Below, piece by piece: positions 1 to 64,000 of a DNA stretch of 64,000 nucleotides (within the stretch, counting starts at the first letter, position 1; every line of letters begins with the position of its first letter). The notes under the pieces are model-generated. The model was not told the origin of the DNA, did not search any database, and saw nothing but the letters and a program-made list of their open reading frames with translations. The DNA comes from Symmachiella dynata (GTDB taxonomy: Bacteria > Planctomycetota > Planctomycetia > Planctomycetales > Planctomycetaceae): assembly GCF_007747995.1 (NCBI RefSeq), contig NZ_CP036276.1, positions 2,285,001 through 2,349,000 of the forward strand, written 5' to 3'. The position numbers were made by a program, and so were the translations under genes.

Positions 1-1582
1 TGTGACCACAAGTCAAATACTGGTACCCCAACAAGAATCGGACGAGTGCCGATTGCTTGTGATCGTTGCGGTACTTCTCCAAGGCGCGCAGTTGTTGCGT
101 ATAGACGTCGACATTGGGGTACAGGCCCAACAATGTCGACCAGTTCCAACCGGGGCCGGCAGACAAGACGGGATGCAGGACCGATGCCGCTTCCTCATAG
201 TTGCCTTGCGCGAACAGAATCAGCGCGCGGAATTCGTGCAACACGCTGTCCAACGGCATGGTCACCAGCGCGCTGTCGACCAATTGCATTGCCCGGGTGT
301 AGTCGCCTTGTTTGAAGGCGGCGCGGGCATCGTCAAAGTATTGCAGGCCGACATCCGACGCCGATTCTTCGGCCGGTTCGGCGAGGAGTTGTGAGTAGTC
401 GACGACGGAATTATCGACGGCTACGTAATACGGGTTCGAATAATAGGAGGGGTAGCCCCAATCGGTATAAGCGGAGTAGTAGGGATAGCCATAGCCATAC
501 CCGCCTCCATAGCCATAACCGTTGGAGTACCAGGGGAGTCCCCAAAAACCAAACAGCCAATTGCCATAGTATCCGTAATAGCCTCTGCGGCCGTAGCCAT
601 AACGACCGTAGCCACGTCGACCGTATCCATATCCACGCCAGCCATAACCACCTCGGCCGTATCCCCCCTTGCCGTAACGGCCGTAACCACCGCGGCCACG
701 GTCGTAGCCGCCGCGATTTCCGGAGCGATTTCCACCACGGTAATAGGACGAATTGCCGCCTGGCCCACCACGTCTTCCGCTGCCTGCAAATTGATTTCCA
801 CGCCCACCGCGACCGCCGCCTGGACCTGCATTCCCGCGTCCACCACCGGAGCCTGCGTTCCCGCGTCCACCACCGGAGCCTGCGTTACCGCGACCACCGC
901 GACTGCCACCTGGACCTGCGATCGAACGTCTACCGCCGGGAGCTGTCCCGCCACCGCGGACTCCACCACGACCACCGGAATTGATATTGCCACGACTCCC
1001 AGGGCGCATTGTGATTGAGCCGCGTGATGAGGAACCACTACGGCGACTACCGCCGACTCCGGCTCCACGCGGATTGATTGCGGCGCGACCGCGACTGGAT
1101 CCGCCGCTGCGGGCGGTGCTACCACCAGATCGACCGCGTGAGGTAATACTGCGGCCAGACGATCCGCCGCGCGAAGGACTACGGCTGGAAAAACCACGCG
1201 TGGTGCCGCTGCGTGAACTTCTGCCGGAGAAACCACCCCGTGATCCGCCACTCGACCGACCGCGAGAGCCACCGGAGAAACCACTGCGGGATCCGCCCCG
1301 CGAACCGCCGGAAAAGCCACTGCGGGAACCGCCGCGTGATCCACGGCTAAAGCCGCCACGCGATCCACCACGCGAACCTCCACGGCTAAAACCGCCGCGC
1401 GATCCGCCGCCGCGTGAGCCTCCACCGCGAAAGCCGCCCCCGCGTGATCCGCCGCCACCTCGGCTAGCACCACCTCCGCCGCGGCCACCACCCCCTCGGC
1501 CCCCACCGCGTTGGCTAAAAGCCTCTTCGGTTGTGACCGTTATTAAAAACACTAACGTCAAAGCAATTGTAAAAAGTTTCAT
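1..1582 (-). CDS. Secreted Gly/Arg/Ser-rich protein with TPR-like C-terminal region (partial, cut by window edge)
   Basis: Reading the minus strand from an ATG at 1582 gives one open frame that runs off the window start without a stop, so the C-terminus is missing. The protein opens with a hydrophobic Sec-type signal (MKLFTIALTLVFLITVTT). About 220 residues of SRGG, GGSRG and SGFSGG-type repeats follow, then a Gly/Tyr-rich stretch (GYGRYGYGRRGYYGYYG-like). A more ordinary helical tail then holds a TPR-like pair (around ARAAFKQGDYTRAM and LILFAQGNYEEAASVL). The low-complexity DNA creates long spurious frames on both strands; this frame alone joins a signal peptide, repeats and TPR. It is probably an exported surface or envelope protein. 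The RG-rich part could bind nucleic acid or polyanions, but that is only an inference. Confidence 0.88.
   Translation of the reverse strand, partial: MKLFTIALTLVFLITVTTEEAFSQRGGGRGGGGRGGGGASRGGGGSRGGGFRGGGSRGGGSRGGFSRGGSRGGSRGGFSRGSRGGSRSGFSGGSRGGSRSGFSGGSRGRSSGGSRGGFSGRSSRSGTTRGFSSRSPSRGGSSGRSITSRGRSGGSTARSGGSSRGRAAINPRGAGVGGSRRSGSSSRGSITMRPGSRGNINSGGRGGVRGGGTAPGGRRSIAGPGGSRGGRGNAGSGGGRGNAGSGGGRGNAGPGGGRGGRGNQFAGSGRRGGPGGNSSYYRGGNRSGNRGGYDRGRGGYGRYGKGGYGRGGYGWRGYGYGRRGYGRYGYGRRGYYGYYGNWLFGFWGLPWYSNGYGYGGGYGYGYPYYSAYTDWGYPSYYSNPYYVAVDNSVVDYSQLLAEPAEESASDVGLQYFDDARAAFKQGDYTRAMQLVDSALVTMPLDSVLHEFRALILFAQGNYEEAASVLHPVLSAGPGWNWSTLLGLYPNVDVYTQQLRALEKYRNDHKQSALVRFLLGYQYLTCGH
825..905 (-). repeat. 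27-bp tandem repeat inside the Gly/Arg-rich gene
   Basis: Two nearly identical 27-bp units (825-851 and 852-878, one base different) and a third decayed unit encode repeats of the form GRGNAGSGG in the minus-strand protein. The unit length is a multiple of three, so copy-number change would keep the frame. Confidence 0.8.
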
Positions 1583-2043
1583 CGTGCTGCAGCCTCCGCT
1601 AGAGAATTCGAGATTCTCAAGACAATGGAATAGTGAAGACTGGCAACCCCCGTAACTCAGTCGCTTCTCATGCGCGTGACCGGTCACAAGTCACGCATTC
1701 AATTTCTAGACATGGTTTCAATCGTTACGCCCACAACTTTCGCCTACCAACAAAGGTTGCAAACACGACATTTTTCCATTCTGCGACTGGCCGACCTGTG
1801 AGTCAACCTGCGTGGCAGACGTCAAAACCGTCTGGGGTTATTGTAAGGGGTGGGAAAACGAAATCCACCCGTTTTTTGCGATTACAGGTCTCTTTTCGCT
1901 GTATGTCCCCATTTCTGGGAGATAGGGGCCATTCAGGCGGGATATAGGGAATATTGTGACGGAAGACGCGCGTTGCATGTCCTGGACAGGTTCCGTTTAA
2001 TGGCATCGGCAAGATTCGCAAGTCGTACGCGGGAACATTGGTT
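1583..2043. promoter_or_regulatory. Divergent intergenic region with a 12-bp palindrome
   Basis: This 460-bp stretch separates the minus-strand Gly/Arg-rich gene from the plus-strand oxidoreductase, so it must hold both promoters. A perfect 12-bp palindrome, GTGACCGGTCAC, lies at 1676-1687, about 95 bp upstream of the minus-strand start, with a further GTCACGCA half-site just beyond it. It could be an operator. No convincing gene was seen; short frames here lack coding character. Confidence 0.35.
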
Positions 2044-3180
2044 ATGTCGGCAACATATGACTTTATCGTGCTGGGAGCCGGAGGATTTGGCAGCAGCGCG
2101 TTCTATCATTTAGCAAAACGCGGCGCGCGGGTGTTGGGGCTGGAGCAGTTCGACGCGGCTCATGACCGAGGAAGCTCGCATGGGGAAACGCGGGTGATCC
2201 GCAAGGCGTATTTCGAGCACCCCGACTACGTGCCGCTCTTGCAGCGGGCCTATGATCTGTGGCGAGAACTTGAGGCGGAGTGCGGGCGAACACTGTATCA
2301 CGAGGTGGGCCTACTGCTGGGAGGCTTGCCCGGTTCGGGTGTGATAACCGGGGCGAAGATCGCAGCGGAGCGACACAATTTGCGGCTGGAGACACTCACG
2401 TCCACCGAAGCGGCCGAACGTTTTCCGGCGTATCGCATCCCGCAAAAATTCGCGGTGTTGTATGAACCCGAGGCGGGTTATCTTGAGGTTGAGTCGTGTG
2501 TCCGGGCGCATTTGGATGCGGCTGTGAATCGCGGCGCGGACTTGCACGTCAATGAGAAAGTTCTCGAGTGGAAGGTGGACGGGCCGGTGGTGCGCGTCCG
2601 CACTGAACGAGGTGAATATGAGGCAGGAGGTCTGGTGATGACGGCCGGTGCGTGGAGCAGCAGGCGACTTGCTGAATTAAAGATCCCTTTGCAAGTTCTG
2701 CGCAAGATCATGTTCTGGTATGAAACGCCGCTGGAAAAGTTCGATGCGGCAGCCGGCAACGGTTGCTTCTTTTTCGAGACGGCCAATGGGGAGTTTTACG
2801 GCTTTCCACGGATTGATGGAAAGGTGAAACTGGCGGAGCACGGTGGGGGGGACCTGGTTGAGGATCCGATTTCTCTCGATCGCAAATTGCACCCGGAGGA
2901 CAGCGCCTGGCCGGGCAAGTTTGTGGAGAGTTTTATGCCCGATCTTCCCACCCGCGCGGCGCAGCACGTGGTTTGCATGTATACCAAAACACCCGACAGC
3001 CATTTCATCGTCGACCGGCATCCGGAGCACGACAACGTGGTGATCGGCGCGGGTTTTTCGGGGCATGGCTTTAAGTTTACCTCGTCGATCGGCGAAAGTC
3101 TGGCTGATTTGGTTGATCAAAAACGAACTTCGCTGCCGATTGAGTTTCTGTCGTTGGGCCGTAAGGCATTGCGAACGTAG
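2044..3180 (+). CDS. FAD-dependent amine oxidase, sarcosine / N-methyltryptophan oxidase family
   Basis: 378 residues, the usual length for monomeric sarcosine oxidase or SolA. The N-terminus has the Rossmann FAD motif GAGGFGSS, then the family stretch HGETRVIRKAYFEHPDYVPL. Near the C-terminus VCMYTKTPDSHFIVDRHP contains Cys311, aligned with the cysteine that holds FAD covalently in this family. The expected reaction is oxidative demethylation or oxidation of an N-methyl amino acid, giving hydrogen peroxide. The ATG at 2044 is preferred over an upstream TTG at 2038 because the Rossmann strand follows at the normal distance. No signal peptide is visible, so it should be cytoplasmic. The sulfatase begins 21 bp downstream, so the two may share a transcript. 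The exact substrate cannot be told. Confidence 0.85.
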   Translation: MSATYDFIVLGAGGFGSSAFYHLAKRGARVLGLEQFDAAHDRGSSHGETRVIRKAYFEHPDYVPLLQRAYDLWRELEAECGRTLYHEVGLLLGGLPGSGVITGAKIAAERHNLRLETLTSTEAAERFPAYRIPQKFAVLYEPEAGYLEVESCVRAHLDAAVNRGADLHVNEKVLEWKVDGPVVRVRTERGEYEAGGLVMTAGAWSSRRLAELKIPLQVLRKIMFWYETPLEKFDAAAGNGCFFFETANGEFYGFPRIDGKVKLAEHGGGDLVEDPISLDRKLHPEDSAWPGKFVESFMPDLPTRAAQHVVCMYTKTPDSHFIVDRHPEHDNVVIGAGFSGHGFKFTSSIGESLADLVDQKRTSLPIEFLSLGRKALRT

Positions 3181-3201
3181 TTTGCAACGGGGAATCGATT
3201 C

Positions 3202-4644
3202 ATGAAAAGTCTTGCCGCATTGTTTATCAGCGCATTGACCGTTGTGGCTGCGTGTGGAGATCGGTCGGTGGCGGCAGAACTGGTGGCGCGGCCGAATATT
3301 GTGTTGTTGTTGGTCGATGATTTGGGGTGGGCCGACATTGGGTGTTATGGGGCGGACCTGCATGAAACGCCGCACATCGATCGGTTAGCGGAATCAGGTT
3401 TGCGCTTTACCGACGCCTACGCGGCGGCTGCGATTTGTTCGCCGACGCGGGCGGCGATCATGACGGGGAAATACCCCGCGCGGATTCCCATGACCATCTG
3501 GCACGAACGGGCGGCCGCCGGACCGGAACAAGGCCGCAAGCTGTTGCCGCCGAAATCATTGGCGAATCTGCCGCATGCAGAAATCACGTTGGCCGAAGTA
3601 TTACAGCAGCAAGGTTATTTGACGGCGCACATCGGCAAATGGCATTTGGGGACGGCTGGATATTATCCCGAGACACAGGGGTTCGACATCAACATTGGGG
3701 GGACGTTTTGGGGCGCCCCGGCGACGTTTTATCATCCGTTTGCCGGGGCGTGGTCGGACGGCGAACGGCGCTACGTGCCGGGACTTGGGCCGGGCAAACC
3801 GGAGGATTATCTGACCGATCGACTGACCGACGCGGCTGTCAAAGTGATTGAGGAAGCAGGAGAGCGTCCCTTCTTTTTGAACATGTGTTATCACACCGTG
3901 CATAGCCCGATTGAAGGGAAATCGGATATCGTGGAGCGGTACCGCAAGAAACTCAAGCCGGGGCTGCGCCACAAAAATCCCGACTATGCGGCGATGGTGC
4001 AGAGCCTGGATGAAAGCGTAGGACGAATTATGGAAACGCTGACTCGACAAGGGATCGCCGACCGGACGGTGGTGATTTTTACCTCGGATAACGGGGGCGT
4101 CGTGAATCCGGTGCGCGGGCAAATTCCGACGACCAATGCGCCGCTGCGGTCGGGCAAGGGGGCGATGTATGAAGGGGGGATTCGTGTGCCGTTGATAGTC
4201 GATTGGCCGGGGGTGACGGCTGCGGGAGCGGTTTGTAATCAACCGGTTTCTTCAGAGGATTTGTATCCCACAATTCTAGAGATTGCCGGAGCTGATGACC
4301 GGTTGCAGTGGAACGTTGTTGTCGATGGCGTTGATCTTGTGCCGTTGCTGAAAGATCCCGCTGCGGAGATTCCCCGCGATGCGCTGTATTGGCATTTTCC
4401 GCATTATTACCCAACGACCACACCGGCCAGCGCCATGCGGGCGGGGGATTGGAAGTTGATTGAGTACTTCGAAGGGGACCGCCTGGAACTTTACAATCTG
4501 CGCGATGATATCGGGGAGCAACGCGATTTGGCCAAGTCGAATCCACAGAAAGCAACAGCGATGCTGAAGCAGTTGCGGGCGTGGCAGAAGAGCGTCGGGG
4601 CGGGGATTCCGTCGTTCAATCCCAACGTAGACACCGCCAAATAA
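3202..4644 (+). CDS. Secreted type I sulfatase (arylsulfatase family)
   Basis: 480 residues with an N-terminal Sec signal. The mature part begins with the sulfatase signature PNIVLLLVDDLGWADIGCYG, whose Asp pair binds calcium. The catalytic motif CSPTR begins at Cys79, the residue converted to formylglycine by a separate maturation enzyme. GKWHLG and the later TSDNGG motif are also present. The protein should hydrolyse sulfate esters outside the cytoplasm; sulfatases are very numerous in planctomycetes, which degrade sulfated polysaccharides. The substrate is not readable. No formylglycine-generating enzyme is in the window. It lies just downstream of the amine oxidase and ends facing the minus-strand ATPase gene. 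Confidence 0.92.
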   Translation: MKSLAALFISALTVVAACGDRSVAAELVARPNIVLLLVDDLGWADIGCYGADLHETPHIDRLAESGLRFTDAYAAAAICSPTRAAIMTGKYPARIPMTIWHERAAAGPEQGRKLLPPKSLANLPHAEITLAEVLQQQGYLTAHIGKWHLGTAGYYPETQGFDINIGGTFWGAPATFYHPFAGAWSDGERRYVPGLGPGKPEDYLTDRLTDAAVKVIEEAGERPFFLNMCYHTVHSPIEGKSDIVERYRKKLKPGLRHKNPDYAAMVQSLDESVGRIMETLTRQGIADRTVVIFTSDNGGVVNPVRGQIPTTNAPLRSGKGAMYEGGIRVPLIVDWPGVTAAGAVCNQPVSSEDLYPTILEIAGADDRLQWNVVVDGVDLVPLLKDPAAEIPRDALYWHFPHYYPTTTPASAMRAGDWKLIEYFEGDRLELYNLRDDIGEQRDLAKSNPQKATAMLKQLRAWQKSVGAGIPSFNPNVDTAK

Positions 4645-4673
4645 TGTAGGGAGCGTCGCGACGCACCTTTCTC
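4645..4673. repeat. REP-like palindromic repeat, copy 1
   Basis: Starts at the sulfatase stop and contains the core GCGTCGCGACGC followed by ACCTTTC. The same element occurs in the opposite orientation at 33099-33129, so it is a dispersed repeat and not a chance palindrome. Confidence 0.7.
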
Positions 4674-4710
4674 ACACGAAACGATTGACGTTCAATTTTA
4701 TAAAAAGGAC

Positions 4711-4739
4711 TCGCGCAAAGCCGCCAAGACGCAGAGAAG
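4711..4739. repeat. Single arm of the CGCAGAG-type periodic intergenic repeat
   Basis: TCGCGCAAAG CCGCCAAGAC GCAGAG matches the arms of the element at 18264-18415, with CGCAAAG/CGCAGAG units spaced about 8 bp apart. Only one arm is seen here. Confidence 0.5.
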
Positions 4740-4858
4740 AGTAAGGCTTACCGTTGAGATTTTTCCGCGCCGTGTTTGTTCTACGTCATAGGACGAGAGG
4801 TTGTCCTACCGAAATGCGGTGATGGTTGACTATTGTTGTGCGAAAACCCTCACCCCGG

Positions 4859-4879
4859 CCCTCTCCCAGAGGGAGAGGG
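4859..4879. terminator. Hairpin between convergent genes
   Basis: A perfect 9-bp stem, CCCTCTCCC and GGGAGAGGG, with a 3-base loop, directly between the ends of the sulfatase and the minus-strand ATPase gene. It is preceded by CCCTCACCCCGG. There is no T-run, so it may be a palindromic repeat that also acts as a transcription barrier. Confidence 0.5.
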
Positions 4880-4898
4880 GGAATAAAATATTAGCATC

Positions 4899-7800
4899 CT
4901 AGGCGGCTTCGGCGGTGTCGGTGCGGCTGGGGAGCCAGATCGGTTCGCAGCCTTTGGTCTTGGCCATGTGGGCCAGGTGGCGATGGCAGGTGAACATTAA
5001 CACTTGGTGGCCTTGCCTGGAAAAATCGGAGAGGGCTTCGAGGGCGGCTTCGGTCCGGTTTTCGTCGAAGTTCACCAGCACGTCGTCCAAGACCATTGGC
5101 AGCGTGACTCCGTGTCGGGCGTAATCGTGGATCAGTGCCATGCGAATCGCCAGGAACAATTGTTCCCGCGTGCCGCTGCTGAGGCTTTCAACGGACAGGC
5201 TGTGGCCATGTTCGTCGTCGATCCGCAGGCTGCGTTTGCCGAGCGGGGTCCAGATGTTGCGGTACTTGCCGCAGGTAATGCGTGTGAGGTAGCGCGATGC
5301 ATCGGCGATGGTGACCGGTTGCCGGGTGCGTTCGACATGGTGTCGCATCTGTTCGACGGCGAGTTTGGCACGCTGCAGGGCGAACCATTCCGCTCCGGCG
5401 GTATGGATGCGTTGTTGGACTTGTGCGATTTCCCGGCGGAGATGTCGCGATTGTTGGTCGGCCTCGATGACCTCCAATTCGCGGCGGAGACTGCCTTGGT
5501 TTTTGTAGGCCTCCTGCAAGTCGTTTCGCAGGTCTTCTTGTTCCATCTTCAACAGGTCAATGCATTCCGTATTGTGGTCGGCATCGAACAGTTCTAAGTC
5601 TTCTTCGGTCACGGCGAGTTCATTATCGCTTTCGCCGGCTGTACGCAGATCTTCGTTGGCTTGTTGGAGTTGTCGCTCAAGTAAAATGCGGCGGGATAGT
5701 GCTTGTGACCGTAATTCAAAGTCTTCGCGGTCCGCAGCCCCGGCTTCGCGGAGCAGGGCGGTGCGTTGCGTTTTGTAGTCTTCGACCGCAGCGCGAGATT
5801 CGGCGGCATTGCGGGCTAGGTCGCGAGCTTCGCGGCGGAGACGACGACGTTCGTCACGGCCCCCGTGCAGTGCTTTGAGTTGTTCTTCCCAATGGTCCAA
5901 CACGACCAAGGGTTGGTCAAAATTGTGTTCCCATTCGTGCATGCGGCGACCGACGGCGGCGATACGGCGACAGAATGACGTATACATTTGCCGGCGGCTT
6001 TTGAGTTCGATTTTTGCGATGCGAAATTCTTGTCGAGCGTGCGACAATTCGACGAGCGATTGCCAGATGGTAAAGGCTTCATTCACGTCCAACGTTTCGG
6101 GGAGTCCGAGTTGCGAGAGGAGTTGCTGCCAACTCTGTCGCGCTCCGGCAACGTTGCGCTGCGATTCGTAAATAGCATTGTTGGCGTTTTCCAAGCGTTG
6201 GCGATTTCGTTCGAGTTTGCGTTCCGAAACAGCCAGCCGTTCCAAATCGGCGATTTCCCGCGCGCAACTCCGCATCTCTTCCGCTTCGGGCAACCAGTTT
6301 CCATCATCGGCTTTGCCGGGAGAATCGCCCAGGACTTCCAGGATTTCTTCGCGGACGTTCCGCAATTGTTCGAAGTTTTGATCGGCGGCTAACGAAATTT
6401 CTTTTAAGCGGCCATCGACACCTTGTTCGAAATGGTGTTTGGCCAAACGGCTGAGCATGACCAGCATACAACCGATCAGCGCGAAGACGGCGCCGATGGT
6501 CATTTGATTCATCACGCCTTGGAAGGCACCGACTAGAATCGACAACACGCCGCATGCGGTGACAGCCCACGTGCAAATGTAGTAACTGGCCGGCAAGGCC
6601 AAGCGGATTTCGGTATGTTCGCGTAATTCGTCGAAACTGAGTTGGCGTTTATGCAGTTCGCGCTCGTTGAGTTTGAGTTCTCCCAACGTCTCCATGCTGG
6701 TGAGTCGTTCGCGGACGGCGACTAGTGCATCTTGTGCAGAGTCGACGCGATAACGGCTCAATCCGGCGGCGAGTTTTTCCTGTTGCGACTGGCACAACTT
6801 GTTGAGTCGTTTGGCCCGCCGTTTGGTTTTTTCACGGCGAGCGACAACGCGTTTGAAGGCGCGGGCCGTACTCACCAACCGTGCATAGGCGTTGGGGCTG
6901 GTGTCGAACTCAGCGGCTGGGTCGGCGATGTGTCCTTCGCCCCATTGCGGTTGGCGTTCCAGGACTTGCTTTTCCAGGTCATCATATTTGGATTGCGCAT
7001 GGGAAATTTGCTGTTCCAGTTCGGCAATCCAGTCGCGTTGGTCGACCAAACCTTGCAGCGTGACTTCGTATTTGGCGATGTCTTTGTTACCGCCGAACGT
7101 GGCGGCTTGTTCCAAATTTTGCTTGGCTTGTTTTTTTAATCGGTCGCGTTTTTCGGCCGCTTCGGCGAGTTGGAGTTCGATTTCATCCAACCGTTCGATG
7201 CCGTTTTCGGGAAAACTGTCCACAACGGGGAGCTGCGATAATTCGTCTTTCACTGCGCGAACACGATTCCAAGGGGCGTAGGCCCGTTGCATGTACAAAT
7301 GGCCGCGGAGTTGTGATTCGATGCCCTCTTGGCGGGTGTTGATGTCGTCGATTTCGCTTTGCAACTTGTGTTGCGAGTCGGACAGTTCTCGATGGCGCTC
7401 TTTGAGTCCCGCCAGTGCATCGAGTTCGGCTTTGAGGCGGTCTCGTTCGCCAAATAGTTCCGGCAGACGCCCGTGTTGTGGATTGGCTCCGATCAGTTTT
7501 CGCGATTTCTGGTCGATGTCATCCAGCGCATGTAGGATCCGCTGGCTTTGCGGTCCGAGCGTTAAGCCGTAGATTTTCTCGGCGACTTGATCTTCATGGA
7601 GCGACGCTAGTTTTTGCAACTCGCGTAGTCCCACGGCAAAGACGCGGTGGAAAACCTCTTGGTCCACGCCGCCTAATAATTCTACGAATTCGTCGCGCTC
7701 AACGCGGTCGCCGTTGGGGCCGATAATCGTGACGGCATTCTCAACGCCTTGCGTGTAATGGCGTTCAATGCGATAGGATCCGCTTTCGGTGGAAAGCGTG

Positions 7801-8015
7801 AGTGAGCCGGCAACGTTTTTTAGCTCCGACTGCCCGCCAGAATCGCCTGGTCCACTGCTTTTGAAGTCGTACAGCATGCCGCGCACGAAGCGCATGAGTG
7901 TCGACTTGCCCGCTTCGTTGGGGCCATAAAAGACACTCATCCCCGGGTCGCTCAGTGGCAGGTTTAAGTTGTGCCACACGCCGCAATGATCGATCGAAAT
8001 GTCTGTGATCTTCAT
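4899..8015 (-). CDS. Large SbcC/YhaN-like ABC-type ATPase with coiled coils and a membrane hairpin
   Basis: 1038 residues. Walker A is GPNEAGKST at residues 31-39. The C-terminus has the ABC signature region SLSSGTREQLFLAIRMAL and Walker B LPMVLDDVLVNFD. Between them lie long heptad-rich coiled coils, interrupted mid-protein by two hydrophobic segments (around YICTWAVTACGVLSILVGAF and GAVFALIGCMLVML). That central hydrophobic pair is typical of YhaN-type proteins and not of SbcC/Rad50 with its zinc hook; no CxxC hook was seen. The ATG at 8015 overlaps the upstream gene's stop in an ATGA, so it is preferred over the upstream alternative. The role is probably in DNA or membrane-associated SMC-like work with the adjacent phosphoesterase-fold protein. 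Confidence 0.88.
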   Translation of the reverse strand: MKITDISIDHCGVWHNLNLPLSDPGMSVFYGPNEAGKSTLMRFVRGMLYDFKSSGPGDSGGQSELKNVAGSLTLSTESGSYRIERHYTQGVENAVTIIGPNGDRVERDEFVELLGGVDQEVFHRVFAVGLRELQKLASLHEDQVAEKIYGLTLGPQSQRILHALDDIDQKSRKLIGANPQHGRLPELFGERDRLKAELDALAGLKERHRELSDSQHKLQSEIDDINTRQEGIESQLRGHLYMQRAYAPWNRVRAVKDELSQLPVVDSFPENGIERLDEIELQLAEAAEKRDRLKKQAKQNLEQAATFGGNKDIAKYEVTLQGLVDQRDWIAELEQQISHAQSKYDDLEKQVLERQPQWGEGHIADPAAEFDTSPNAYARLVSTARAFKRVVARREKTKRRAKRLNKLCQSQQEKLAAGLSRYRVDSAQDALVAVRERLTSMETLGELKLNERELHKRQLSFDELREHTEIRLALPASYYICTWAVTACGVLSILVGAFQGVMNQMTIGAVFALIGCMLVMLSRLAKHHFEQGVDGRLKEISLAADQNFEQLRNVREEILEVLGDSPGKADDGNWLPEAEEMRSCAREIADLERLAVSERKLERNRQRLENANNAIYESQRNVAGARQSWQQLLSQLGLPETLDVNEAFTIWQSLVELSHARQEFRIAKIELKSRRQMYTSFCRRIAAVGRRMHEWEHNFDQPLVVLDHWEEQLKALHGGRDERRRLRREARDLARNAAESRAAVEDYKTQRTALLREAGAADREDFELRSQALSRRILLERQLQQANEDLRTAGESDNELAVTEEDLELFDADHNTECIDLLKMEQEDLRNDLQEAYKNQGSLRRELEVIEADQQSRHLRREIAQVQQRIHTAGAEWFALQRAKLAVEQMRHHVERTRQPVTIADASRYLTRITCGKYRNIWTPLGKRSLRIDDEHGHSLSVESLSSGTREQLFLAIRMALIHDYARHGVTLPMVLDDVLVNFDENRTEAALEALSDFSRQGHQVLMFTCHRHLAHMAKTKGCEPIWLPSRTDTAEAA

Positions 8016-9331
8016 GCCGACTCCTCCGTCTGTTCCACGAACCACTCGCGTCCCAGCGCCGCTGCTTGGTCAAGCAGGTCGCCGTCGCTGAAGGTTTTTT
8101 CTAATTCTCGTAGTTGTGTTTCCCACATTCCTCCCGAGATGGCCGGCAATTCCGGCGGAGCATCGTCGACAGCATCGGCATCGGAAATCGTTGCCGGTTG
8201 GGGGCGGGTTAATGCGGTCCAATATTCGGCGGCCAATTCTTCTTGAGGGGCCGAATCGAGGATCGATGCGACGTTGTCCGGCGAAATCATTCCCAAACTG
8301 CGAATGTAAATTTCGCGGTCGTGGAAATGCGCCCGGAGATGTTCATCAATGTCGTGTTGGAAATCGCTGTCGGCCAATAAGTCGCGACCATGGCCATAAC
8401 CGCGGACCTGCCAAGAGAGCAGCCAAGCCGTTTCGGTGGGATGTCGATGGACGGCGGCGACTGCTGTGGTGAGTGAAGTTAGTAATTCGTCGCGATCTGT
8501 GTGGGGGTGGACGGTGATTTCTACGGTTTCAAAACGCAGAGCAGCGGTCGGCACGAAGGTCAGTTCTACGTTGCCGGTTGCGTCGACTTCGACCAGCGTA
8601 CATCCGTGCTGTCCGGATTGCGCGGGGGCGATGCCTTGGGTTCCGCCGGGGTGGTGTGCGACGGCTTTATCCGCATACACGGTTCGCCGCGCATGGCCGG
8701 CATTCAGAACCCAATAACGGACAAGGTGTTCGTTGAATTCTTGTGTGGTCGATGATTTCGTGTCCGGTGCAGGGCGAACGTCGTTGGAGACCAATTCGTA
8801 TTCGGTCGTCGGTCCGTCAATGCGTTCTTCTTCGAACTGCCGCGCGATGGGCGGGAAGAAGTCTTCGTGTTGTCGAAACGCGATGGGGAATGGAGCATCG
8901 GCGGTTGTATGGATGTTCGCTGCCGACGGATAAATGGTGGCGATCACGGTTTCGTCGCGCGTGATCGATTGGGGCCGTTCACCACTCAAAATCGTAGTGT
9001 TTTTCGGCAGCGGCGGGAGCGACGACCAACAGGCGGCCGGGTCGGTCTGACCGGGGACGATGTAGACGTTGATCCCCTGTTCGTCTAATTCCTCAAGGCC
9101 GCGGAGCAGGGCGATTTCGGCGAGTAGGCTTTGGTCGGCCGCGTCGAAGCAGTTTCCGGTCAACAACAGAAAGTCGGCTTGTTCATCGACGGCGGTCCGC
9201 ACCAGTTGGCGAAACGCGGCGAGGGTGCTGTCTTCGGCAGTGGCACAAAGGTGCGGATCAGCGTAGTCGATCTGTTGGAGTTGATGGTCCAGTAACAGGT
9301 TGGCGGCATGAATGAATCGAAACGGCTGCAT
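8012..9331 (-). CDS. YhaO/SbcD-type metallophosphoesterase-fold protein lacking the metal ligands
   Basis: 439 residues from the ATG at 9331, which has AGGGAG about 12 bases upstream; the open frame runs to 9487 but that extension does not look coding. The fold is recognisable from its spacing: FIHAANLLLD at 6-15 sits where FIHxADxHLD is expected, LLLTGNCFDAAD at 55-66 where GDxFD is expected, VPGQTDP at 92-98 where PGNHDP is expected, and YWVLNAGHARR where YWALGHIHK is expected. At each motif the metal-binding Asp, Asn or His has been replaced (Asn11, Leu13, Asn60, Gln95, Thr96, and a missing final His). It is therefore probably a non-catalytic partner of the ATPase, with which it overlaps by 4 bp. 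The C-terminal half resembles the family's ATPase-docking region only loosely. Confidence 0.78.
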   Translation of the reverse strand: MQPFRFIHAANLLLDHQLQQIDYADPHLCATAEDSTLAAFRQLVRTAVDEQADFLLLTGNCFDAADQSLLAEIALLRGLEELDEQGINVYIVPGQTDPAACWSSLPPLPKNTTILSGERPQSITRDETVIATIYPSAANIHTTADAPFPIAFRQHEDFFPPIARQFEEERIDGPTTEYELVSNDVRPAPDTKSSTTQEFNEHLVRYWVLNAGHARRTVYADKAVAHHPGGTQGIAPAQSGQHGCTLVEVDATGNVELTFVPTAALRFETVEITVHPHTDRDELLTSLTTAVAAVHRHPTETAWLLSWQVRGYGHGRDLLADSDFQHDIDEHLRAHFHDREIYIRSLGMISPDNVASILDSAPQEELAAEYWTALTRPQPATISDADAVDDAPPELPAISGGMWETQLRELEKTFSDGDLLDQAAALGREWFVEQTEESA

Positions 9332-9523
9332 CGATAAATCGAACTCCCTTTCGTTATCGGCGTAGTGGGCGGGTTTGGGGGCATCAATGGCTGTAAACTC
9401 GCCGGGCACCCATTCCTTGGGTGCTGCACATGTGGTCGCGAAGTGTAACGGGGAGAGCGAATTGAGGAAAGGCCGATTTTGAGACAAGCGGGCCCACGCG
9501 ATTTTAGCGGAGGCCGCTTTACT

Positions 9524-10252
9524 TCAAAGACTCGGGTCCGGAGTCGGCTTCAAAGCGGGGGGCAGCGGCATCATGTTGAGTTGAGGCGATGCTCCCTTGA
9601 AGGGGGACCAGGCGGGGTCTTGCTTGATTTGTGGGGAGTAGATCGGATCTGTCAACATCTGGGCCGTTTGTTGATAACTCTTCAAACCCGCTTGGCTGAT
9701 CAGCGTGGAACGCAGTGAGAGAAATTGCAAACGAGGCATATCACTAAGGAAGGCGAGTCCCGCATCGCTGACACGCGTGGCGTCGAGCACGAGATAGGTA
9801 AGGTTTGTCAACTCCTGCAATTGCCGCAATCCCGCGTTGGTGATTTGTGTGAGCCGCAGATTGAGTCCTTCCAGCTTTGGCAATTCACGCAGGTGGGCGA
9901 GTCCCTCGTCGCTGATACGAGTTTGTGCCAATGACAAATTTTGCAGATGCTCAAAGAGTTGGAGCTGTTGTAAATGTTCGTCTCCAATGCGGGGGCCATT
10001 CAGCTCAACGCGAACCACCCGTTCGAACAATGTTAGGTAGTCGTCATGGATGGCGTCGGGGATCCAAAAGGGACGCATCATTCTGGTTTCCGCGGAACCA
10101 CCCAACTTCTCGATCTTGGCGACCACGCGTTGTTCAATGAAATAGGGGGCGCAGGCCTTCAGTCCGAGACCGAAGACAAACACAGTGATGCCGCTAATCA
10201 GTAGCGCGCGCAGGCTGATCGCAGGAAATTTGAATTTTGCTGACTTAGACAC
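9524..10252 (-). CDS. Membrane-anchored leucine-rich-repeat protein
   Basis: 242 residues from a GTG at 10252, chosen because AGGAG lies 8 bases upstream; a GTG at 10270 is the alternative. One N-terminal transmembrane segment (LLISGITVFVFGLGLKA) is followed by about five leucine-rich repeats of the planctomycete type, with units such as LSLAQTRISDEGLAHLRELP, and a Pro-rich tail. The repeats probably form a protein-binding solenoid outside the membrane. A related but larger protein is encoded at 22783-23814. It lies between the SbcCD-like operon and the DUF1501 gene, all on the minus strand. No enzymatic motif is visible. Confidence 0.72.
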   Translation of the reverse strand: MSKSAKFKFPAISLRALLISGITVFVFGLGLKACAPYFIEQRVVAKIEKLGGSAETRMMRPFWIPDAIHDDYLTLFERVVRVELNGPRIGDEHLQQLQLFEHLQNLSLAQTRISDEGLAHLRELPKLEGLNLRLTQITNAGLRQLQELTNLTYLVLDATRVSDAGLAFLSDMPRLQFLSLRSTLISQAGLKSYQQTAQMLTDPIYSPQIKQDPAWSPFKGASPQLNMMPLPPALKPTPDPSL

Positions 10253-10441
10253 GACCGACACTCCTGGCACCGATGTCGAACAATTGCTCGTTCGGATCGA
10301 TGAGTTGCTAATCTTTTACGCACTCAGCAAAACAATAAACACCGCGTGGTGTGATTGGTTTCGCTGATCTTCGGCGGGAAACCGGACGATTCGCAAATTG
10401 CGTCGCCGGCTGGTTTCGGGGGAAGGCGTATTGTGCAACTC
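10253..10441. other. Intergenic spacer, nothing recognised
   Basis: About 190 bp between two minus-strand genes. It contains short frames with no coding character and no clear hairpin. Confidence 0.4.
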
Positions 10442-11908
10442 TTATGCCAAGATTTCATGAACAACCCGGCCGTGAATATCGGTCAGGCGAAAATCGCGGC
10501 CTTGGAAGCGGTGCGTCAGTCGTTCGTGGTTGATGCCTAGGCAATGCAAAATGGTGGCATTGAGATCGTGGATGTGCACGGGATTTTCGACGACGTTGTA
10601 GCTGAAATCGTCGGTTTCGCCGTAAACGATGCCCGGTTTGACACCGCCGCCGGCCATCCAGACTGTGAAGCAGCGGGGATGATGGTCGCGGCCGTAATTG
10701 GTTTTGGTCAACGTGCCTTGGCAATAGACCGTGCGGCCGAATTCGCCGCCCCAGATGACCAACGTATCATCCAGCATGCCGCGTTGTTTGAGGTCTTTGA
10801 GCAGAGCGGCGCTGCCTTGGTCGACATCGCCGCATTGTGAACGAATATCTTTGGGAAGATTGCCATGTTGGTCCCAACCTCGAATGAAGACTTGCACGAA
10901 GCGGACATTGCGTTCCGCGAGTCGACGAGCCAATAAACAGTTGGCAGCAAATGTGCCCGGTTTGTGGACATCGGGACCGTACATGTCGAGCGTGGCCTGG
11001 GTTTCGCCGGAGATGTCGGTCAATTCGGGAACCGACGTCTGCATCTTGTAGGCCATTTCGTATTGCGCGATGCGGGCGTTGATTTCCGGATCGCCGACAG
11101 CGGCAAATTGTTGTTCGTTCAACTTGGCGAGCGTGTCGAGCATGTTCCGACGCACATCCGGTGAGACGCCGGGAGGGTTGGACAAATACAAAACGGGATC
11201 GCCTTGCGAACGCAGGCTCACCCCTTGAAAGCGCGAAGGCAACCAACCCGCGCCCCACAATCGGGCATACAGGGCTTGCGCATCGCGTTTCGCACTCCAG
11301 GAGGAATGTAGTACGACGAAGCTGGGCAGATTCCTTGATGACTCACCCAAGCCATAGGAGAGCCACGCGCCCATACTGGGGCGTCCGGGAAGTTGCGCGC
11401 CGGTTTGAATGTAGGTGATCGCCGGGTCGTGGTTGATGGCTTCGGTGTTGACGGTCTTGATGATCGCCATGTCGTCGACCATTTTTGCGGTGTGCGGCAA
11501 CAGTTCGCTGACCCACGCGCCCGATTGGCCATGTTGTTTGAAATTGAACATCGTTGGAGCGATGGGCAATCGTTTTTGGCCCGAGGTCATGGTGGTGATC
11601 CGCTGACCTTTGCGGACCGAATCGGGAAGATCCTTGTCGAACATCTCAGCCATGTTGGGCTTGTAGTCGTACATGTCCAATTGCGAGGGAGCGCCCGACA
11701 TGAACAAGTAGATGACCCGTTTGGCCTTAGCATGAAAATGCGGTTGGCCGAGTATGCCATGGTCGGCTGTCTCGGTGGCCGATGTCGGAGCAGCGAACAG
11801 CTCCGGATTTAACGTCGACGCCAAGGCGGCTGTCCCAATTCCCGTAGCGGTCCGTCCGAAAAAATGCCGGCGGGTTTGTAACAGATGCGGATCGAATAGG
11901 TTGTTCAT
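10442..11908 (-). CDS. DUF1501 (sulfatase-fold) protein with Tat signal
   Basis: 488 residues. The N-terminus has the twin-arginine motif [14 protein letters not shown], followed by a hydrophobic stretch and AAPT, so export in folded form is expected. The body has DUF1501 family landmarks: [45 protein letters not shown], the [16 protein letters not shown] stretch and [18 protein letters not shown]1501 has an alkaline-phosphatase/sulfatase-like fold but its biochemical role is unknown. In planctomycetes it is normally paired with a DUF1549/DUF1553 cytochrome-type gene. Here that gene lies immediately upstream on the same strand, with an inverted-repeat element between them. Confidence 0.9.
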
Positions 11909-11990
11909 GTTTTATCCCGATGCGTCAGGTTCACGGGCAGCGCCGGTGAAGGAGGTGTCTGTGTATTAGCGCTGGTCGTTCATATGAGTT

Positions 11991-12144
11991 TTCACCACGG
12001 AGGCACGGAGGACACGGAGAAAATTAGGCTGTAGGCTGTAGGCTGTAGGAATTGACGTTCGCTGATCAGGTCCTTGACTAAAGTCTACAGACTAAAGCCT
12101 ACGGCCTCTTTCTGTCTCCGTGTCCTCCGTGCCTCCGTGGTGAA
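11991..12144. repeat. CACGGAGG-type inverted-repeat element, complete copy
   Basis: Perfect 29-bp inverted arms at 11991-12019 and 12116-12144 flank 96 bp of spacer. Each arm is itself an approximately 8-bp periodic array (CACGGAGG, CACGGAGG, ACACGGAG). Inside the arms a second inverted pair carries TAGGCTGTAGGCTGTAGG on one side and CTAAAGCCTACGGCC on the other. A second two-armed copy is at 59556-59702 and a one-armed copy near 47309-47373. Confidence 0.85.
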
Positions 12145-12153
12145 CTATTATCG

Positions 12154-15100
12154 CTACCCTTTAGTCAGTGTTTCGTTGAGGTTCAGGATCGTGTTGGCGA
12201 TGATTGTCCAGGCGGCGAGTTCGGCGGGGTTGAGTTGGGTGTTCCGCGGTGCTTCGCCGACTGAGAGGAGTTTTTCCGCCGCTTCACGGTCTTGCTGATA
12301 CGTGGCCAATTGCTCTTTCAAGAGATCCATGAAAAGTTGGGCTTCGTTCTTGTTGGGGTGCCGTGCGGTGGCGGCGCGGAAGGCGAATTCGATGCGCGAC
12401 TTGGCGTCTGTTCCCCCTTCGGTCATGATCCGCTCGGCGAATTTCCGGGCCGCTTCGACGTATTGTTCGTCGTTGAGCAGCACCAGCGCTTGTAGCGGTG
12501 TATTGGTTCGCGCGCGGCGGACGGTGCATGATTCTCGCGACGGGGCATCGAAGGTGATCATCGATGGTGGGGGAGCTGTTCGTTTCCAAAAGATGTACAG
12601 GCTCCGGCGATACAGTTTGTCGCCGTTGTCGCGGACGAAGTTCACCGTGTTGCTTCCCGAATAGCCGACGGCTTTCCAGATGCCGGCCGGTTGATAGGGG
12701 CGGACGCTTTTGCCGCCGATTTTTTCGACGATCGTGCCGCTCAGGAATAACGCATTGTCACGCAGCATTTCGGCGTCGAGGCGGAATCGTGGTCCGCGGG
12801 CCAACAGTCGGTTTTGCGGATCGTGGGCGTGCGACTCGGGCGTGATGTTTGATGATTGGCGGTACGTGCCGGACATCACAATCAACTTCTGCATCCGTTT
12901 GACATCCCAACCGGTCCCGATGAACTCGGTGGCGAGCCAATCGAGCAGTCGTGGATGGGAGGGCCATTCGCCTTGCGAGCCGAAGTCTTCGGCCGTCTTG
13001 ACGATGCCGGTGCCGAAGAAATGTTGCCAGTAGCGATTAACAGTGACCCGCGCGGTGAGCGGATGCTCGGGAGCGACCAGCCATTGCGCCAAGGCCAGCC
13101 GATTTTTGGGGGCGTTTTCCGGCAGTGGCGGCATTGAGGCGGGGACACCCATCTCGACTTTTTCGCCCGGTTTGGTGTATTCGCCTCGTTCGAGAACAAA
13201 ACAATCCCGCGGCTCTTCACGGTCTTTCATGATCATGGTGGCGGGAATGGCATCGACGAGCGTTTTACGTTCTTGATTCAACTTTGCCAGTTCGTCGCTC
13301 AATTGTTGCCACTCGGGCGAGGAGTTGCGGCGGAAGTAGTCGCGCAGTTGTTTCTTTTCATCATCGCTGCGATTCTCGTCGGACTTCGCCAGAATGGGCG
13401 TAATTTGTAAGACCTCGGAGTTCGAATTTTCGATCGTCTTATCGAAGTAGAATTCGTGCCGGGAACCGTAGTTGACGACTTTAAGCAGGATTTCGTTTTT
13501 GCCTTGTTGTAGGTCGACCGTCACACGTTCTTGGTCGGGAGCGACCGTGCGTTGGACGTCTTTGGCCAAGACTTCCTGTCCGTTGACCCACATCTTGATC
13601 CCATCGTCGCTGCCGAGCCGGAAGGTCGCGCGGCGGGGCGAAGGGGCATCGATTGTGCGGTACAGATAGGTCGCGCAGTTGGTCCCGTCGAGCCGGTGGG
13701 ATTTCCCGTCTTTGAATTTGGGGCGGCTGGCCCAGGCGATTTTGTCGTCGTTGTATTTCGCCGTCAGGTCGACTGCGGATTCGGGGGCATAAGCCGTTTC
13801 GAAGGCTGCTTTGCCGCTTTCGGCTTCAAAGGGACCGGCCAAATGCCAGTCCGCGACCTTGGCGGGCAGTACCGCGCCATCATCGGTGATGGAGAGACGG
13901 AAGCGTCCGATGGCATGGTTGTCCCACTTCGACTGTTGCTTCAATTTGATTTTGAGAATCGTGCCTCCTGTGAAGCCGAACGGTTCCGTTGGCAGGAAAA
14001 AGGCGGTACGGTCTTCGTGCCGTTTGCCGCCATCGACCGCCCAGCCATTGTCGTCGCCGAAGTCGCCATCGATTGCCTTGGCAATGAAATATTTGCCGTC
14101 GGCCTGTGAAAAGTCAGCGAGAGCCTTGGCGAATTTAATCGGTTGGAATTTTTCCGGATCGCTGACCGGCGCGATCTCAGCTTCGAATTCGGTGAGCAGA
14201 AAGTTTCCGTTGCCGGCGCGTCCGGGACCGTTGTCGGCCAAACTTTCGTGCGTCAAAGCTTCTAGACGCATGGCGGTGATCCCTGGCATCTCGATTTGCG
14301 TGATGATTTCGTAGTCATCTTTAGCGGGATTCTCGCCGCTGGCTAATACGGATGAGTCCTCTAATGAGCTCAGTGTTGAGCCGCCTGATGAGGTGAATTG
14401 TTGTGGGTTTAACATCTGCCAACGGTCGCGGAGTTGTTCGCTCCACTCGGTTTCCCAGACGGTTTGAGCGGCATCGACTTCAGGCAGCGGACCGTCGACC
14501 AAGGCTTTTTTCTGAGCGATCGCCGCATCCAATTCCGTTTGCCGCGCCATTTGATCTGGTGTGGGGACCTTCATAACCGGCGGTGGCAACAGGGCGTTGC
14601 CATCCATCGGGTTTTCGTCGATGTTGTTGTAATAAGCGAAGAGTTGATAGAACTCTTTTTGCGTGAATGGATCGAATTTGTGGTCGTGACAAACCGCGCA
14701 GCCCAGCGTCATGCCCATCCAGACTGTTGAAAGTGTTTCCACACGATCCACGGCGTAGCGAACGCGGTATTCCTCGGCAATCGATCCCCCTTCGCTGGTC
14801 GTGACGTTGCAGCGATTGAAACCGGTGGCGATTTTTTGCGACATCGTTGCTTCGGGAAGCAAATCGCCAGCGAGTTGCTCAACCGTGAATTGGTCAAACG
14901 GCATGTTGTCGTTGAACGCGTTGATGACCCAATCGCGATAGGGCCACAGCGAACGTTCGTTGTCGAGATGCAAACCGTGGGTATCGCCATACCGCGCCGC
15001 ATCGAGCCAAAATCGGCCTAAGTGTTCACCATACCGCGGCGACGCCAATAACCGGTCGACGACTTTCTCGTAAGCATCGGGAGCGTCATCAGCGAGAAAA

Positions 15101-15702
15101 GCATCGACCTCGGCAATCGTGGGCGGTAACCCAGTCAGGTCGAAGGTGACGCGGCGGATCAGCGTCTCTTTAGCGGCTTCGGGAGCGGGGGTGAGTCCTT
15201 CGTTTTCCAGCCGCGCGACCACGAAGTTATCGATGGGATTTTTGACGGCTGCTTTGTGTTCGACAGCGGGAACGGCCGGTTGTTGAGGCGTATCGAACGA
15301 CCAATGACCCCGCCACTCGGCGCCTTGATCGATCCATTTTTTGATGGATTCAATTTGTTCCGGCTTGAGTTGTTTGGCAAAGTCCTCCGGCGGCATCTGC
15401 AGGGCAGGGTCTTTCGACGAGATGCGTTGGTACAGCTGACTTTCGCTGCTCTTGCCGGGAACGATCGCGAGTTCACCATCGCTAAGTTCACCAAAGGCCC
15501 CTTCTTGGGTGTCCAACCGCCAGTCGGTCTGCCGCTGATTGGCATCGGGACCATGGCATTCGAAGCAGATGTTGGAAAAGACTGATCGCACATCGCGATT
15601 GAAATCGACCTCCGGTTCAGCGGCCGAAAGATCGGTGGCTGCTAGCAGGCCGGCAGAGGCGGCGAGAACAAACCAAATTCCGGAGCGAGGGGTTGTGTGC
15701 AT
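12154..15702 (-). CDS. Planctomycete cytochrome (PSCyt1) - DUF1549 - DUF1553 secreted protein
   Basis: 1182 residues from the ATG at 15702; a TTG at 15714 is less likely. A Sec-type signal is followed by a cytochrome-like domain with one haem site, CFECH, in NICFECHGPDANQRQTDWRLD. Next comes DUF1549 (from FVVARLENEGLTPAPEA through SPRYGEHLGRFWLDAARYGDTHG and GCAVCHDHKFDPFTQ, which supplies a second CxxCH). A central beta-rich region resembles a sugar-binding or lectin-type domain. The C-terminal DUF1553 follows (RLALAQWLVAPEHPLTARVTVNRYWQHFFGTGI). This is the classic planctomycete multidomain protein, usually co-transcribed with DUF1501. It is probably periplasmic or surface-located and possibly tied to polymer breakdown; its actual reaction is unknown. 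Confidence 0.93.
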   Translation of the reverse strand: MHTTPRSGIWFVLAASAGLLAATDLSAAEPEVDFNRDVRSVFSNICFECHGPDANQRQTDWRLDTQEGAFGELSDGELAIVPGKSSESQLYQRISSKDPALQMPPEDFAKQLKPEQIESIKKWIDQGAEWRGHWSFDTPQQPAVPAVEHKAAVKNPIDNFVVARLENEGLTPAPEAAKETLIRRVTFDLTGLPPTIAEVDAFLADDAPDAYEKVVDRLLASPRYGEHLGRFWLDAARYGDTHGLHLDNERSLWPYRDWVINAFNDNMPFDQFTVEQLAGDLLPEATMSQKIATGFNRCNVTTSEGGSIAEEYRVRYAVDRVETLSTVWMGMTLGCAVCHDHKFDPFTQKEFYQLFAYYNNIDENPMDGNALLPPPVMKVPTPDQMARQTELDAAIAQKKALVDGPLPEVDAAQTVWETEWSEQLRDRWQMLNPQQFTSSGGSTLSSLEDSSVLASGENPAKDDYEIITQIEMPGITAMRLEALTHESLADNGPGRAGNGNFLLTEFEAEIAPVSDPEKFQPIKFAKALADFSQADGKYFIAKAIDGDFGDDNGWAVDGGKRHEDRTAFFLPTEPFGFTGGTILKIKLKQQSKWDNHAIGRFRLSITDDGAVLPAKVADWHLAGPFEAESGKAAFETAYAPESAVDLTAKYNDDKIAWASRPKFKDGKSHRLDGTNCATYLYRTIDAPSPRRATFRLGSDDGIKMWVNGQEVLAKDVQRTVAPDQERVTVDLQQGKNEILLKVVNYGSRHEFYFDKTIENSNSEVLQITPILAKSDENRSDDEKKQLRDYFRRNSSPEWQQLSDELAKLNQERKTLVDAIPATMIMKDREEPRDCFVLERGEYTKPGEKVEMGVPASMPPLPENAPKNRLALAQWLVAPEHPLTARVTVNRYWQHFFGTGIVKTAEDFGSQGEWPSHPRLLDWLATEFIGTGWDVKRMQKLIVMSGTYRQSSNITPESHAHDPQNRLLARGPRFRLDAEMLRDNALFLSGTIVEKIGGKSVRPYQPAGIWKAVGYSGSNTVNFVRDNGDKLYRRSLYIFWKRTAPPPSMITFDAPSRESCTVRRARTNTPLQALVLLNDEQYVEAARKFAERIMTEGGTDAKSRIEFAFRAATARHPNKNEAQLFMDLLKEQLATYQQDREAAEKLLSVGEAPRNTQLNPAELAAWTIIANTILNLNETLTKG

Positions 15703-15907
15703 GGTCGTATCCAAAAAAATGCTCAGCAGATGGAGTACTACGCGATATCGGCCAGCCGATCAGGCAACGGAGGGCGTTTTTGGGCGGGTGACTGCGGCAG
15801 GGAATCTCGCCTGCGCAGTCGATCGACCGTGGTATTTATTATAAACGGCGATAGGGGGGATGTGAACTGCGAGCGGGAAATATCGGGGCTAATTGAACCA
15901 TCGCCGG
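15703..15907. other. Intergenic spacer, probable promoter region
   Basis: About 205 bp upstream of the minus-strand cytochrome/DUF1549 gene. It contains an AT-rich patch (TTTATTATAAACG near 15835) but no clear motif or hairpin. Confidence 0.35.
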
Positions 15908-16318
15908 TTATAAAAGTTTCGAGCGCCAACCTTGCTTTTCGCATTGATACGCCTGAACCGTAACCGGCTCTCCTTCGCCCTCCAGGAGAATTTCGACTGG
16001 GCTGGTATATTTTCGATTGTGCCTTTTCAGGACGATCCCGGTCCGATTTTCAAATTCGCCGTCAATTATGCGGACCGTGTTTCCCTGCCTTAGCAAAGTC
16101 AGATGGTATTCTACGCCAAGCATCACTCCAAAAATGAGTGCCATTGCCACCCACATAAATAACGGACCTAGAATCACGTGAAGCGCAATCGAGATTGCAG
16201 CTTCCGTATTGGACGCGTCGTTTGGAAGTTGTCGATAAGCGCCCAATCCGCCAATCAATGCAGGCAAGCCGATGGTGATGAAAATTATCCAGATGAGTGG
16301 CGGATGTTGACTTCGCAT
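15908..16318 (-). CDS. Small membrane protein with two helices and a beta-rich tail
   Basis: 136 residues starting at an ATG. Two transmembrane segments are clear (PPLIWIIFITIGLPALIGGLG and ALHVILGPLFMWVAMALIFG). They are followed by a roughly 70-residue soluble tail predicted to be beta-rich (GNTVRIIDGEFENRTGIVLK), with a Lys/Arg-rich patch. No family is recognised. It stands alone on the minus strand, between the DUF1549 gene and another small membrane protein. Confidence 0.6.
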   Translation of the reverse strand: MRSQHPPLIWIIFITIGLPALIGGLGAYRQLPNDASNTEAAISIALHVILGPLFMWVAMALIFGVMLGVEYHLTLLRQGNTVRIIDGEFENRTGIVLKRHNRKYTSPVEILLEGEGEPVTVQAYQCEKQGWRSKLL

Positions 16319-16409
16319 GAGGGACTTTGTTCTACAAATACATAGTCGTTTAAATCCGTTGAGTAGGATTCAATTGAACGTGCGTATCAGAGACCTGATT
16401 CTTTCTGGT

Positions 16410-16985
16410 TTATTTCTCTGGCTGTCGATCTTCCCAGCGTCCGGCAAAACCGGTGTCACTCCACTCTCGTAATGTTTCAAGAATTTGAAAGTCGTGACGT
16501 TCCCGCATGACCGTTGGTGTTGTGAGTGAAACGAAGAGTTGTTTGGCCTCCAGCGGTTTTGGGAAATGCTTGTAGATTTCTATTTGCGCATCAGGCGTCA
16601 GACGCCAGATCACGCGACCGGGCCGATTTTCGTTGTCGCCGGCTCCTCGCACCACGCCGTAACCGTCGATGGATTGCATCGTGGGATTTGCTGCCCAAAG
16701 ATGTTCGTGCGTCGCCTCCACGTGCGCAGCGTACCATCGGGAACAGGAGGTTTCGCGGAATGTGCTGGTTAATTGTCCCAGCGGTGATGTGACGTCGGTC
16801 CGTTCGAGCCGACAGACGGCGCACGTATGCCGGTGTCGCTGCCATGCCGGCGTGCTCAGCAGCATCGCCGTCAGAAATACCAGCACCATGGCGACGACGG
16901 CCCATTCGTTGATCGTGAGAAAGCACCAGCGCCGCTCGCGGGGTTTGGGGCTTATCACTCCGGTATCAATTCGTGATTCATTCAT
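16410..16985 (-). CDS. Single-pass membrane protein of unknown function
   Basis: 191 residues. After a polar N-terminus there is one transmembrane helix (INEWAVVAMVLVFLTAMLLS), then HTCAVCRLERTD with a CxxC pair. A soluble domain follows with Trp/His-rich stretches (SRWYAAHVEATHEHLWA). The CxxC just after the membrane could bind metal or be redox-active, but no family is recognised. It is divergent from the DUF167 gene at 17113. Confidence 0.6.
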   Translation of the reverse strand: MNESRIDTGVISPKPRERRWCFLTINEWAVVAMVLVFLTAMLLSTPAWQRHRHTCAVCRLERTDVTSPLGQLTSTFRETSCSRWYAAHVEATHEHLWAANPTMQSIDGYGVVRGAGDNENRPGRVIWRLTPDAQIEIYKHFPKPLEAKQLFVSLTTPTVMRERHDFQILETLREWSDTGFAGRWEDRQPEK

Positions 16986-17112
16986 GTTTGCAGGACCAGT
17001 TTTTTTGTACCCTTGAATTCTAACAATGCATTCCGCAGTCTGTCACTTTTTTTCACAATCAGAGCGCGGCTCATCCGCGCATCGCCGTCACCCGTTTGTT
17101 ACGATATTCCAC

Positions 17113-17415
17113 ATGATCGACATCGAACCCACCACCGACGGCGTGCTGCTTCCCATTCGTGCGCAAGCCGGCGCGCGGAAGAATGGCGTGGTGGGGGTGC
17201 ATGATGGGCGGTTGAAGGTGGCGGTCACGCAGGCGCCGGAAAAAGGGAAGGCGAATGGGGCCATTCAAAAGGTGTTGGCGGCGGCGCTGGGACTGAAGAA
17301 ATCGCAGGTGGAATTGGTGGTGGGGCCGACCTCGTCGCAAAAAAAATTCCGCCTCACCGGCGTCACTGCCGACGCATTGCGAGAACGGATTGCCGTCCTC
17401 TTTGCTGAAATTTAA
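17113..17415 (+). CDS. DUF167 (YggU) family protein
   Basis: 100 residues from the ATG at 17113, the usual length for the family; the open frame extends 29 codons further but that part is not family-like. Family landmarks are present: LPIRAQAGARKNGVVGVHDGRLKV, then APEKGKANGAIQKVLAAALG and VELVVGPTSSQKKFRL. DUF167 proteins are small conserved alpha/beta proteins of unknown function. It precedes the dehydrogenase at 17485 by 69 bp and may share its transcript. Confidence 0.85.
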   Translation: MIDIEPTTDGVLLPIRAQAGARKNGVVGVHDGRLKVAVTQAPEKGKANGAIQKVLAAALGLKKSQVELVVGPTSSQKKFRLTGVTADALRERIAVLFAEI

Positions 17416-17484
17416 AAACTCCCAAACCGACGGCTTTGCCGTCGCTCACAGGATTCATAATCACAAAAACTAAGGATCAACAGC

Positions 17485-18255
17485 ATGGGACGACTGGACG
17501 GGAAAACGGCGATTGTCACTGGCGGGGGAGCGGGGATCGGGCGGGCGACGTCTGAACGATTCGCTGCCGAAGGGGCGAAAGTGATCATTGCGGAAATCAA
17601 CGAAACCAACGGTGCGGAAACGGCTGAAGCGATCACCGCTGCCGGCGGACAATGCCGCTTTGTGTCGACCGATGTGACGCAAGAGGAGACGATCAAAAAT
17701 ATGGTCGCCGAGACAATAACGACGTTTGGGCGAATCGACATCGTCGTGAACAACGCCGCCGTGTTTGTGTTGCACGGCATCGAAGCCACCGTCGAGCAAT
17801 GGCATCAATCGTTGGATACGAATGTGATCGGCACATCGTTGGTCTCGAAGTATGCCGTGGAGGAGATGCGAAAGACCGGGGGTGGGTCGATTGTGAATCT
17901 CGGTTCCATTTCCAGTTTTCTCGGCCAGCCGAATTTCGTGACGTACAACGCGACCAAAGCGGCGATCGCGACAATGACCCGCTGCATGGCGCTCGATTTG
18001 GCTGACGACGGGATTCGTGTGAACGCCGTTTGTCCGGGCACAATTTGGACGCAGATCGTGGAGAAGAATACCGCAGAGGTCGGCTTGGACCGCGCCGCTG
18101 CCGACGCCGACCCGGATTGGGGCGGTGCTTGTTTTCTGAAACGGATTGCCGATCCGAGTGAAGTGGCGGCGGCGATTTTGTTTTTTGCGTCGGATGATGC
18201 GTCGTATTGCACGGGGGCGCATTTGATGGTCGATGGGGGGTATTCGGCGCAGTGA
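17485..18255 (+). CDS. Short-chain dehydrogenase/reductase
   Basis: 256 residues, classical SDR length. The N-terminal cofactor motif is TGGGAGIG, preceded by GKTAIV. NNAA appears at the expected place, followed by the catalytic Ser in LGSISS and the YNATK motif for the Tyr/Lys pair. The C-terminus has DDASYCTGAHLMVDGGYSAQ, typical of the family. It probably uses NAD(P) to oxidise an alcohol or reduce a ketone; the substrate cannot be predicted. The gene ends just before an inverted-repeat element. Confidence 0.9.
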   Translation: MGRLDGKTAIVTGGGAGIGRATSERFAAEGAKVIIAEINETNGAETAEAITAAGGQCRFVSTDVTQEETIKNMVAETITTFGRIDIVVNNAAVFVLHGIEATVEQWHQSLDTNVIGTSLVSKYAVEEMRKTGGGSIVNLGSISSFLGQPNFVTYNATKAAIATMTRCMALDLADDGIRVNAVCPGTIWTQIVEKNTAEVGLDRAAADADPDWGGACFLKRIADPSEVAAAILFFASDDASYCTGAHLMVDGGYSAQ

Positions 18256-18263
18256 AAAAAGAG

Positions 18264-18415
18264 GTCGCGCGCAGAGACGCGAAGGCGCAAAGAAAGAAAA
18301 GAATAAAGGGAAGACAAGGGCCTGGGTCGGGGTGACGTAATGCTTGATGCGGTACTATTGTTCTAGGACTCAGGAGGGAAAGAAAACTCAATAATCCTTT
18401 GCGTCTCTGCGCGAG
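18264..18415. repeat. CGCAGAGA-type inverted-repeat element, two-armed copy
   Basis: The left arm near 18267-18293 reads CGCGCGCAGAGACGCGAAGG then CGCAAAG. The right arm near 18396-18415 carries its reverse complement, CTTTGCGTCTCTGCGCGAGG, one unit shorter. The arms face each other across about 100 bp, between the dehydrogenase (+) and truD (-). Single arms of the same family are near 4711, 20599 and 23911. Confidence 0.7.
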
Positions 18416-18428
18416 GCCTTTCCCGTCT

Positions 18429-19472
18429 TTAAGGTTGGGGGTCGGTTTTCATGAACTCGCGCAGTAGCGTGGTGGCGTAGACGCCTGCGGGGAGGGTGAA
18501 ATGGAAGCGGAGGCCGTCTGTGTCGGGTTCGACGCGTAGGTCGTCCGGGCGGATCAGGTATGGTCTTCGCGTGCCGGTGGTTAGCTTGGGGAATTGGGTG
18601 AAGGCGGCTTCGTTGATTCCGAATTGGTTGAGTATTTGCAATTCGCGATCACGGGCGGCGCCGGTGGGTTGGCGCATTTTGGGGCCGAACATGGGGCCGG
18701 TGAGGGTGATTTCTCCGGCGTCGAGTCGGGGTTGTTCAGCGGCGACATCTTCTACGACGAACGGTCCGCGCGACTCGACCACCTGCATCACATCGCCCGG
18801 CAGTACGCGGTGCAGCAAATCATCGTGCATTCGTTGTACGAGTGCCGCATTGAACAGTTCCGCTTGAGCGGCCGAGAGTGCCAGTTTGAGCAGGAACTTG
18901 CGTTTCTTATACGGAATGTCGCCCGCCCGTTTTTTGCCGCTGAGCAATTCAAAGCCGAGTTGCGAGGTTTCACGGGCCCGGCCGAAACGTTGTTCACCGA
19001 AATAATTAGGAAAACCCCAACGGCCGATCTGCTCGGCGATCGACTGTGCCTGCTCTGTGGCACCCGCATCGACGTCACGGATCAGGACCGAAAAGCGGTT
19101 GCCGCGGAGTTGTCCGGTGCGGAGTTTGTTGCCGTGCAAGGTCGACTGGAGAACGTGGATGTCGTCGGTCTCAATGTCGGTGATTTTGTCGGCAGCGCGG
19201 GCGGGGATGGAGACGTATTGTCTCGTGACGGCTTGCTTGTCCTTCATGCCGGCGACGCCGATGTCGCCGTTGGAGATGCCGAGTGTGCGGGCGATGTGTC
19301 GCGACAGTTCCGGAGCAGCAACGCCCCGTTTTTCGATCCACAAAAACAGATGTTCCCCCGTCCCACTCGGGAGATAAGCGGGGATTTCCTCGACGTCAAA
19401 GTCCTCGGGCTGCTGTTTGAGGCTGCCCCCAATTCCCGGGCAATCAGCAGTTAAAAACGGCAAATTCGACAA
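18429..19472 (-). CDS. truD: tRNA pseudouridine(13) synthase TruD
   Basis: 347 residues, near the family's usual length. The N-terminal PEDFDVEEIP and the catalytic AGMKDKQAVTRQ, whose Asp is the nucleophile, identify TruD; NYFGEQRFGR follows. The enzyme isomerises uridine 13 in tRNA-Glu and some others. A TTG at 19472 is the best start because AAGGGG lies 6 bases upstream and the reading begins close to the family's N-terminus. The tRNA-Glu gene lies about 95 bp away on the other strand, and tRNA-Glu is a known TruD substrate; the proximity may be chance. Confidence 0.92.
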   Translation of the reverse strand: MSNLPFLTADCPGIGGSLKQQPEDFDVEEIPAYLPSGTGEHLFLWIEKRGVAAPELSRHIARTLGISNGDIGVAGMKDKQAVTRQYVSIPARAADKITDIETDDIHVLQSTLHGNKLRTGQLRGNRFSVLIRDVDAGATEQAQSIAEQIGRWGFPNYFGEQRFGRARETSQLGFELLSGKKRAGDIPYKKRKFLLKLALSAAQAELFNAALVQRMHDDLLHRVLPGDVMQVVESRGPFVVEDVAAEQPRLDAGEITLTGPMFGPKMRQPTGAARDRELQILNQFGINEAAFTQFPKLTTGTRRPYLIRPDDLRVEPDTDGLRFHFTLPAGVYATTLLREFMKTDPQP

Positions 19473-19566
19473 AATATCCCCTTGTACACCCTCAGTCGGC
19501 CGCAGCAGTGGGCAGCGGTCGAGCGGTTTGACATGTCCGTATTGATCCGCTAATAATGGGCGTTTC

Positions 19567-19639
19567 GCCCCGTTCGTCTAGAGGCCTAGGATACCGGGTT
19601 CTCAGTCCGGTGACACGGGTTCAAATCCCGTACGGGGTA
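19567..19639 (+). tRNA. tRNA-Glu (anticodon CTC)
   Basis: A full cloverleaf folds: acceptor GCCCCGT with ACGGGGT, the D-arm GTCTAGAGGCCTAGGA typical of tRNA-Glu, anticodon stem CCGGG/TCCGG around the loop TTCTCAG, and T-arm ACGGG-TTCAAAT-CCCGT. The discriminator base is A and CCA is not encoded. The first acceptor pair is G1-U72 and not the usual G-C. A strong terminator follows 31 bp downstream. Confidence 0.95.
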
Positions 19640-19670
19640 TTTTGTTGGGGGTTGTCTGAGCAATCCACAA

Positions 19671-19715
19671 AAAACAACGGCACCAGCGAGCATTGGCTGG
19701 TGCCGTTGTTTTTTT
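19671..19715 (+). terminator. Strong intrinsic terminator after tRNA-Glu
   Basis: A 17-bp stem begins AAAACAACGGCACCAGC at 19671-19687, with its complement at 19696-19712 and an 8-base loop, ending in a run of seven T. It suits the tRNA transcript. Read from the other strand it also has a T-run, so it could serve the minus-strand gene at 19787-20440 as well. Confidence 0.9.
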
Positions 19716-19786
19716 AGCTGCGGAGGTGATTTTCGACAGGATTCCTTGAGTGGCTCAGGCCACTCAGGCTGGTTGCCGCGTACCGG

Positions 19787-20440
19787 TTATTGTTGTGTGC
19801 GGCGGATGAGGTCGACTTCTTTTCGCATTTTCATCAGCTCGTTTTCGAGGGTGGCGACGCGCCAGCGAAGTTGGGTGGTGGGGTCACCGGACTGTGCTGC
19901 TTTGCCGGCAGCGGTGTCGAGTTGGGCCAAGGTGACATAAGCTTGAAGTTCTTTCAGCCGTTGTGAGGGGACCGTTCCGGGGTTGTCTTTATTGAGTGTC
20001 TCGGCATTGGCGAGTTCAGTTTGAGCAGCCTGCAATCGTTGTTCGGCTAAGGACAAGATGGCTGCGGTGCGGTCGAAACGTCCGCTGAGCTTTTCTTGTT
20101 TCAGAAGCTTTTGCCAGATTTGCACGGACCCGCGGTATTGGGCGAGCTGTTCGTCTGAAAACGTACGCGCCGATTCGCTGTTCATGTGCTCGGCATAGGC
20201 CAACTGAGCCTCGGCCAACTGCAGGTAGACCTGCGCATAGCTCGCAGCGGGCGATTTTTTCCCGGCGGGAGGATCTGCGGCATCGGTGGATCGCCAGTTC
20301 GTACCGACCACGAATGCGCCAGCTGTGAGGCAGGCGACAAGAACCGGCAAACGTGCTGTGCGGGTCAAGTGTGAGAATCGCGAAGCGCTGGAATCGTCAG
20401 TCGCGTTCGTCGTGGATGCGTGTTGGTTCCGGTCGGCCAT
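19787..20440 (-). CDS. Membrane-anchored coiled-coil protein of unknown function
   Basis: 217 residues from the ATG at 20440, chosen because AGGAG lies 8 bases upstream; the open frame runs further to 20521. A polar N-terminus is followed by one hydrophobic segment (LPVLVACLTAGAFVVGT). A helical, Gln/Ala/Glu-rich domain follows (SYAQVYLQLAEAQLAYAEHM), then a C-terminal short coiled coil (LRWRVATLENELMKMRKEVD). It is probably anchored in the membrane with the helices outside. No family is recognised. Confidence 0.65.
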   Translation of the reverse strand: MADRNQHASTTNATDDSSASRFSHLTRTARLPVLVACLTAGAFVVGTNWRSTDAADPPAGKKSPAASYAQVYLQLAEAQLAYAEHMNSESARTFSDEQLAQYRGSVQIWQKLLKQEKLSGRFDRTAAILSLAEQRLQAAQTELANAETLNKDNPGTVPSQRLKELQAYVTLAQLDTAAGKAAQSGDPTTQLRWRVATLENELMKMRKEVDLIRRTQQ

Positions 20441-20598
20441 GCTGCTAGCTCCTGTCAATGAGTGATTGGCGAGTATCAAAAATCTCAATCGGCGTGCCGA
20501 AGGGTTGGGTGTTCTATACACAATCTGAGCGCGTAGGCCAAGAGGGATGGGTATTGGTGGGGTTTCTGGTTTGTCTTTCGGGCGGTTTGGAGAAAAGC

Positions 20599-20636
20599 CT
20601 CACGCTAAGTCGCAGAACCGCAAAGGAGGCGCAGGT
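20599..20636. repeat. Single arm of the CGCAGAG-type periodic repeat
   Basis: CTCACGCTAAG, TCGCAGAACCGCAAAGG and AGGCGCAGG follow the periodic pattern of the family seen at 18264-18415. It lies in the 340-bp region upstream of the interrupted membrane-protein gene; nothing else was recognised there. Confidence 0.4.
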
Positions 20637-20780
20637 CGTGCTCGACGGCTAATTAGCCTGTGAGGTGAACATGGTATCGCTGCCGGTGAATGCGCGGATG
20701 CAAAATTCGTTTAGATCGATGGAATGCGGTTGCTTTGTTTCCGTACGCAACGAATCATCGATCAGTATTGGAGAGGCGCA

Positions 20781-21044
20781 ATGTCAGGTAATTGGCGGCG
20801 GGCGTTCTTCTGGGCGATATTGTGGGGCGCGGTTGGTTTTTATGTACCGCGGGTGGTTGAACTTTTTCTCTACCCGATGCGATACGGCGTCAGAGGATTG
20901 AGTTCGTACTACCAACGTATGGCGTGGGAGGAACTTACCACCGATTTCTACTGGGGGCCTGCTTTGATTTTTGCGGAACTGTTTGGGTTAGCCGCCTTGG
21001 CGGCGTACCTGCCAAGTAAAGGACTGTGGCCTGCCTTTAAAAAA
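20781..21044 (+). pseudogene. 5' half of a small membrane-protein gene interrupted by the IS element
   Basis: The ATG at 20781 has GGAGAGG 7 bases upstream. The frame gives 88 residues with two transmembrane segments (around FFWAILWGAVGFYVPRVVEL and ALIFAELFGLAALAAYL). It then runs into the IS element's left inverted repeat, where it picks up a few foreign residues and stops at 21062. The segment at 22375-22617 continues in the same codon phase after the element and adds two more hydrophobic segments. Together they look like one four-helix membrane protein of about 168 residues. No family is recognised. Confidence 0.65.
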
Positions 21045-21097
21045 CTGTGCCATTGGTTATGAAGGTTTCTGAGCGATTTTTGCAAGGAGATCTTTTA

Positions 21098-21382
21098 ATG
21101 ACGAAACGACGCAGGCGGCATTCGCCGCAGCAGATTGTGAAGAAGTTGCGTGACGCCGATGCGATGCTCAATGCCGGGCAAGACGAAGCGGTCGTGCTGC
21201 AGGCGCTGGAAGTCAGCCAAGCGACATTGGACCGTTGGCGGAAACAGTACGGCGGGATGAAGTCGGAGGAGGCGATGCGACTCAAGGCCTTGGAAGATGA
21301 GAACCGGCGGCTGAAGGAAATCGTGGCGGACCAGACGTTGGACATCAAGATGTTGAAACACCTTGCGGAGGGAAACTGGTAA
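21098..21382 (+). CDS. IS3-family transposase OrfA
   Basis: 94 residues from the ATG at 21098, with AAGGAG 8 bases upstream. It has the helix-turn-helix region of IS3 OrfA (SPQQIVKKLRDADAMLNAG, then SQATLDRWRKQYGG) and a C-terminal leucine-zipper-like helix (ALEDENRRLKEIVADQTLDI). It binds the element's ends. A slippery heptamer G-GGA-AAC at 21370-21376 precedes its stop by two codons, allowing a -1 shift into OrfB. Confidence 0.92.
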   Translation: MTKRRRRHSPQQIVKKLRDADAMLNAGQDEAVVLQALEVSQATLDRWRKQYGGMKSEEAMRLKALEDENRRLKEIVADQTLDIKMLKHLAEGNW

Positions 21383-22362
21383 GCCCTTCTCGAAAGCGTA
21401 GTGCCGTCCGTGAACTGCAACACACGTTTGCGGTGTCGGAGCGGCGAGCGTGCCACGTGGTGAAGCAGCCTCGTAGCAGCCAACGCTATGTGGCGCAACC
21501 GCGCGACGATGAGCATGGTTTGCTCAAGCGGATGCTGCAGTTGGTAGGCCGTCGTTCGCGGTTCGGTTATCGCCGCATCGCCCATTTGCTGCGTCGCGAA
21601 GGTTGGCGGGCGAGCGACACGCGGGTCTATCGGCTGTGGCGTCGAGAAGGGCTGAAAGTGCCGCAGAAGAAGCGTAAGAAACGCCGTCTGGGAACGACTG
21701 CCAATGGCTGTCACCGGCGAAAAGCGGCGTCCCAGAACGATGTGTGGGCGTGGGATTTTGTGTTCGATCGCACGGCGAGCGGCAGTCCGCTGAAGTGGTT
21801 GTCGATCGTCGACGAACACACCCGGGAGTGTTTGGCTTTGAAAGTGGATCGCAGCATTACAAGTGAAGATGTGATCGACACGCTGGCGGAATTGTTCGCC
21901 ATGCGGGGCGTGCCGCGTCATGTTCGCAGCGACAATGGTCCGGAGTTTGTGGCGCAGGCGCTTCGGAGTTGGTTAGGACAGTTGGGCGTGGAGGCGTTGT
22001 ACATCGCGCCGGGCAGTCCGTGGGAGAATGGTTTTGCGGAAAGCTTTCACAGCCGGTTTCGTGATGAGTTTTTAGCGACCGAGGAGTTTGAAAGTTTGCG
22101 AGCGGCACGACAGCTGACAACAGTTTGGCGTGAAGATTACAACGAGCATCGGCCACACAGTTCACTGGGATATTTGACGCCGGCGGAGTTTGGGCAGAGG
22201 TTGACCTCAGCTCGAACTCGACAAACGGGGTCCGCCCCGCCCACCATCGCCGCCCCCTCGGCCCCTCCCGCTACGCAGGCCGAGGCGACAGCGAAGGCGA
22301 ACGGGGCTCACGAAGCTTCCGATGAAAAACAGGACGTGCTTTACCTAACCCGATCTTCATAA
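21376..22362 (+). CDS. IS3-family transposase OrfB (made by -1 frameshift)
   Basis: 329 codons including the stop, in the -1 frame relative to OrfA. It has no good start of its own: family sequence (LVSPSRKRSAVRELQHTFAV) already begins at the frameshift site, upstream of the first GTG at 21433. The DDE catalytic core is visible: the first Asp in VWAWDFVFDR, the second in VRSDNGPEF and the Glu in NGFAESFHSRFRDEFL. The C-terminal HRPHSSLGYLTPAEF is typical, followed by an Ala/Pro-rich tail. Confidence 0.92.
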   Translation: MVSPSRKRSAVRELQHTFAVSERRACHVVKQPRSSQRYVAQPRDDEHGLLKRMLQLVGRRSRFGYRRIAHLLRREGWRASDTRVYRLWRREGLKVPQKKRKKRRLGTTANGCHRRKAASQNDVWAWDFVFDRTASGSPLKWLSIVDEHTRECLALKVDRSITSEDVIDTLAELFAMRGVPRHVRSDNGPEFVAQALRSWLGQLGVEALYIAPGSPWENGFAESFHSRFRDEFLATEEFESLRAARQLTTVWREDYNEHRPHSSLGYLTPAEFGQRLTSARTRQTGSAPPTIAAPSAPPATQAEATAKANGAHEASDEKQDVLYLTRSS

Positions 22363-22374
22363 GCGGTGGTACAG

Positions 22375-22617
22375 GAATTTGATGCAGGTCAACTGCATTT
22401 TGGTCGTTCGCTCATGGTTGTCATAGGGACGACGTTTATTCCGACAATTGTGGTGGCAGACCAAGGATGGAGCGGCATGAATAATTCCTTAGGTTACGCC
22501 AAGACACTTCGCAATTGCCAAATCACCGTCGTGATCACAGGCGTTGTGGGGTTCATCATTGCGCTGTGTATGGGGAGCGAACGGCCGGGACCGATTGATT
22601 GTGAAGAGACGGAGTGA
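22375..22617 (+). pseudogene. 3' half of the membrane-protein gene interrupted by the IS element
   Basis: The segment begins exactly after the right inverted repeat, is in phase with the 5' half, and has no credible start of its own. It encodes EFDAGQLHFG and then two hydrophobic segments (LMVVIGTTFIPTIVVA and QITVVITGVVGFIIALCMG), ending at a TGA. If the upstream frame is joined directly (AAA AAA to GAA TTT), the product is a continuous membrane protein. Confidence 0.6.
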
Positions 22618-22782
22618 TTTGTTTCGTGACGAAAAAATCAGTCACGTAGGGCCTCTTGAGTTTAGCCCATCCTGTTTATACGGAATCGAGCCGTTATATT
22701 TCACCCAATACCGCGTCTCATCAATAAGCAAGAAAGCGAGGATTCTTAGGACCGTGATAAGTGAGTGAACGGTGTGTGGACA

Positions 22783-23814
22783 ATGAGCAATAAGATGCCG
22801 CAGATATTCAAAGTTATTGCACTCTGGACGAACGGGATATTTATCGCCATATCGTTATTCCTGAGTATGTTTTATCTGGTTGCTGATATCGGACCGAGCG
22901 AGGCCTTTATGGGGTTTGCTTCGATACTCGTTCTTGTCCTGGCCGCTGCATCCGTCATCGCCGCCCTTAGTACGACCAAACAGATCGCAGCATTGTTCGT
23001 ACTCGGGTACGGTGCAGTGTGTCTCTTCGTTGGCGTTGCGGGATGGATATGGATCGAGCATTTTGAGTTGTACAGCCAACTGTCACCGCCGATGGAGACG
23101 GTAATACTCGGGCTCCTTTCTGCCGTTGACATCACAGCACTTTTAACGAATAGGCCAATTCAAATCGTCTCTTTGCTGCGTCATCGGGTGGCAAGTTACA
23201 TGCTGTTAGGCGGAGTTGTCATCACTGTATGTGTCGTCGCTCAGATTGCGATAAAGTATGTCCCTCGCATTTCGAGTCAATATGCATCTGCAGAACATTT
23301 CTTGCAGCTGGGGGGTGGCGTGCAGTGGGAGGATGGATGGGTCGCAGGGGTTTATTTGAAGGGGACGAACACTACCGATGAAGATCTAGGTTATTTAAAA
23401 GATTTTCCCAAGCTCCAATCCCTGTACCTGAGTAATACGCAGGTCACTGATGCCGGTCTTGTTCACATATCAGACCAGCGTTCACTTGCTCATCTCTACT
23501 TGTGCGAAACGGCGATCACTGACAAAGGGCTGCAACAAATTTCATCGCTCACAGGGCTCCGAAACCTTTGGCTGAGTAGGACGCAGGTTTCGGATGCGGG
23601 GTTAAAATATCTGGAGGGAATGACCGAGATAGGATATTTGGACTTGGGGAATACAAAGGTCACCGATGCAGGGCTGGTGCACCTCTATGACATGAAGCGA
23701 ATGTATTATTTGGGATTGCCGGGAACGGCCGTCACGGAATCGGGACTAAGAAAAATTGGAAATGTCATTCCAGGTCTGTCTGCGTATAACGGAACAGTCA
23801 GTATTGGGCGATAG
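22783..23814 (+). CDS. Multi-pass membrane protein with leucine-rich repeats
   Basis: 343 residues from the ATG at 22783; a GTG at 22765 is possible. The N-terminal 160 residues have several hydrophobic segments (ALWTNGIFIAISLFLSMFYL, FMGFASILVLVLAAASVIAA, and a fourth near YMLLGGVVITVCVVAQIAI). About six leucine-rich repeats of the planctomycete type follow (units like LQSLYLSNTQVTDAGLVHI). The repeats should be extracytoplasmic. It resembles the smaller LRR protein at 9524-10252 in its repeats. A solute or signalling role cannot be told. Confidence 0.78.
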   Translation: MSNKMPQIFKVIALWTNGIFIAISLFLSMFYLVADIGPSEAFMGFASILVLVLAAASVIAALSTTKQIAALFVLGYGAVCLFVGVAGWIWIEHFELYSQLSPPMETVILGLLSAVDITALLTNRPIQIVSLLRHRVASYMLLGGVVITVCVVAQIAIKYVPRISSQYASAEHFLQLGGGVQWEDGWVAGVYLKGTNTTDEDLGYLKDFPKLQSLYLSNTQVTDAGLVHISDQRSLAHLYLCETAITDKGLQQISSLTGLRNLWLSRTQVSDAGLKYLEGMTEIGYLDLGNTKVTDAGLVHLYDMKRMYYLGLPGTAVTESGLRKIGNVIPGLSAYNGTVSIGR

Positions 23815-23910
23815 CTTAAATTTCCATAGACTGAATTGATGCGCATTATTTAAAGTTAGCTGGGCGGCAGGAATCAATCGCGCCTCGTCATGCACAGCAT
23901 GACCTACGTT

Positions 23911-23940
23911 CTCTCTGCGCCTCGGCGTCTCTGCGCGCCA
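23911..23940. repeat. Single arm of the CGCAGAG-type periodic repeat
   Basis: TCTCTGCGCC and TCGGCGTCTCTGCGCGCC follow the same periodic pattern as 18264-18415. It sits between the convergent LRR and ceramidase-like genes. Confidence 0.45.
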
Positions 23941-23969
23941 TTTCTATCGAACAGGCATCCGCGCCAGTA

Positions 23970-25367
23970 TCATTCCCCACCCAACTCCCGCAATAACCCA
24001 ATCGCCGCGTCCACCATCTTTTCGCCGCTGCCGGTTTGAACGCGGGAGTTCACTGTTTCGTAGCTGCCTTCGGCGAAGGCTTTTTGGGTGGGGATGTAGC
24101 CGGGGGCGTCGTTGGTGAGTTCGATGACCAACGTCGTTTTGAAGGGCGAGGCGTGTTTGATCGCCATGCCGAATTCGACGAAGACTTCGCCGGGGAGTGT
24201 GACGATGGCGACGTCTTTGCTTAGGCGGAAGGCTTGGATTTCCAGCGGAATTGTGTCGCCGCCGCGCAAGGCCAGAGCGGCGATTTTGTAGGTTTCGACG
24301 CGTTTCAGGAAAGGAACTTTTCGGTCGGCGACGCTGTCCATCGCTTGGGCGGAGGCTTGGGTTTGTTCGGCGGTGTATTTTTGTAATGGGGCGTGGTAGA
24401 CGGTTTGGCGGACGGCGAGTTCGGGGGCTTTGATGGGGGTCAGTGATTTGAGGCCCTGGCTGACCGATTCAGCGAGCAGACCGCCGATTTCGGGAGCTTT
24501 GCGGCGTTTGGGGGCGGTGACGTCGACATGGTTAATGTCACCACAGGTACCAATTCCGAAGAGAGAGAGAAAGTCCTCGCCGTATTCCGCTTGCAATTTG
24601 TCCTGCAGATGTTTGGGGTAGTCTCCGGAATATTTCGTGCCACCGATGGTGTCCAGATGCAGTGCGAACGAGACGACTGCGGCGAACGGTTTTTTATCGC
24701 CCGGCTTGGCCAGGCTGATTAACCCGACTTCGGGGTCGATCGGTCCGGCGGCGCGGATGATATTGGGGTTTTTGTAGCCGGGGTTAAAACGGACCGGGCC
24801 GTTTTTCATGTGAAAGCGACGGTTGAAGGAGATTCGTTTTTCCTGGGCATAGCCGGCAGCTAAGTCGACAGGCTGCAGCGCGGCTTGGGCCTGCTTGATG
24901 GCGGCGACGAGTTTTTCGACGAGTTGCGCGGGATAGTCCACGGTTTCGTAGATGTCCCGGCCCTGTTCTTCAACCGTTTTTTTATGAAAGTGTGCGCGCA
25001 GCGCGCCGAAGTAGAGCGGGCCGGTATGAGAGTGTGTGGCGGCGATGGCAATGTGTACGACGGGGATACCGGTCTGCTGTGCAGCGCGTTCGCGTGCTCG
25101 GCTAGAGACGTCGAGTGAGATCCCAACCATGTCGACGAAGACCAGTGCCGCGGACGTGTCGCCCTGTTGGAAGACGATGGCTTTGGCGTAGAGCGGATCG
25201 AGGATGCCGGTGCTGAGCCGCTCGCGGAAATATCCGCTCATGCGATAGGGGACCGGCGGTGTGACGTCGACCACGGCGATGCCGGCGGTGAGTGGCTCGG
25301 CAGAAGCAGCGGTGGGGAGCAGAGCAACGAGAAGAGTGGCGAACAACAGAAGCAGACGTTGGGACAT
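23970..25367 (-). CDS. Secreted neutral/alkaline ceramidase-like protein
   Basis: 465 residues with a Sec signal (LLLLFATLLVALLPTAASA). The mature N-terminus AGIAVVDVTPPVPYRMSGYF resembles neutral/alkaline non-lysosomal ceramidases, and AATHSHTGPLYF supplies the zinc-binding His pair; VSFALHLDTIGGTKYSGDYP and GTCGDINHVDVT follow. Many planctomycete proteins of this type probably act on amides other than ceramide. It should be periplasmic or surface-exposed. It lies 44 bp downstream of the FHA gene on the same strand and may be co-transcribed. Confidence 0.82.
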   Translation of the reverse strand: MSQRLLLLFATLLVALLPTAASAEPLTAGIAVVDVTPPVPYRMSGYFRERLSTGILDPLYAKAIVFQQGDTSAALVFVDMVGISLDVSSRARERAAQQTGIPVVHIAIAATHSHTGPLYFGALRAHFHKKTVEEQGRDIYETVDYPAQLVEKLVAAIKQAQAALQPVDLAAGYAQEKRISFNRRFHMKNGPVRFNPGYKNPNIIRAAGPIDPEVGLISLAKPGDKKPFAAVVSFALHLDTIGGTKYSGDYPKHLQDKLQAEYGEDFLSLFGIGTCGDINHVDVTAPKRRKAPEIGGLLAESVSQGLKSLTPIKAPELAVRQTVYHAPLQKYTAEQTQASAQAMDSVADRKVPFLKRVETYKIAALALRGGDTIPLEIQAFRLSKDVAIVTLPGEVFVEFGMAIKHASPFKTTLVIELTNDAPGYIPTQKAFAEGSYETVNSRVQTGSGEKMVDAAIGLLRELGGE

Positions 25368-25411
25368 AAGAAGCCTCGGGTTTGTGAACCGTTGAAACGG
25401 TTTTTAATGAT

Positions 25412-28400
25412 TTATGCTGGCGGGGTATCGGTGGTGGGGTTGGGTGGTTCGGTGAGACCTTGTTTTTCACGTTCGAAGCGTTCGCGGTCAGCGCGAAACG
25501 AAGCGATGGCGTCACGAAAGCGTTGTTGTTCGTTTTGGAAGTGCTGCACGTCGGCTTGGAAACGGCGGTGGGCTTCTTGGAGTTTGCCCTTTTCGGTTTC
25601 CATGTGCTCGCGTTCGAAGACCAGTTCCGTGGCTGCCGCGTGCCGTTCTTGTTCCATGCGTGCTTTTTCAGCTTGGAAGGCTTTGACGGCTTCGCGGAAG
25701 CGTTGTTGTTCGGCGAGAAATTCCGGAGACGCCTCGCCTGTTGCACCGGCCGAAGTGGTGGGGGCGGGAGCGGCCTTTAATTGGGCGACTTGTTGTTCGA
25801 GTTCGCGTTTATCGGCTCGGAGTTGTTCTAGTTCAGCTTGCAGTCGAGCCTCGTCGGCCGAGACTTGTGCAATTTCCTGTTTGCTGGCTAGTTCAAATTT
25901 CGCGACGGCGGCGGTGAATTGCTGCTGGTCGATCCGCAGGCGTTCTTTTTCAGCTTTGTACTGCGCCAAATTGGCGTTCAAGGCTTCGCGGTCGTTGAGG
26001 AGTTTTTCTTGCCCGGCCAGCAGTTGCTCGTTCCGTTTTTGCAACTCCGCCTGCGATTCTGATTGGGATTGTTCACGCTGAGCATGGAGCGATTCCCGCT
26101 CCTGATTCAACTGTTGCTTGAGCGATTCGATTTCTTGCCGCTCTTGTGTGAGTTGTTGGGAACGTTCTTCCACTTCTGCTTGAATACGGGTGCATTCCTC
26201 ACGCTGGGTTTCTAGTTGCTGCTGCGATTCCTTCAACGCCGCCAATTCCGATTCGTGGGATTCCCGTTGCGCCGCAGCGGCGGGGAGGGCGTTCAGTTCA
26301 AAATCGGTGACGCGTTGGTTGAATTCGTTTTGTTCCGCAGCCAAGGCGTCGCGCTCAGCTTGCAATTGTTGGCTTTGCTGAGCAACGGCCTCTTGTTGGG
26401 ATCGGAGAGCTTGTTCTTGTTCGGCGTAATTCGCGGTTTGTGATGTTAACTCTTGCTGCTGTTGGTCCAACTCCGCACGTTGCTCATCCAGTTTTGCTTG
26501 TTGCTGTTGCAATTCTTCCTTTTGCGCCTGCAAAGTTGCCTGTTCGTTGTTTAGCTGCGTTTGCTGTTCGTCGAGTTGTTCCGCTTGGGTGGAATGTTGT
26601 TGTTGATTGGCGGCGAAGGCGGCGATTTGCTCTTCGAGTTCGTTACGTTTGTGTTGCAACTCATCGTTTTGACTTTGCCATTGTTCGCGGTCTTGTTGGA
26701 AGGTCTGTTGTTCCTGTTTCAGCTGTTCGCGCTGCTGGTTGAGCGATTCTCGGTCGGCTTCGAGTGTTTCTTGTTGTTGCGTGATTGTCGCGGAGCGTTC
26801 CTCGAATTCGGCGATTTGAGACTGCAGTTCGTCTTGTTCCGCTTCGAGATCGGCCGCTTTGACGTCGAGGGCGGCACGTTCTTGGTTCAGTTGCTGCTGT
26901 AGTTGCTCGAGTTCCGCGGCCCGCGAGGTGTGTCCTTCTTGGTCGGCGGCGATGGCGGCGAGTTGGGCTTGCGCGGTTTGTTGTTCTGCAGAGTGGGCGG
27001 CGATTTGTTCTTCCAACGCACTACGCTGTGCGTCGAGTTGTTGCCGTTCGGCCTCAAGTTGCTGTTTGGTTTGATTTGACTCAGCGGCTGCGGCTTCGAG
27101 TTCTTGCCGTTGGGATTCGAATTCTTTTTGCTCGGCTTCAAGCGTGGCGCGGGCTGCGGCGATTTCTTGCTGGGCGGCTGCCGTCTCGGCGACACCGGTC
27201 TCGGTTTGCGCTAACTTCTCTTCCAACTCGGCAAGTTGGTTGCCCATGTTGAGTTGTTCGGCGAGGATCGTTTTCCGTTCTTCTTGAAGCTTTGCCTTTT
27301 CGGCTTCGAGGCTGTCGCGCAGGGCCTCGATTTCTTGGCACCGTTGGGCGTGTTCGGCGTGGAGTGTTTCGCGTTCTTCGGCCAGCTCTTGTTTATCGGT
27401 TCTGAGCAAAAGATGCGCTTCTTGAAGTTTGTCGCGTTCGTTTTGCGATTCGACTTGGAATTCCTGTTGCTGGCGTTCCAGTTCGGCCCATTGTTCGTCA
27501 AGCTCGCGATAGACGCGACCGGTCGAACTCGACATGGCGGACGAGCCGCGTGAACTGCCGGAGAAGTCGACTTGCGAATAGGCGGAGGCGGACAGGTCGT
27601 CGACGTCTCCGGAGAGGACTACATCCGGCGGATCTTCAACGTGGACCGGTGGAGAGTGTGCGTCGTCCATGTCGGGAAACGGCGGAAGGGCGTCGCTGGC
27701 GGAGAGTGAAAGAATATCTTGTTTGGCGGACTCGGCAGCGGCTGGGGGGACGTCTTCAAATTGCGGGCCGGTATATTTGATCCGCATGCGATAGCTTTGC
27801 ACTTCGAAGTTGTCGCCATGCTCCAGCAAATGGCATTGGACGACTTTTTCGTTGACGAGTACGGTTTGGCGATTGAGCAGATCGATGATCCACATGCCCT
27901 GACGGGTTCGCAGCAGCGAGCAATGCACGCGGGGGTTGCCGCCGGCGATGCGGATCTTGCAGCCCGAGACCTTGCCGGCCAAGGTGAGCATGCGGCTGAC
28001 AGGCCAAAACGTGTTGTTGCCGTCATTGCGAATGAACTCGAATTCCGCTTCCGGCAGCGGCCCGATTTCGTCCTCATAACGATTCAACGGATTGAGATTG
28101 CCCAGCGTCAGTGTGGAAGCCTGACTGGCGATCGGGTCGTCGGGGTCGATCTCGATGTAGTAGGTGCCCATACGGACGCGGCGGCCTGGGATCAGCCAAT
28201 CAGCGCGGCGCTGGCCACCGGCCCAATGTGTGCCGTTACGGCTGCCCAAATCGATACAAAAAACGTTGCCATCGATGACCTGCAGATACGCGTGCCGGGA
28301 GCTGACTTTGGCGCAATCGAGTTGAATGTCGCAACTTGGGGTGCGTCCGATGATGGCGTACGGCGTTTCAATGGTCTGGACCCAGGTCTCGTCGTTGCTG

Positions 28401-28477
28401 GAATCGGTGATTGCCAGCCGTATTGGCCCTTCAGCCCCCACCGCGCTGCGCAATAATTCAACGAGCTGGTCATCCAC
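25412..28477 (-). CDS. Double FHA-domain protein with a very long coiled coil
   Basis: 1021 residues from a GTG at 28477, chosen because AGAGGA lies 9 bases upstream; an ATG at 28549 is the alternative. The first FHA domain is clear near residues 30-105 (IIGRTPSCDIQL, then SSRHAYL and DLGSRNGT). A second, diverged FHA domain lies near 140-250 (LAGKVSGCKIRIAG, NPRVHCSLLRTRQG, LLNRQTVLVNE). It lacks the tight Arg...Ser/His pattern. About 700 residues of Gln/Glu-rich coiled coil fill the rest, to a short Thr/Pro tail. FHA domains bind phosphothreonine, so this looks like a scaffold tethered to a Ser/Thr-kinase pathway. No membrane segment is seen. Confidence 0.85.
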   Translation of the reverse strand: MDDQLVELLRSAVGAEGPIRLAITDSSNDETWVQTIETPYAIIGRTPSCDIQLDCAKVSSRHAYLQVIDGNVFCIDLGSRNGTHWAGGQRRADWLIPGRRVRMGTYYIEIDPDDPIASQASTLTLGNLNPLNRYEDEIGPLPEAEFEFIRNDGNNTFWPVSRMLTLAGKVSGCKIRIAGGNPRVHCSLLRTRQGMWIIDLLNRQTVLVNEKVVQCHLLEHGDNFEVQSYRMRIKYTGPQFEDVPPAAAESAKQDILSLSASDALPPFPDMDDAHSPPVHVEDPPDVVLSGDVDDLSASAYSQVDFSGSSRGSSAMSSSTGRVYRELDEQWAELERQQQEFQVESQNERDKLQEAHLLLRTDKQELAEERETLHAEHAQRCQEIEALRDSLEAEKAKLQEERKTILAEQLNMGNQLAELEEKLAQTETGVAETAAAQQEIAAARATLEAEQKEFESQRQELEAAAAESNQTKQQLEAERQQLDAQRSALEEQIAAHSAEQQTAQAQLAAIAADQEGHTSRAAELEQLQQQLNQERAALDVKAADLEAEQDELQSQIAEFEERSATITQQQETLEADRESLNQQREQLKQEQQTFQQDREQWQSQNDELQHKRNELEEQIAAFAANQQQHSTQAEQLDEQQTQLNNEQATLQAQKEELQQQQAKLDEQRAELDQQQQELTSQTANYAEQEQALRSQQEAVAQQSQQLQAERDALAAEQNEFNQRVTDFELNALPAAAAQRESHESELAALKESQQQLETQREECTRIQAEVEERSQQLTQERQEIESLKQQLNQERESLHAQREQSQSESQAELQKRNEQLLAGQEKLLNDREALNANLAQYKAEKERLRIDQQQFTAAVAKFELASKQEIAQVSADEARLQAELEQLRADKRELEQQVAQLKAAPAPTTSAGATGEASPEFLAEQQRFREAVKAFQAEKARMEQERHAAATELVFEREHMETEKGKLQEAHRRFQADVQHFQNEQQRFRDAIASFRADRERFEREKQGLTEPPNPTTDTPPA

Positions 28478-28815
28478 GATATTCGTTCCTCTCTCCACGT
28501 TGCACTGCCCTGGCACCGCTGCTGTTTCTGCCCTGCACGCATTCTGCATAGTAACGGTTGTATAAGTCAAGCACCGATCGTACCAACCGGGGAATGCCGG
28601 AAAATGACCGTCGTTTGAGGCCGGTTAGATCAAGTTGTGAACCGGGTTCTGGGGGGGCTGCGCGACGATTACGGGGTAGTCGTGATCGCCGAATTGACTT
28701 ATCCGCCTGCCGGTATAAACTGGCCATTTTGGCTAAGGCCGCAAAGTCGCCGTAGGGGCGGGTTGCGAGCTACGTTCAACTAGTGACGGCATTTTTGTGA
28801 AGTGAGGTGATGCAG
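28478..28815. promoter_or_regulatory. Divergent intergenic region before htpG
   Basis: About 340 bp between the FHA gene (-) and htpG (+). It must hold both promoters. No CIRCE-type heat-shock repeat (TTAGCACTC) was found. GAGG lies 8 bases before the htpG start. Confidence 0.4.
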
Positions 28816-30720
28816 ATGGCTCAAGCAGCGGACAAAGAACAATTTACGTTTCAAACTGAAATCAAACAACTGCTGCATTTGTTGTCGCATTCGTTGTATC
28901 AGAATCGCGAAATCACGATTCGTGAGCTCGTTTCCAACGCGTCGGACGCTCTGGACAAAATGCGATTCATTCAGGTCAACGAGGAACAGTATCGCGACGA
29001 TGAAGACCTGGTCATTCGTCTGGAGCCCGACAGCGAGGGGCGGACGCTGTCGATCGTCGACAACGGCATCGGGCTGACCCACGATGAATTGATTTCGAAT
29101 CTGGGAACAATCGCGCACAGCGGGTCGTTGGAATTTTTAAATAAGCTCTCGGGCGACGCTGCAGCGGATTTGTCGCTGATTGGGCAATTCGGTGTGGGAT
29201 TTTATAGCGCGTTTATGTTGGCGGATCGAGTCGAGGTGATTACGCGGAGTTATCAAGAATCGACCGGTTGGCGGTGGGAGTCGGATGGAAGTGGTAGTTT
29301 CACGATTGAGCCGGCCGAAGATCTGCCGCGGGGGACGACCGTCAAATTGCACCTCAAGGAAGGGTATGATGAGTTCTCGCAAGAGGAACGCCTGAAGTAC
29401 ATCATCCGCAAGCATTCGACGTTTGTGCCGCATCCGGTTCGACTGGGCGACGAACAACTCAATGAACAACGCGCGGTTTGGGCGGAGCCGAAAAGCCAAC
29501 TCGACGACGAGGCGTATGACAAGTTTTATCAATACCTGACGCATCGCGGAGATGAGTCGCCGTTGTGGCGGTTGCATCTTTCGTCCGATTCGCCCATTCA
29601 ATTCCACACCTTGGTCTACTGCCCGGCCACAAATCTGGAGTCGATGGGCTTCGGGCGCGTGGAGCATGGCATGCACCTGTGCGCGAAGCGGATTTTGGTG
29701 CAGGATGATTGTCGCGAATTGGTGCCGGAATACATGCGGTTTTTGTATGGCATTGTCGACTCGGCGGATCTGCCGTTGAATGTGTCGCGACAAGCGCTGC
29801 AGGACGACACGATCTTTCGCAAGATTCGCAAGGTGCTCGTCAAACGGGTGTTGGACCATTTGACCAAAATGGCCGAACAGCAACCGGAAGAGTATTTGAC
29901 GTTCTATCGCCAGTTCGGCACGATTTTGCGGGAAGGGGTTAGCACCGATTTTGAAAACCGCGAAAAAATTGCCGGCCTGATGCGGTTCCAATCGTCGCAC
30001 GACGACGCCGGAGACAAATTGACGTCGTTGGGCGAATACATCGAGCGTGCCGGTGAGGATCAAAAGCAGATTTACTATCTGGGCGGCGCGGATCTCTCGG
30101 CGATTGAGAAGAACCCGAACTTGGAGATTTTCCGCAAGAAGAAGCTGGAAGTCTTGTATCTGGCCGATCCGGTCGACGAAATCATGCTTTCCAACCTAAT
30201 GACCTACGACGGCAAACAGTTGACCTCGATTGACGCAGCCGACTTGGCGTTTCCGGAAGACGAAGAGACGGATAAGTCCGAGGATGAGACGCCTGCGGAG
30301 GAAAAAGACGAAAGCAGCACGCCCGGATTCGAAAAGGTCGTGTCGCTGTTCAAAGAAGCGCTGGGGGATATGGCGGAGGACGTACGGGCTTCCAAGCGGC
30401 TGACCGACAGCCCGGTCTGCTTGGTCAATCCCGAAGGGGCCATGAGCACGCAGATGCAAAAAGTGCTGCGGATGAGCAACAAGGATTTCCAGATGGCCAA
30501 ACGGATCCTGGAAATCAACCCGTCCGCTCCGCTGATCAAACGCTTGAGTGATCTTTCGGGCAATAGCGACCACAGCGAATTCATCCGCCAATGCGCCCGG
30601 CAGTTGTTTGACAACGCCATGTTGCTGGAAGGATTGCCGCCCAGCGTCGAGGATGTCGTGACCCGCACACAGCAGTTTATGTCGGAATTGGCGGAGAAGC
30701 GGTCGCCGATTATTACGTAA
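28816..30720 (+). CDS. htpG: Chaperone HtpG (Hsp90 family)
   Basis: 634 residues, the normal bacterial Hsp90 length. GHKL ATPase motifs are in order: ELVSNASDALDKMRF, DNGIGLTHDELI, GTIAHSGS and GQFGVGFYSAFM. The middle domain includes VSRQALQDD and a C-terminal dimerisation region is present. The ATG at 28816 is preferred over those at 28807 and 28810 because of GAGG spacing. An acidic linker (DEETDKSEDETPAEEKDE) lies near residue 500. It is a cytoplasmic ATP-dependent chaperone. Confidence 0.97.
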   Translation: MAQAADKEQFTFQTEIKQLLHLLSHSLYQNREITIRELVSNASDALDKMRFIQVNEEQYRDDEDLVIRLEPDSEGRTLSIVDNGIGLTHDELISNLGTIAHSGSLEFLNKLSGDAAADLSLIGQFGVGFYSAFMLADRVEVITRSYQESTGWRWESDGSGSFTIEPAEDLPRGTTVKLHLKEGYDEFSQEERLKYIIRKHSTFVPHPVRLGDEQLNEQRAVWAEPKSQLDDEAYDKFYQYLTHRGDESPLWRLHLSSDSPIQFHTLVYCPATNLESMGFGRVEHGMHLCAKRILVQDDCRELVPEYMRFLYGIVDSADLPLNVSRQALQDDTIFRKIRKVLVKRVLDHLTKMAEQQPEEYLTFYRQFGTILREGVSTDFENREKIAGLMRFQSSHDDAGDKLTSLGEYIERAGEDQKQIYYLGGADLSAIEKNPNLEIFRKKKLEVLYLADPVDEIMLSNLMTYDGKQLTSIDAADLAFPEDEETDKSEDETPAEEKDESSTPGFEKVVSLFKEALGDMAEDVRASKRLTDSPVCLVNPEGAMSTQMQKVLRMSNKDFQMAKRILEINPSAPLIKRLSDLSGNSDHSEFIRQCARQLFDNAMLLEGLPPSVEDVVTRTQQFMSELAEKRSPIIT

Positions 30721-30900
30721 TAGAATCCCGTATGAGCTGTTGGGTATCCTTCAGACAGTGTCGAGTGACGAATCGTGGCCGCGAGTGTTCGTTCTTGACG
30801 GCGGGAGCGGCGCGTGAGACAATTGGCTGTCGTGATATATTTTTTATCGCGGTCGCTTTGCCGTTCTGAAAAGTCGATTTGAAATGGGAGAGATAGAGTC

Positions 30901-31572
30901 ATGACCTGTAAACCGTTGTTACTGGCCGGCTGCCTCACGATTTTGGCTGCGACGCCCGGTTTCGGGGCTGAGATTTCCGGCGAATATCTCGAAGCCCGTT
31001 CGTGTGATGTTTGGACGGGACCCTGTTTCGCGAATGGAGAAATCGGCTTGTCAGGCAAAGAAGCGGTCTTAGCTTGGAAAGTCGACAAAGGTTCCTGGCA
31101 AGGTGTCGAGTTGAAAAACCTGTCCGCGGTCTTGGTGATCAAAGGCGAAGACACGCTCGGTTTTGGCGGATCATTCCGCATCAGTCCCGATCCGATCGAG
31201 TCAGTCATATTGGTCGATAAAAAAGCGAATCAGCAACAACGCGATGCGCTGGTCGCTTTTGTGAAGTACTCGGCCAAAAAACTAACCCAACACGTCAAAC
31301 GGGTCGAATCGACCGACATTCAATTCAAAAACGACCACGTCGAAGGAGTGGGTGTTTTGAAGGCGGGCGATTTGGCGGAAATTGAAACGCGCGAACTGAG
31401 GCATGGTGATTGTATTTGCACCAACGAAGATATTTTTTATCCGCCACTGACCGATGTCGACAATTACCACCCGGCCTTTACCAAGCAACTCAAATATACG
31501 GGTAAGGGATTGAACCAGACGTGGGAACTCCCGGGTCAACGGAGTGCTTTTTTGGCCACGTTCGAAAAATAA
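30901..31572 (+). CDS. DUF1326 domain protein with signal peptide
   Basis: 223 residues. A Sec signal ending near GFGAEISG is followed by the DUF1326 hallmark YLEARSCDVWTGPCFANGE, in which two cysteines frame a short loop, and later AVLAWKVDKGSW and TDIQFKND. A C-terminal Cys pair lies in GDCICTNEDIFYPPL. DUF1326 proteins are of unknown function and often sit in the envelope. The ATG at 30901 has GGGAGAG about 8 bases upstream. A terminator follows at 31610-31646. Confidence 0.82.
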   Translation: MTCKPLLLAGCLTILAATPGFGAEISGEYLEARSCDVWTGPCFANGEIGLSGKEAVLAWKVDKGSWQGVELKNLSAVLVIKGEDTLGFGGSFRISPDPIESVILVDKKANQQQRDALVAFVKYSAKKLTQHVKRVESTDIQFKNDHVEGVGVLKAGDLAEIETRELRHGDCICTNEDIFYPPLTDVDNYHPAFTKQLKYTGKGLNQTWELPGQRSAFLATFEK

Positions 31573-31609
31573 CGGGGGCAAACAGAACTATTTAAATGAT
31601 TGATTTTTC

Positions 31610-31646
31610 GAGCGGGATGTCCGGTATTACCGGCTCCCGCTCTTTT
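31610..31646 (+). terminator. Intrinsic terminator after the DUF1326 gene
   Basis: An outer stem GAGCGGGA / TCCCGCTC encloses an inner CCGG-TATTA-CCGG stem and is followed by TTTTATTA. It lies 38 bp after the stop. Confidence 0.8.
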
Positions 31647-31800
31647 ATTATCCGCATCGCACCCGCTTTACCTGTAACCGAGCCGCGAGTCTGCGTACAA
31701 TGAACACGACGTATCGGGCATTGACGGCGTCTCTCGTGGAGTTGTCGATGCGGTCTTACTCTAGAGATATTTGCGACCATTGAGGTTTTGAGGATTGCAT

Positions 31801-32478
31801 ATGAAGTTTATTAGCACGCTTGCTGTCGGGTTTTGTCTGTTTGCCGGTCCATTAGTTGCGGCTGAGTCTTCGCACAAACTCAAGGAAGTGAAGGGCCTGC
31901 CTAAAGAGTTGTCGCCCAAAATTGCTGCGGTATTGCACGAGTCCGGACAACAAGTCACAGGGCCCGACGGCGCGCTCTGTGTGGTTTGGTTGGCGAAGGA
32001 CTTGGCGGTGAAACCAAAATTCAAGCCGAGTCAGAGCGTGGCCTATCCGTTTACGCATGGGCAACTGTTGGGGGCGATTCAGTTTCCCGAAGGTTCGAGT
32101 GGTTTCGATTTTCGCTCGCAGGAAATCCCCACCGGCGTGTATACGCTGCGTTATGGTCAGCAACCCGAAGATGGCAACCATTTGGGGACTAGCGAAATTC
32201 GCGATTTCTGCATGGCGCTCCCGGCAGAGCACGACAAAGATCCCAAGCCGATCTTCAATCCGATGCAACTGAATGAGCAGTCGGCAGAGGCGGCCGGGTC
32301 GACACATCCGGCGATTTTTCTGATGAGCGCGCCTCCTGAAAAACCGGAGAAGGAATCGAAAATCATCCACGATGAAGACCACGACTTTCAGATTCTGCAG
32401 TTGACCACGACCGGCAAAGCGGCCGACAAGCCGGTTCCGTTGCTGGTGCGGATTGTGGTTGTGGGAGCGGGGGAATAG
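31801..32478 (+). CDS. Exported protein of unknown function
   Basis: 225 residues from the ATG at 31801, with GAGG 7 bases upstream. It has a Sec-type signal (FISTLAVGFCLFAGPLVAA). The mature part is beta-rich, with VVWLAKDLAVKPKFKP, IPTGVYTLRYGQQPEDGNH and a near-terminal IIHDEDHDFQILQL. It has no metal or enzyme signature that can be named. Its stop is immediately followed by the next start (TAG then ATG), so the two are translationally coupled. Confidence 0.7.
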   Translation: MKFISTLAVGFCLFAGPLVAAESSHKLKEVKGLPKELSPKIAAVLHESGQQVTGPDGALCVVWLAKDLAVKPKFKPSQSVAYPFTHGQLLGAIQFPEGSSGFDFRSQEIPTGVYTLRYGQQPEDGNHLGTSEIRDFCMALPAEHDKDPKPIFNPMQLNEQSAEAAGSTHPAIFLMSAPPEKPEKESKIIHDEDHDFQILQLTTTGKAADKPVPLLVRIVVVGAGE

Positions 32479-33090
32479 ATGAGTCGCGCTATTTGGGGTT
32501 TGCTGTGGATCACAGCAGTGAGTTGCGCAGTCGAGGCGCGCGGTGAAGAGAAAAGCACACCCGCGCCTGCGGCAGCCGCTGAAGAGCAGTCGGAAAAACA
32601 GGACAAGGCCCGCAAGGAATTGCTGACCGGCCAAGTCAAGTTTCTCGGCCCGGCTCTGCGCGCTCGGGGCGTTAAAGCCTATGACGAGATGGACGAGCAG
32701 GTCGTGCTGATTGCCGAGAACGGAGACTTGGTTCCACTGGTGGCCGATTGGCGAGGCCGCGCGTTTTATCAGGATGAGCGTCTGCGGGATCGCAAGGTGC
32801 AACTGATCGTACGGCGCCGGCCTGATAATCCTTATGCGCAGGTGTTGATCGTCTATACCTTTGACGACAAGGGGGAGCGGAAATACACCGACTACTGGTG
32901 TGATATTTGTTCGATCCCCATGTACGAAATCAAAGAATGCGAGTGCTGTCAGGGACCGATTCGTCTGCGCTTCGAAGATCGCCCGCTGCCGTCGTATTTG
33001 CGGAAAGAGATAAGCCGCGATTCGCAGCGGCAGTCCAAGTCGGAGACTGACTCCGCCACTCCCGACGCCGATGACGATGATGGCAAGTAA
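32479..33090 (+). CDS. Exported protein with a cysteine cluster, unknown function
   Basis: 203 residues, starting directly after the upstream stop. It has a signal-like N-terminus (IWGLLWITAVSCAVEARG), an Ala/Glu-rich linker and a folded domain. That domain carries a five-cysteine cluster, WCDICSIPMYEIKECECCQG, near residues 150-165, suggesting a metal site. The C-terminal tail is acidic and low complexity. No family is recognised. It may share a transcript with mch downstream, but a palindromic repeat lies between. Confidence 0.68.
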   Translation: MSRAIWGLLWITAVSCAVEARGEEKSTPAPAAAAEEQSEKQDKARKELLTGQVKFLGPALRARGVKAYDEMDEQVVLIAENGDLVPLVADWRGRAFYQDERLRDRKVQLIVRRRPDNPYAQVLIVYTFDDKGERKYTDYWCDICSIPMYEIKECECCQGPIRLRFEDRPLPSYLRKEISRDSQRQSKSETDSATPDADDDDGK

Positions 33091-33098
33091 ACCTACTG

Positions 33099-33129
33099 CG
33101 TAGAAAGGTGCGTCGCGACGCACTCTACG
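33099..33129. repeat. REP-like palindromic repeat, copy 2
   Basis: The core GTGCGTCGCGACGCAC is a perfect 16-bp palindrome, flanked by CGTAGA and TCTACG arms that extend the hairpin. Read in reverse complement it matches 4645-4673. It lies between the cysteine-cluster gene and mch and could attenuate transcription. Confidence 0.75.
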
Positions 33130-33153
33130 TTTCACCGCTGACGAAGAAGCGTT

Positions 33154-34104
33154 ATGGATTGGAATCTCAACGAACGAGCGCTGGCGGTGGTGGAGGGTCT
33201 GCTTCCCGCTGCTGAGCAATTGCGGGTTCAATCGCACTCAGTTCCTGGTGGGGGACGATTGATCGATTGTGGTGTGAACGTCAGCGGCGGACTGGGCGCC
33301 GGTTTGGCGCTGGCGCAGGTTTGCACGGCGGGGTTGGCGGAGGTCTCGATTATCCCGGGTGATATCGGCGGGGTCGGTTGTCCTTACGTGCAGGTGGCAA
33401 CTGACAATCCCGTGGCTGCGTGCCTGTTGAGCCAGTATGCCGGCTGGCAGATCGCCGTTGAGAAGTTCTTCGGTATGGGATCGGGACCGATGCGCGCCGT
33501 GGCGGCTCGTGAGGATCTGTATGAGAAACTCGACTACCGCGAACAACCGTCGCAATGCATCGGGGTGTTGGAGGCAGATCAACTGCCCGATGAAAAGGTG
33601 TTTGCCTTCATCGCCGAACGCACCAATCTGGCTGCAGAGCAGATCACCTTATTCGTGGCGCCGACGGCGAGTATTGCCGGAAATTTCCAAGTCGTCGCCC
33701 GCGTTGTCGAGACCGCCTTGCACAAGCTCTTGGAACTTGGCTTTGACATGAGCCGGATTGTCAGCGGATATGGCACGACTCCGTTGTCGCCGGTGGCGGG
33801 GGATTTTCTCGCTGGAATCGGTCGCACGAATGACGCGATCCTCTATGGCGGACGCGTGACCTTATGGGTGACGGGAGATGACGATTCGTTATCTACAATT
33901 GGTCCGAAAGTTCCCTCGGTTTCCTCGCAGGCTTATGGGCAACCCTTTTTGGAAATCTTTGAAGCTGCGGGACGCGACTTTTATAAAATCGACCCCCATC
34001 TGTTTAGCCCGGCGGAAATCATGTTTCAAAACGTCGAGACCGGCAACGTGCAGCGGTTCGGTAACGTAGCGCCCGATATTCTCTCCCGGTCGTTTGGCTT
34101 TTAA
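33154..34104 (+). CDS. mch: Methenyltetrahydromethanopterin cyclohydrolase
   Basis: 316 residues, the normal length. Family landmarks are present: NVSGGLGAGLALAQVC near the N-terminus, then DIGGVGCPYVQVATDNPVAAC, FFGMGSGPMRAVAA and IVSGYGTTPLSPVAGD. The enzyme hydrolyses methenyl-H4MPT to formyl-H4MPT in the tetrahydromethanopterin C1 pathway, used in planctomycetes for formaldehyde oxidation or detoxification. It acts in the cytoplasm. The next gene is a RimK-like ligase of the same pathway. Confidence 0.95.
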   Translation: MDWNLNERALAVVEGLLPAAEQLRVQSHSVPGGGRLIDCGVNVSGGLGAGLALAQVCTAGLAEVSIIPGDIGGVGCPYVQVATDNPVAACLLSQYAGWQIAVEKFFGMGSGPMRAVAAREDLYEKLDYREQPSQCIGVLEADQLPDEKVFAFIAERTNLAAEQITLFVAPTASIAGNFQVVARVVETALHKLLELGFDMSRIVSGYGTTPLSPVAGDFLAGIGRTNDAILYGGRVTLWVTGDDDSLSTIGPKVPSVSSQAYGQPFLEIFEAAGRDFYKIDPHLFSPAEIMFQNVETGNVQRFGNVAPDILSRSFGF

Positions 34105-34135
34105 GTATCTCTCGGGTGGCTGACGTTTGAATTCC

Positions 34136-35011
34136 ATGCATATCGTCGTCTTAGCAAATGCCGACAGTTGGTACCGCCGCGACCTAGAACGGGCGGCGCA
34201 CGTGCGGGGGCATCGGTTTTCCCGCGTTGATTTTCGGCGGCTCACAGCAACGGTCATTGCGAATGACTCGACCGTGCATGGCGACGATATTGTCTTATCC
34301 GATTGCGATGCTGTGATTGTGCGGACGATGCCGCCGGGGTCGTTGGAGCAGGTTGTGTTCCGCATGGATCTGTTGGCACAATTGGAATCAGCGGGGGTCA
34401 CGGTACTCAATTCTCCGAAGGCCATAGAATGCGCGGTCGATAAATATTTGACCACGGCGCGATTGCAAGCGGCCGGTTTGCCCGTCCCGGCAACGGTGGT
34501 GTGCGAGAATTCCGAATCTGCGATGGCGGCGTATGATCAATTGGGGGGCGACGTGGTCGTCAAGCCGATCTTCGGGGCTGAGGGACGCGGGATATCTCGG
34601 GTCAGCGATCCCGATTTGGCGTTTCGCACGTTTCGCACATTGGAACGCACACAGTCGGTGTTGTATCTGCAGCGGTACGTCGATCACGATGGCTCGGATC
34701 TACGAGCGGTCGTGTTGGATGGTCGCGTGATCGGTTCCATGCGGCGGCACGGCAATGGAGATTACCGCACGAACGTCTCCCGCAGCGGCACGGCAACAGC
34801 GGTGGAATTGTCCGCCGACGAAGCCGAGTTGGCACTACGGGCCGCAGCAGCGACCGGGTGCCGGTTTGCCGGGATCGATCTGTTGTATGATAGCGACGGC
34901 CGCGTGTACGTCATCGAAGTGAATGCAGTCCCCGGCTGGCGGGCGCTGGCACGGGTTACGGGGGTGGATGTCGCGGGGGTGGTGATTTCGTCGTTGGAAG
35001 CTGGACGTTGA
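34136..35011 (+). CDS. RimK-like ATP-grasp ligase, probably in methanopterin cofactor synthesis
   Basis: 291 residues from the ATG at 34136; a TTG at 34127 is possible. ATP-grasp features are clear: AVDKYLTTARLQAAGLPVPAT, GDVVVKPIFGAEGRGISRV, YLQRYVDHDGSDLRAVVLDG and RFAGIDLLYDSDGRVYVIEVNAVPGW with the metal-binding Glu and Asn. The same family (ORF9 of methylotroph C1 clusters, and MptN in archaea) adds glutamate to tetrahydromethanopterin. Lying 31 bp after mch strongly supports that role, though the exact amino acid is inferred. Confidence 0.85.
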   Translation: MHIVVLANADSWYRRDLERAAHVRGHRFSRVDFRRLTATVIANDSTVHGDDIVLSDCDAVIVRTMPPGSLEQVVFRMDLLAQLESAGVTVLNSPKAIECAVDKYLTTARLQAAGLPVPATVVCENSESAMAAYDQLGGDVVVKPIFGAEGRGISRVSDPDLAFRTFRTLERTQSVLYLQRYVDHDGSDLRAVVLDGRVIGSMRRHGNGDYRTNVSRSGTATAVELSADEAELALRAAAATGCRFAGIDLLYDSDGRVYVIEVNAVPGWRALARVTGVDVAGVVISSLEAGR

Positions 35012-35024
35012 TTGGATAATTGGT

Positions 35025-35435
35025 TTAAGGCAATCGACCTGCGGCCTGCAGCATGCGGCGCAGTTCAATGTTTTCAACCGTATTGAATCGCAGAATGTTT
35101 GTCGTGACGCGCCCAATCGCCGTTAACGCATTGATTCTGCCTTCGTTCAATCGAAAATGGTCCCCCCATTTATCACGGCGAGGATGAAATAACGGCGTCA
35201 GTTGTTCGGTGTTCGGATCAATCGACGCGATGTCACTTCCTTTAAAACGATTGCATAGAAAACATGCCCATGCCAAATTGTGGCTTTCAGTTTGTCCGCC
35301 ATGTTTTATGGCGATAATATGGTCCGCTTCGTGCGAAAGCATCACATCGTCGAAATGGATCAAGCAGTATTCACAACGGTCGTTGGCGCGGCGACGGACC
35401 TCGGAGCGTAGCGCGGCGGGCACTTGTTCGCTCAT
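35025..35435 (-). CDS. HNH endonuclease
   Basis: 136 residues. The N-terminal CEYC pair, then the HNH core LSHEADHIIAIKHGGQTESHNLAWACFLCNRFKGS, gives the classic Cys4 HNH layout (CxxC ... DHI ... N ... CxxCN). It is a metal-dependent DNase fold of the McrA-like type, used in defence, mobile elements or repair. Its ATG overlaps the stop of a small upstream gene by 4 bp, so the two form a unit. It ends only 13 bp from the ATP-grasp gene, converging on it. Confidence 0.88.
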   Translation of the reverse strand: MSEQVPAALRSEVRRRANDRCEYCLIHFDDVMLSHEADHIIAIKHGGQTESHNLAWACFLCNRFKGSDIASIDPNTEQLTPLFHPRRDKWGDHFRLNEGRINALTAIGRVTTNILRFNTVENIELRRMLQAAGRLP

Positions 35436-35683
35436 GGTTGTTGTTGCCCGGCGAGCCGTGCTTTGACCAACCGCATCAACATCTCTGCCTGCTCAAACTG
35501 GTCCAACTCGCGTTGTTCGTCGGTGGAGATCGTGCCTGCATTGAGCCGGATCAGCAATTCGCGGGCACGTTCCTGGACGCTTGCGGAGGGGCGAAAAGCA
35601 AGCAATTGATCTTGCGTGGGATTCGATGCCAATAAATCGGCGATTTCCTCAAGCAGGCGAATCGGCTCTTGAACAATCGACAT
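35432..35683 (-). CDS. Small partner protein of the HNH endonuclease
   Basis: 83 residues from the ATG at 35683; the frame extends to 35716. It is helical and charged (PIRLLEEIADLLASNPTQDQ, then ERARELLIRLNAGTISTDEQ). It overlaps the HNH gene by ATGA. Neighbour pairing with a nuclease suggests a regulator, inhibitor or antitoxin-like role, but no family is recognised. Confidence 0.7.
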   Translation of the reverse strand: MSIVQEPIRLLEEIADLLASNPTQDQLLAFRPSASVQERARELLIRLNAGTISTDEQRELDQFEQAEMLMRLVKARLAGQQQP

Positions 35684-35867
35684 CGAACTCTTACCTTCCG
35701 AGAGAATGTTTGGCAACTCATGTTATTATCCGGGCAGGATTGCTCTGTCGTCAAGGGGAAATGGATCGCTGCCCCAGCAGCACTATCATGACAGCGACGG
35801 CACACTGAGATCTCGTTTTTGACGGCGGTATCTAATGGCAACCCGTGATGTTCAATAGGAATTCCCT

Positions 35868-36815
35868 ATGTGTAACGGAAATTATCGGCTGATCTTCACC
35901 GCTGCATTGGGGAGCCTGTTATTCCTCGCAGCTTCAACTTTGGCCGACGAACCCAAACCGTCACCGCCGATCGAACGGTTGAGCGAGGAGGCGTGCCGGG
36001 CGGCTTCGCGTGTGTTTGACTACGACGCCAAGATTCCGTTGGAGTCGCGGATCGTCGAGAAGAAAACGGACGAGGATGGTTATGTGCGCGAGAAGGTCGT
36101 CTTTCGGGGAGCGGCTGGGGAGCTAGTGCCGGGGTATCTGCAACTTCCCCAGACCGAAGCGGAGCAGCATCCTTGTGTGTTGTTGTTGCATGGTTGGTCG
36201 GGGGCCAAGGACCGTTGGTTTGTCGATGGCGGCTATATGAGCGGCGGCCAAGTCCGCAAGGCACTGCTGGCGGCTGGGTATGCCATATTTGCCCTCGATG
36301 CCCAATGCCACGGGGATCGGATTGCGGTGAATGACTACGCGCCGGTCAATCATTATGAGGCCGAAGGTCCGCAGCCGCGCAAGGGGTATTTGATGTTGCC
36401 GGAGATTTATGCGCAGACGGTTAAGGACTATCGCCGCGGGATCGATTATCTGGCGTCGCGAGGAGATATCGACGTCGAGCGGATCGGCATGGTCGGTTAT
36501 AGCATGGGAGGCACGCAGACGTTTCTGCTGACCGGCGTGGAGCCGCGAATCAAAGTCGCCGTCGCTTGCGTCGTCCCGGCAGAGCGGGATAAATACTCGC
36601 TGGTCGCGCCGCAGAATCAGACGTACGGAATTGGCGACCGCCCACTTTTGATGATCATGGGCCGCAGCGACACGATGTGTCCGGTCGATCATGCCCAACA
36701 ATTACGGGCCATGCTGCCGGCGGAAACGTCCGAGCTGATTTTTATCGACGCGGGGCACAAACTCTCCCACGATTACGTGCCGCACGCGGTGCGGTGGGTA
36801 ACGGAGCGGTTGTGA
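35868..36815 (+). CDS. Secreted alpha/beta hydrolase (dienelactone-hydrolase-like)
   Basis: 315 residues with a Sec signal (LIFTAALGSLLFLAASTLA). The hydrolase fold is visible: LLLHGWSGAKD, the nucleophile elbow GYSMGG, the Asp in MGRSDTMCPVDH and the His in DAGHKLSHDY. It should cleave esters or related bonds in the envelope. The substrate is unknown. It is followed by a large inverted-repeat element. Confidence 0.85.
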   Translation: MCNGNYRLIFTAALGSLLFLAASTLADEPKPSPPIERLSEEACRAASRVFDYDAKIPLESRIVEKKTDEDGYVREKVVFRGAAGELVPGYLQLPQTEAEQHPCVLLLHGWSGAKDRWFVDGGYMSGGQVRKALLAAGYAIFALDAQCHGDRIAVNDYAPVNHYEAEGPQPRKGYLMLPEIYAQTVKDYRRGIDYLASRGDIDVERIGMVGYSMGGTQTFLLTGVEPRIKVAVACVVPAERDKYSLVAPQNQTYGIGDRPLLMIMGRSDTMCPVDHAQQLRAMLPAETSELIFIDAGHKLSHDYVPHAVRWVTERL

Positions 36816-36855
36816 GGTGGTGCTAGTGTCGTTCCACTCGTCCGGCCCTACGAGT

Positions 36856-37005
36856 AAAAGAACCACGAAAAAAACGAAAGACACGAAAAAAGCTTCTGCT
36901 AATCATGCTCGGGTATCTAGGAATCTAATCCAAGGGATAAAGCTTTCCATCGTTTGTCTTTATTTATTATTTATTTTCGTGTGTTTCGTGCCTTTCGTGG
37001 TTTTA
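36856..37005. repeat. CACGAAA-type inverted-repeat element
   Basis: The left arm at about 36856-36890 carries ACCACGAAAAAAACGAAAG then ACACGAAAAA. The right arm at about 36973-37005 carries its complement ATTTTCGTGTGTTTCGTG then CCTTTCGTGGTTTTA. The arms are about 80 bp apart and built of roughly 8-bp units, like the CACGGAGG family but different in sequence. It lies between convergent genes. Confidence 0.8.
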
Positions 37006-37034
37006 TCCCGTCGTCGTGATTGGGCATAAGTCGC

Positions 37035-38222
37035 TCACTCCGGCGTGATTTTCACGATCAACACTTTGTTGTTGTCCCCCTTGCGTTTGCCGCGGGCCAG
37101 CATGCCTTCGCCACAGGTGACCCAGGATTCGTTACCGCTGATGCGGCAAGTGCCGGAGTTGCCCAAGGCGGCGTGATTTTCCGGGAGCAAAACGCGTTCG
37201 GTCTTGCGGATGACCCGTAAGGTTTTGGGGTCGACTTGTCCGAGAAACAACGGCGCGCGGTTCCGGATGATGTGGTCGTTGTTGGCGCCGCGACGGGTGT
37301 AAATCAAAAATAGTCCGTCGCCGACCGTCACCCAATGCTGCTGCGTGTTGTGACTTCCCAGCAACTTGCCGTCGTCAAACTTCCATTCCTGCGGGGGATC
37401 AAAATGGATACCGTCGCTGCCGCTGGTGACAAATGCGGAGCGGTCGGTGCGGAGTGTGAAGTAGAAATTGCCCTGGAACTCCTCCAGTGAGGGTTCATAA
37501 AATCCGCGGCGCTTGGGGAGGTTCAATTCTGAACCGTGTTCTTTGTACGTCAACGTCTTCCCGTCGAATCCGCAGCGCATCACAACGCTGGTGTAGTTGC
37601 GTTTTTTTGCATCCCGCTGATAGCGGACCGGCAGGAGGACGTCGCCGTCGGGCAGGTCGACGCGTTGATTGCAACCGGCATTGGGGGCGATGATGGGAAA
37701 ACCGGCGTGATCTTTTTCCGGGGTTTTTAGAAACTTGAGCGGACCCCACTTGCGGGTTTGCGGATCCATGACCGCATAGGAGACGCGTTCACGGGTGAAG
37801 TTTTCTTTGGTGCCATCTTTGAAGTTAAAGGTCTTGCCCGTGATCAAGACTGTTTGGCTTGGGGCGTGCCATTTCGGCCACAAATCGCCTGGGGCGACTT
37901 CGTATCCGTCGGATTGTTCGTGGCGGCGGAGGGTGGGAATGATTTCCGGCTGCGACCAAATCTGCCCGCCGTCTTCGCTGAAGGTTTGATAGATATCGTG
38001 AAAATTGTGTGTCCCGGTTTTGCCCGTCTCGGACATTGTCGTGACGTAGTATGGTTTTTTCACGGGAACGTAAGCGGTGCGGGCTTGCCACCAGTCCCAT
38101 TGATTCGTGCCGTTAATTGAAGTCAAGTTTTCGAATTTCAGCGGGACCGGTTCCACGGCCTGAGCGGTCACGGGTAATAGCGAAACGGACAGTGCGGTGA
38201 TTATGAAATAATATTGGAGCAT
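37035..38222 (-). CDS. Exported BNR-repeat (sialidase-like) protein
   Basis: 395 residues from the ATG at 38222, with AAGGA 10 bases upstream; the frame extends to 38297. A signal peptide (YFIITALSVSLLPVTAQA) precedes a probable beta-propeller. An Asp-box-like motif, SEDGGQIW, is visible, with further related strands (SGSDGIHFDPPQEW). BNR proteins bind or cut glycans, including exo-alpha-sialidases; the catalytic Arg triad was not established here. It follows the oxoprolinase gene on the same strand. Confidence 0.72.
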   Translation of the reverse strand: MLQYYFIITALSVSLLPVTAQAVEPVPLKFENLTSINGTNQWDWWQARTAYVPVKKPYYVTTMSETGKTGTHNFHDIYQTFSEDGGQIWSQPEIIPTLRRHEQSDGYEVAPGDLWPKWHAPSQTVLITGKTFNFKDGTKENFTRERVSYAVMDPQTRKWGPLKFLKTPEKDHAGFPIIAPNAGCNQRVDLPDGDVLLPVRYQRDAKKRNYTSVVMRCGFDGKTLTYKEHGSELNLPKRRGFYEPSLEEFQGNFYFTLRTDRSAFVTSGSDGIHFDPPQEWKFDDGKLLGSHNTQQHWVTVGDGLFLIYTRRGANNDHIIRNRAPLFLGQVDPKTLRVIRKTERVLLPENHAALGNSGTCRISGNESWVTCGEGMLARGKRKGDNNKVLIVKITPE

Positions 38223-38280
38223 GGTCGTGGTTTCCTTGAAGTCGTTTCCGCAATCGTCCGGGATAGCAGGATTTACAAAT

Positions 38281-41200
38281 CTATTTCGATTCACCAAACC
38301 CGCCGCCGCCGGGGGTTTTGATTGTCAGAATATCGCCGGCGGCAACACTAAGTTGGACTTTGCCCCCCAGGTCTTCCGACAAGCCGGTGCTTTTCTGTTG
38401 CAATGTATTTTCACCCAATGCGCCCGGTTCGCCTCCTTGCAATCCAAACGGTGGATAGGGACCGCGGCGTTCGGTGAGCAATGAGACTTGCAGGGGACGC
38501 AAGAACTCGATGCGGCGAACGATACCGTCTCCCCCGCGATGCCGCCCCGTACCGCCCGAACCGCGGCGGACGCTGAACTCGTGTAGTCGCACCGGATAGC
38601 GGCGCTCGATGACTTCTGGATCGGTCATGCGGGTGTTGGTCATGTGGGTGTGCACGGCGTCGGCGCCGTCGGCGTCGGGAGTTGCGCCGCTGCCACCGCA
38701 GATGGTTTCGTAATAGCCAAACTGGTCGTCGCCGAACGTGAGGTTGTTCATCGTCCCTTGGCTGGCAGCAGCGACTTTTAAGGCGCCGAACAGTGCATCG
38801 ACGACGCGCGACGATGTTTCGACGTTGCCACCCACCATGGCGGCGCATTGGGCCGGGTCGTCGTGCTCGGGCGGATTGAGCAGACATTCGGGCAAAATGA
38901 TCTCGACCGGATTGAGCACGCCGCTGTTGAGTGGAATATCTTCGGCAATCAAGCAGCGAAATACATAGAGCACGGCTGCGGTCACGATGCCACGATTGGC
39001 GTTGAGGTTACCGTCCAAGACTGGTCCGGTCCCGGTGAAATCGACGGTGGCTGTTTCACCGGTGATGGTGATATTCACGGCAATCGGCGAGCCATCGTCA
39101 AGATGATCCGTATGGGCGTAGTCGCCGTCGGGAATCGCCGCCAAGGCCATCCGCATTTTATGATCGGCCGCATCTTGAATGTGTTGCATATAGGCTTGAA
39201 CGACCGGCAGCGAATACCGCGCGACGAGTTCTTGCAGCAGGTTCACGCCATTGTTATTAGCGGCAACTTGCGCGGCGACATCGGATAGGTTTTCCGTCAC
39301 CGCGCGGGTGGGGTAGGGGGCGCTCGTGAGGAGTTCACGTAATTCTGCTTCACGAAACTCGCCAGCATCGACGAGTTTGAAATTGCGGATCAACACCCCC
39401 TCTTCGCTCAAGCGTTTAGAAAACGGGGGAAGACTGCCGGGGATGATGCCGCCGATTTCCGCATGATGCGCGCGGCTGGCGGTGAAGAACAACAACTCTC
39501 TCGTGTCGGTGTTGTGCACGGGTGTGACAACGGTCACATCGGGCAGATGCGAGCCGCCGCGATAGGGATCGTTTGTAACAAAAACGTCGCCGGGTGAGAT
39601 TTGCGGATTGTCGGCGATAATGCGGCGCACGGTTTCGCTCATCGCTCCCAGGTGGACCGGGATGTGCGGAGCATTGACGACGAGGTCACCCGTGGGGGAA
39701 AAGACCGCACAACTAAAATCGAGACGTTCCTTGACGTTCGTCGAAAACGAGGTCCGCTGCAACGTGATGCCCATTTGTTCGGCGATCGAGGCGAAGAGGT
39801 TGTTGAAGATCTCCAGCATCACCGGGTCGGCATTGGCGCTGATGTGTTCTTCGGTTTGTCCCTGACTGTCGTTGATCACAATCTCGCCGCGCGCGGTGAT
39901 CTGTGCGGTGAAACCGGGGTCAATGACGACCGTAGAGGTTGGTTCGCACACAATCGCCGGGCCGGTCAGTTGGTCGCCGGCACGTAATTCGCCGCGCTCA
40001 AAGACTGCCGTTTCCAGTGGTTGTCCGTCGAACCATGTTTTCGTGGTTTCGCTGGGCGTGGGATGCCGTGCGACGACGTCGGACAAATCCTCGGGTGGAT
40101 CGGGGGTGGTGCCGATGACTTCGACGCGAGCGGCGGTGATCTCGATGCCGCGGCCGGTATGGACGTAGCCATAGAGGCGGCGGTGTAGTTCCTCATAGGC
40201 GCGGGCATAGTCACCGTCGGGTGGGGAAAGGACGTTAATTGTCGATTCGACACCTTGATAGCGAAGGTCGAGCGAGCGGAGTGGTGCTTGGATTTGTGCA
40301 GCGGCAATTCCTTCGGCCAGCACTTCGTCGCGTGCTTGACCTTCCAATTCGGCGAACAACGGTTCGAGTTGTTGCAGCTGTTCTTGCGAATAGGCTTTGA
40401 GTACCGAGCGTTCGGCAAAACGGCGGACGTCGGCCAAGCCGATTCCATAGGCGCTTAGAATTCCGGCCAGCGGGTGAATGAGCACGTTCCGCATGCCGAG
40501 TGAGCGGGCAATGGCACAGGCATGTTGTGCGCCGGCCCCGCCAAAGGAGACCAACACGTAGTCACGCGGATCGTAACCTTTGGCGACAGAGATATTGCGA
40601 ATCGGGCGGACCATGTTGGCATTGGCTACCCGCAAGAAACCGTCTGCCAATTCGATGGGTGTATACCGCGTCCCGGTGGCGGATTGGGCGATTCTTTCGC
40701 AGAGGGCTGTGAGTTTGTGTTGGACGATGTCCTGATCCAGCGGAAAGGGGAATTTAGCAGGCAGGATTTTACCGAGAAATAGATTCACATCGGTGACCGT
40801 CAACGGCCCGCCGCGTCCGTAACAAGCAGGGCCAGGGGATGCTCCGGCGCTCTCGGGGCCGACGGTCAGTTTGACGCCGTCAAAATCGCAGATGCTCCCG
40901 CCGCCGGCAGCGACGGTTTCGATGGCCAGCATGGGAGCGACAACCCGCACGCCCGCTTTTTGTGTTTCAAATTCCAATTCATGACGTCCGTCAAACCGCG
41001 ACACATCGGTGCTGGTGCCCCCCATGTCGAAGCCGATCGATTTTTCAAAACCTGCACGCTGGGCAACGCGGGAAAAACCAATCACGCCCCCCGCTGGTCC
41101 CGAAAGAATACTGTCTTTCCCCACAAAGCGATCCGCGTCGACCAGTCCGCCGGCGGAGGTCATGTTTTTTAAGGGAGCATTTCCCAAACATCGTCGCAAT

Positions 41201-42087
41201 TCGCGAATGTATTGCCGCAAAATTGGATTCAAATAGGCATCGACAACCGTAGTATCGCCGCGGGAGACAATTTTAATGAGCGGGGAAAGGCGGCTAGAGA
41301 CGCTGATTTCATCGAAGCCGATTTCGCTGGCAATCCGTGCCACGATTTCTTCGTGCTTCGATTGGGCGAAGGCATGCATGAAACAGATGGCGATCGATTC
41401 CACGCCGGTCGCTTTGAGAGCGGTCAGTTGTTCCCGCACCTGGGTTTCATCGAGCGGGACAAGCACGTTGCCGTCGACGTCGAGCCGCTCATTGATTTGT
41501 ACCACTTCCTCAAACAGCGGACTGGGCTTTTGAATGGCTAGGTCAAACAACCGTGGCCGGTCTTGATTGGCGATCAATAGAATGTCGCCAAATCCGGCGG
41601 TCGTCACAAAACCGGTACGTGCCCCTTGTCGTGTCAGTAGCGCATTGGTCCCGCGTGTGGTGCCCAAACGGACAGAGACTTCGGGAATGGGATCGCCGAG
41701 ACCGACGCCTAATAAGTAGCGAATCGCCACGATCGGCGATTCTTCGCCGCCGGTCAATTCGTAGTTCGTGCCTGGAACGATATCCGCAGGGAGTGTTTGC
41801 TGCAGAGTGAGCCGTCCGGTCGAGTTCTCGAATTCATCGATGACGCCGACATGCATCGCTGCGCCGCTGTCGTCGAGAAAGCGAATCTCGTAACCGTTCC
41901 AAAACCCTGGCGGATCATCGCTGCGACCGGGATCAACAAAGCTCGACGCACCGTCGGCCGCATCGACACGCCCCTTGGTGACGCCGCTGCTGAGCAACTT
42001 GAGCTGCAACAACTTCCCATCAGGATCCCGCGCAATACAATCGGTAAAGGTCCCACCGACATCAATCCAAAATTCCCAGGAAGGCAT
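38281..42087 (-). CDS. Fused hydantoinase A/B (5-oxoprolinase-type) enzyme
   Basis: 1268 residues, the length of a fused HyuA-HyuB (OplAH) protein. The A half begins WIDVGGTFTDCIA and includes TTRGTNALLTRQGARTG, SAGGLVDADRF and FDMGGTSTDVSRFDG. The B half begins near residue 745 and includes FVTNDPYRGGSHLPDVTVVTP, HHAEIGGIIPGSLPP and GGNVETSSRVVDALFGAL. Such enzymes use ATP to open 5-oxoproline or hydantoin rings, or carboxylate acetone in relatives. Cytoplasmic. The actual substrate is not readable from sequence. Confidence 0.93.
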   Translation of the reverse strand: MPSWEFWIDVGGTFTDCIARDPDGKLLQLKLLSSGVTKGRVDAADGASSFVDPGRSDDPPGFWNGYEIRFLDDSGAAMHVGVIDEFENSTGRLTLQQTLPADIVPGTNYELTGGEESPIVAIRYLLGVGLGDPIPEVSVRLGTTRGTNALLTRQGARTGFVTTAGFGDILLIANQDRPRLFDLAIQKPSPLFEEVVQINERLDVDGNVLVPLDETQVREQLTALKATGVESIAICFMHAFAQSKHEEIVARIASEIGFDEISVSSRLSPLIKIVSRGDTTVVDAYLNPILRQYIRELRRCLGNAPLKNMTSAGGLVDADRFVGKDSILSGPAGGVIGFSRVAQRAGFEKSIGFDMGGTSTDVSRFDGRHELEFETQKAGVRVVAPMLAIETVAAGGGSICDFDGVKLTVGPESAGASPGPACYGRGGPLTVTDVNLFLGKILPAKFPFPLDQDIVQHKLTALCERIAQSATGTRYTPIELADGFLRVANANMVRPIRNISVAKGYDPRDYVLVSFGGAGAQHACAIARSLGMRNVLIHPLAGILSAYGIGLADVRRFAERSVLKAYSQEQLQQLEPLFAELEGQARDEVLAEGIAAAQIQAPLRSLDLRYQGVESTINVLSPPDGDYARAYEELHRRLYGYVHTGRGIEITAARVEVIGTTPDPPEDLSDVVARHPTPSETTKTWFDGQPLETAVFERGELRAGDQLTGPAIVCEPTSTVVIDPGFTAQITARGEIVINDSQGQTEEHISANADPVMLEIFNNLFASIAEQMGITLQRTSFSTNVKERLDFSCAVFSPTGDLVVNAPHIPVHLGAMSETVRRIIADNPQISPGDVFVTNDPYRGGSHLPDVTVVTPVHNTDTRELLFFTASRAHHAEIGGIIPGSLPPFSKRLSEEGVLIRNFKLVDAGEFREAELRELLTSAPYPTRAVTENLSDVAAQVAANNNGVNLLQELVARYSLPVVQAYMQHIQDAADHKMRMALAAIPDGDYAHTDHLDDGSPIAVNITITGETATVDFTGTGPVLDGNLNANRGIVTAAVLYVFRCLIAEDIPLNSGVLNPVEIILPECLLNPPEHDDPAQCAAMVGGNVETSSRVVDALFGALKVAAASQGTMNNLTFGDDQFGYYETICGGSGATPDADGADAVHTHMTNTRMTDPEVIERRYPVRLHEFSVRRGSGGTGRHRGGDGIVRRIEFLRPLQVSLLTERRGPYPPFGLQGGEPGALGENTLQQKSTGLSEDLGGKVQLSVAAGDILTIKTPGGGGFGESK

Positions 42088-42232
42088 AGTTGAGCTTCAA
42101 TATTGGTAAAGGAGGGGACAGGCTCGAGGAGACAGGCATGAGGGAAAGGTTCGGCGCGTACTGCCTACCGCCTACTGCCCTCTGTCTACTATTCTCTGGC
42201 CACCGGCCACTCGCCATCGGCCACTTTTTCAA
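42088..42232. other. Intergenic spacer with short direct repeats
   Basis: Contains short repeated words such as CTGCCTACCGCCTACTGCC and GGCCACCGGCCACTCGCCA near the end of msrP. No gene or clear hairpin is seen. Confidence 0.4.
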
Positions 42233-43300
42233 TCAAGCATACAGTTTCGCCACGTAGTCCCCATAGCCGTTGTAGATAACCGTATCGTAGCGCGTGGCTT
42301 GCGACGGGAGCATCCATTCGGTGGCTTGTGACCAGCGCGGGTGGGGGACTTCCGGATTGACGTTGGCGGTGAAACCGTATTCTTGCGGTCCGAGCGTATT
42401 CCAAAAAGTCGCTGGCTGTTTGTCGGTCAGCGTGATTCGCACGATCGATTTGCAGCTCTTGAAACCATACTTCCAGGGGACGACCAAACGAATCGGCGCG
42501 CCGTGTTGTTTGGCGAGCGGTTTGCCGTAGATGCCGGTGGCAATGAATGCCAATTCGTTCATCGCTTCGTCGATCGTCAAACCTTCTGTATACGGCCAAG
42601 GATAACCGGAGGACATGTTCGGCCCGGCGAATGTGGGCAAGCCAGCCTGCTCATCCTTTTTGTTGGGAACATCGAACGTTTGGAAACCGACAAATTTTGC
42701 TTGGGCGGTCGGTTCGACTTTTTTGAGCAATTCGCTCAAAGCAAACCCGGTCCAGGGGACGCACATGGCCCAGGTTTCGACACAGCGATGCCGATAGTCC
42801 CGTTCTTCGAATGGCATCATTTTGTAGATGTCGTCGATGTCAAACACGCGGGGCTTGGCGCACAATCCGGTGATTTCGAATTTCCAGGGATGCGGCTCAA
42901 AATCACCGACGCGGCTATAGTTGTTTTTACTGCCGGAGAATTCATAAAAGTTCGTATACCGGCTTGCGTCTTCCTCTTTTGTTTCTGGGCGGCCGTATTC
43001 AAAGTTGGGATTGTGTAGTGCGCCGAAGGAATTGTCCTTGGCGGGCTCCCATTCTTTTTCGGTTGGTTCCGGTGCGCGTTCCGCCAGGGCGGCGGGGACT
43101 TCGACTTTTCCCGATTTGAGGACCTCTTCGTCACTGGCCGTGTCGCAGCCGATGAGATGCGCTCCCATCCCGATGCCGGCGGCGCTGAGCCCCAACGTGC
43201 GGAGAAACTCGCGGCGATGCCAACGGCGATTGACGTAGACGTCTTCAGGCGTGTGAAGTTTTTGCGCGAGTTGCCAAGGTTTGCGGATGTGATACTGCAT
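42233..43300 (-). CDS. msrP: Protein-methionine-sulfoxide reductase catalytic subunit MsrP
   Basis: 355 residues from the ATG at 43300. It has a Tat motif, RRWHRREFLRTLGLSAAG, so it is exported with its molybdenum cofactor. The sulfite-oxidase fold has the Mo-ligating Cys in YRHRCVETWAMCVPWTGF, and HGAPIRLVVPWKYGFKSCKSI is typical. MsrP repairs oxidised methionines in periplasmic proteins using electrons from membrane MsrQ. No msrQ gene lies in this window. A second Mo enzyme operon is at 52931-57005. Confidence 0.93.
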   Translation of the reverse strand: MQYHIRKPWQLAQKLHTPEDVYVNRRWHRREFLRTLGLSAAGIGMGAHLIGCDTASDEEVLKSGKVEVPAALAERAPEPTEKEWEPAKDNSFGALHNPNFEYGRPETKEEDASRYTNFYEFSGSKNNYSRVGDFEPHPWKFEITGLCAKPRVFDIDDIYKMMPFEERDYRHRCVETWAMCVPWTGFALSELLKKVEPTAQAKFVGFQTFDVPNKKDEQAGLPTFAGPNMSSGYPWPYTEGLTIDEAMNELAFIATGIYGKPLAKQHGAPIRLVVPWKYGFKSCKSIVRITLTDKQPATFWNTLGPQEYGFTANVNPEVPHPRWSQATEWMLPSQATRYDTVIYNGYGDYVAKLYA

Positions 43301-43415
43301 CGTTTGTCTTCGCGAGTGAATTCTAAAACCAAAACAGGACAGCAACGTGGCGGCGCCGACACAACCATATATTGTAGAGGCGGGGGCGGATTTGAAAAGG
43401 TGAACTGCGAGTCTC

Positions 43416-44195
43416 TCAACGGCGGCCGAGGCGCTTGAGGAACGGGATCAGCTTTTCAGGATAATCGGTTTGAATCGCGTCGACGCCCAAGTCGAGCGAT
43501 TTTTGAAAGCCGGCTTCGTTGTCGTTTTCGCCCAAATTGTCGACCCAAATTTGTGCACCGGCGGCATGGGCAGCTTCGGCGTGTTCGGCGGTCCAGTCGC
43601 GGACGTTGCCGTCGAAGGTTTCTGCTTTCAGGTCACGGCGAATGGCGTTGATTTTTTCGACCGTTCCGGGATTCGGCGGCATAATCCAGATCTTGGGGTT
43701 GAGTGTTTTGAACGCGCGCAGTCCGTCATACGAGCTATAGACGATAACATCGTTCACCATTTTGTGCCGCGTGACCGTCTCGACGATCTCAGCGGGCGGC
43801 GCATCTTTGTGGTCGATATAGATCTTGATTTTACCGCGGCAGAGTTTCAGCGCCTCGTCGAATGTCGGTACTTTTTCAGATTGTCCTACGGTCAGCTTTT
43901 GGATGTCGGCATAGGTCAGCTCGTTGACTTTTCCCTGTCCATCCGTCGTGCGGGCCACGTCGCTGTCGTGCATCAGCACCAGCACTCCGTCATTCGTGCG
44001 GCGGACATCGACTTCGACGTAGTCACATCCAAGATCGATGGCATGCTGGAATGAGGCGAGAGTATTCTCGGGTGCTTTTTGATGGGCACCGCGATGGGCG
44101 ATAACGATGATCCGTTTCGGCTTAGGGTTTTCAGCAGCCATAAGCGGTGCGGTTCCAGCACAGACCAACAGGACAATTAGTAGACGGAGGGGCAT
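43416..44195 (-). CDS. Exported glycerophosphodiester phosphodiesterase
   Basis: 259 residues from the ATG at 44195, with GGAGGGG close upstream. A Sec signal (LLIVLLVCAGTAPLMAA) precedes the GDPD core: IAHRGAHQKAPENTLASF, then DYVEVDVRRTNDGVLVLMHD with the metal-binding Glu, Asp and His. The C-terminal LGVDAIQTDYPEKLIPFL is typical. It releases glycerol 3-phosphate from glycerophosphodiesters outside the cytoplasm. Confidence 0.92.
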   Translation of the reverse strand: MPLRLLIVLLVCAGTAPLMAAENPKPKRIIVIAHRGAHQKAPENTLASFQHAIDLGCDYVEVDVRRTNDGVLVLMHDSDVARTTDGQGKVNELTYADIQKLTVGQSEKVPTFDEALKLCRGKIKIYIDHKDAPPAEIVETVTRHKMVNDVIVYSSYDGLRAFKTLNPKIWIMPPNPGTVEKINAIRRDLKAETFDGNVRDWTAEHAEAAHAAGAQIWVDNLGENDNEAGFQKSLDLGVDAIQTDYPEKLIPFLKRLGRR

Positions 44196-44415
44196 GGTCC
44201 GTGGTCCTCGATCAGGGGTTGGATTGGGCGTGTACGGGTGATCAAACGACAGAAACCGGACATCCGGACAAACGGATGGGACCGTCACAAATCGGTAATT
44301 CCGGGATTGTCACTTGGTTTTCGTGATCCGTTTCGTGGAAATCTTCGTTATACCAGATGAGCTGCTCAGATGCGTTGCATAATAGCAGCATGTTGCAATT
44401 TGGGAGCACCGGGTG
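44196..44415. promoter_or_regulatory. Divergent region upstream of the flotillin/AAA block
   Basis: 220 bp between the phosphodiesterase gene (-) and the YqiJ-like gene (+). It must hold promoters for both. No clear operator was found; GGATCACGAAAACC and ATCCGGACAAACGGAT are short imperfect repeats. Confidence 0.35.
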
Positions 44416-45024
44416 ATGGAAACCTTACAGACTTATTTCAGCGGGCCGATGCTCGTGCCCAGCGTATTGCTGGGGCTGGTCTGTCTGTACTGGTTGTTTG
44501 TCATCCTGGGTGCGTTTGACATCGAATTGTTTGATTTTGACATCGATGTCGGCGCGGGAGACGGCTCCATCTTTGATGTGGGGTTAATCTCGTTGAAGTT
44601 CATCAACCTGGGCGATGTGCCATTGATGATTTGGGGCAGCGTCTTCAGTTTGGCGTTTTGGATAATGACGGCGCTCGTTGTCGATCGACCCGATGTCGGC
44701 GGAGATCTCCGTCCTTGGATGATCGTGTTGGGTAGCGGTTTTCTAGCGGTCCTAGTGACGAAAGTCATCACCAACCCGCTGCGTGGTAAGTTCACCGTGA
44801 AGGAACCGAACACGCTTGAGGAACTGCTGGGGCGGGAATGCACGATTACTGTGGATACAAACGAAAAACACGGACAAGCGAATGTCCCGTCCGACGGGGC
44901 ACCGCTGCTACTGAATGTCCGAACTCACGAAGGCACACTGACCAAAGGAACTACGGTCAGGATTGTTGATTTTGATCAGGAAACGCACCTTTATTACGTC
45001 AGCAACTCTGACCTGGAGGAATAG
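44416..45024 (+). CDS. YqiJ-like membrane protein with OB-fold-type tail
   Basis: 202 residues from the ATG at 44416. Three hydrophobic segments (VPSVLLGLVCLYWLFVILGA, LMIWGSVFSLAFWIMTALV and MIVLGSGFLAVLVTKVI) surround an Asp-rich loop. The soluble C-terminus (LGRECTITVDTNEKHGQAN ... TVRIVDFDQETHLYYV) resembles the OB-fold of NfeD/YqiJ proteins. In E. coli YqiJ is the membrane partner of the flotillin YqiK, and here too the flotillin gene follows at once (3 bp apart). The role is probably to organise flotillin membrane patches. Confidence 0.82.
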   Translation: METLQTYFSGPMLVPSVLLGLVCLYWLFVILGAFDIELFDFDIDVGAGDGSIFDVGLISLKFINLGDVPLMIWGSVFSLAFWIMTALVVDRPDVGGDLRPWMIVLGSGFLAVLVTKVITNPLRGKFTVKEPNTLEELLGRECTITVDTNEKHGQANVPSDGAPLLLNVRTHEGTLTKGTTVRIVDFDQETHLYYVSNSDLEE

Positions 45025-45027
45025 AAG

Positions 45028-47115
45028 ATGGAAATATTAATTGGTGGAGCAATCGCGATAGTCCTGGGTTTGGCTACGATGGTGATCCGTTGCTATCGCA
45101 AGGTCGGACCGGAAGAAGCGTTGGTTCGATCCGGTCAAGGTGGTTTGGCTGTCATCACCGGACGAGGATTACTTGTCTATCCCGTGCTGCACCGCGTCGA
45201 GCAGATGGATCTGTCGGTCAAGCGGATTGAAATTACACGTCGCGGTGAGGCGGGGTTGATCTGTCGCGATAATATCCGTGCGGACATTGAAGTCGCCTTT
45301 TTCGTCCGTGTGAACAATACCGATGACGATATTAAGAATGTCGCTCAATCTTTAGGGTGCCGTCGGGCATCGGATCAAAAGGCGCTGATCGAGTTGTTCG
45401 ATGCCAAGTTTTCCGAAGCATTGAAAACTGTTGGTAAGCAATTCGATTTTGTCGAACTGTACAACGAGCGGGATAAATTCAAGGTCGAAATCCTCAATGT
45501 CATTGGTACGGACCTCAATGGTTACGTCCTGGACGACTGTGCCATCGACTTCCTGGAACAGACGCCGATCGAATTACTCAGCCCGAATAATATTCTCGAC
45601 GCCGAAGGGATTAAGAAGATCACCGAGCTGACGGCAAAAGAATTCGTGCAAGCGAACAATTACACCCGCGAAAAAGAAAAAACGATTAAGAAGCAAGACG
45701 TGGAAGCCCAGGAAGCGATTCTGGAGTTGGAGCGTCAACGGGTCGAAGCGGTTGAAAAGCAGAAACGCGAAATTGCTGAAGTCTCCGCTCGCGAACAAGC
45801 CGAAGCGAAACGCGTCTCGGAAGAAGAACGTCTCAAAGGAGAACGGGCACGGATTACGACGGAAGAGGAAATCAGTATTTCTGAGGAAAATAAAGAACGG
45901 CAGATCATTGTCGCCCGCAAGAGCAAAGAGCGGACCGATGCGGTCGAAACCGAACGGGTCGAAAAAGACCGCATGCTGGAAGCGACCGAGCGTGAACGGA
46001 TCGTGACATTGGCACAGATCGACAAAGAAAAAGCGGTCGAAGTCGAAAAACGGAATATTCAAGACGTGATCCGCGAGCGGGTTGTCGTCGAACGGGCGGT
46101 TGTTGAACAACAGGAAAAAATCAAAGATACCGAAGAGTTCGCCACCGCCGACCGGCTCAAACAGGTGACTGTCACCAAAGCCGAAATGGATGCCCAGCAA
46201 GCCTTGGTCAAAGAAGTCAAAGCGGCCGAAGCGTCGAAGGCTGCTGCCGATTTCCTGGCCGAACAACGCATCGTCGAGGCCGAAGCGGAACGGGCTGCCG
46301 CCGAGAAAGAAACGTTGGCGCAAAAAATGTTGGCCGAAGCCAAGACCGCCAATGCGGCCGCTATTGGGCTGGCCGATGCCCAGGTGCTTGAAGCCAAGGC
46401 AGCTGCCATCGAAAAAGAGGGTACCGCCGAAGCGAACGTGTTGCAGCGTAAAGCCGTTGCTGAAGCGAAAGGCATCGAAGCCCGCGCCTCTGCAGTCGAA
46501 AAAGAAGGCACGGCCGAAGCCAGTGTGATGCACCTCAAGTTCACCAGCGAAGCCAAGGGCATCGAGGAAAAAGCCAACGCCATGAAACTGTTCGACGGAG
46601 TCGGACGCGAACACGAAGAATTCAAATTGCGGCTCAACAAAGAGAAGGACATCGAAATCGCCGCGATCAGCGCACAACAAGAGATCGCCGAGTCCCAAGC
46701 AGGGATCGTGGGCGAAGCCCTCAAATCGGCCCGTATCGACATCGTGGGCGGCGAAACGACCTTCTTCGACAAGATCGTCGACTCGATCAAAGCCGGGAAA
46801 TCGGTCGATCGCTTTGTGCACAACAGCGAAGTGCTGACCGATGTGAAGAATTCGTTCTTCAACGGCAATCCGGAATATTTCCGCGACAAATTGCAGGAGT
46901 TTGTCGACCAGTTCAATATGAGCTTCGACGACGTCAAAGACCTGTCCGTGGCGGCATTGATCGGAAAAATGCTGACGCTCACCGACAGCGATGAATCGAA
47001 GTCCGAATTGAATCGCATGCTCAGCGCCGTCAAAGGGATGGGAATCGCGGATAAGAAGGTTAATACGCTGGACATCAGTGGCCAATCGCTGACCGTCAGC
47101 GGCAAGAAGAGTTGA
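45028..47115 (+). CDS. Flotillin-family protein (YqiK-like)
   Basis: 695 residues. One N-terminal membrane segment (ILIGGAIAIVLGLATMVI) is followed by the SPFH/band 7 domain at about 25-200 (YRKVGPEEALVRSGQGG, then RRGEAGLICRDNIRADIEVAF). Residues 210-550 are a charged coiled coil with a tandem Ala/Glu repeat (KEGTAEANVLQRKAVAEAKG, then again KEGTAEASVMHLKFTSEAKG). The C-terminal 130 residues are a separate domain not seen in ordinary flotillins (NPEYFRDKLQEFVDQFNMSF). GGAGG lies 8 bases before the start, inside the previous gene's end. It should form membrane scaffolds. Confidence 0.92.
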   Translation: MEILIGGAIAIVLGLATMVIRCYRKVGPEEALVRSGQGGLAVITGRGLLVYPVLHRVEQMDLSVKRIEITRRGEAGLICRDNIRADIEVAFFVRVNNTDDDIKNVAQSLGCRRASDQKALIELFDAKFSEALKTVGKQFDFVELYNERDKFKVEILNVIGTDLNGYVLDDCAIDFLEQTPIELLSPNNILDAEGIKKITELTAKEFVQANNYTREKEKTIKKQDVEAQEAILELERQRVEAVEKQKREIAEVSAREQAEAKRVSEEERLKGERARITTEEEISISEENKERQIIVARKSKERTDAVETERVEKDRMLEATERERIVTLAQIDKEKAVEVEKRNIQDVIRERVVVERAVVEQQEKIKDTEEFATADRLKQVTVTKAEMDAQQALVKEVKAAEASKAAADFLAEQRIVEAEAERAAAEKETLAQKMLAEAKTANAAAIGLADAQVLEAKAAAIEKEGTAEANVLQRKAVAEAKGIEARASAVEKEGTAEASVMHLKFTSEAKGIEEKANAMKLFDGVGREHEEFKLRLNKEKDIEIAAISAQQEIAESQAGIVGEALKSARIDIVGGETTFFDKIVDSIKAGKSVDRFVHNSEVLTDVKNSFFNGNPEYFRDKLQEFVDQFNMSFDDVKDLSVAALIGKMLTLTDSDESKSELNRMLSAVKGMGIADKKVNTLDISGQSLTVSGKKS

Positions 47116-47128
47116 TCCCCAACGCCTC

Positions 47129-47157
47129 CCGGTTCCCAAACTTCATTTGGGAACCGG
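47129..47157. terminator. Hairpin after the flotillin gene
   Basis: A perfect 12-bp stem, CCGGTTCCCAAA / TTTGGGAACCGG, with a 5-base loop, followed by TCTTGT. There is no long T-run, so termination may be partial, leaving read-through to the ATPase gene. A related palindrome follows at 47252-47277. Confidence 0.55.
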
Positions 47158-47251
47158 TCTTGTAGAAGCTCGACGTCGACTCCGGTTTTCAGGCTGACGC
47201 GTGTGGACCAATCGTCAAGAGCAGTCGGCGAAGCGGAGCCTCGCGAAGATG

Positions 47252-47277
47252 CGTTCCCAAGCAGAGCTAGGGAACGA
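47252..47277. repeat. GTTCCC...GGGAAC palindromic repeat
   Basis: CGTTCCCAAGCAGAGC followed by TAGGGAACG forms a hairpin sharing its GTTCCC/GGGAAC arms with 47129-47157, so the two may be copies of one palindromic family. Confidence 0.5.
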
Positions 47278-47308
47278 GTTGGAAGAGGCCTGAGAATGGA
47301 ATGCGAAT

Positions 47309-47373
47309 GTAGGCTCCTAATGCCTACAGTCTAAAGCCTAAAGTCTAATTGTCTCTGTGCCTCCGTGGTGAAC
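47309..47373. repeat. CACGGAGG-type element, one-armed copy
   Basis: GTAGGCTCCTAATGCCTACA and CTAAAGCC match the inner repeats of the elements at 11991 and 59556. They are followed by one outer arm, GTCTCTGTGCCTCCGTGGTG. The facing arm is absent. It ends 29 bp before the giant ATPase gene. Confidence 0.65.
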
Positions 47374-47402
47374 TTTAATCGCGAAAGTCGGAAATCCTCA
47401 CA

Positions 47403-50400
47403 ATGGCTCAAGCAGAACTCGAAAATACCGCTGACGAGGCGGAACCGGCGGTTGAGCTGCAGGGGGGCACGTATGAGATCATCCGCAACCGCCTGACCAC
47501 GCACGGACAGGATCTGCGGGCACGGTTGAATCAATTGAACGAGGCCCGGAAAACGGTCTTCGGCTCAATCGACACGGTGCTGACCTCGACCGAGCGGATT
47601 ACGACGGTCCACAATTGCGTCCCCCGGGATATGGTGGCAGCCGGCCAGCGGTTTCTGTTCGGCTACAACGTCCATTTCGGATTAAAGACTGAGCGGAACC
47701 TTTCCGATGTTTTTGCCGCCTACGAATTCAAGGAAGGGACGTTCCACGAGATCTCGTTGGATCTAATTGGCGATCCGCAATTCGAAAAAGATTTTCAGGA
47801 CGTCTATCGTTATTACAAGAACGCGGTCTTCGCCAAGTTTTTCGTCCGTGGTCCGCACCTGTACATGATCTTTCGCGTTGGCAAGGGCGTGGGGGACATC
47901 AAGACCTTCAAATGGGTCATCCAGGGCGAAGAGCTGGTCTACGTTGATAACCGCAGCGACCACGAAGTCCGTTATCCGCCGCAACACGAATTTGAGTGGA
48001 CCCGCACGCATCGCGACTTGCATCAAACGGGACGCCACCCGCACATTTCTATCGATGATCGGATTTTCGTCGAAACGATTGGCGGCGACCTGACGATCAA
48101 AGTCGAGAATAACACCGATTCGGGCGAGGGGATTTACGCCGAACCGGTGGACGACCCGGATCAAACGCTGGACGATGCGGAAATCCATTATGCGTTGGTA
48201 GGGAATGTGATCTTGCTCAAGATCCGTCCTTATCAGGAAACGGCATTCCGTTACTTCGTGTACAACGACAAACTGAAACAGGCGCAGCGGCTTGATTCGC
48301 TAGAATACGCCTGTGTGTTATTGCCCGATGACCACGGTCTGATTTTTGCCGACGGATATTATTTGCAAACGGGGCTGTGCAAGACGTTCGGCAGCAATTT
48401 ATCCGACATGGTCTTCGAACGGCGTATTGCTGCGACGAACGGCGAAGATTATCTCTACGTGTTTTATAACCGCCTAGCCGGCGTGTACGTGTTGTTGCAA
48501 TACAATCTCATCGAACAACGTGTAGAGACTCCGGTGATTTGTAGCGGATTTACATTCTTTCCCAGCGGCGAAATGGTCTGTTTCAAAGCGCAGGAGGAAC
48601 CGCAAAAACACCATGCGGTGCAGATATGGCAAACGCCTTACGTCGACGAAGACTTTGCTCCGCCGGCACAAACCGACTCCTACCTGTTCAAGATCGGCAA
48701 CAAAGATGTCGTACGGGGCATGGCGGAGTGCCATGAGTTGTTGGAGCTGATCGAAAAAGAGGACACCTACGCCAATCTGTACGTCGACATCGTCAAAGAG
48801 TCGACCGGTGTGCTTGATTCGTATTTCTGGATTGATCAGCCCGAGACATTCGAACTCAAGGAACCGCTGACAAAAATTCGCGACGCAGCCGGCGCGGCAA
48901 TCGACGAATTCGACAAGGTGCTCCGCGTCAAACAAGACACGGCCCAACAGACCAAACGGGTGCGGGAGAAAACCCGCGAGATCGTTTCCGCGGTGGGCCG
49001 CAAGCGATTCGACCATATCAACGACTTCGTCGGCTCGCTACGGGACCTGCGTTCGGTGCGGGGAGATATTATTTCCTTGCGCGATTTGCGGTATGTGGAC
49101 GAGCCGCTGATTGAGTCGTTGGAGACGGAAGTCTCTGAAGAAGCGGATAAATTGGCGCAGCGGTGCGTGACCTTTTTGCTCGACCCGGCAGCGCTGACTC
49201 CCTATGAGCAGAAGGTGGCTGACGAACAGGCAAAAATTGGCGAGTTGACGAAAGTCGCCGACGCCAAAGTCGTGGAAGAGGAAATTGCCAAGAGCGCCGC
49301 CGAGTTGGAAATGCTGATCGAGATCGTCAGCAATCTGAAGATCGACGATGCGACGCAGCGGACGGCGATCATCGATAATATTTCGGCGATCTTCTCCACC
49401 GTCAACGCTGCCCGCGCCGCACTGAAGAACAAGTCACACGAGTTGTTATCGGTCGAAGGAATTGCCGAGTTCGGCTCGCAGATGAAATTGCTCAATCAGG
49501 GCGTCGTCAATTATCTAGATATCTGCGACTCGCCGGATAAGTGCGAAGAATTCCTCACGAAGGTGATGATCCAAATTGAGGAGTTGGAAGGCCGGTTCGC
49601 GGAATTCGACGAGTTTGTGTTGCAATTAACGGAAAAACGGGAAGAAATCTACAACGCGTTTGAAACGCGAAAACTATCGCTGGTCGAAGCCCGCAATAAG
49701 CGCGCGGGTGCCCTGGCCAATGCGGCGGACCGGATTCTCAAAGGGATCAAGACCCGCGTGGAGAGTCTGGAGTCGATCAACGACATCAACGGCTATTTCG
49801 CGTCGGATTTAATGATTGAGAAGGTCCGCGATATCGTCAAGCAATTGCAGGAGCTTGATGATTCGGTCAAGGTCGACGACATCCAAAGCCGGTTGAAAAC
49901 AGTCAAAGAGGATGCGGTCCGGCAATTGAAGGACCGGCAAGAGCTCTTTGTCGACGGCGCGAACATCATCAAACTGGGCGGACACCAGTTCACGGTGAAT
50001 GTCCAGGCGCTCGATCTGACGACTGTGCTGCGCGATGGCGAGATGAACCTGCATCTGACCGGAACGAATTTCTTCGAGCCGATTGAGAATGAAGAACTGA
50101 TTGCTACACGCGACGTTTGGGACCAGGAGGTGGTTTCCGAAAATCAGTCCGTCTATCGCGGTGAATACCTCACCTATAAAATCCTACGGTCTCTGTCGCA
50201 GCCGGGGGCGGAACCTTCTATGGAGGACGTCCGCCAATACGATGCGGATCAACTCACGGCCTTCGTGCAGCGATTTATGGGGCCGCGGTATGGCGAAGCG
50301 TACGTCAAAGGGGTCCATGATCACGATGCGGTCAAACTGGTCGCAGACCTGTTAGAGATGGAATCCACCATCGGCTTGCTGCGGTACCATACCCGCGCGC

Positions 50401-52835
50401 GTGCATTGGCCTTGGTGGTCTGGCAGCATTTTGTGGACAAGAAACAAAAGACGTTGTTGACAGCCAAGCTCAAAGGGTTCGGCACGATCACGCAACTCTT
50501 CCCGGCCACCGTTGCGCAGGCGCAATACGTGGCGGAATTGCAAAACGTATTGCAGGCCGCAACGGCCGAGGTGGATTTGTTTTCCGAGACGTTTTTGCCC
50601 TCTGCAGCGGAATACCTGTTTCACGTGCTGGTTGGCGATGGGTTTGCCATCAGCCCGCAAGCGGCGGATTTGTTTCGCCGGTTTGAAGAGCATCTGCACC
50701 ACAACGGGTTTTCGGACAAATTCGCCGCTTCACTCAAAGGCGTGCATCGCGAACCCGCGAGTGCGTTTTCCTTGGCCAGAGATTGGGTGGGCGCCTTCAT
50801 CGAACAACAAGACGAGGCCGCTGCCGAAGACTATGTGGACGAAGTGGCCGGTTTGCTACTGGAAGGCAAACTCAACGACCGGCAAATCGTCAATGCGTCG
50901 GTGACACGCGACGTGGCGGGGTTGCTGGGGACACACGCGGCGATCCAAGAGGGTGGCTATCACCTTAGTTACGGCGACTTCACGCAAAAACTCGCGGAGT
51001 ACGACCGACAAGTCGTCCCGAGGTTTAATAGCTATGTGCAGTTGAAGCGGGACATTGTGGAAACGGCGCGCGATGAGATGAAACTCGAAGAGTTTCGTCC
51101 ACGGGTGTTGACGTCGTTTGTGCGGAACCGTTTGTTGGATGAGGTTTACCTGCCGGTCATCGGCGATAACTTCGCCAAACAAATTGGCGCTGCAGGGGAA
51201 GGAAAACGGACCGACCGGATGGGGCTGTTGCTACTGGTCTCTCCCCCCGGTTATGGGAAAACCACGTTGATGGAATATGTCGCCAATCGCTTGGGGGTGA
51301 TCTTTATGAAGATCAACGGCCCGGCCATTGGACATCAAGTGACGTCGCTGGATCCAGATGAAGCACCCAATGCCGGTGCGCGCGAAGAAGTCGAGAAGCT
51401 CAATCTCGCCTTGGAAATGGGCGACAACGTGATGATTTATCTCGACGATATTCAACACTGCAATCCCGAGTTTTTACAAAAGTTCATTTCGTTGTGCGAT
51501 GCGACGCGAAAGATCGAAGGCGTGTATAAAGGCCGCACGCGGACCTATGACCTGCGGGGCCGCAAAGTCGCCGTGGTCATGGCGGGCAACCCTTACACCG
51601 AAAGCGGCGAGAAATTTCAGATTCCCGACATGCTTTCCAACCGGGCTGATATTTATAACCTGGGCGAAATCATCGGCGAACATGCGGCATCGTTTGAGAT
51701 GAGCTATCTGGAAAACTGCCTGACGTCGAATTCCGTGTTGAATCATCTCGCCACGCGCAGCCAGAAAGATGTTTACGCCGTGATTCGCATGGCTGAGCGG
51801 GACAGTGCTGAAGGAGTGGAGTTGGAAGGCAACTACTCCTCCGCGGAACTGGGTGAGATGGTGGCGACGATGAAAAAACTGATGCGGGTTCGCGACGTCA
51901 TTTTGGCGGTCAATCGCGAATACATCCGCTCCGCCGCTCAATCAGACGATTACCGCACAGAACCGGCATTCAAGCTGCAAGGGTCGTATCGGAACATGAA
52001 TCGCATTGCTGAAAAAGTGGTGCCGGTGATGAACGATGACGAATTGCAGGCTTTGATTGTTTCGAACTACGAGAACGATTCACAGACGCTGACCTCCGAT
52101 GCTGAAGCCAACATGCTCAAGTTCAAAGAACTGATGGGCATCCTCAATGAAGATGAGGCCCAACGTTGGGAGTCGATCAAACGCTCGTTCCAGCAGAACG
52201 TCAAACTCAAAGGAGTTGCGCCCGACGATAAGATTGGGCAGGTGATTATGCAGATGGGTTCGTTCACCGACGGGCTGGAATCCATTCGCCGCGCGATGAC
52301 CGACGGTATGGCGGCGATGGCCGAAGAGGACGATGATTCCGCTGTGCTGGAAGGACATGTAACGCAACTCGTCGCACAAATCAGCGGCCTACGGGAAGGG
52401 CTGGACGCGATCCACGGTAGTTTAGCGGACGGGATTCCCGCACTCGTCACAGCTGCGCAAGCCGCCGAACGCGTGACGCCAGCGCCAATTGCCGAAGTCG
52501 AGCCACCGCCGCAACAACCCGAACCGGAATCGCAGGTCACTAAAATTCCGGCTCCCGAAGTGGTTGATGCGCCATTCGACCAGCAACAGGATGACGAAGA
52601 ACCCGCAACAACGGGCGATAACCGTCACAAGATTACGGTCGTGAACAAAATGCCGCGCAGCATCTACAATGTGCTACAACAGCAGTTCGAGTTGATGAAC
52701 AGCTGGATGAAACCGCTACTCGACGCTTCCAATTCGCAGTCAGCCGACATTAAAACATTACGCAGCCAACTGCATCAATGCTTGAAGGACTACAAGCAAA
52801 TGCTGCGGCGGATCGAACGTAGGGAAGACGGTTAA
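47403..52835 (+). CDS. Giant AAA ATPase, DUF3686 'DNA repair ATPase' type
   Basis: 1810 residues. The first 450 form a beta-rich, propeller-like region matching what I recall of DUF3686 (RFLFGYNVHFGLKTERNLSD, then VFYNRLAGVYVLLQYNLIEQ). Residues 480-880 are mostly helical and coiled. A mixed region follows to 1270. The AAA module then has Walker A SPPGYGKTTL near 1280, Walker B NVMIYLDDIQHCNPEF near 1340 and VAVVMAGNPYTESGE after that, resembling MoxR-type AAA proteins. The C-terminal 170 residues include a Pro/Glu-rich linker and a final helix. It probably forms a hexameric remodelling machine. It follows the YqiJ-like and flotillin genes on the same strand, suggesting a joint membrane-linked role. 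Confidence 0.85.
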   Translation: MAQAELENTADEAEPAVELQGGTYEIIRNRLTTHGQDLRARLNQLNEARKTVFGSIDTVLTSTERITTVHNCVPRDMVAAGQRFLFGYNVHFGLKTERNLSDVFAAYEFKEGTFHEISLDLIGDPQFEKDFQDVYRYYKNAVFAKFFVRGPHLYMIFRVGKGVGDIKTFKWVIQGEELVYVDNRSDHEVRYPPQHEFEWTRTHRDLHQTGRHPHISIDDRIFVETIGGDLTIKVENNTDSGEGIYAEPVDDPDQTLDDAEIHYALVGNVILLKIRPYQETAFRYFVYNDKLKQAQRLDSLEYACVLLPDDHGLIFADGYYLQTGLCKTFGSNLSDMVFERRIAATNGEDYLYVFYNRLAGVYVLLQYNLIEQRVETPVICSGFTFFPSGEMVCFKAQEEPQKHHAVQIWQTPYVDEDFAPPAQTDSYLFKIGNKDVVRGMAECHELLELIEKEDTYANLYVDIVKESTGVLDSYFWIDQPETFELKEPLTKIRDAAGAAIDEFDKVLRVKQDTAQQTKRVREKTREIVSAVGRKRFDHINDFVGSLRDLRSVRGDIISLRDLRYVDEPLIESLETEVSEEADKLAQRCVTFLLDPAALTPYEQKVADEQAKIGELTKVADAKVVEEEIAKSAAELEMLIEIVSNLKIDDATQRTAIIDNISAIFSTVNAARAALKNKSHELLSVEGIAEFGSQMKLLNQGVVNYLDICDSPDKCEEFLTKVMIQIEELEGRFAEFDEFVLQLTEKREEIYNAFETRKLSLVEARNKRAGALANAADRILKGIKTRVESLESINDINGYFASDLMIEKVRDIVKQLQELDDSVKVDDIQSRLKTVKEDAVRQLKDRQELFVDGANIIKLGGHQFTVNVQALDLTTVLRDGEMNLHLTGTNFFEPIENEELIATRDVWDQEVVSENQSVYRGEYLTYKILRSLSQPGAEPSMEDVRQYDADQLTAFVQRFMGPRYGEAYVKGVHDHDAVKLVADLLEMESTIGLLRYHTRARALALVVWQHFVDKKQKTLLTAKLKGFGTITQLFPATVAQAQYVAELQNVLQAATAEVDLFSETFLPSAAEYLFHVLVGDGFAISPQAADLFRRFEEHLHHNGFSDKFAASLKGVHREPASAFSLARDWVGAFIEQQDEAAAEDYVDEVAGLLLEGKLNDRQIVNASVTRDVAGLLGTHAAIQEGGYHLSYGDFTQKLAEYDRQVVPRFNSYVQLKRDIVETARDEMKLEEFRPRVLTSFVRNRLLDEVYLPVIGDNFAKQIGAAGEGKRTDRMGLLLLVSPPGYGKTTLMEYVANRLGVIFMKINGPAIGHQVTSLDPDEAPNAGAREEVEKLNLALEMGDNVMIYLDDIQHCNPEFLQKFISLCDATRKIEGVYKGRTRTYDLRGRKVAVVMAGNPYTESGEKFQIPDMLSNRADIYNLGEIIGEHAASFEMSYLENCLTSNSVLNHLATRSQKDVYAVIRMAERDSAEGVELEGNYSSAELGEMVATMKKLMRVRDVILAVNREYIRSAAQSDDYRTEPAFKLQGSYRNMNRIAEKVVPVMNDDELQALIVSNYENDSQTLTSDAEANMLKFKELMGILNEDEAQRWESIKRSFQQNVKLKGVAPDDKIGQVIMQMGSFTDGLESIRRAMTDGMAAMAEEDDDSAVLEGHVTQLVAQISGLREGLDAIHGSLADGIPALVTAAQAAERVTPAPIAEVEPPPQQPEPESQVTKIPAPEVVDAPFDQQQDDEEPATTGDNRHKITVVNKMPRSIYNVLQQQFELMNSWMKPLLDASNSQSADIKTLRSQLHQCLKDYKQMLRRIERREDG

Positions 52836-52864
52836 GCGGCGTAGATGGCTTCCATGAGATAAAG

Positions 52865-52908
52865 AAAACGGGACCGAAGCGCACTGACGCTCGGTCCCGT
52901 TTTTCGTT
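52865..52908. terminator. Strong bidirectional terminator
   Basis: A 13-bp stem, AAAACGGGACCGA at 52865-52877 and TCGGTCCCGTTTT at 52891-52903, has a 13-base loop and T-runs on both sides (TTTTTCGTTTTT forward, TTTTCTTT reverse). It lies between the convergent ATPase gene (+) and the molybdenum-enzyme operon (-) and should stop both. Confidence 0.9.
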
Positions 52909-52930
52909 TTTGTCCACCAACAGCGGAGTG

Positions 52931-53176
52931 TTACAGCGATTCGTAACAGCCGCGGCCGGTGTGGCGGCATTCGCCGTCGCCGACCAATTGGTCGTCGGGG
53001 CCGTATGTCGCTTGTGTTTTTCCGCACCAGAAATTGCCGTCGCCCGTCACGCGTTCGGCGAGGCCATAGTTCAGGTACAGGCCCTTGCAGAGCAGATTAC
53101 GACAGCGTTCGTTGGGCTTCTGCTCGCCTTGTTGCTGTTGTTCCTCGTCGGTCAGGATGTTGAGTTTTTCAGTCAT
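52931..53176 (-). CDS. Small cysteine-rich protein at the end of the Mo-hydroxylase operon
   Basis: 81 residues with an AGGAGGT ribosome site. It has cysteines in RCRNLLCKGLYL, NFWCGKTQAT, DGECRHTGRGCYES, giving five in total, in a small polar protein with a Gln-rich N-terminus. This resembles a metal- or cluster-binding knuckle. It starts 3 bp after the FAD subunit's stop, so it is the operon's fourth gene. No known Mo-enzyme maturation family is recognised. Confidence 0.75.
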   Translation of the reverse strand: MTEKLNILTDEEQQQQGEQKPNERCRNLLCKGLYLNYGLAERVTGDGNFWCGKTQATYGPDDQLVGDGECRHTGRGCYESL

Positions 53177-53179
53177 GTG

Positions 53180-54175
53180 CTACAGACCTCCTTCCAACAG
53201 TCCGGCGGAACGCAAAATCGCCCGCTTGACCGCCGTACGGGCAAGTTGAACCTTGTAACCGTTATCCGAAAGTGGAGTGGCGCGGCTGACCGCCGCATCG
53301 CCGGCCGCTTGGGCCGTCGCTTCGGAGATCGTCTTACCGAGCAGCGACGTCGCCGCGTCGTGTGAGACCCACGGTGTGGGAGCAACGTGCCCCAACACGA
53401 TACGGGCATCACTCACGCGCCCGCCGGAAATTTTTAATGTGGCCGAGGCCGAAGCCAAGGGCCAATCGAGACCTTCGGTTTGCAGCACATCGTAATTCCC
53501 GCTCACCGCGCCGGCGGTTTTAGGCAACCAAATGTGCGACACCAATTGTCCCGGCTTAAGCACCGTCGTCCCCTGCCGTTCAGTACGAGGGGTGGTGTAG
53601 AAATACTCCAAGGGGAGCATTTCCGCTTCGTCCGGTCCGGGGCCAATAATCCGAACTTTGGCACCCCAAGCAATCAGTGCGGGGGCAAAGCGGCTGGCGG
53701 TGACAAATTTTGCCGGGCCGGAGTTCCCGAAGATGGCGTGATAACGGTTGTCTCCCGTTTCAGGCAATGAAGTGCCATTTTCGAGGCCCAGCATGCCGTA
53801 ACCGTTGCGGTAATACCAACAGTTGGGCAGATGGCACAAATCGCCGGCGATGGTTCCCGACGATTGGATCTGAATCGCGTGGACCGCATCGGCCGCTTGG
53901 GCGACTGATGCGTATTCGGCGAGTTTGCTGTTGTCCAACACCTCTTCCAATGTAGTCAAGGCGCCAACCATCAGGCCGTCGTCGACTTCAGCGACATCGT
54001 GCATCGAAGAGATATTTTTGATGTCCACCACCCGCTCGGGGCGAATGATGTCCGCTTGCAATAGCGAAATTAAATCCGTTCCCCCCGCCAAGACGGCGGT
54101 TTGTTCGGGGTGATCGTTCATCAACTCCAAAGCTTCAGTTTCGCTTTGGGGATTGGCAAATTCAAAAGACTTCAT
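53180..54175 (-). CDS. FAD-binding subunit of a xanthine-dehydrogenase-family enzyme
   Basis: 331 residues, the usual size. It has the family's FAD motif AVLAGGTDLISLL and the second motif QIQSSGTIAGDLCHLPNCWYYRNGYG, then DNRYHAIFGNSGPAKFV. It carries electrons from the iron-sulfur subunit to the final acceptor. It overlaps the Mo subunit's stop by ATGA and has AAAGGAGGTG upstream of its start. No export signal is visible, although the Fe-S subunit has a Tat signal; co-export as a complex is possible. Confidence 0.9.
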   Translation of the reverse strand: MKSFEFANPQSETEALELMNDHPEQTAVLAGGTDLISLLQADIIRPERVVDIKNISSMHDVAEVDDGLMVGALTTLEEVLDNSKLAEYASVAQAADAVHAIQIQSSGTIAGDLCHLPNCWYYRNGYGMLGLENGTSLPETGDNRYHAIFGNSGPAKFVTASRFAPALIAWGAKVRIIGPGPDEAEMLPLEYFYTTPRTERQGTTVLKPGQLVSHIWLPKTAGAVSGNYDVLQTEGLDWPLASASATLKISGGRVSDARIVLGHVAPTPWVSHDAATSLLGKTISEATAQAAGDAAVSRATPLSDNGYKVQLARTAVKRAILRSAGLLEGGL

Positions 54176-56376
54176 GCGGCACCTCCTTTCTGCAACGCGT
54201 CCAGGACCCGTTGCGGGGTCAAGGGGAGCACGGGAACGCGGACACCGGTGGCATTGGCCACGGCATTGGAAATGGCGGCTCCCGGCGAAATCACCGGCGG
54301 CTCACCCAAGCCAACCACACCGCGATTGTATTCGCTGGCGGGTTGGTACATCTTCACCTGCAGGTTGCCGATGTCGCCGATGCGCGGCAGCTTATAATTC
54401 TCCAAGTCGGCGTTCATGTAGCGACCGGTCTTGTTGTCCATGATCCGCTCTTCAGTCAGAGCATAGGAAATTCCCATGATCATGCCGCCATAAACCTGGC
54501 TGCGGGCGGTCAACTCATCGATGATGAGCCCACAATCTTGCACGCAGACAAAGTCGTTGATGCTGACCTTACCGGTTTCGGTATCGACCGAGACATCGAC
54601 CATTTGCACGCCACCCACACGGGAGGAGGTTAGGCCCTCTTTTTCCGTGGCGCCTTGGATTTCCAAAGGCATCGGTCCGACCAGTGCGGCCGCCTGTTTC
54701 CAGGAACAGACCGGCTTGCCGCTGGAGAGAATTTGGCCTCCCTTGGCGGAAAGCGTATCGGCCCCGACGTTGTACTTCGCCGCGACGAGATCAAAGATCT
54801 TCCACAGCGCCGATTGGGCAGCCATGCGGTGTGCACTGGAAACGCCACCCACGGTGATGCTTCCGCCCGATGCCCCCGATTTGGGGTACTTGCTTGAGCC
54901 GAGGTTCACTTTCACGTCATCGAGCGTCAGGCCGAACGTTTCGGCCATCACGATAGCGATCACGGTCCGCGTCCCGGTTCCCAGATCCTGACTGCCGAGG
55001 AATGTTTCCACCGAACCGTCAGGATGAACTTTGAGCAGGCAAGTACAAGGACCGGCACCGCCGCCCCAGGTGTGTAACGCCATCCCTAAACCACGTTTGA
55101 CTGCGCCGTTGCCGCCGCCTTTTCCGTGGGGATGCCATTTGGCTTTCCAGTCGATCATTTCCGCCGCGATTTGCATCTCTGCGGCGTAGACCTCGGCTCG
55201 CTCCTCAAACGCTTTGCTGACGTGCTGCAAATTGTTCATGAACAGGTCATAACTGTCCATTTGCAGTTTGGCCGCCACGTCGTCCATGGCGGTCTGAGTC
55301 AAAGCGCAGAGCTGTGGATGAGGGGGCGCCCGCCAAGCCCGGTTGGGTCCCGTATTGCAAATCAATCCGGTTGCATTGCGATCCACATTGGGGAAGTCAA
55401 ACACATAGGGGATCTGGTTGGGGGAGACCGTTCCGCCCGCCATTCCACTGGATCCCCAGAGATTGCTGTCCCAAGAGACGATGTTTCCTTCCGCATCGGC
55501 GGCGATGGTGATTTCGATGAAACCAGACGGTCGGGTGCCGGCGACTTTTAGGTCGGTGGCTCTGTCGAGCATCAGACGCACGGGCTTTCCGGCTTCCTTG
55601 GCCAGCACCGCACAGGCAAGGCCCCATTCATCGGCGGCAAATTTGGAACCGAAGCCGCCCCCTTCGTAATTTCCGATGACTTCCACTGCGGACTGCTCCA
55701 GTCCCAGCGGACCGGCAAATTGGCCGGGCGTTCCGGAAACATTTTGCGTGGAAAGGTGGACGTTGAGTTTTTCGTCGCCATCCCATTCGCAATGCGAACC
55801 GTGTGGTTCCAAGCAGCAGTGGCTGATGGTATGGATACCGTAATAGCCAGTGTGGACGACAGCCGCTTCTGACTGAGCCGCTTCCACATCGCCTTTTGAG
55901 CTTTTCGGAAGTTTCTTGATCCGTTTTTCGCCCGTCTCCTCTTGGGCTTTTTCTGCACCCTCCATGTCTTCTTCGTCGACGAAGAAGGGCAACGGCTCGT
56001 ATTCGATTTCGATGGCCCGTACGCCATCGGCAGCGATTTCCGGCCGGTCAGCAGCCACGGCGACAATCGGAGCACCGTCCCAACGGATCTCCTTCGATTC
56101 GCCCGTTTCCACATCAAATGCCGTCGGGAAGACATAGACTGCCCGCACACCGGGAACGGCCTTGGCCGGCTCGATGTTCAGCATTTTGATTTTGGCGTGG
56201 GCTTGATTCGACGTTAACAGTTTGGCAAACAGCGTGCCGGGGGTGTTGATGTCGGCGGTATATTTTGCCCTCCCCGTGGCTTTGGCAATGCCGTCGATCC
56301 GCTGGATGTCTTTACCGATCAGTACGTTTTCTTCGCGAGGTCCCCAAGCGAATTCGCGTTTTGTTTCATCCGCCAT
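54172..56376 (-). CDS. Molybdopterin-binding subunit of a xanthine-dehydrogenase-family enzyme
   Basis: 734 residues from the ATG at 56376, with AAGGAGGTG 9 bases upstream. It opens with RIDGIAKATGRAKYTADINTPG and later has EGGGFGSKFAADEW, GSQDLGTGTRTVIAIVMAE and GLGEPPVISPG, with the catalytic Glu in GLGEPP. This is the aldehyde oxidase/xanthine dehydrogenase fold. The likely reaction is hydroxylation of an aldehyde or heterocycle; the substrate is unknown. It is shorter than fused eukaryotic XDH because Fe-S and FAD parts are separate genes here. Confidence 0.93.
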   Translation of the reverse strand: MADETKREFAWGPREENVLIGKDIQRIDGIAKATGRAKYTADINTPGTLFAKLLTSNQAHAKIKMLNIEPAKAVPGVRAVYVFPTAFDVETGESKEIRWDGAPIVAVAADRPEIAADGVRAIEIEYEPLPFFVDEEDMEGAEKAQEETGEKRIKKLPKSSKGDVEAAQSEAAVVHTGYYGIHTISHCCLEPHGSHCEWDGDEKLNVHLSTQNVSGTPGQFAGPLGLEQSAVEVIGNYEGGGFGSKFAADEWGLACAVLAKEAGKPVRLMLDRATDLKVAGTRPSGFIEITIAADAEGNIVSWDSNLWGSSGMAGGTVSPNQIPYVFDFPNVDRNATGLICNTGPNRAWRAPPHPQLCALTQTAMDDVAAKLQMDSYDLFMNNLQHVSKAFEERAEVYAAEMQIAAEMIDWKAKWHPHGKGGGNGAVKRGLGMALHTWGGGAGPCTCLLKVHPDGSVETFLGSQDLGTGTRTVIAIVMAETFGLTLDDVKVNLGSSKYPKSGASGGSITVGGVSSAHRMAAQSALWKIFDLVAAKYNVGADTLSAKGGQILSSGKPVCSWKQAAALVGPMPLEIQGATEKEGLTSSRVGGVQMVDVSVDTETGKVSINDFVCVQDCGLIIDELTARSQVYGGMIMGISYALTEERIMDNKTGRYMNADLENYKLPRIGDIGNLQVKMYQPASEYNRGVVGLGEPPVISPGAAISNAVANATGVRVPVLPLTPQRVLDALQKGGAA

Positions 56377-56378
56377 AA

Positions 56379-57005
56379 TCAGGCACCTCCTTTTTTGCAC
56401 AATTCAACCGCAGCGGCTGTCACACCGGCATAGGTCCCGCAACGGCAGAGGTTGCCCCCCAGTCCTTTGTGGATTTGTTCTAAGTTGGCACCGGGATTCT
56501 TGTCGAGAAACGCCCGGACGGCGACAACGAACCCCGGCGTGCAATAACCGCACTGCGTGGCATCGTGTTTGACGAAAGCTGTGATCACTTCGTCGACGTT
56601 CTTGCCCTCGGACAAGCCTTCGACGGTGGTGATGTTTTTGCCTTCGACTTCGATCGCCAGTCGGGTACTTGCGTAGACCGCCTTGCCGTCGATGATCACC
56701 GTGTCGGCCCCGTCGTTACTGACGTTGCTCACTTCCTTGGCGCCGGTCAGGTTCAAGTCGTTGCGCAATGCTTCGAGCAGGGTGACCCGCGGCTCGATCA
56801 TCAATGTGTGTTCTTTGCCGTTGACGGTCAGCACCACCTTTTGTGCTTTGGCGGACTTCAGCCGCGCCGGCTTGTTGGCTTCGGCGACGACTTCAGTCGC
56901 ACCGGTGGCCACGGCCGTTGCGGCCACAGCCGCACCGGAGCCTTGTAAAAAGGCGCGACGGCTAACCGTTGAGCCCCCTCCGCCTGTCTGTTGTCGATCT
57001 TGCAT
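56379..57005 (-). CDS. Tat-exported [2Fe-2S] subunit lacking one cluster's cysteines
   Basis: 208 residues from the ATG at 57005, with GGAGA 9 bases upstream. A Tat signal (SRRAFLQGSGAAVAATA) is followed by the ferredoxin-type domain. Where the family has CxxxxCxxC and a later Cys, this protein has Ser93, Asp98, Asp101 and Ser113, within GAKEVSNVSNDGADTVIIDG and KAVYAST. The second cluster's four cysteines are kept, in QCGYCTPGF and GNLCRCGTY. It is the first gene of the operon. The proximal cluster should bind; the distal one should not, unless oxygen ligands substitute. This should affect electron flow to FAD. Confidence 0.9.
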   Translation of the reverse strand: MQDRQQTGGGGSTVSRRAFLQGSGAAVAATAVATGATEVVAEANKPARLKSAKAQKVVLTVNGKEHTLMIEPRVTLLEALRNDLNLTGAKEVSNVSNDGADTVIIDGKAVYASTRLAIEVEGKNITTVEGLSEGKNVDEVITAFVKHDATQCGYCTPGFVVAVRAFLDKNPGANLEQIHKGLGGNLCRCGTYAGVTAAAVELCKKGGA

Positions 57006-57406
57006 CAGCAGGTCTCTCCCAAGAGTCGAGGTGAGAAAACACCGGACAATTGCACTTCGCTTAGGCGTCGACGGTTTTCTTTGACCGTGTGCGCCCAATC
57101 GCTTTACCTCATTACAGTTATCAAGTTTCAGAACCGATTCCAAGCTTGAAGTTGAAAAAACTTGATTTTAACGACTACGGTTTTCGCGTTGACTTTTCCG
57201 CCGGTTTGTGAACTGTTTGACAGAACAGGCGGCGTAGCAAATCCGCGCTGATTGTTAACAGTCGCTCCCTTGATGCGACTGTGGGAAATTCACCAGCATG
57301 CGCGGCCGCACCAGCATGCTCAGCCGCACCGAGATCAGGGTGAATTCTTGCAATTTCCAAATGGTTCAGTGGAAAAAATCCCCCCGACTGGTTTACCATC
57401 GAATCT
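57006..57406. promoter_or_regulatory. Divergent intergenic region with an 18-bp tandem repeat
   Basis: 400 bp between the Mo-enzyme operon (-) and the small gene at 57407 (+). It holds an imperfect 18-bp tandem, CAGCATGCGCGGCCGCAC then CAGCATGCTCAGCCGCAC, at 57294-57329, which could be a binding site array. No gene is convincing here. Confidence 0.45.
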
Positions 57407-57718
57407 ATGAAACAGGAATTCCCCCACGTCACCCATTGTTTGACACATCAACGGCCCGAAGATCAAACCAGCATGCTCGGTTTGGTCTGCGTCGAGTGCA
57501 AACATCGTCTGTATGCAGCGCCACCCAGCGGAAACCGCCGCAGCTTTTGGGAAAGCCAACCGGCGGCCTATTCACTGGATCGCCGGCCTTGCTTCGTCTA
57601 CACGCTGATGTGGGACGATTTTCGAATTCGTTCGCTGCATGCGGCCGAATCGGTTGTTGATGCACGTTCACCGTTGCACGCCGAAAATTCCGAAAGCTCA
57701 CCGCCCAATTTGTTCTAA
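57407..57718 (+). CDS. Small protein with a possible zinc knuckle, unknown
   Basis: 103 residues starting MKQEFPHVTHCLTHQRPEDQ, with CVEC in GLVCVECKHRLYAAPP; a Cys and two His precede it at HVTHCLTH. A metal-binding ribbon is plausible. The C-terminus is polar. The frame is complete and near the next gene, 40 bp away, but no family is recognised, so it may be a chance frame. Confidence 0.5.
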   Translation: MKQEFPHVTHCLTHQRPEDQTSMLGLVCVECKHRLYAAPPSGNRRSFWESQPAAYSLDRRPCFVYTLMWDDFRIRSLHAAESVVDARSPLHAENSESSPPNLF

Positions 57719-57757
57719 CGACCGAACAGAATCACAGACGCCGAATGGCTCGGCTGA

Positions 57758-58735
57758 ATGCGTCACATGACCAACCGCACCGTTTATTTTAATGGCGAAT
57801 ATGTTGCCGAAGCTGACGCACGCATTTCGATTTTCGACTCAGCGCTGATGTTCGGCGACATGGCGTTTGAGATGACACGCACCTTTGGCCAACAACCATT
57901 TCGGCTGCGGTCGCATTTAGAACGGCTGTACGCTTCGCTGAGGTTGTTGGAAATCGAATGTGGGCTGACAATCGACGAGATGGAAGAGCTGACGCTGGAA
58001 ACATTGCGTCGCAATATCGGCACCGAAGCGGAGGACGTCGATTGGCAGATCATGCACGATGTCTCGCGCGGTCCATTGTCGTTGTATAGCACAGTGTTTC
58101 CCGACGGCGGCCGCCCGACGGTCTCGATCAATTGTTGGCCGCTGATCAAGCATATGGGGCGATTTGCGGAAAACTATACAGCGGGCGTCGATGTCGCCAT
58201 CGTCGCGCAGCCCGCCATTCCAGCGACTATGTTGGATCCCAAAGCCAAAACGCGCAGCCGTGCGCATTATCAATTGGCCCGTTTACAAGGCGAGCGAATC
58301 GGACCGGGTGTCTGGCCGCTGTTGGTCGACTCCGACGGGTATTTGGCCGAAGGGCCGGGGTGGAATCTGTTTTTGGTCTCCAACGGCACGATCTATTCGC
58401 CCGAGCCGCGGAATATCTTGTTGGGCGTCAGTCGCGGCACGGTCGCCGAGTTGGCGGCCAAGATCGGTGTGCCGTTTGAATCGACAAATCTCGGCCGTTA
58501 CGAAGCACTGCAGGCGGATGAAATGTTCTGCACGGCGACCACATTCAGCGTGGTCCACGCACGATCCTTCGAGGGGCAACCGGTCGGCGACGGTCAGTTG
58601 GGGCCGATCGTATCGAAGTTACAGCAAGCCTGGAAGGAATTCGTCGGCGTCGACTTCATCGCCCAGGCGCAAGAATACGCGCGGCGACTCCCCGCTTGGG
58701 AAAAGCGAGAAATCGCCGCGCATGATATCACGTGA
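57758..58735 (+). CDS. Class IV PLP-dependent aminotransferase (BCAT/D-amino-acid type)
   Basis: 325 residues; a second ATG at 57767 is an equally possible start. It opens VYFNGEYVAEADARISIFDSAL, typical of class IV transaminases and aminodeoxychorismate lyase. The PLP lysine is in LDPKAKTRSRAHYQLARL and the later EGPGWNLFLVSNG matches the cofactor-phosphate site region. C-terminal EALQADEMFCTATTFSV also fits. Whether it acts on branched-chain amino acids, D-amino acids or is a lyase cannot be told. It converges on the lipoprotein gene at 58866. Confidence 0.87.
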   Translation: MRHMTNRTVYFNGEYVAEADARISIFDSALMFGDMAFEMTRTFGQQPFRLRSHLERLYASLRLLEIECGLTIDEMEELTLETLRRNIGTEAEDVDWQIMHDVSRGPLSLYSTVFPDGGRPTVSINCWPLIKHMGRFAENYTAGVDVAIVAQPAIPATMLDPKAKTRSRAHYQLARLQGERIGPGVWPLLVDSDGYLAEGPGWNLFLVSNGTIYSPEPRNILLGVSRGTVAELAAKIGVPFESTNLGRYEALQADEMFCTATTFSVVHARSFEGQPVGDGQLGPIVSKLQQAWKEFVGVDFIAQAQEYARRLPAWEKREIAAHDIT

Positions 58736-58756
58736 CGTTAAATTATGCGAATTCAC

Positions 58757-58832
58757 GTAGGGCAGGCTCCCGCCTGCCGTTCTTACGGGGCCGCGACCAA
58801 CCTTGCTCACGACAGGCAGGAGCCTGCCCTAC
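58757..58832. repeat. GTAGGGCAGGCTCC inverted repeat between convergent genes
   Basis: 23-bp arms at 58757-58779 and 58810-58832 (two mismatches) face each other across 30 bp. Each arm also folds on itself (GGCAGGC...GCCTGCC). It could act as a bidirectional terminator for the aminotransferase and lipoprotein genes. Confidence 0.7.
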
Positions 58833-58865
58833 CAGTCCTGTGGCACCCGTCGTTATTTCCGCTGC

Positions 58866-59345
58866 TTAATAACGTGCCCGTTCTTGCATGGTTGTGATGA
58901 CGTGTTCGCTGACGCCGTTTTCACGAAGATTCAGAATACCTTCGGTCGACATATCGAACCGTCCGCCGCGACGTTTGATTTCGCCGATAATAATTTCGTC
59001 GCTTACGTTTCCTGCTTGGGCAAACTTGATGATGTCGTAGTTGTTCATCGCGTGTTGTTCAAATTTGCGTGTCGCTTCCTGTTGAGCGGCATGCTCGCGA
59101 TACATGTCTGCTTCCTCGGCATTGTCCTGCGCTTTGCCGACCGCGCCGCCGAAGAGTGTACCGGCTACGCCACCGATGGCAGCGCCCGCGCCGGTGCTAC
59201 CAAGTTGTTTGCCGACAATTGCGCCAATACCAGCGCCGCTGGCTCCTCCGACGACGGCGCCTTTTTCCGTGTTGTTCATATTTTGGCAGCCTGTGGCCAT
59301 GACGCAGATGGTCACAACGCCGACCAACCAATTCAGTCGTAGCAT
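58866..59345 (-). CDS. Glycine-zipper lipoprotein
   Basis: 159 residues from the ATG at 59345, with GGAG 6 bases upstream; the frame extends to 59435. The signal ends in the lipobox MATGC. A glycine-zipper region follows (GGASGAGIGAIVGKQLGS, then GAGAAIGGVAGTLFGGAVG). The C-terminal half is soluble and helical (EEADMYREHAAQQEATRKFE, then VSDEIIIGEIKRRGG). It should be anchored to a membrane by lipid, with the Gly zipper inserted into or packing against it. Confidence 0.85.
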   Translation of the reverse strand: MLRLNWLVGVVTICVMATGCQNMNNTEKGAVVGGASGAGIGAIVGKQLGSTGAGAAIGGVAGTLFGGAVGKAQDNAEEADMYREHAAQQEATRKFEQHAMNNYDIIKFAQAGNVSDEIIIGEIKRRGGRFDMSTEGILNLRENGVSEHVITTMQERARY

Positions 59346-59555
59346 GTTCCGCTCCGTGTTTTGAGAGATGTTCGCGCACCGCCACCCAGGATACCGAAGC
59401 GGTCTCCGCACTGATGAGAATGGTGGTGTAAACAAATGAGAGTTGAGAGAGTCGGGGATTCTCTAAAAGATAGAGATCAAGTCAAGAGGAAAAAACAACA
59501 CGCGCGATCGTGATCCGTTATAATCAGCGGTATCTCATTTGTATTGATAAAGGGA

Positions 59556-59702
59556 TTCACCACGGAGGCACGGAGCCTAAAAAGACCATAGGCTATAGTC
59601 CGTAGGCTTTAGGATTGGACTACCAATGCTCTTCTACAGACTACGGTCTAAAGCCTACAGCCTCTTTTCTTTCTCCGTGATCTCAGTGCCTCCGTGGTGA
59701 AT
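59556..59702. repeat. CACGGAGG-type inverted-repeat element, second two-armed copy
   Basis: Arms TTCACCACGGAGGCACGGAG at 59556-59575 and, facing, CTCCGTGATCTCAG then TGCCTCCGTGGTGAA at 59673-59701. Inside, GTCCGTAGGCTTTA and TAAAGCCTACAGCC form the second inverted pair, as in the copy at 11991. The remaining intergenic DNA (59346-59555) holds nothing recognised. Confidence 0.82.
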
Positions 59703-59739
59703 AAATTATTTCGCGACACTCACTCAGGATATTCAACTC

Positions 59740-61389
59740 ATGATCCAGCGTATTGCTTTTGTGCTATTGCTCAGCATGCTCACCACTCCGCTTCAGGCCC
59801 AAGACGATGACCCGTTGGGTGGGGCGTCGCGGCCGAATCCTCAGATGGTCTTAAAACGGGGCGGACGACAGTACAAACGTAACCACCAATTTGCGCTGCG
59901 GCTGATTTTGTTGGACCGTCTTGAGGAAGCGGAGGAACTGCTGCAGGATTTCCTGAGTGCTGATCCGGGAGATCCGGAATCGCACTATATGTTGGGGCTG
60001 CTCTATGCTCAGCAAGAGAAGACCGAACAAGCGATCACCGAATTGCGCAGAGCGGTTGTCTTGGGCCTGCCACCGGGGCGCGTGTTGGCTGGACCGCGAG
60101 AGTTGATTAGTACGTTGCAGGAGGATGCGTTCTTTGACGTATTACGAAAAAGCCTCGCCGGCGTGCCGTTGCACGGTCCGCTGGTGGGGAACGTCACCGA
60201 CCATTCAGCCGCCTTTTGGGTCCGCACTGCCGAAGCCGACAAGGTGATTGTTACGTTGCGGGAACAAGCGGATAAAGCGGCGCCGCTGCACAGTGCCGGG
60301 ACGCTTTCGAAAGCGGACGATGATTTTACGGCTGTCGTCAATGTCGATGGTCTCAAAGCGAATACTGTTTATTCCTACGAGGTGACTGTCGGTAACCACC
60401 CAGCAGAACTGACCGAAGACTCACCGCAATTCCAAACCTTTCCCGCTCCGGGAGAGGCCAGCAAGTTCAAGTTGGCCTTCGGCGGCGGCGCCGGTTTTGT
60501 CCCGCCGCACGAACGGATGTGGGATACGATCGCCAGTTACCATCCGCTGGCGCTATTGCTGTTGGGCGACAATACCTACATCGACGACCCTGAATCGGTC
60601 GAGATGCAGCAGTATACCTATCAGCGGCGGCAATCGCGGCCGGAGTATCGTCGACTAACGGGGCGGACCGCCGTGTTTACGATTTGGGATGATCACGATT
60701 TCGGCACCAACGACTGCTGGGGCGGACCGCTGGTCGACAAGCCCGCTTGGAAACGGGACAAGGCCTGGAAGGTCTACAAACAAAACTGGCCCAACCCCGG
60801 TTTCGGCGGCGGACCGGAACAGCCTGGGTGCTATTATGCATTCTCAATCGGCGATATCGATTTCGTCATGCTCGACTGCCGCTATTACCGCACCACGGCA
60901 AAAATCGACAATCCCTCGATGCTCGGCCCGGTGCAATTGAAATGGTTCGAAGAGAAACTGCTCAAATGCCACGGCAAGTTCAAGGTGATCTGCTCCTCCG
61001 TTCCCTGGGACTTCCGCACCAAGGGAGACAGCCTCGATACCTGGAACGGTTACAAGCAAGAACGCGAGAAGATCTTCCGCATGATTGAGGACAACAACAT
61101 CCCCGGCGTGGTCCTCATGTCCGCCGACCGGCACCGATCGGATGCCTGGAAGATCGAACGGGCAGGGGGGTATCCCTTCTACGAATTCAACTCCTCCCGC
61201 CTGACCAATCAACACGTGCACCCCACGATGAAAAAAGCAGGCGCGATTTTCTCCTACAACGCCAAACAATCCTTCGGCCTGGTGACATTCGACACCACGC
61301 TCGACGACCCGACCGTGATGTATGAGGTGATTAATATTGATGGGGAGCGGATTGATGGGTTGGCGGTGAAGTTGAGTGAGTTGCAGTGA
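59740..61389 (+). CDS. Secreted TPR - PhoD-like phosphodiesterase fusion
   Basis: 549 residues with a Sec signal (IAFVLLLSMLTTPLQA). Residues 45-120 hold about two TPR units (LEEAEELLQDFLSADPGDPE, then SHYMLGLLYAQQEKTEQAIT). A Fn3/PhoD N-terminal beta domain follows at 130-240 and then the PhoD phosphoesterase: LGDNTYIDD, TIWDDHDFGTNDCWGG and SADRHRSDAW. Metal-binding Asp, Asn and His are in place. The TPR at the front is not part of typical PhoD. It probably acts on phosphodiesters, outside the cytoplasm. Confidence 0.9.
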   Translation: MIQRIAFVLLLSMLTTPLQAQDDDPLGGASRPNPQMVLKRGGRQYKRNHQFALRLILLDRLEEAEELLQDFLSADPGDPESHYMLGLLYAQQEKTEQAITELRRAVVLGLPPGRVLAGPRELISTLQEDAFFDVLRKSLAGVPLHGPLVGNVTDHSAAFWVRTAEADKVIVTLREQADKAAPLHSAGTLSKADDDFTAVVNVDGLKANTVYSYEVTVGNHPAELTEDSPQFQTFPAPGEASKFKLAFGGGAGFVPPHERMWDTIASYHPLALLLLGDNTYIDDPESVEMQQYTYQRRQSRPEYRRLTGRTAVFTIWDDHDFGTNDCWGGPLVDKPAWKRDKAWKVYKQNWPNPGFGGGPEQPGCYYAFSIGDIDFVMLDCRYYRTTAKIDNPSMLGPVQLKWFEEKLLKCHGKFKVICSSVPWDFRTKGDSLDTWNGYKQEREKIFRMIEDNNIPGVVLMSADRHRSDAWKIERAGGYPFYEFNSSRLTNQHVHPTMKKAGAIFSYNAKQSFGLVTFDTTLDDPTVMYEVINIDGERIDGLAVKLSELQ

Positions 61390-61438
61390 TGCTTTCGCGA
61401 GAAGCCATATTTTCATTTTTATAGGAGGACACCTACAC

Positions 61439-61735
61439 ATGCCGGTTGAAAGCGTTCAGGTGACAGGTGGTTTTGGCGACATGATGGTGTTTTTTGTGTT
61501 TGTCGTCGGCGTGCTGACGTTCATCGTCAATTTCAGTTTTGCAGCAGGAGTCTTTCGGAATGCCGAATATCTGTTCAAAGCTGAACGGCTGAATTTTGTG
61601 GGACCTTGGATGTGGTTTTTCGCAACGCTGTTCGGCGGGGTGTTCGTCGCCGCCGTGTATTGGGCGGTGCACCACTCGCGGCTAAATCCCGTTATTTCTC
61701 TTGGCGAAATGAGCCAAGTCCAAGATCCAGAATAG
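61439..61735 (+). CDS. Small two-helix membrane protein
   Basis: 98 residues from the ATG at 61439, with AGGAGG about 10 bases upstream. Two hydrophobic segments (DMMVFFVFVVGVLTFIVNFS and WMWFFATLFGGVFVAAVYWA) flank a short polar loop. No family is recognised. It lies 49 bp downstream of the PhoD fusion and may share its transcript. Confidence 0.72.
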   Translation: MPVESVQVTGGFGDMMVFFVFVVGVLTFIVNFSFAAGVFRNAEYLFKAERLNFVGPWMWFFATLFGGVFVAAVYWAVHHSRLNPVISLGEMSQVQDPE

Positions 61736-61804
61736 TTCCACCAGGGGAGCCTGAAAGGATCTTTGTGGGCCACCCGCGGTCCTGTCAGCTTTAGAGGCCA
61801 GGCC

Positions 61805-62233
61805 ATGTCTGAATGGATGAATGGGTTTGATCTTCTTTTAGCGTTTTCGTTGTTTTGTCAATTTGCTATTGGCGTGTGTCTTTATAATGCTACTGATAAT
61901 ATGAAACTGGCAATTTGGTATGTTGTATTGGCGGCGATTGGACTTAGCCCGTACCTTTTGATGGTTATTTATGAAGATACGCCAATTAGTGCCTTGTTCG
62001 TTGATAAGGCAAGCATTGCATTGATTATTCTTGGCCCCGTTGTGTATGGGGTGGCAATATTAATTCCACTCGTCCATGTCTTTTCCAAGACCAACACAAG
62101 AGAAAATTCTACAGAGCCGAATCCATCGAGGAGGAAGGATATATCCAGCGCGCTGATTCCCTTGTTTCTCTTTGGGGCTTGCTTGTCGTATGTCTGCTTG
62201 TTCTTCGAGTGGATCAAAATATTGGGAGGTTAG
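61805..62233 (+). CDS. Multi-pass membrane protein, unknown
   Basis: 142 residues from the ATG at 61805. Four hydrophobic segments are seen (FDLLLAFSLFCQFAIGVCLY, LAIWYVVLAAIGLSPYLLMV, ASIALIILGPVVYGVAILIP and LIPLFLFGACLSYVCLFF) with a polar Asn/Ser-rich loop. The DNA is richer in A/T codons than its neighbours, which may mean a foreign origin. No family is recognised. Confidence 0.65.
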   Translation: MSEWMNGFDLLLAFSLFCQFAIGVCLYNATDNMKLAIWYVVLAAIGLSPYLLMVIYEDTPISALFVDKASIALIILGPVVYGVAILIPLVHVFSKTNTRENSTEPNPSRRKDISSALIPLFLFGACLSYVCLFFEWIKILGG

Positions 62234-62570
62234 ACAAGTAACTGTGTGCGCTGCCTGAAATATTCTGCTTTCGGGGCGGCGCAGCCGCTGGAGAGGGGCA
62301 ATCGCATTAACACGATTGAAGCAAGCGACGAGGAGAAATCCCGGCGACTCCTGCCGGCTTCGTCGGCCCACAAAGAATCTTTGTGGGCCACCCGCTCACG
62401 GGGACCGGCGCAGTCGCCGTTGTGGCGCAGATCGATTCGTCTCGCGTCCAATTTTCCATTTACCTTCGCAACCACAAATCCGTCGCGTTAGAATACGAAG
62501 CGGAATGATTGATCCAATCCAACCGTCCCAGTTTCGTCCAGCCATACGACATCGTGAAAAGGAAACCCCT
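62234..62570. other. Intergenic region with a TTTGTGGGCC palindrome
   Basis: At 62365-62389 an 11-bp stem, GGCCCACAAAG and CTTTGTGGGCC, has a 3-base loop. Its right arm and flank (ATCTTTGTGGGCCACCCG, 62377-62394) also occur at 61759-61776, upstream of the previous gene, so this is a local repeat. The frame of the downstream esterase extends through this region but lacks coding character. Confidence 0.55.
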
Positions 62571-63983
62571 GTGACTCACTCCACTCATCGTTGCCGCTGT
62601 TTGTGTCTGTTGTTGTTCGCGATTGTTCTTACCGCACCAGCGGTCGTAAACGCGGACGTTACCGTACCGCAGTTTTTCGGCAACCATATGGTGTTGCAGC
62701 GGGACAAACCGGTGAAGCTGTGGGGGTGGGCGGACAAAGGGGAAAAGGTTACCGTCGCATTGGGAGAGGCGCAGCAGGAAACCACGGCCGACGACGATGG
62801 TCGGTGGAGCGTTCATTTTCCCGCACGGCCTGCGTCGCGGGAACCGGTGGCGATTACGATTCAGGGCAAAGATTACAGCCTCGCATTCGATGACGTGTTG
62901 TTCGGTGATGTTTGGATCTGTTCCGGGCAATCGAATATGGAATGGCCGGTCACACGCACGAACGATGCGGAAAAAGAAATCGCCGCCGCCGATCATCCGA
63001 CCATGCGACTGTTCACCGTCAAGCGGGCCAAGACCGACACCCCGCAGCGCGACGTGACAGGATCATGGGGAGTCTGTTCACCGGAGACGGTTCCGGGTTT
63101 CTCCGCCGTTGGATACTTTTTCGGCCGGCATCTGCAGAAGCATGTCGACGTGCCCATCGGCCTGATCAACAGTTCTTGGGGCGGGACTCCGGCGGAATAT
63201 TGGACCCCGACTTCGGCCTTTGAACACGACCCTCAGCTGAAGGTGACCAGCGACAATGAACACGCCAAAAACGTGATGAGCACTCCCAGCGTGCTCTACA
63301 ACGGCATGATCGCACCCCTTGCGGGACTGTCGATTCGCGGGGCGATTTGGTACCAGGGCGAATCAAACGTCCCCATGGCCGAACATTATACGAAACTGTT
63401 TTCCGGCATGATCAAAGGTTGGCGCGAGGAATTTGGGCAAGGGGAGTTCCCGTTTCTATTCGTACAGATTGCCCCCTGGGACTATCGAAAAATCGCAGCC
63501 TGGCCGGCCGGCGGTGCACCGATTGTGCGTGAAGCTCAGCGGAATACCTTGGCCGTTCCGAAAACAGGCATGGTGGTGACGACCGACATCGGCAATGTCG
63601 AGGACATTCACCCCACCAACAAACAAGAGGTCGGCCGTCGCCTCGGATTGGCGGCGCGGGCGATTGAGTATGGGGAAAAGATTGTCTATTCCGGCCCGAT
63701 GTTTAAGTCGGTCAAGTTTGATGGCAACAAAGCGATTCTCTCATTCGATCACATGGGTGGTGGACTGATGGCCAAGGGAGACAAACTGACGCATTTCCAA
63801 ATCGCCGGGCAAGACGGGGAATTCGTCGATGCGGAGGCGGTGATCGAGGGAGAGACCGTCGTGGTCAAAAGCGCGGAGGTACCCAAGCCACAAGCCGTCC
63901 GTTTCGGATTCAGCGACGTCGCAGAACCGAACCTGTTTAATAAAGACGGCCTGCCGGCATCGCCGTTTCGCACTGACGACTAA
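62571..63983 (+). CDS. Secreted sialate O-acetylesterase
   Basis: 470 residues from a GTG at 62571, chosen because AAAGG lies about 8 bases upstream and a signal peptide follows at once (CLCLLLFAIVLTAPAVVNA); the open frame runs to 62316 without coding character. The SGNH serine motif is in GDVWICSGQSNMEWP, and INSSWGGTPAEYW, AIWYQGESN and the catalytic His region DIHPTNKQEVGRRL are all present. It removes O-acetyl groups from sialic acid or related glycans outside the cytoplasm. Confidence 0.92.
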   Translation: MTHSTHRCRCLCLLLFAIVLTAPAVVNADVTVPQFFGNHMVLQRDKPVKLWGWADKGEKVTVALGEAQQETTADDDGRWSVHFPARPASREPVAITIQGKDYSLAFDDVLFGDVWICSGQSNMEWPVTRTNDAEKEIAAADHPTMRLFTVKRAKTDTPQRDVTGSWGVCSPETVPGFSAVGYFFGRHLQKHVDVPIGLINSSWGGTPAEYWTPTSAFEHDPQLKVTSDNEHAKNVMSTPSVLYNGMIAPLAGLSIRGAIWYQGESNVPMAEHYTKLFSGMIKGWREEFGQGEFPFLFVQIAPWDYRKIAAWPAGGAPIVREAQRNTLAVPKTGMVVTTDIGNVEDIHPTNKQEVGRRLGLAARAIEYGEKIVYSGPMFKSVKFDGNKAILSFDHMGGGLMAKGDKLTHFQIAGQDGEFVDAEAVIEGETVVVKSAEVPKPQAVRFGFSDVAEPNLFNKDGLPASPFRTDD

Positions 63984-64000
63984 CGTTGACCTCAGTGTTG

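Follow-up and report, generated by a model that had tools for sequence, protein, structure and literature searches.

A Symmachiella dynata locus pairing a YqiJ-like protein and a tailed flotillin with a giant MoxR-like AAA+ protein: most likely a planctomycete copy of a described operon type

The window analyzed here is a 64,000-nucleotide stretch of the 7.77-Mb Symmachiella dynata genome, and the locus under study occupies positions 44416-52835 of its plus strand. Three open reading frames lie there in the same orientation, just where an earlier reading of the letters alone (the sequence-only reading) had placed a YqiJ-like gene, a flotillin gene, and a gene for an 1810-residue AAA protein. 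The first (44416-45024) encodes a YqiJ/NfeD-like membrane protein of 202 residues counted from its ATG, assigned by its reading frame and a profile match to Escherichia coli YqiJ; the ORF listing begins one codon 5′ of this ATG, at a GTG. After 3 bp follows the gene for a YqiK-type flotillin of 695 residues (45028-47115), and 287 bp further on begins that for a giant AAA+ protein of 1810 residues with the domain order DUF3686-DUF7902-AAA (47403-52835).

The first two genes had been said to mirror E. coli yqiJ-yqiK, and profile searches bore out this likeness. The Pfam NfeD match of the window's YqiJ-like protein is below threshold (E 0.031), and a profile of its planctomycete relatives matches E. 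coli YqiJ at E 1.4e-9; through this profile, the protein is the YqiJ/YuaF-type membrane protein of the operon described by Ravi et al. 2024 (PMC11237479). Pfam YqiJ_N is found in 8 of the 23 members of a second sequence set and is absent from the window protein; because that set contains E. coli YqiJ, its own match to YqiJ is circular. The flotillin consists of an N-terminal hydrophobic segment, an SPFH/Band_7 domain, a long charged helical-looking region, and a C-terminal tail. In a profile search of the genome, Band_7 reached 51.1 bits (cut-off 23.6), and hmmscan of the protein itself returned no Pfam family; among 17 relatives, five matched Band_7 and none matched the Flot domain. With the flotillin profile, E. 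coli YqiK is found at E 2.3e-59.

In the giant ATPase, Pfam recognizes DUF3686 (E 1.1e-188), DUF7902 (E 5.5e-28), and AAA (E 1.5e-6), and we examined two stretches of the protein as AlphaFold2 models. Inside DUF3686, residues 55-412 (47565-48638) are predicted to form a beta-propeller (mean pLDDT 86.4), which VIA-align matched to the WDR domain of DCAF1 (Z 9.7, rmsd 5.9, 217 aligned). Residues 486-848 (48858-49946), including DUF7902, form a long helical region by Pfam and the model, and residues 1234-1580 (51102-52142) form an AAA+ module of MoxR/CbbQ/NorQ type by alignment and model. Its structural matches in VIA-align include CbbQ2 (Z 17.5, rmsd 3.9, 253 aligned), NorQ (Z 16.7, rmsd 3.9, 242 aligned), and dynein (Z 14.9, rmsd 5.1, 256 aligned). 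The module carries Walker A (1283-1288) and Walker B motifs and conserved N and R residues, its fold is nearest to MoxR proteins, and K1286, D1348, D1349, N1396, R1414, and R1530 are invariant in 17 sequences. We take N1396 and the arginines to play MoxR-type roles. The predicted models also show the beta-propeller and coiled coil that Ravi et al. 2024 ascribe to the AAA+ ATPase of their operon. RuvB and MCM are missing from the best 50 VIA rows for the AAA module, an absence that proves nothing.

Several records and papers name relatives of this protein “DNA repair ATPase,” which raises the alternative that it serves DNA repair or chromosome maintenance while tethered to the membrane by the flotillin. 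RuvB P-loop matches (Pfam E 2.5e-5; NCBIfam E 1.3e-5, the latter far below its cut-off) lean the same way, as do the Foldseek results, in which NorQ came first, MCM chains took ranks 2-4, and RuvB took rank 24. A divergently transcribed XRE regulator has an S24-like domain above the Pfam cut-off in one of three copies scanned, and knocking out a YqiK-family gene in Shewanella led to more spontaneous mutation and to greater peroxide sensitivity (PMC1468410). However, the ATPase matches no DNA-binding family, MoxR proteins fill the top VIA rows, and the partners identified outside Planctomycetota, described below, are PspA, CesT, and polyamine genes. As the main reading, DNA repair is backed by a label and weak P-loop matches only, and we consider it very unlikely. 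Our literature search, which was largely confined to main texts outside subscription journals, returned nothing mentioning DUF3686 or PF12458 and no paper combining flotillin with “DNA repair ATPase” and AAA, or with MoxR and NfeD; among the “DNA repair ATPase” papers listed, none concerned the DUF3686-DUF7902-AAA family, judged by title.

The three genes are linked well beyond S. dynata. In all 37 further planctomycete loci inspected, profiles placed YqiJ and flotillin genes directly upstream of the ATPase gene on the same strand (35 of these loci have at least 3.2 kb of upstream sequence), and a single-sequence search found YqiJ in 36 of the 37. Among 80 named loci, 63 had at least 3.2 kb upstream; the flotillin gene lay upstream on the ATPase strand in 60 of these and YqiJ too in 57, and each of the six exceptions came from a genome that has this flotillin type. 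ATPase relatives occurred in 12 plasmid-collection records, and the trio was present in all seven tested by profile (Pseudomonadota, Actinomycetota, and Deinococcota). By record title, the trio was seen in ten phyla, one entry being the phylum to which we assume Chitinispirillaceae belongs, and a recurrence on this scale exceeds chance. For so widespread a family, “DNA repair ATPase” is probably a misnomer.

This pairing also holds in the reverse direction, which is new here. The ATPase was found in 39 of 294 planctomycete genomes. A search that scored at most three candidates per genome, and so may miss weaker flotillins, found this flotillin type at E ≤1.1e-200 in 41, comprising all 39 ATPase genomes and two whose contigs extend just 36 and 245 bp past the flotillin gene. 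An ATPase usually encoded without the flotillin had been named as the outcome that would count against the proposed trio, and this was not what the loci and genomes showed. For many bacterial flotillins no clear function has emerged, and a flotillin class whose members, in these 294 genomes, either accompany one giant ATPase or sit where a contig stops offers a testable partner.

The spacer between the flotillin and ATPase genes (47116-47402) bears on whether all three genes are expressed together. Its strongest inverted repeats lie at 47129-47157 and 47252-47276, the second being a dispersed palindrome with seven sites in the genome, and a perfect 12-bp hairpin stands shortly 3′ of the flotillin stop. 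A 287-bp gap with hairpins weakens the case for a single transcript, and it could mean that the ATPase gene has a transcript of its own here and that the three genes do not operate as a unit. Elsewhere, however, the gap is shorter, with medians of 135 bp in the 37 planctomycete loci and 124 bp in 69 named loci, and it is under 60 bp in 26 of 106 loci. Moreover, no terminator-like site was listed in the spacer, and sigma-70-like sites in the region showed no excess over shuffled sequence, although planctomycete promoters may differ. ATPase and flotillin distances also correlate across 90 loci (Mantel r 0.87, calculated without species-tree control and not proof of contact). We therefore regard separate transcription as unlikely.

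The sequence-only reading had also credited the flotillin with an extra C-terminal domain. As sequence this is real: 120 residues (576-695; 46753-47112) follow a conserved IVGG motif. A tail profile matched the flotillins of all 108 ATPase-linked loci, 17 of which had built it, and six of seven further ATPase-linked flotillins, two of them weakly. By contrast, it matched none of nine ATPase-less flotillins. In Deinococcus, Halomonas, and pQBR103, the tail is reduced to 46-57 residues, and that of pQBR103 does not match the profile. A flotillin tail that tracks the ATPase is likewise new here; the pattern is consistent with the tail being a putative ATPase docking site.

Among the 80 named loci, 18 have PspA and CesT genes as neighbors of the trio, each of them from Bacteroidota according to its title, and a Hymenobacter plasmid has them by annotation; on pQBR103, the trio occurs with YjfI-PspA in a PspA/polyamine operon. 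These partners, with the published bac data considered below, favor the membrane-platform and stress direction that had been proposed. In S. dynata itself, no PspA or CesT gene was seen beside the trio in the 64-kb window, and searches here for such partners gave no match to DUF2170 or, without a positive control, to CesT_Tir_1; two PspA genes lie elsewhere in the genome.

In planctomycete genomes at large, PspA was near the trio in only 2 of 39, and it lay within ~3 kb of the flotillin gene in 6 of 14 ATPase-less genomes, some of which are incomplete (67-93%), with one match under the Pfam cut-off. Because PspA sits near the flotillin in ATPase-less genomes too, we see no special PspA-ATPase partnership in Planctomycetota. 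PspA was present at E ≤0.001 in 30 of 39 trio genomes vs. 59 of 255 others (Fisher p ~1e-10, uncorrected for kinship). However, each of the 17 genomes sampled from the family to which the window belongs carries PspA, although only 10 of them have the trio and 7 lack it, and the co-occurrence signal vanishes there. A 280-aa coiled-coil neighbor with a PspA-like look recurs in five planctomycete loci; the one copy scanned has no Pfam match, so it was excluded from the PspA count. The counts in this phylum lower our confidence in a membrane-stress reading.

Clustering of neighbors recovered the flotillin in 95 loci and YqiJ in 82, with every other cluster in fewer than 20. This would suit a client encoded elsewhere and, together with top VIA rows filled by MoxR activators such as CbbQ2 and NorQ, it invites a further alternative: the AAA+ ring could mature or activate one membrane enzyme, as NorQ and CbbQ do their clients, with the flotillin and YqiJ as a localization scaffold and a purpose other than membrane repair. 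Against this, the recurrent partners identified outside Planctomycetota are PspA, CesT, and polyamine genes and form no enzyme operon, and MoxR activators usually adjoin a VWA partner. We judge a client chaperone of this kind rather improbable.

The suggestion of DNA-linked defense found no support. An anti-phage system might explain why P. aeruginosa PA3728-PA3732 were raised in all phage-infected samples (PMC12041424, in the passages used here), why the trio is spread so patchily over the planctomycete genomes, and why it occurs in plasmid-collection records. But such induction is expected of a phage-shock response anyway, ten flanking proteins gave no PADLOC match at E ≤0.001, and the ATPase's own PADLOC matches were weak (LmuB, 20.8 bits, in the helical region; mad8, 13.4 bits). 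No relative was confirmed in viral contigs or a phage collection. A defense-island reading is accordingly disfavored, and we give anti-phage function very little credence, the least of any explanation considered here.

On balance, we favor, with moderate confidence, a membrane-stress module: the locus would be a planctomycete example of the flotillin/YqiJ/AAA+ operon reported next to PspA systems, with the AAA+ protein acting as a remodeler on a flotillin platform. At the inner membrane, the YqiJ-like protein and flotillin would assemble into an oligomeric scaffold facing the cytoplasm. In the ATPase, the propeller may bind partners, the long helices may give reach, and the MoxR-like AAA+ module would form a ring. 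Recruitment to the scaffold would probably run through the flotillin tail, and ATP may be spent on remodeling or dismantling assemblies there; membrane complexes that have suffered damage, PspA polymers, and the flotillin cage are the candidates. More tentatively, the tail (a core of about 45 residues directly following IVGG, extended to ~110 in most loci) could be an adaptor dedicated to docking a propeller-MoxR unfoldase on the SPFH cage, so that cage and AAA+ ring work as one machine processing membrane-bound assemblies, an ESCRT/Vps4-like analog from unrelated parts; the tail would then be the main difference between two classes of YqiK-type flotillin. We hold this idea to be possible rather than probable. 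Phenotypes of relatives vary in the papers sampled: knock-outs of E. coli YqiK and P. aeruginosa paFlo3, an annotated flotillin relative, had weak or no effects (loss of paFlo3 cost just ~20% of biofilm), and the Shewanella knock-out had clear ones. One protein set joins separate published strands, namely PSP genomics, the bac biofilm operon, and phage induction.

Among known systems, E. coli yqiJ-yqiK is a homologous pair in the same order as the window genes, but no ATPase gene follows it, and its YqiK (553 aa), which has a Pfam Flot domain, gave no hit with the tail profile. The ATPase module resembles the MoxR family (CbbQ, NorQ) in its AAA fold, in its Walker motifs, and in the N and R residues conserved there; CbbQ and NorQ chains have only ~230-270 residues, whereas here the module lies near the end of a giant propeller and helical protein. 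The P. aeruginosa bacABCDEF operon is a relative by published annotation (PMC10948618, PMC2587700, PMC8855297, PMC12041424, and PMC13086221, each as far as the passages used here go), and BacE is likened to the giant ATPase by that annotation. The bac genes are co-transcribed by RT-PCR, five partners co-accumulated 6.1- to 13.5-fold in a bacA mutant (PMC10948618), and the phage-induction data belong to this operon too (PMC12041424); counterparts of PspA, CesT, and BacF are not in the window's cluster. The closest match is the trio of Ravi et al. 2024 (PMC11237479), described in the passages used here as often occurring with CesT-PspA and also as abbreviated operons lacking PspA. Since the CesT-PspA dyad was not seen beside the window's trio, we file the locus under the abbreviated form only. 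The operon type is thus already described, though poorly tested, and our locus is most likely a planctomycete copy of it; to those passages, the present analysis adds the pairing counts and the flotillin-tail data.

The YqiJ-like membrane protein gene (44416-45024), the YqiK-type flotillin gene (45028-47115), and the gene of the giant AAA+ protein, hereafter the ATPase (47403-52835), all lie on one strand in the ORF listing. The window covers bases 2285001-2349000 of one 7.77-Mb contig, and the nearest named relatives were Planctomycetaceae. In a family search of the protein, the ATPase matched DUF3686 (E 1.1e-188), DUF7902 (5.5e-28), and AAA (1.5e-6), and DUF3686 had a single match in the whole window genome. 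For the window flotillin, hmmscan listed no family, while a genome search gave Band_7 at 51.1 bits, a domain matched by only 5 of 17 flotillin relatives. The sequence-only reading had likened the first two genes to E. coli yqiJ-yqiK, and profile searches bore this out. The flotillin profile retrieved E. coli YqiK at E 2.3e-59 (378 columns aligned by hhalign, probability 99.9), and a profile of planctomycete relatives of the first protein, which alone matched NfeD weakly (E 0.031), retrieved E. coli YqiJ at E 1.4e-9. The hhalign run for the YqiJ-like protein was left out as circular because the alignment itself contains YqiJ.

DUF3686 occurred in 39 of 294 sampled Planctomycetota genomes, the window genome counted; the 14 control genomes had none. 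Loci were fetched from 37 of the 38 other genomes, and in all 37 a flotillin gene stood immediately 5' of the ATPase gene on the same strand; genome profile searches of the 38th (G271) also gave flotillin then ATPase. YqiJ was found at 36 of these loci by single-sequence search and at all 37 by profile, although two had <3.2 kb upstream and the YqiJ of one (L060) is a fragment at a contig edge. We also scanned the best 80 of at least 534 confirmed ATPase relatives from named species, a sample that leans to close ones. Of the 63 loci with at least 3.2 kb upstream, 60 had a same-strand upstream flotillin and 57 had YqiJ as well. By record title, the trio loci among these best 80 belong to Planctomycetota, Bacteroidota, Verrucomicrobiota, Desulfobacterales, Clostridia and other Bacillota, Kiritimatiellota, and Chitinispirillaceae; the sole Chlorobi locus among those listed lies at a contig start and shows just the flotillin and the ATPase. 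The trio's flotillin type is present in all six exception genomes (L093, L097, L102, L126, L130, and L139), and in L139 both partner genes adjoin the ATPase but on the opposite strand. A plasmid collection held 12 matching records, the longest resembling whole chromosomes. Profiles found the trio in 7 of 7 tested (Pseudomonas pQBR103, Streptomyces, Deinococcus, Vibrio, Proteus, Nonomuraea, and Halomonas), and an eighth, Hymenobacter DG25B, is annotated in the order chaperone Tir, PspA, DUF1449, hypothetical protein, and 'DNA repair ATPase'. Thus, the three-gene set is kept across phyla, and the ATPase does not usually occur without the flotillin. In three loci, an additional small SPFH-like ORF of 177-183 aa separates yqiJ from the flotillin (L092:6999-7550, L139:8227-8778, and L141:6832-7365). 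L126 and L130 share a variant in which the flotillin is more divergent (772-775 aa), YqiJ is not recognized, and the ATPase is followed by a PLD-like gene. Odd ATPase frames were seen in L084 (an ORF of 3320 aa) and L090 (split, best ORF 887 aa).

Read from the flotillin, the same linkage appeared. At E <= 1e-20, the flotillin profile matched 55 of the 294 genomes, which form a strong group of 41 (E <= 1.1e-200) and a weaker group of 14 (1.5e-69 to 2.8e-42). The strong group consists of all 39 ATPase genomes together with G221 and G252, whose contigs end 36 and 245 bp past the flotillin. No ATPase match was present in any of the 14 weaker-flotillin genomes, some of which are incomplete, and all 10 loci fetched from them held a YqiJ-like ORF. 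Therefore, in this 294-genome sample, the ATPase accompanies one flotillin class but not the other, and this two-way pairing is a new contribution of our analysis.

It had been proposed that an extra C-terminal domain of the flotillin docks the ATPase. A profile built from 17 loci of the tail, the sequence past the conserved IVGG motif (window residues 576-695), matched the main flotillin at all 108 loci, including the 17 from which it was built. At E <= 0.001, it matched 6 of 7 ATPase-linked plasmid-collection flotillins (Deinococcus and Halomonas weakly) and 0 of 9 ATPase-less flotillins (eight planctomycete plus E. coli YqiK). In Deinococcus, Halomonas, and pQBR103, the tail has 46-57 residues, and that of pQBR103 gave no match. 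This distribution fits docking of the ATPase on the tail, but the tail could as well be a kinship marker of one flotillin clade. Its apparent tracking of the ATPase, as judged from these sequences, is new here. In the spacer between the flotillin and ATPase genes, a dispersed palindrome of the CGTTCCCAAGC...GCTNGGGAACG type lies at 47252-47276; its pattern has 7 genome sites at <=1 mismatch and 0 for the reversed control. A perfect 12-bp inverted repeat with a 5-nt loop and no T run (47129-47157) lies just past the flotillin stop.

AlphaFold2 models of ATPase residues 1-870 (alignment A3, 62 sequences) and 855-1645 (A4, 61 sequences) had mean pLDDT of 86.4 and 88.1. Residues 55-412 are modeled as a beta-propeller, for which VIA-align gave the DCAF1 WDR at Z 9.7 (rmsd 5.9, 217 aligned), a score that backs the fold class and not the family, and residues 486-848 as long helices. 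Residues 1234-1580 form an AAA+ module in the model, nearest by VIA-align to CbbQ2 (Z 17.5, rmsd 3.9, 253 aligned) and NorQ (Z 16.7, rmsd 3.9, 242 aligned), with dynein behind (Z 14.9, rmsd 5.1, 256 aligned). In Foldseek, NorQ was the top hit; MCM and CbbQ chains followed closely, and RuvB came at rank 24. The Walker A motif, D1348-D1349, N1396, R1414, and R1530 are invariant across 17 ATPase sequences. Given this fold and these motifs, the ATPase is probably an active MoxR-like remodeler, and the predicted MoxR-like fold is a further new contribution. The family search matched no DNA-binding family in the ATPase, and the record name 'DNA repair ATPase' has no visible basis. PADLOC matched 0 of 10 flanking proteins, and the suggested DNA-linked defense role is not supported.

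The genes flanking the window trio are metabolic and on the opposite strand, with GDPD, molybdopterin oxidoreductase, and hydantoinase on one flank and xanthine-dehydrogenase-type subunits on the other. Neither PspA nor CesT was seen beside the trio; two PspA genes lie elsewhere in the genome, which had no match to DUF2170 (E. coli control positive) or CesT_Tir_1 (no match in any control either). Of the best 80 named loci, 18 have PspA and CesT alongside the trio, and the record titles place all 18 in Bacteroidota; Pfam confirmed one PspA and one CesT. The order XRE (divergent)-CesT-PspA-YqiJ-flotillin-ATPase was read in two Bacteroidota loci, and median positions concur. On pQBR103, the order is YjfI-PspA-rhomboid-DUF2491-DUF350-DUF1190-glutathionylspermidine synthase-hypothetical (the YqiJ-like ORF)-SPFH-ATPase. 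Among planctomycetes, 2 of the 39 trio genomes (G142 and G027) have PspA close to the trio, and 6 of the 14 ATPase-less genomes (G041, G145, G044, G269, G023, and, under the cut-off, G214) have it close to the flotillin. These neighbor counts speak against a special PspA tie in Planctomycetota. PspA occurs anywhere in 30 of 39 trio genomes vs. 59 of 255 others, and in 17 of 17 sampled genomes of the window's family, trio or not. Planctomycete ATPase-less flotillin loci (L193, L194, L196, L200, and L201) are often close to a PspA gene. The divergent XRE regulator upstream of CesT-PspA in L221 (592-1377) and Bacteroidota loci is annotated as LexA family in L221, and one of three scanned had a Peptidase_S24 match above the cut-off. 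A ~280-aa coiled-coil protein is encoded near the trio in L056, L058, L064, L072, and L080, adjoined by an AAA ATPase in L058; the only one scanned, from L080, had no Pfam match.

The trio is a genuine operon with deep conservation whose type published work had already predicted, and it is most likely, by somewhat better than even chances, a membrane-stress remodeling module. The PspA counts in Planctomycetota make this reading a little less likely and its rivals slightly more so. Ravi et al. 2024 describe the set with and without CesT-PspA and propose membrane dynamics (PMC11237479); in a literature search for links among these strands, only that paper covers more than half of the sought terms. 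A 2009 SPFH survey includes the YqiJ-YqiK operon and does not use the word ATPase (PMC2636767). In Pseudomonas aeruginosa, RT-PCR showed that bacA-bacF are transcribed together, and five partners increased 6.1- to 13.5-fold in a bacA mutant (PMC10948618); the operon encodes a short NfeD (BacC) and an SPFH protein (BacD) (PMC13086221). Gene order suggests that two locus tags of this operon denote one gene. PA3728-PA3732 were up in every phage-infected sample (PMC12041424), and deletion of paFlo3, an annotated flotillin relative, is reported to lower biofilm by only ~20%. The tie of the trio to the bac operon, drawn from published annotation of BacE, is probable and new here.
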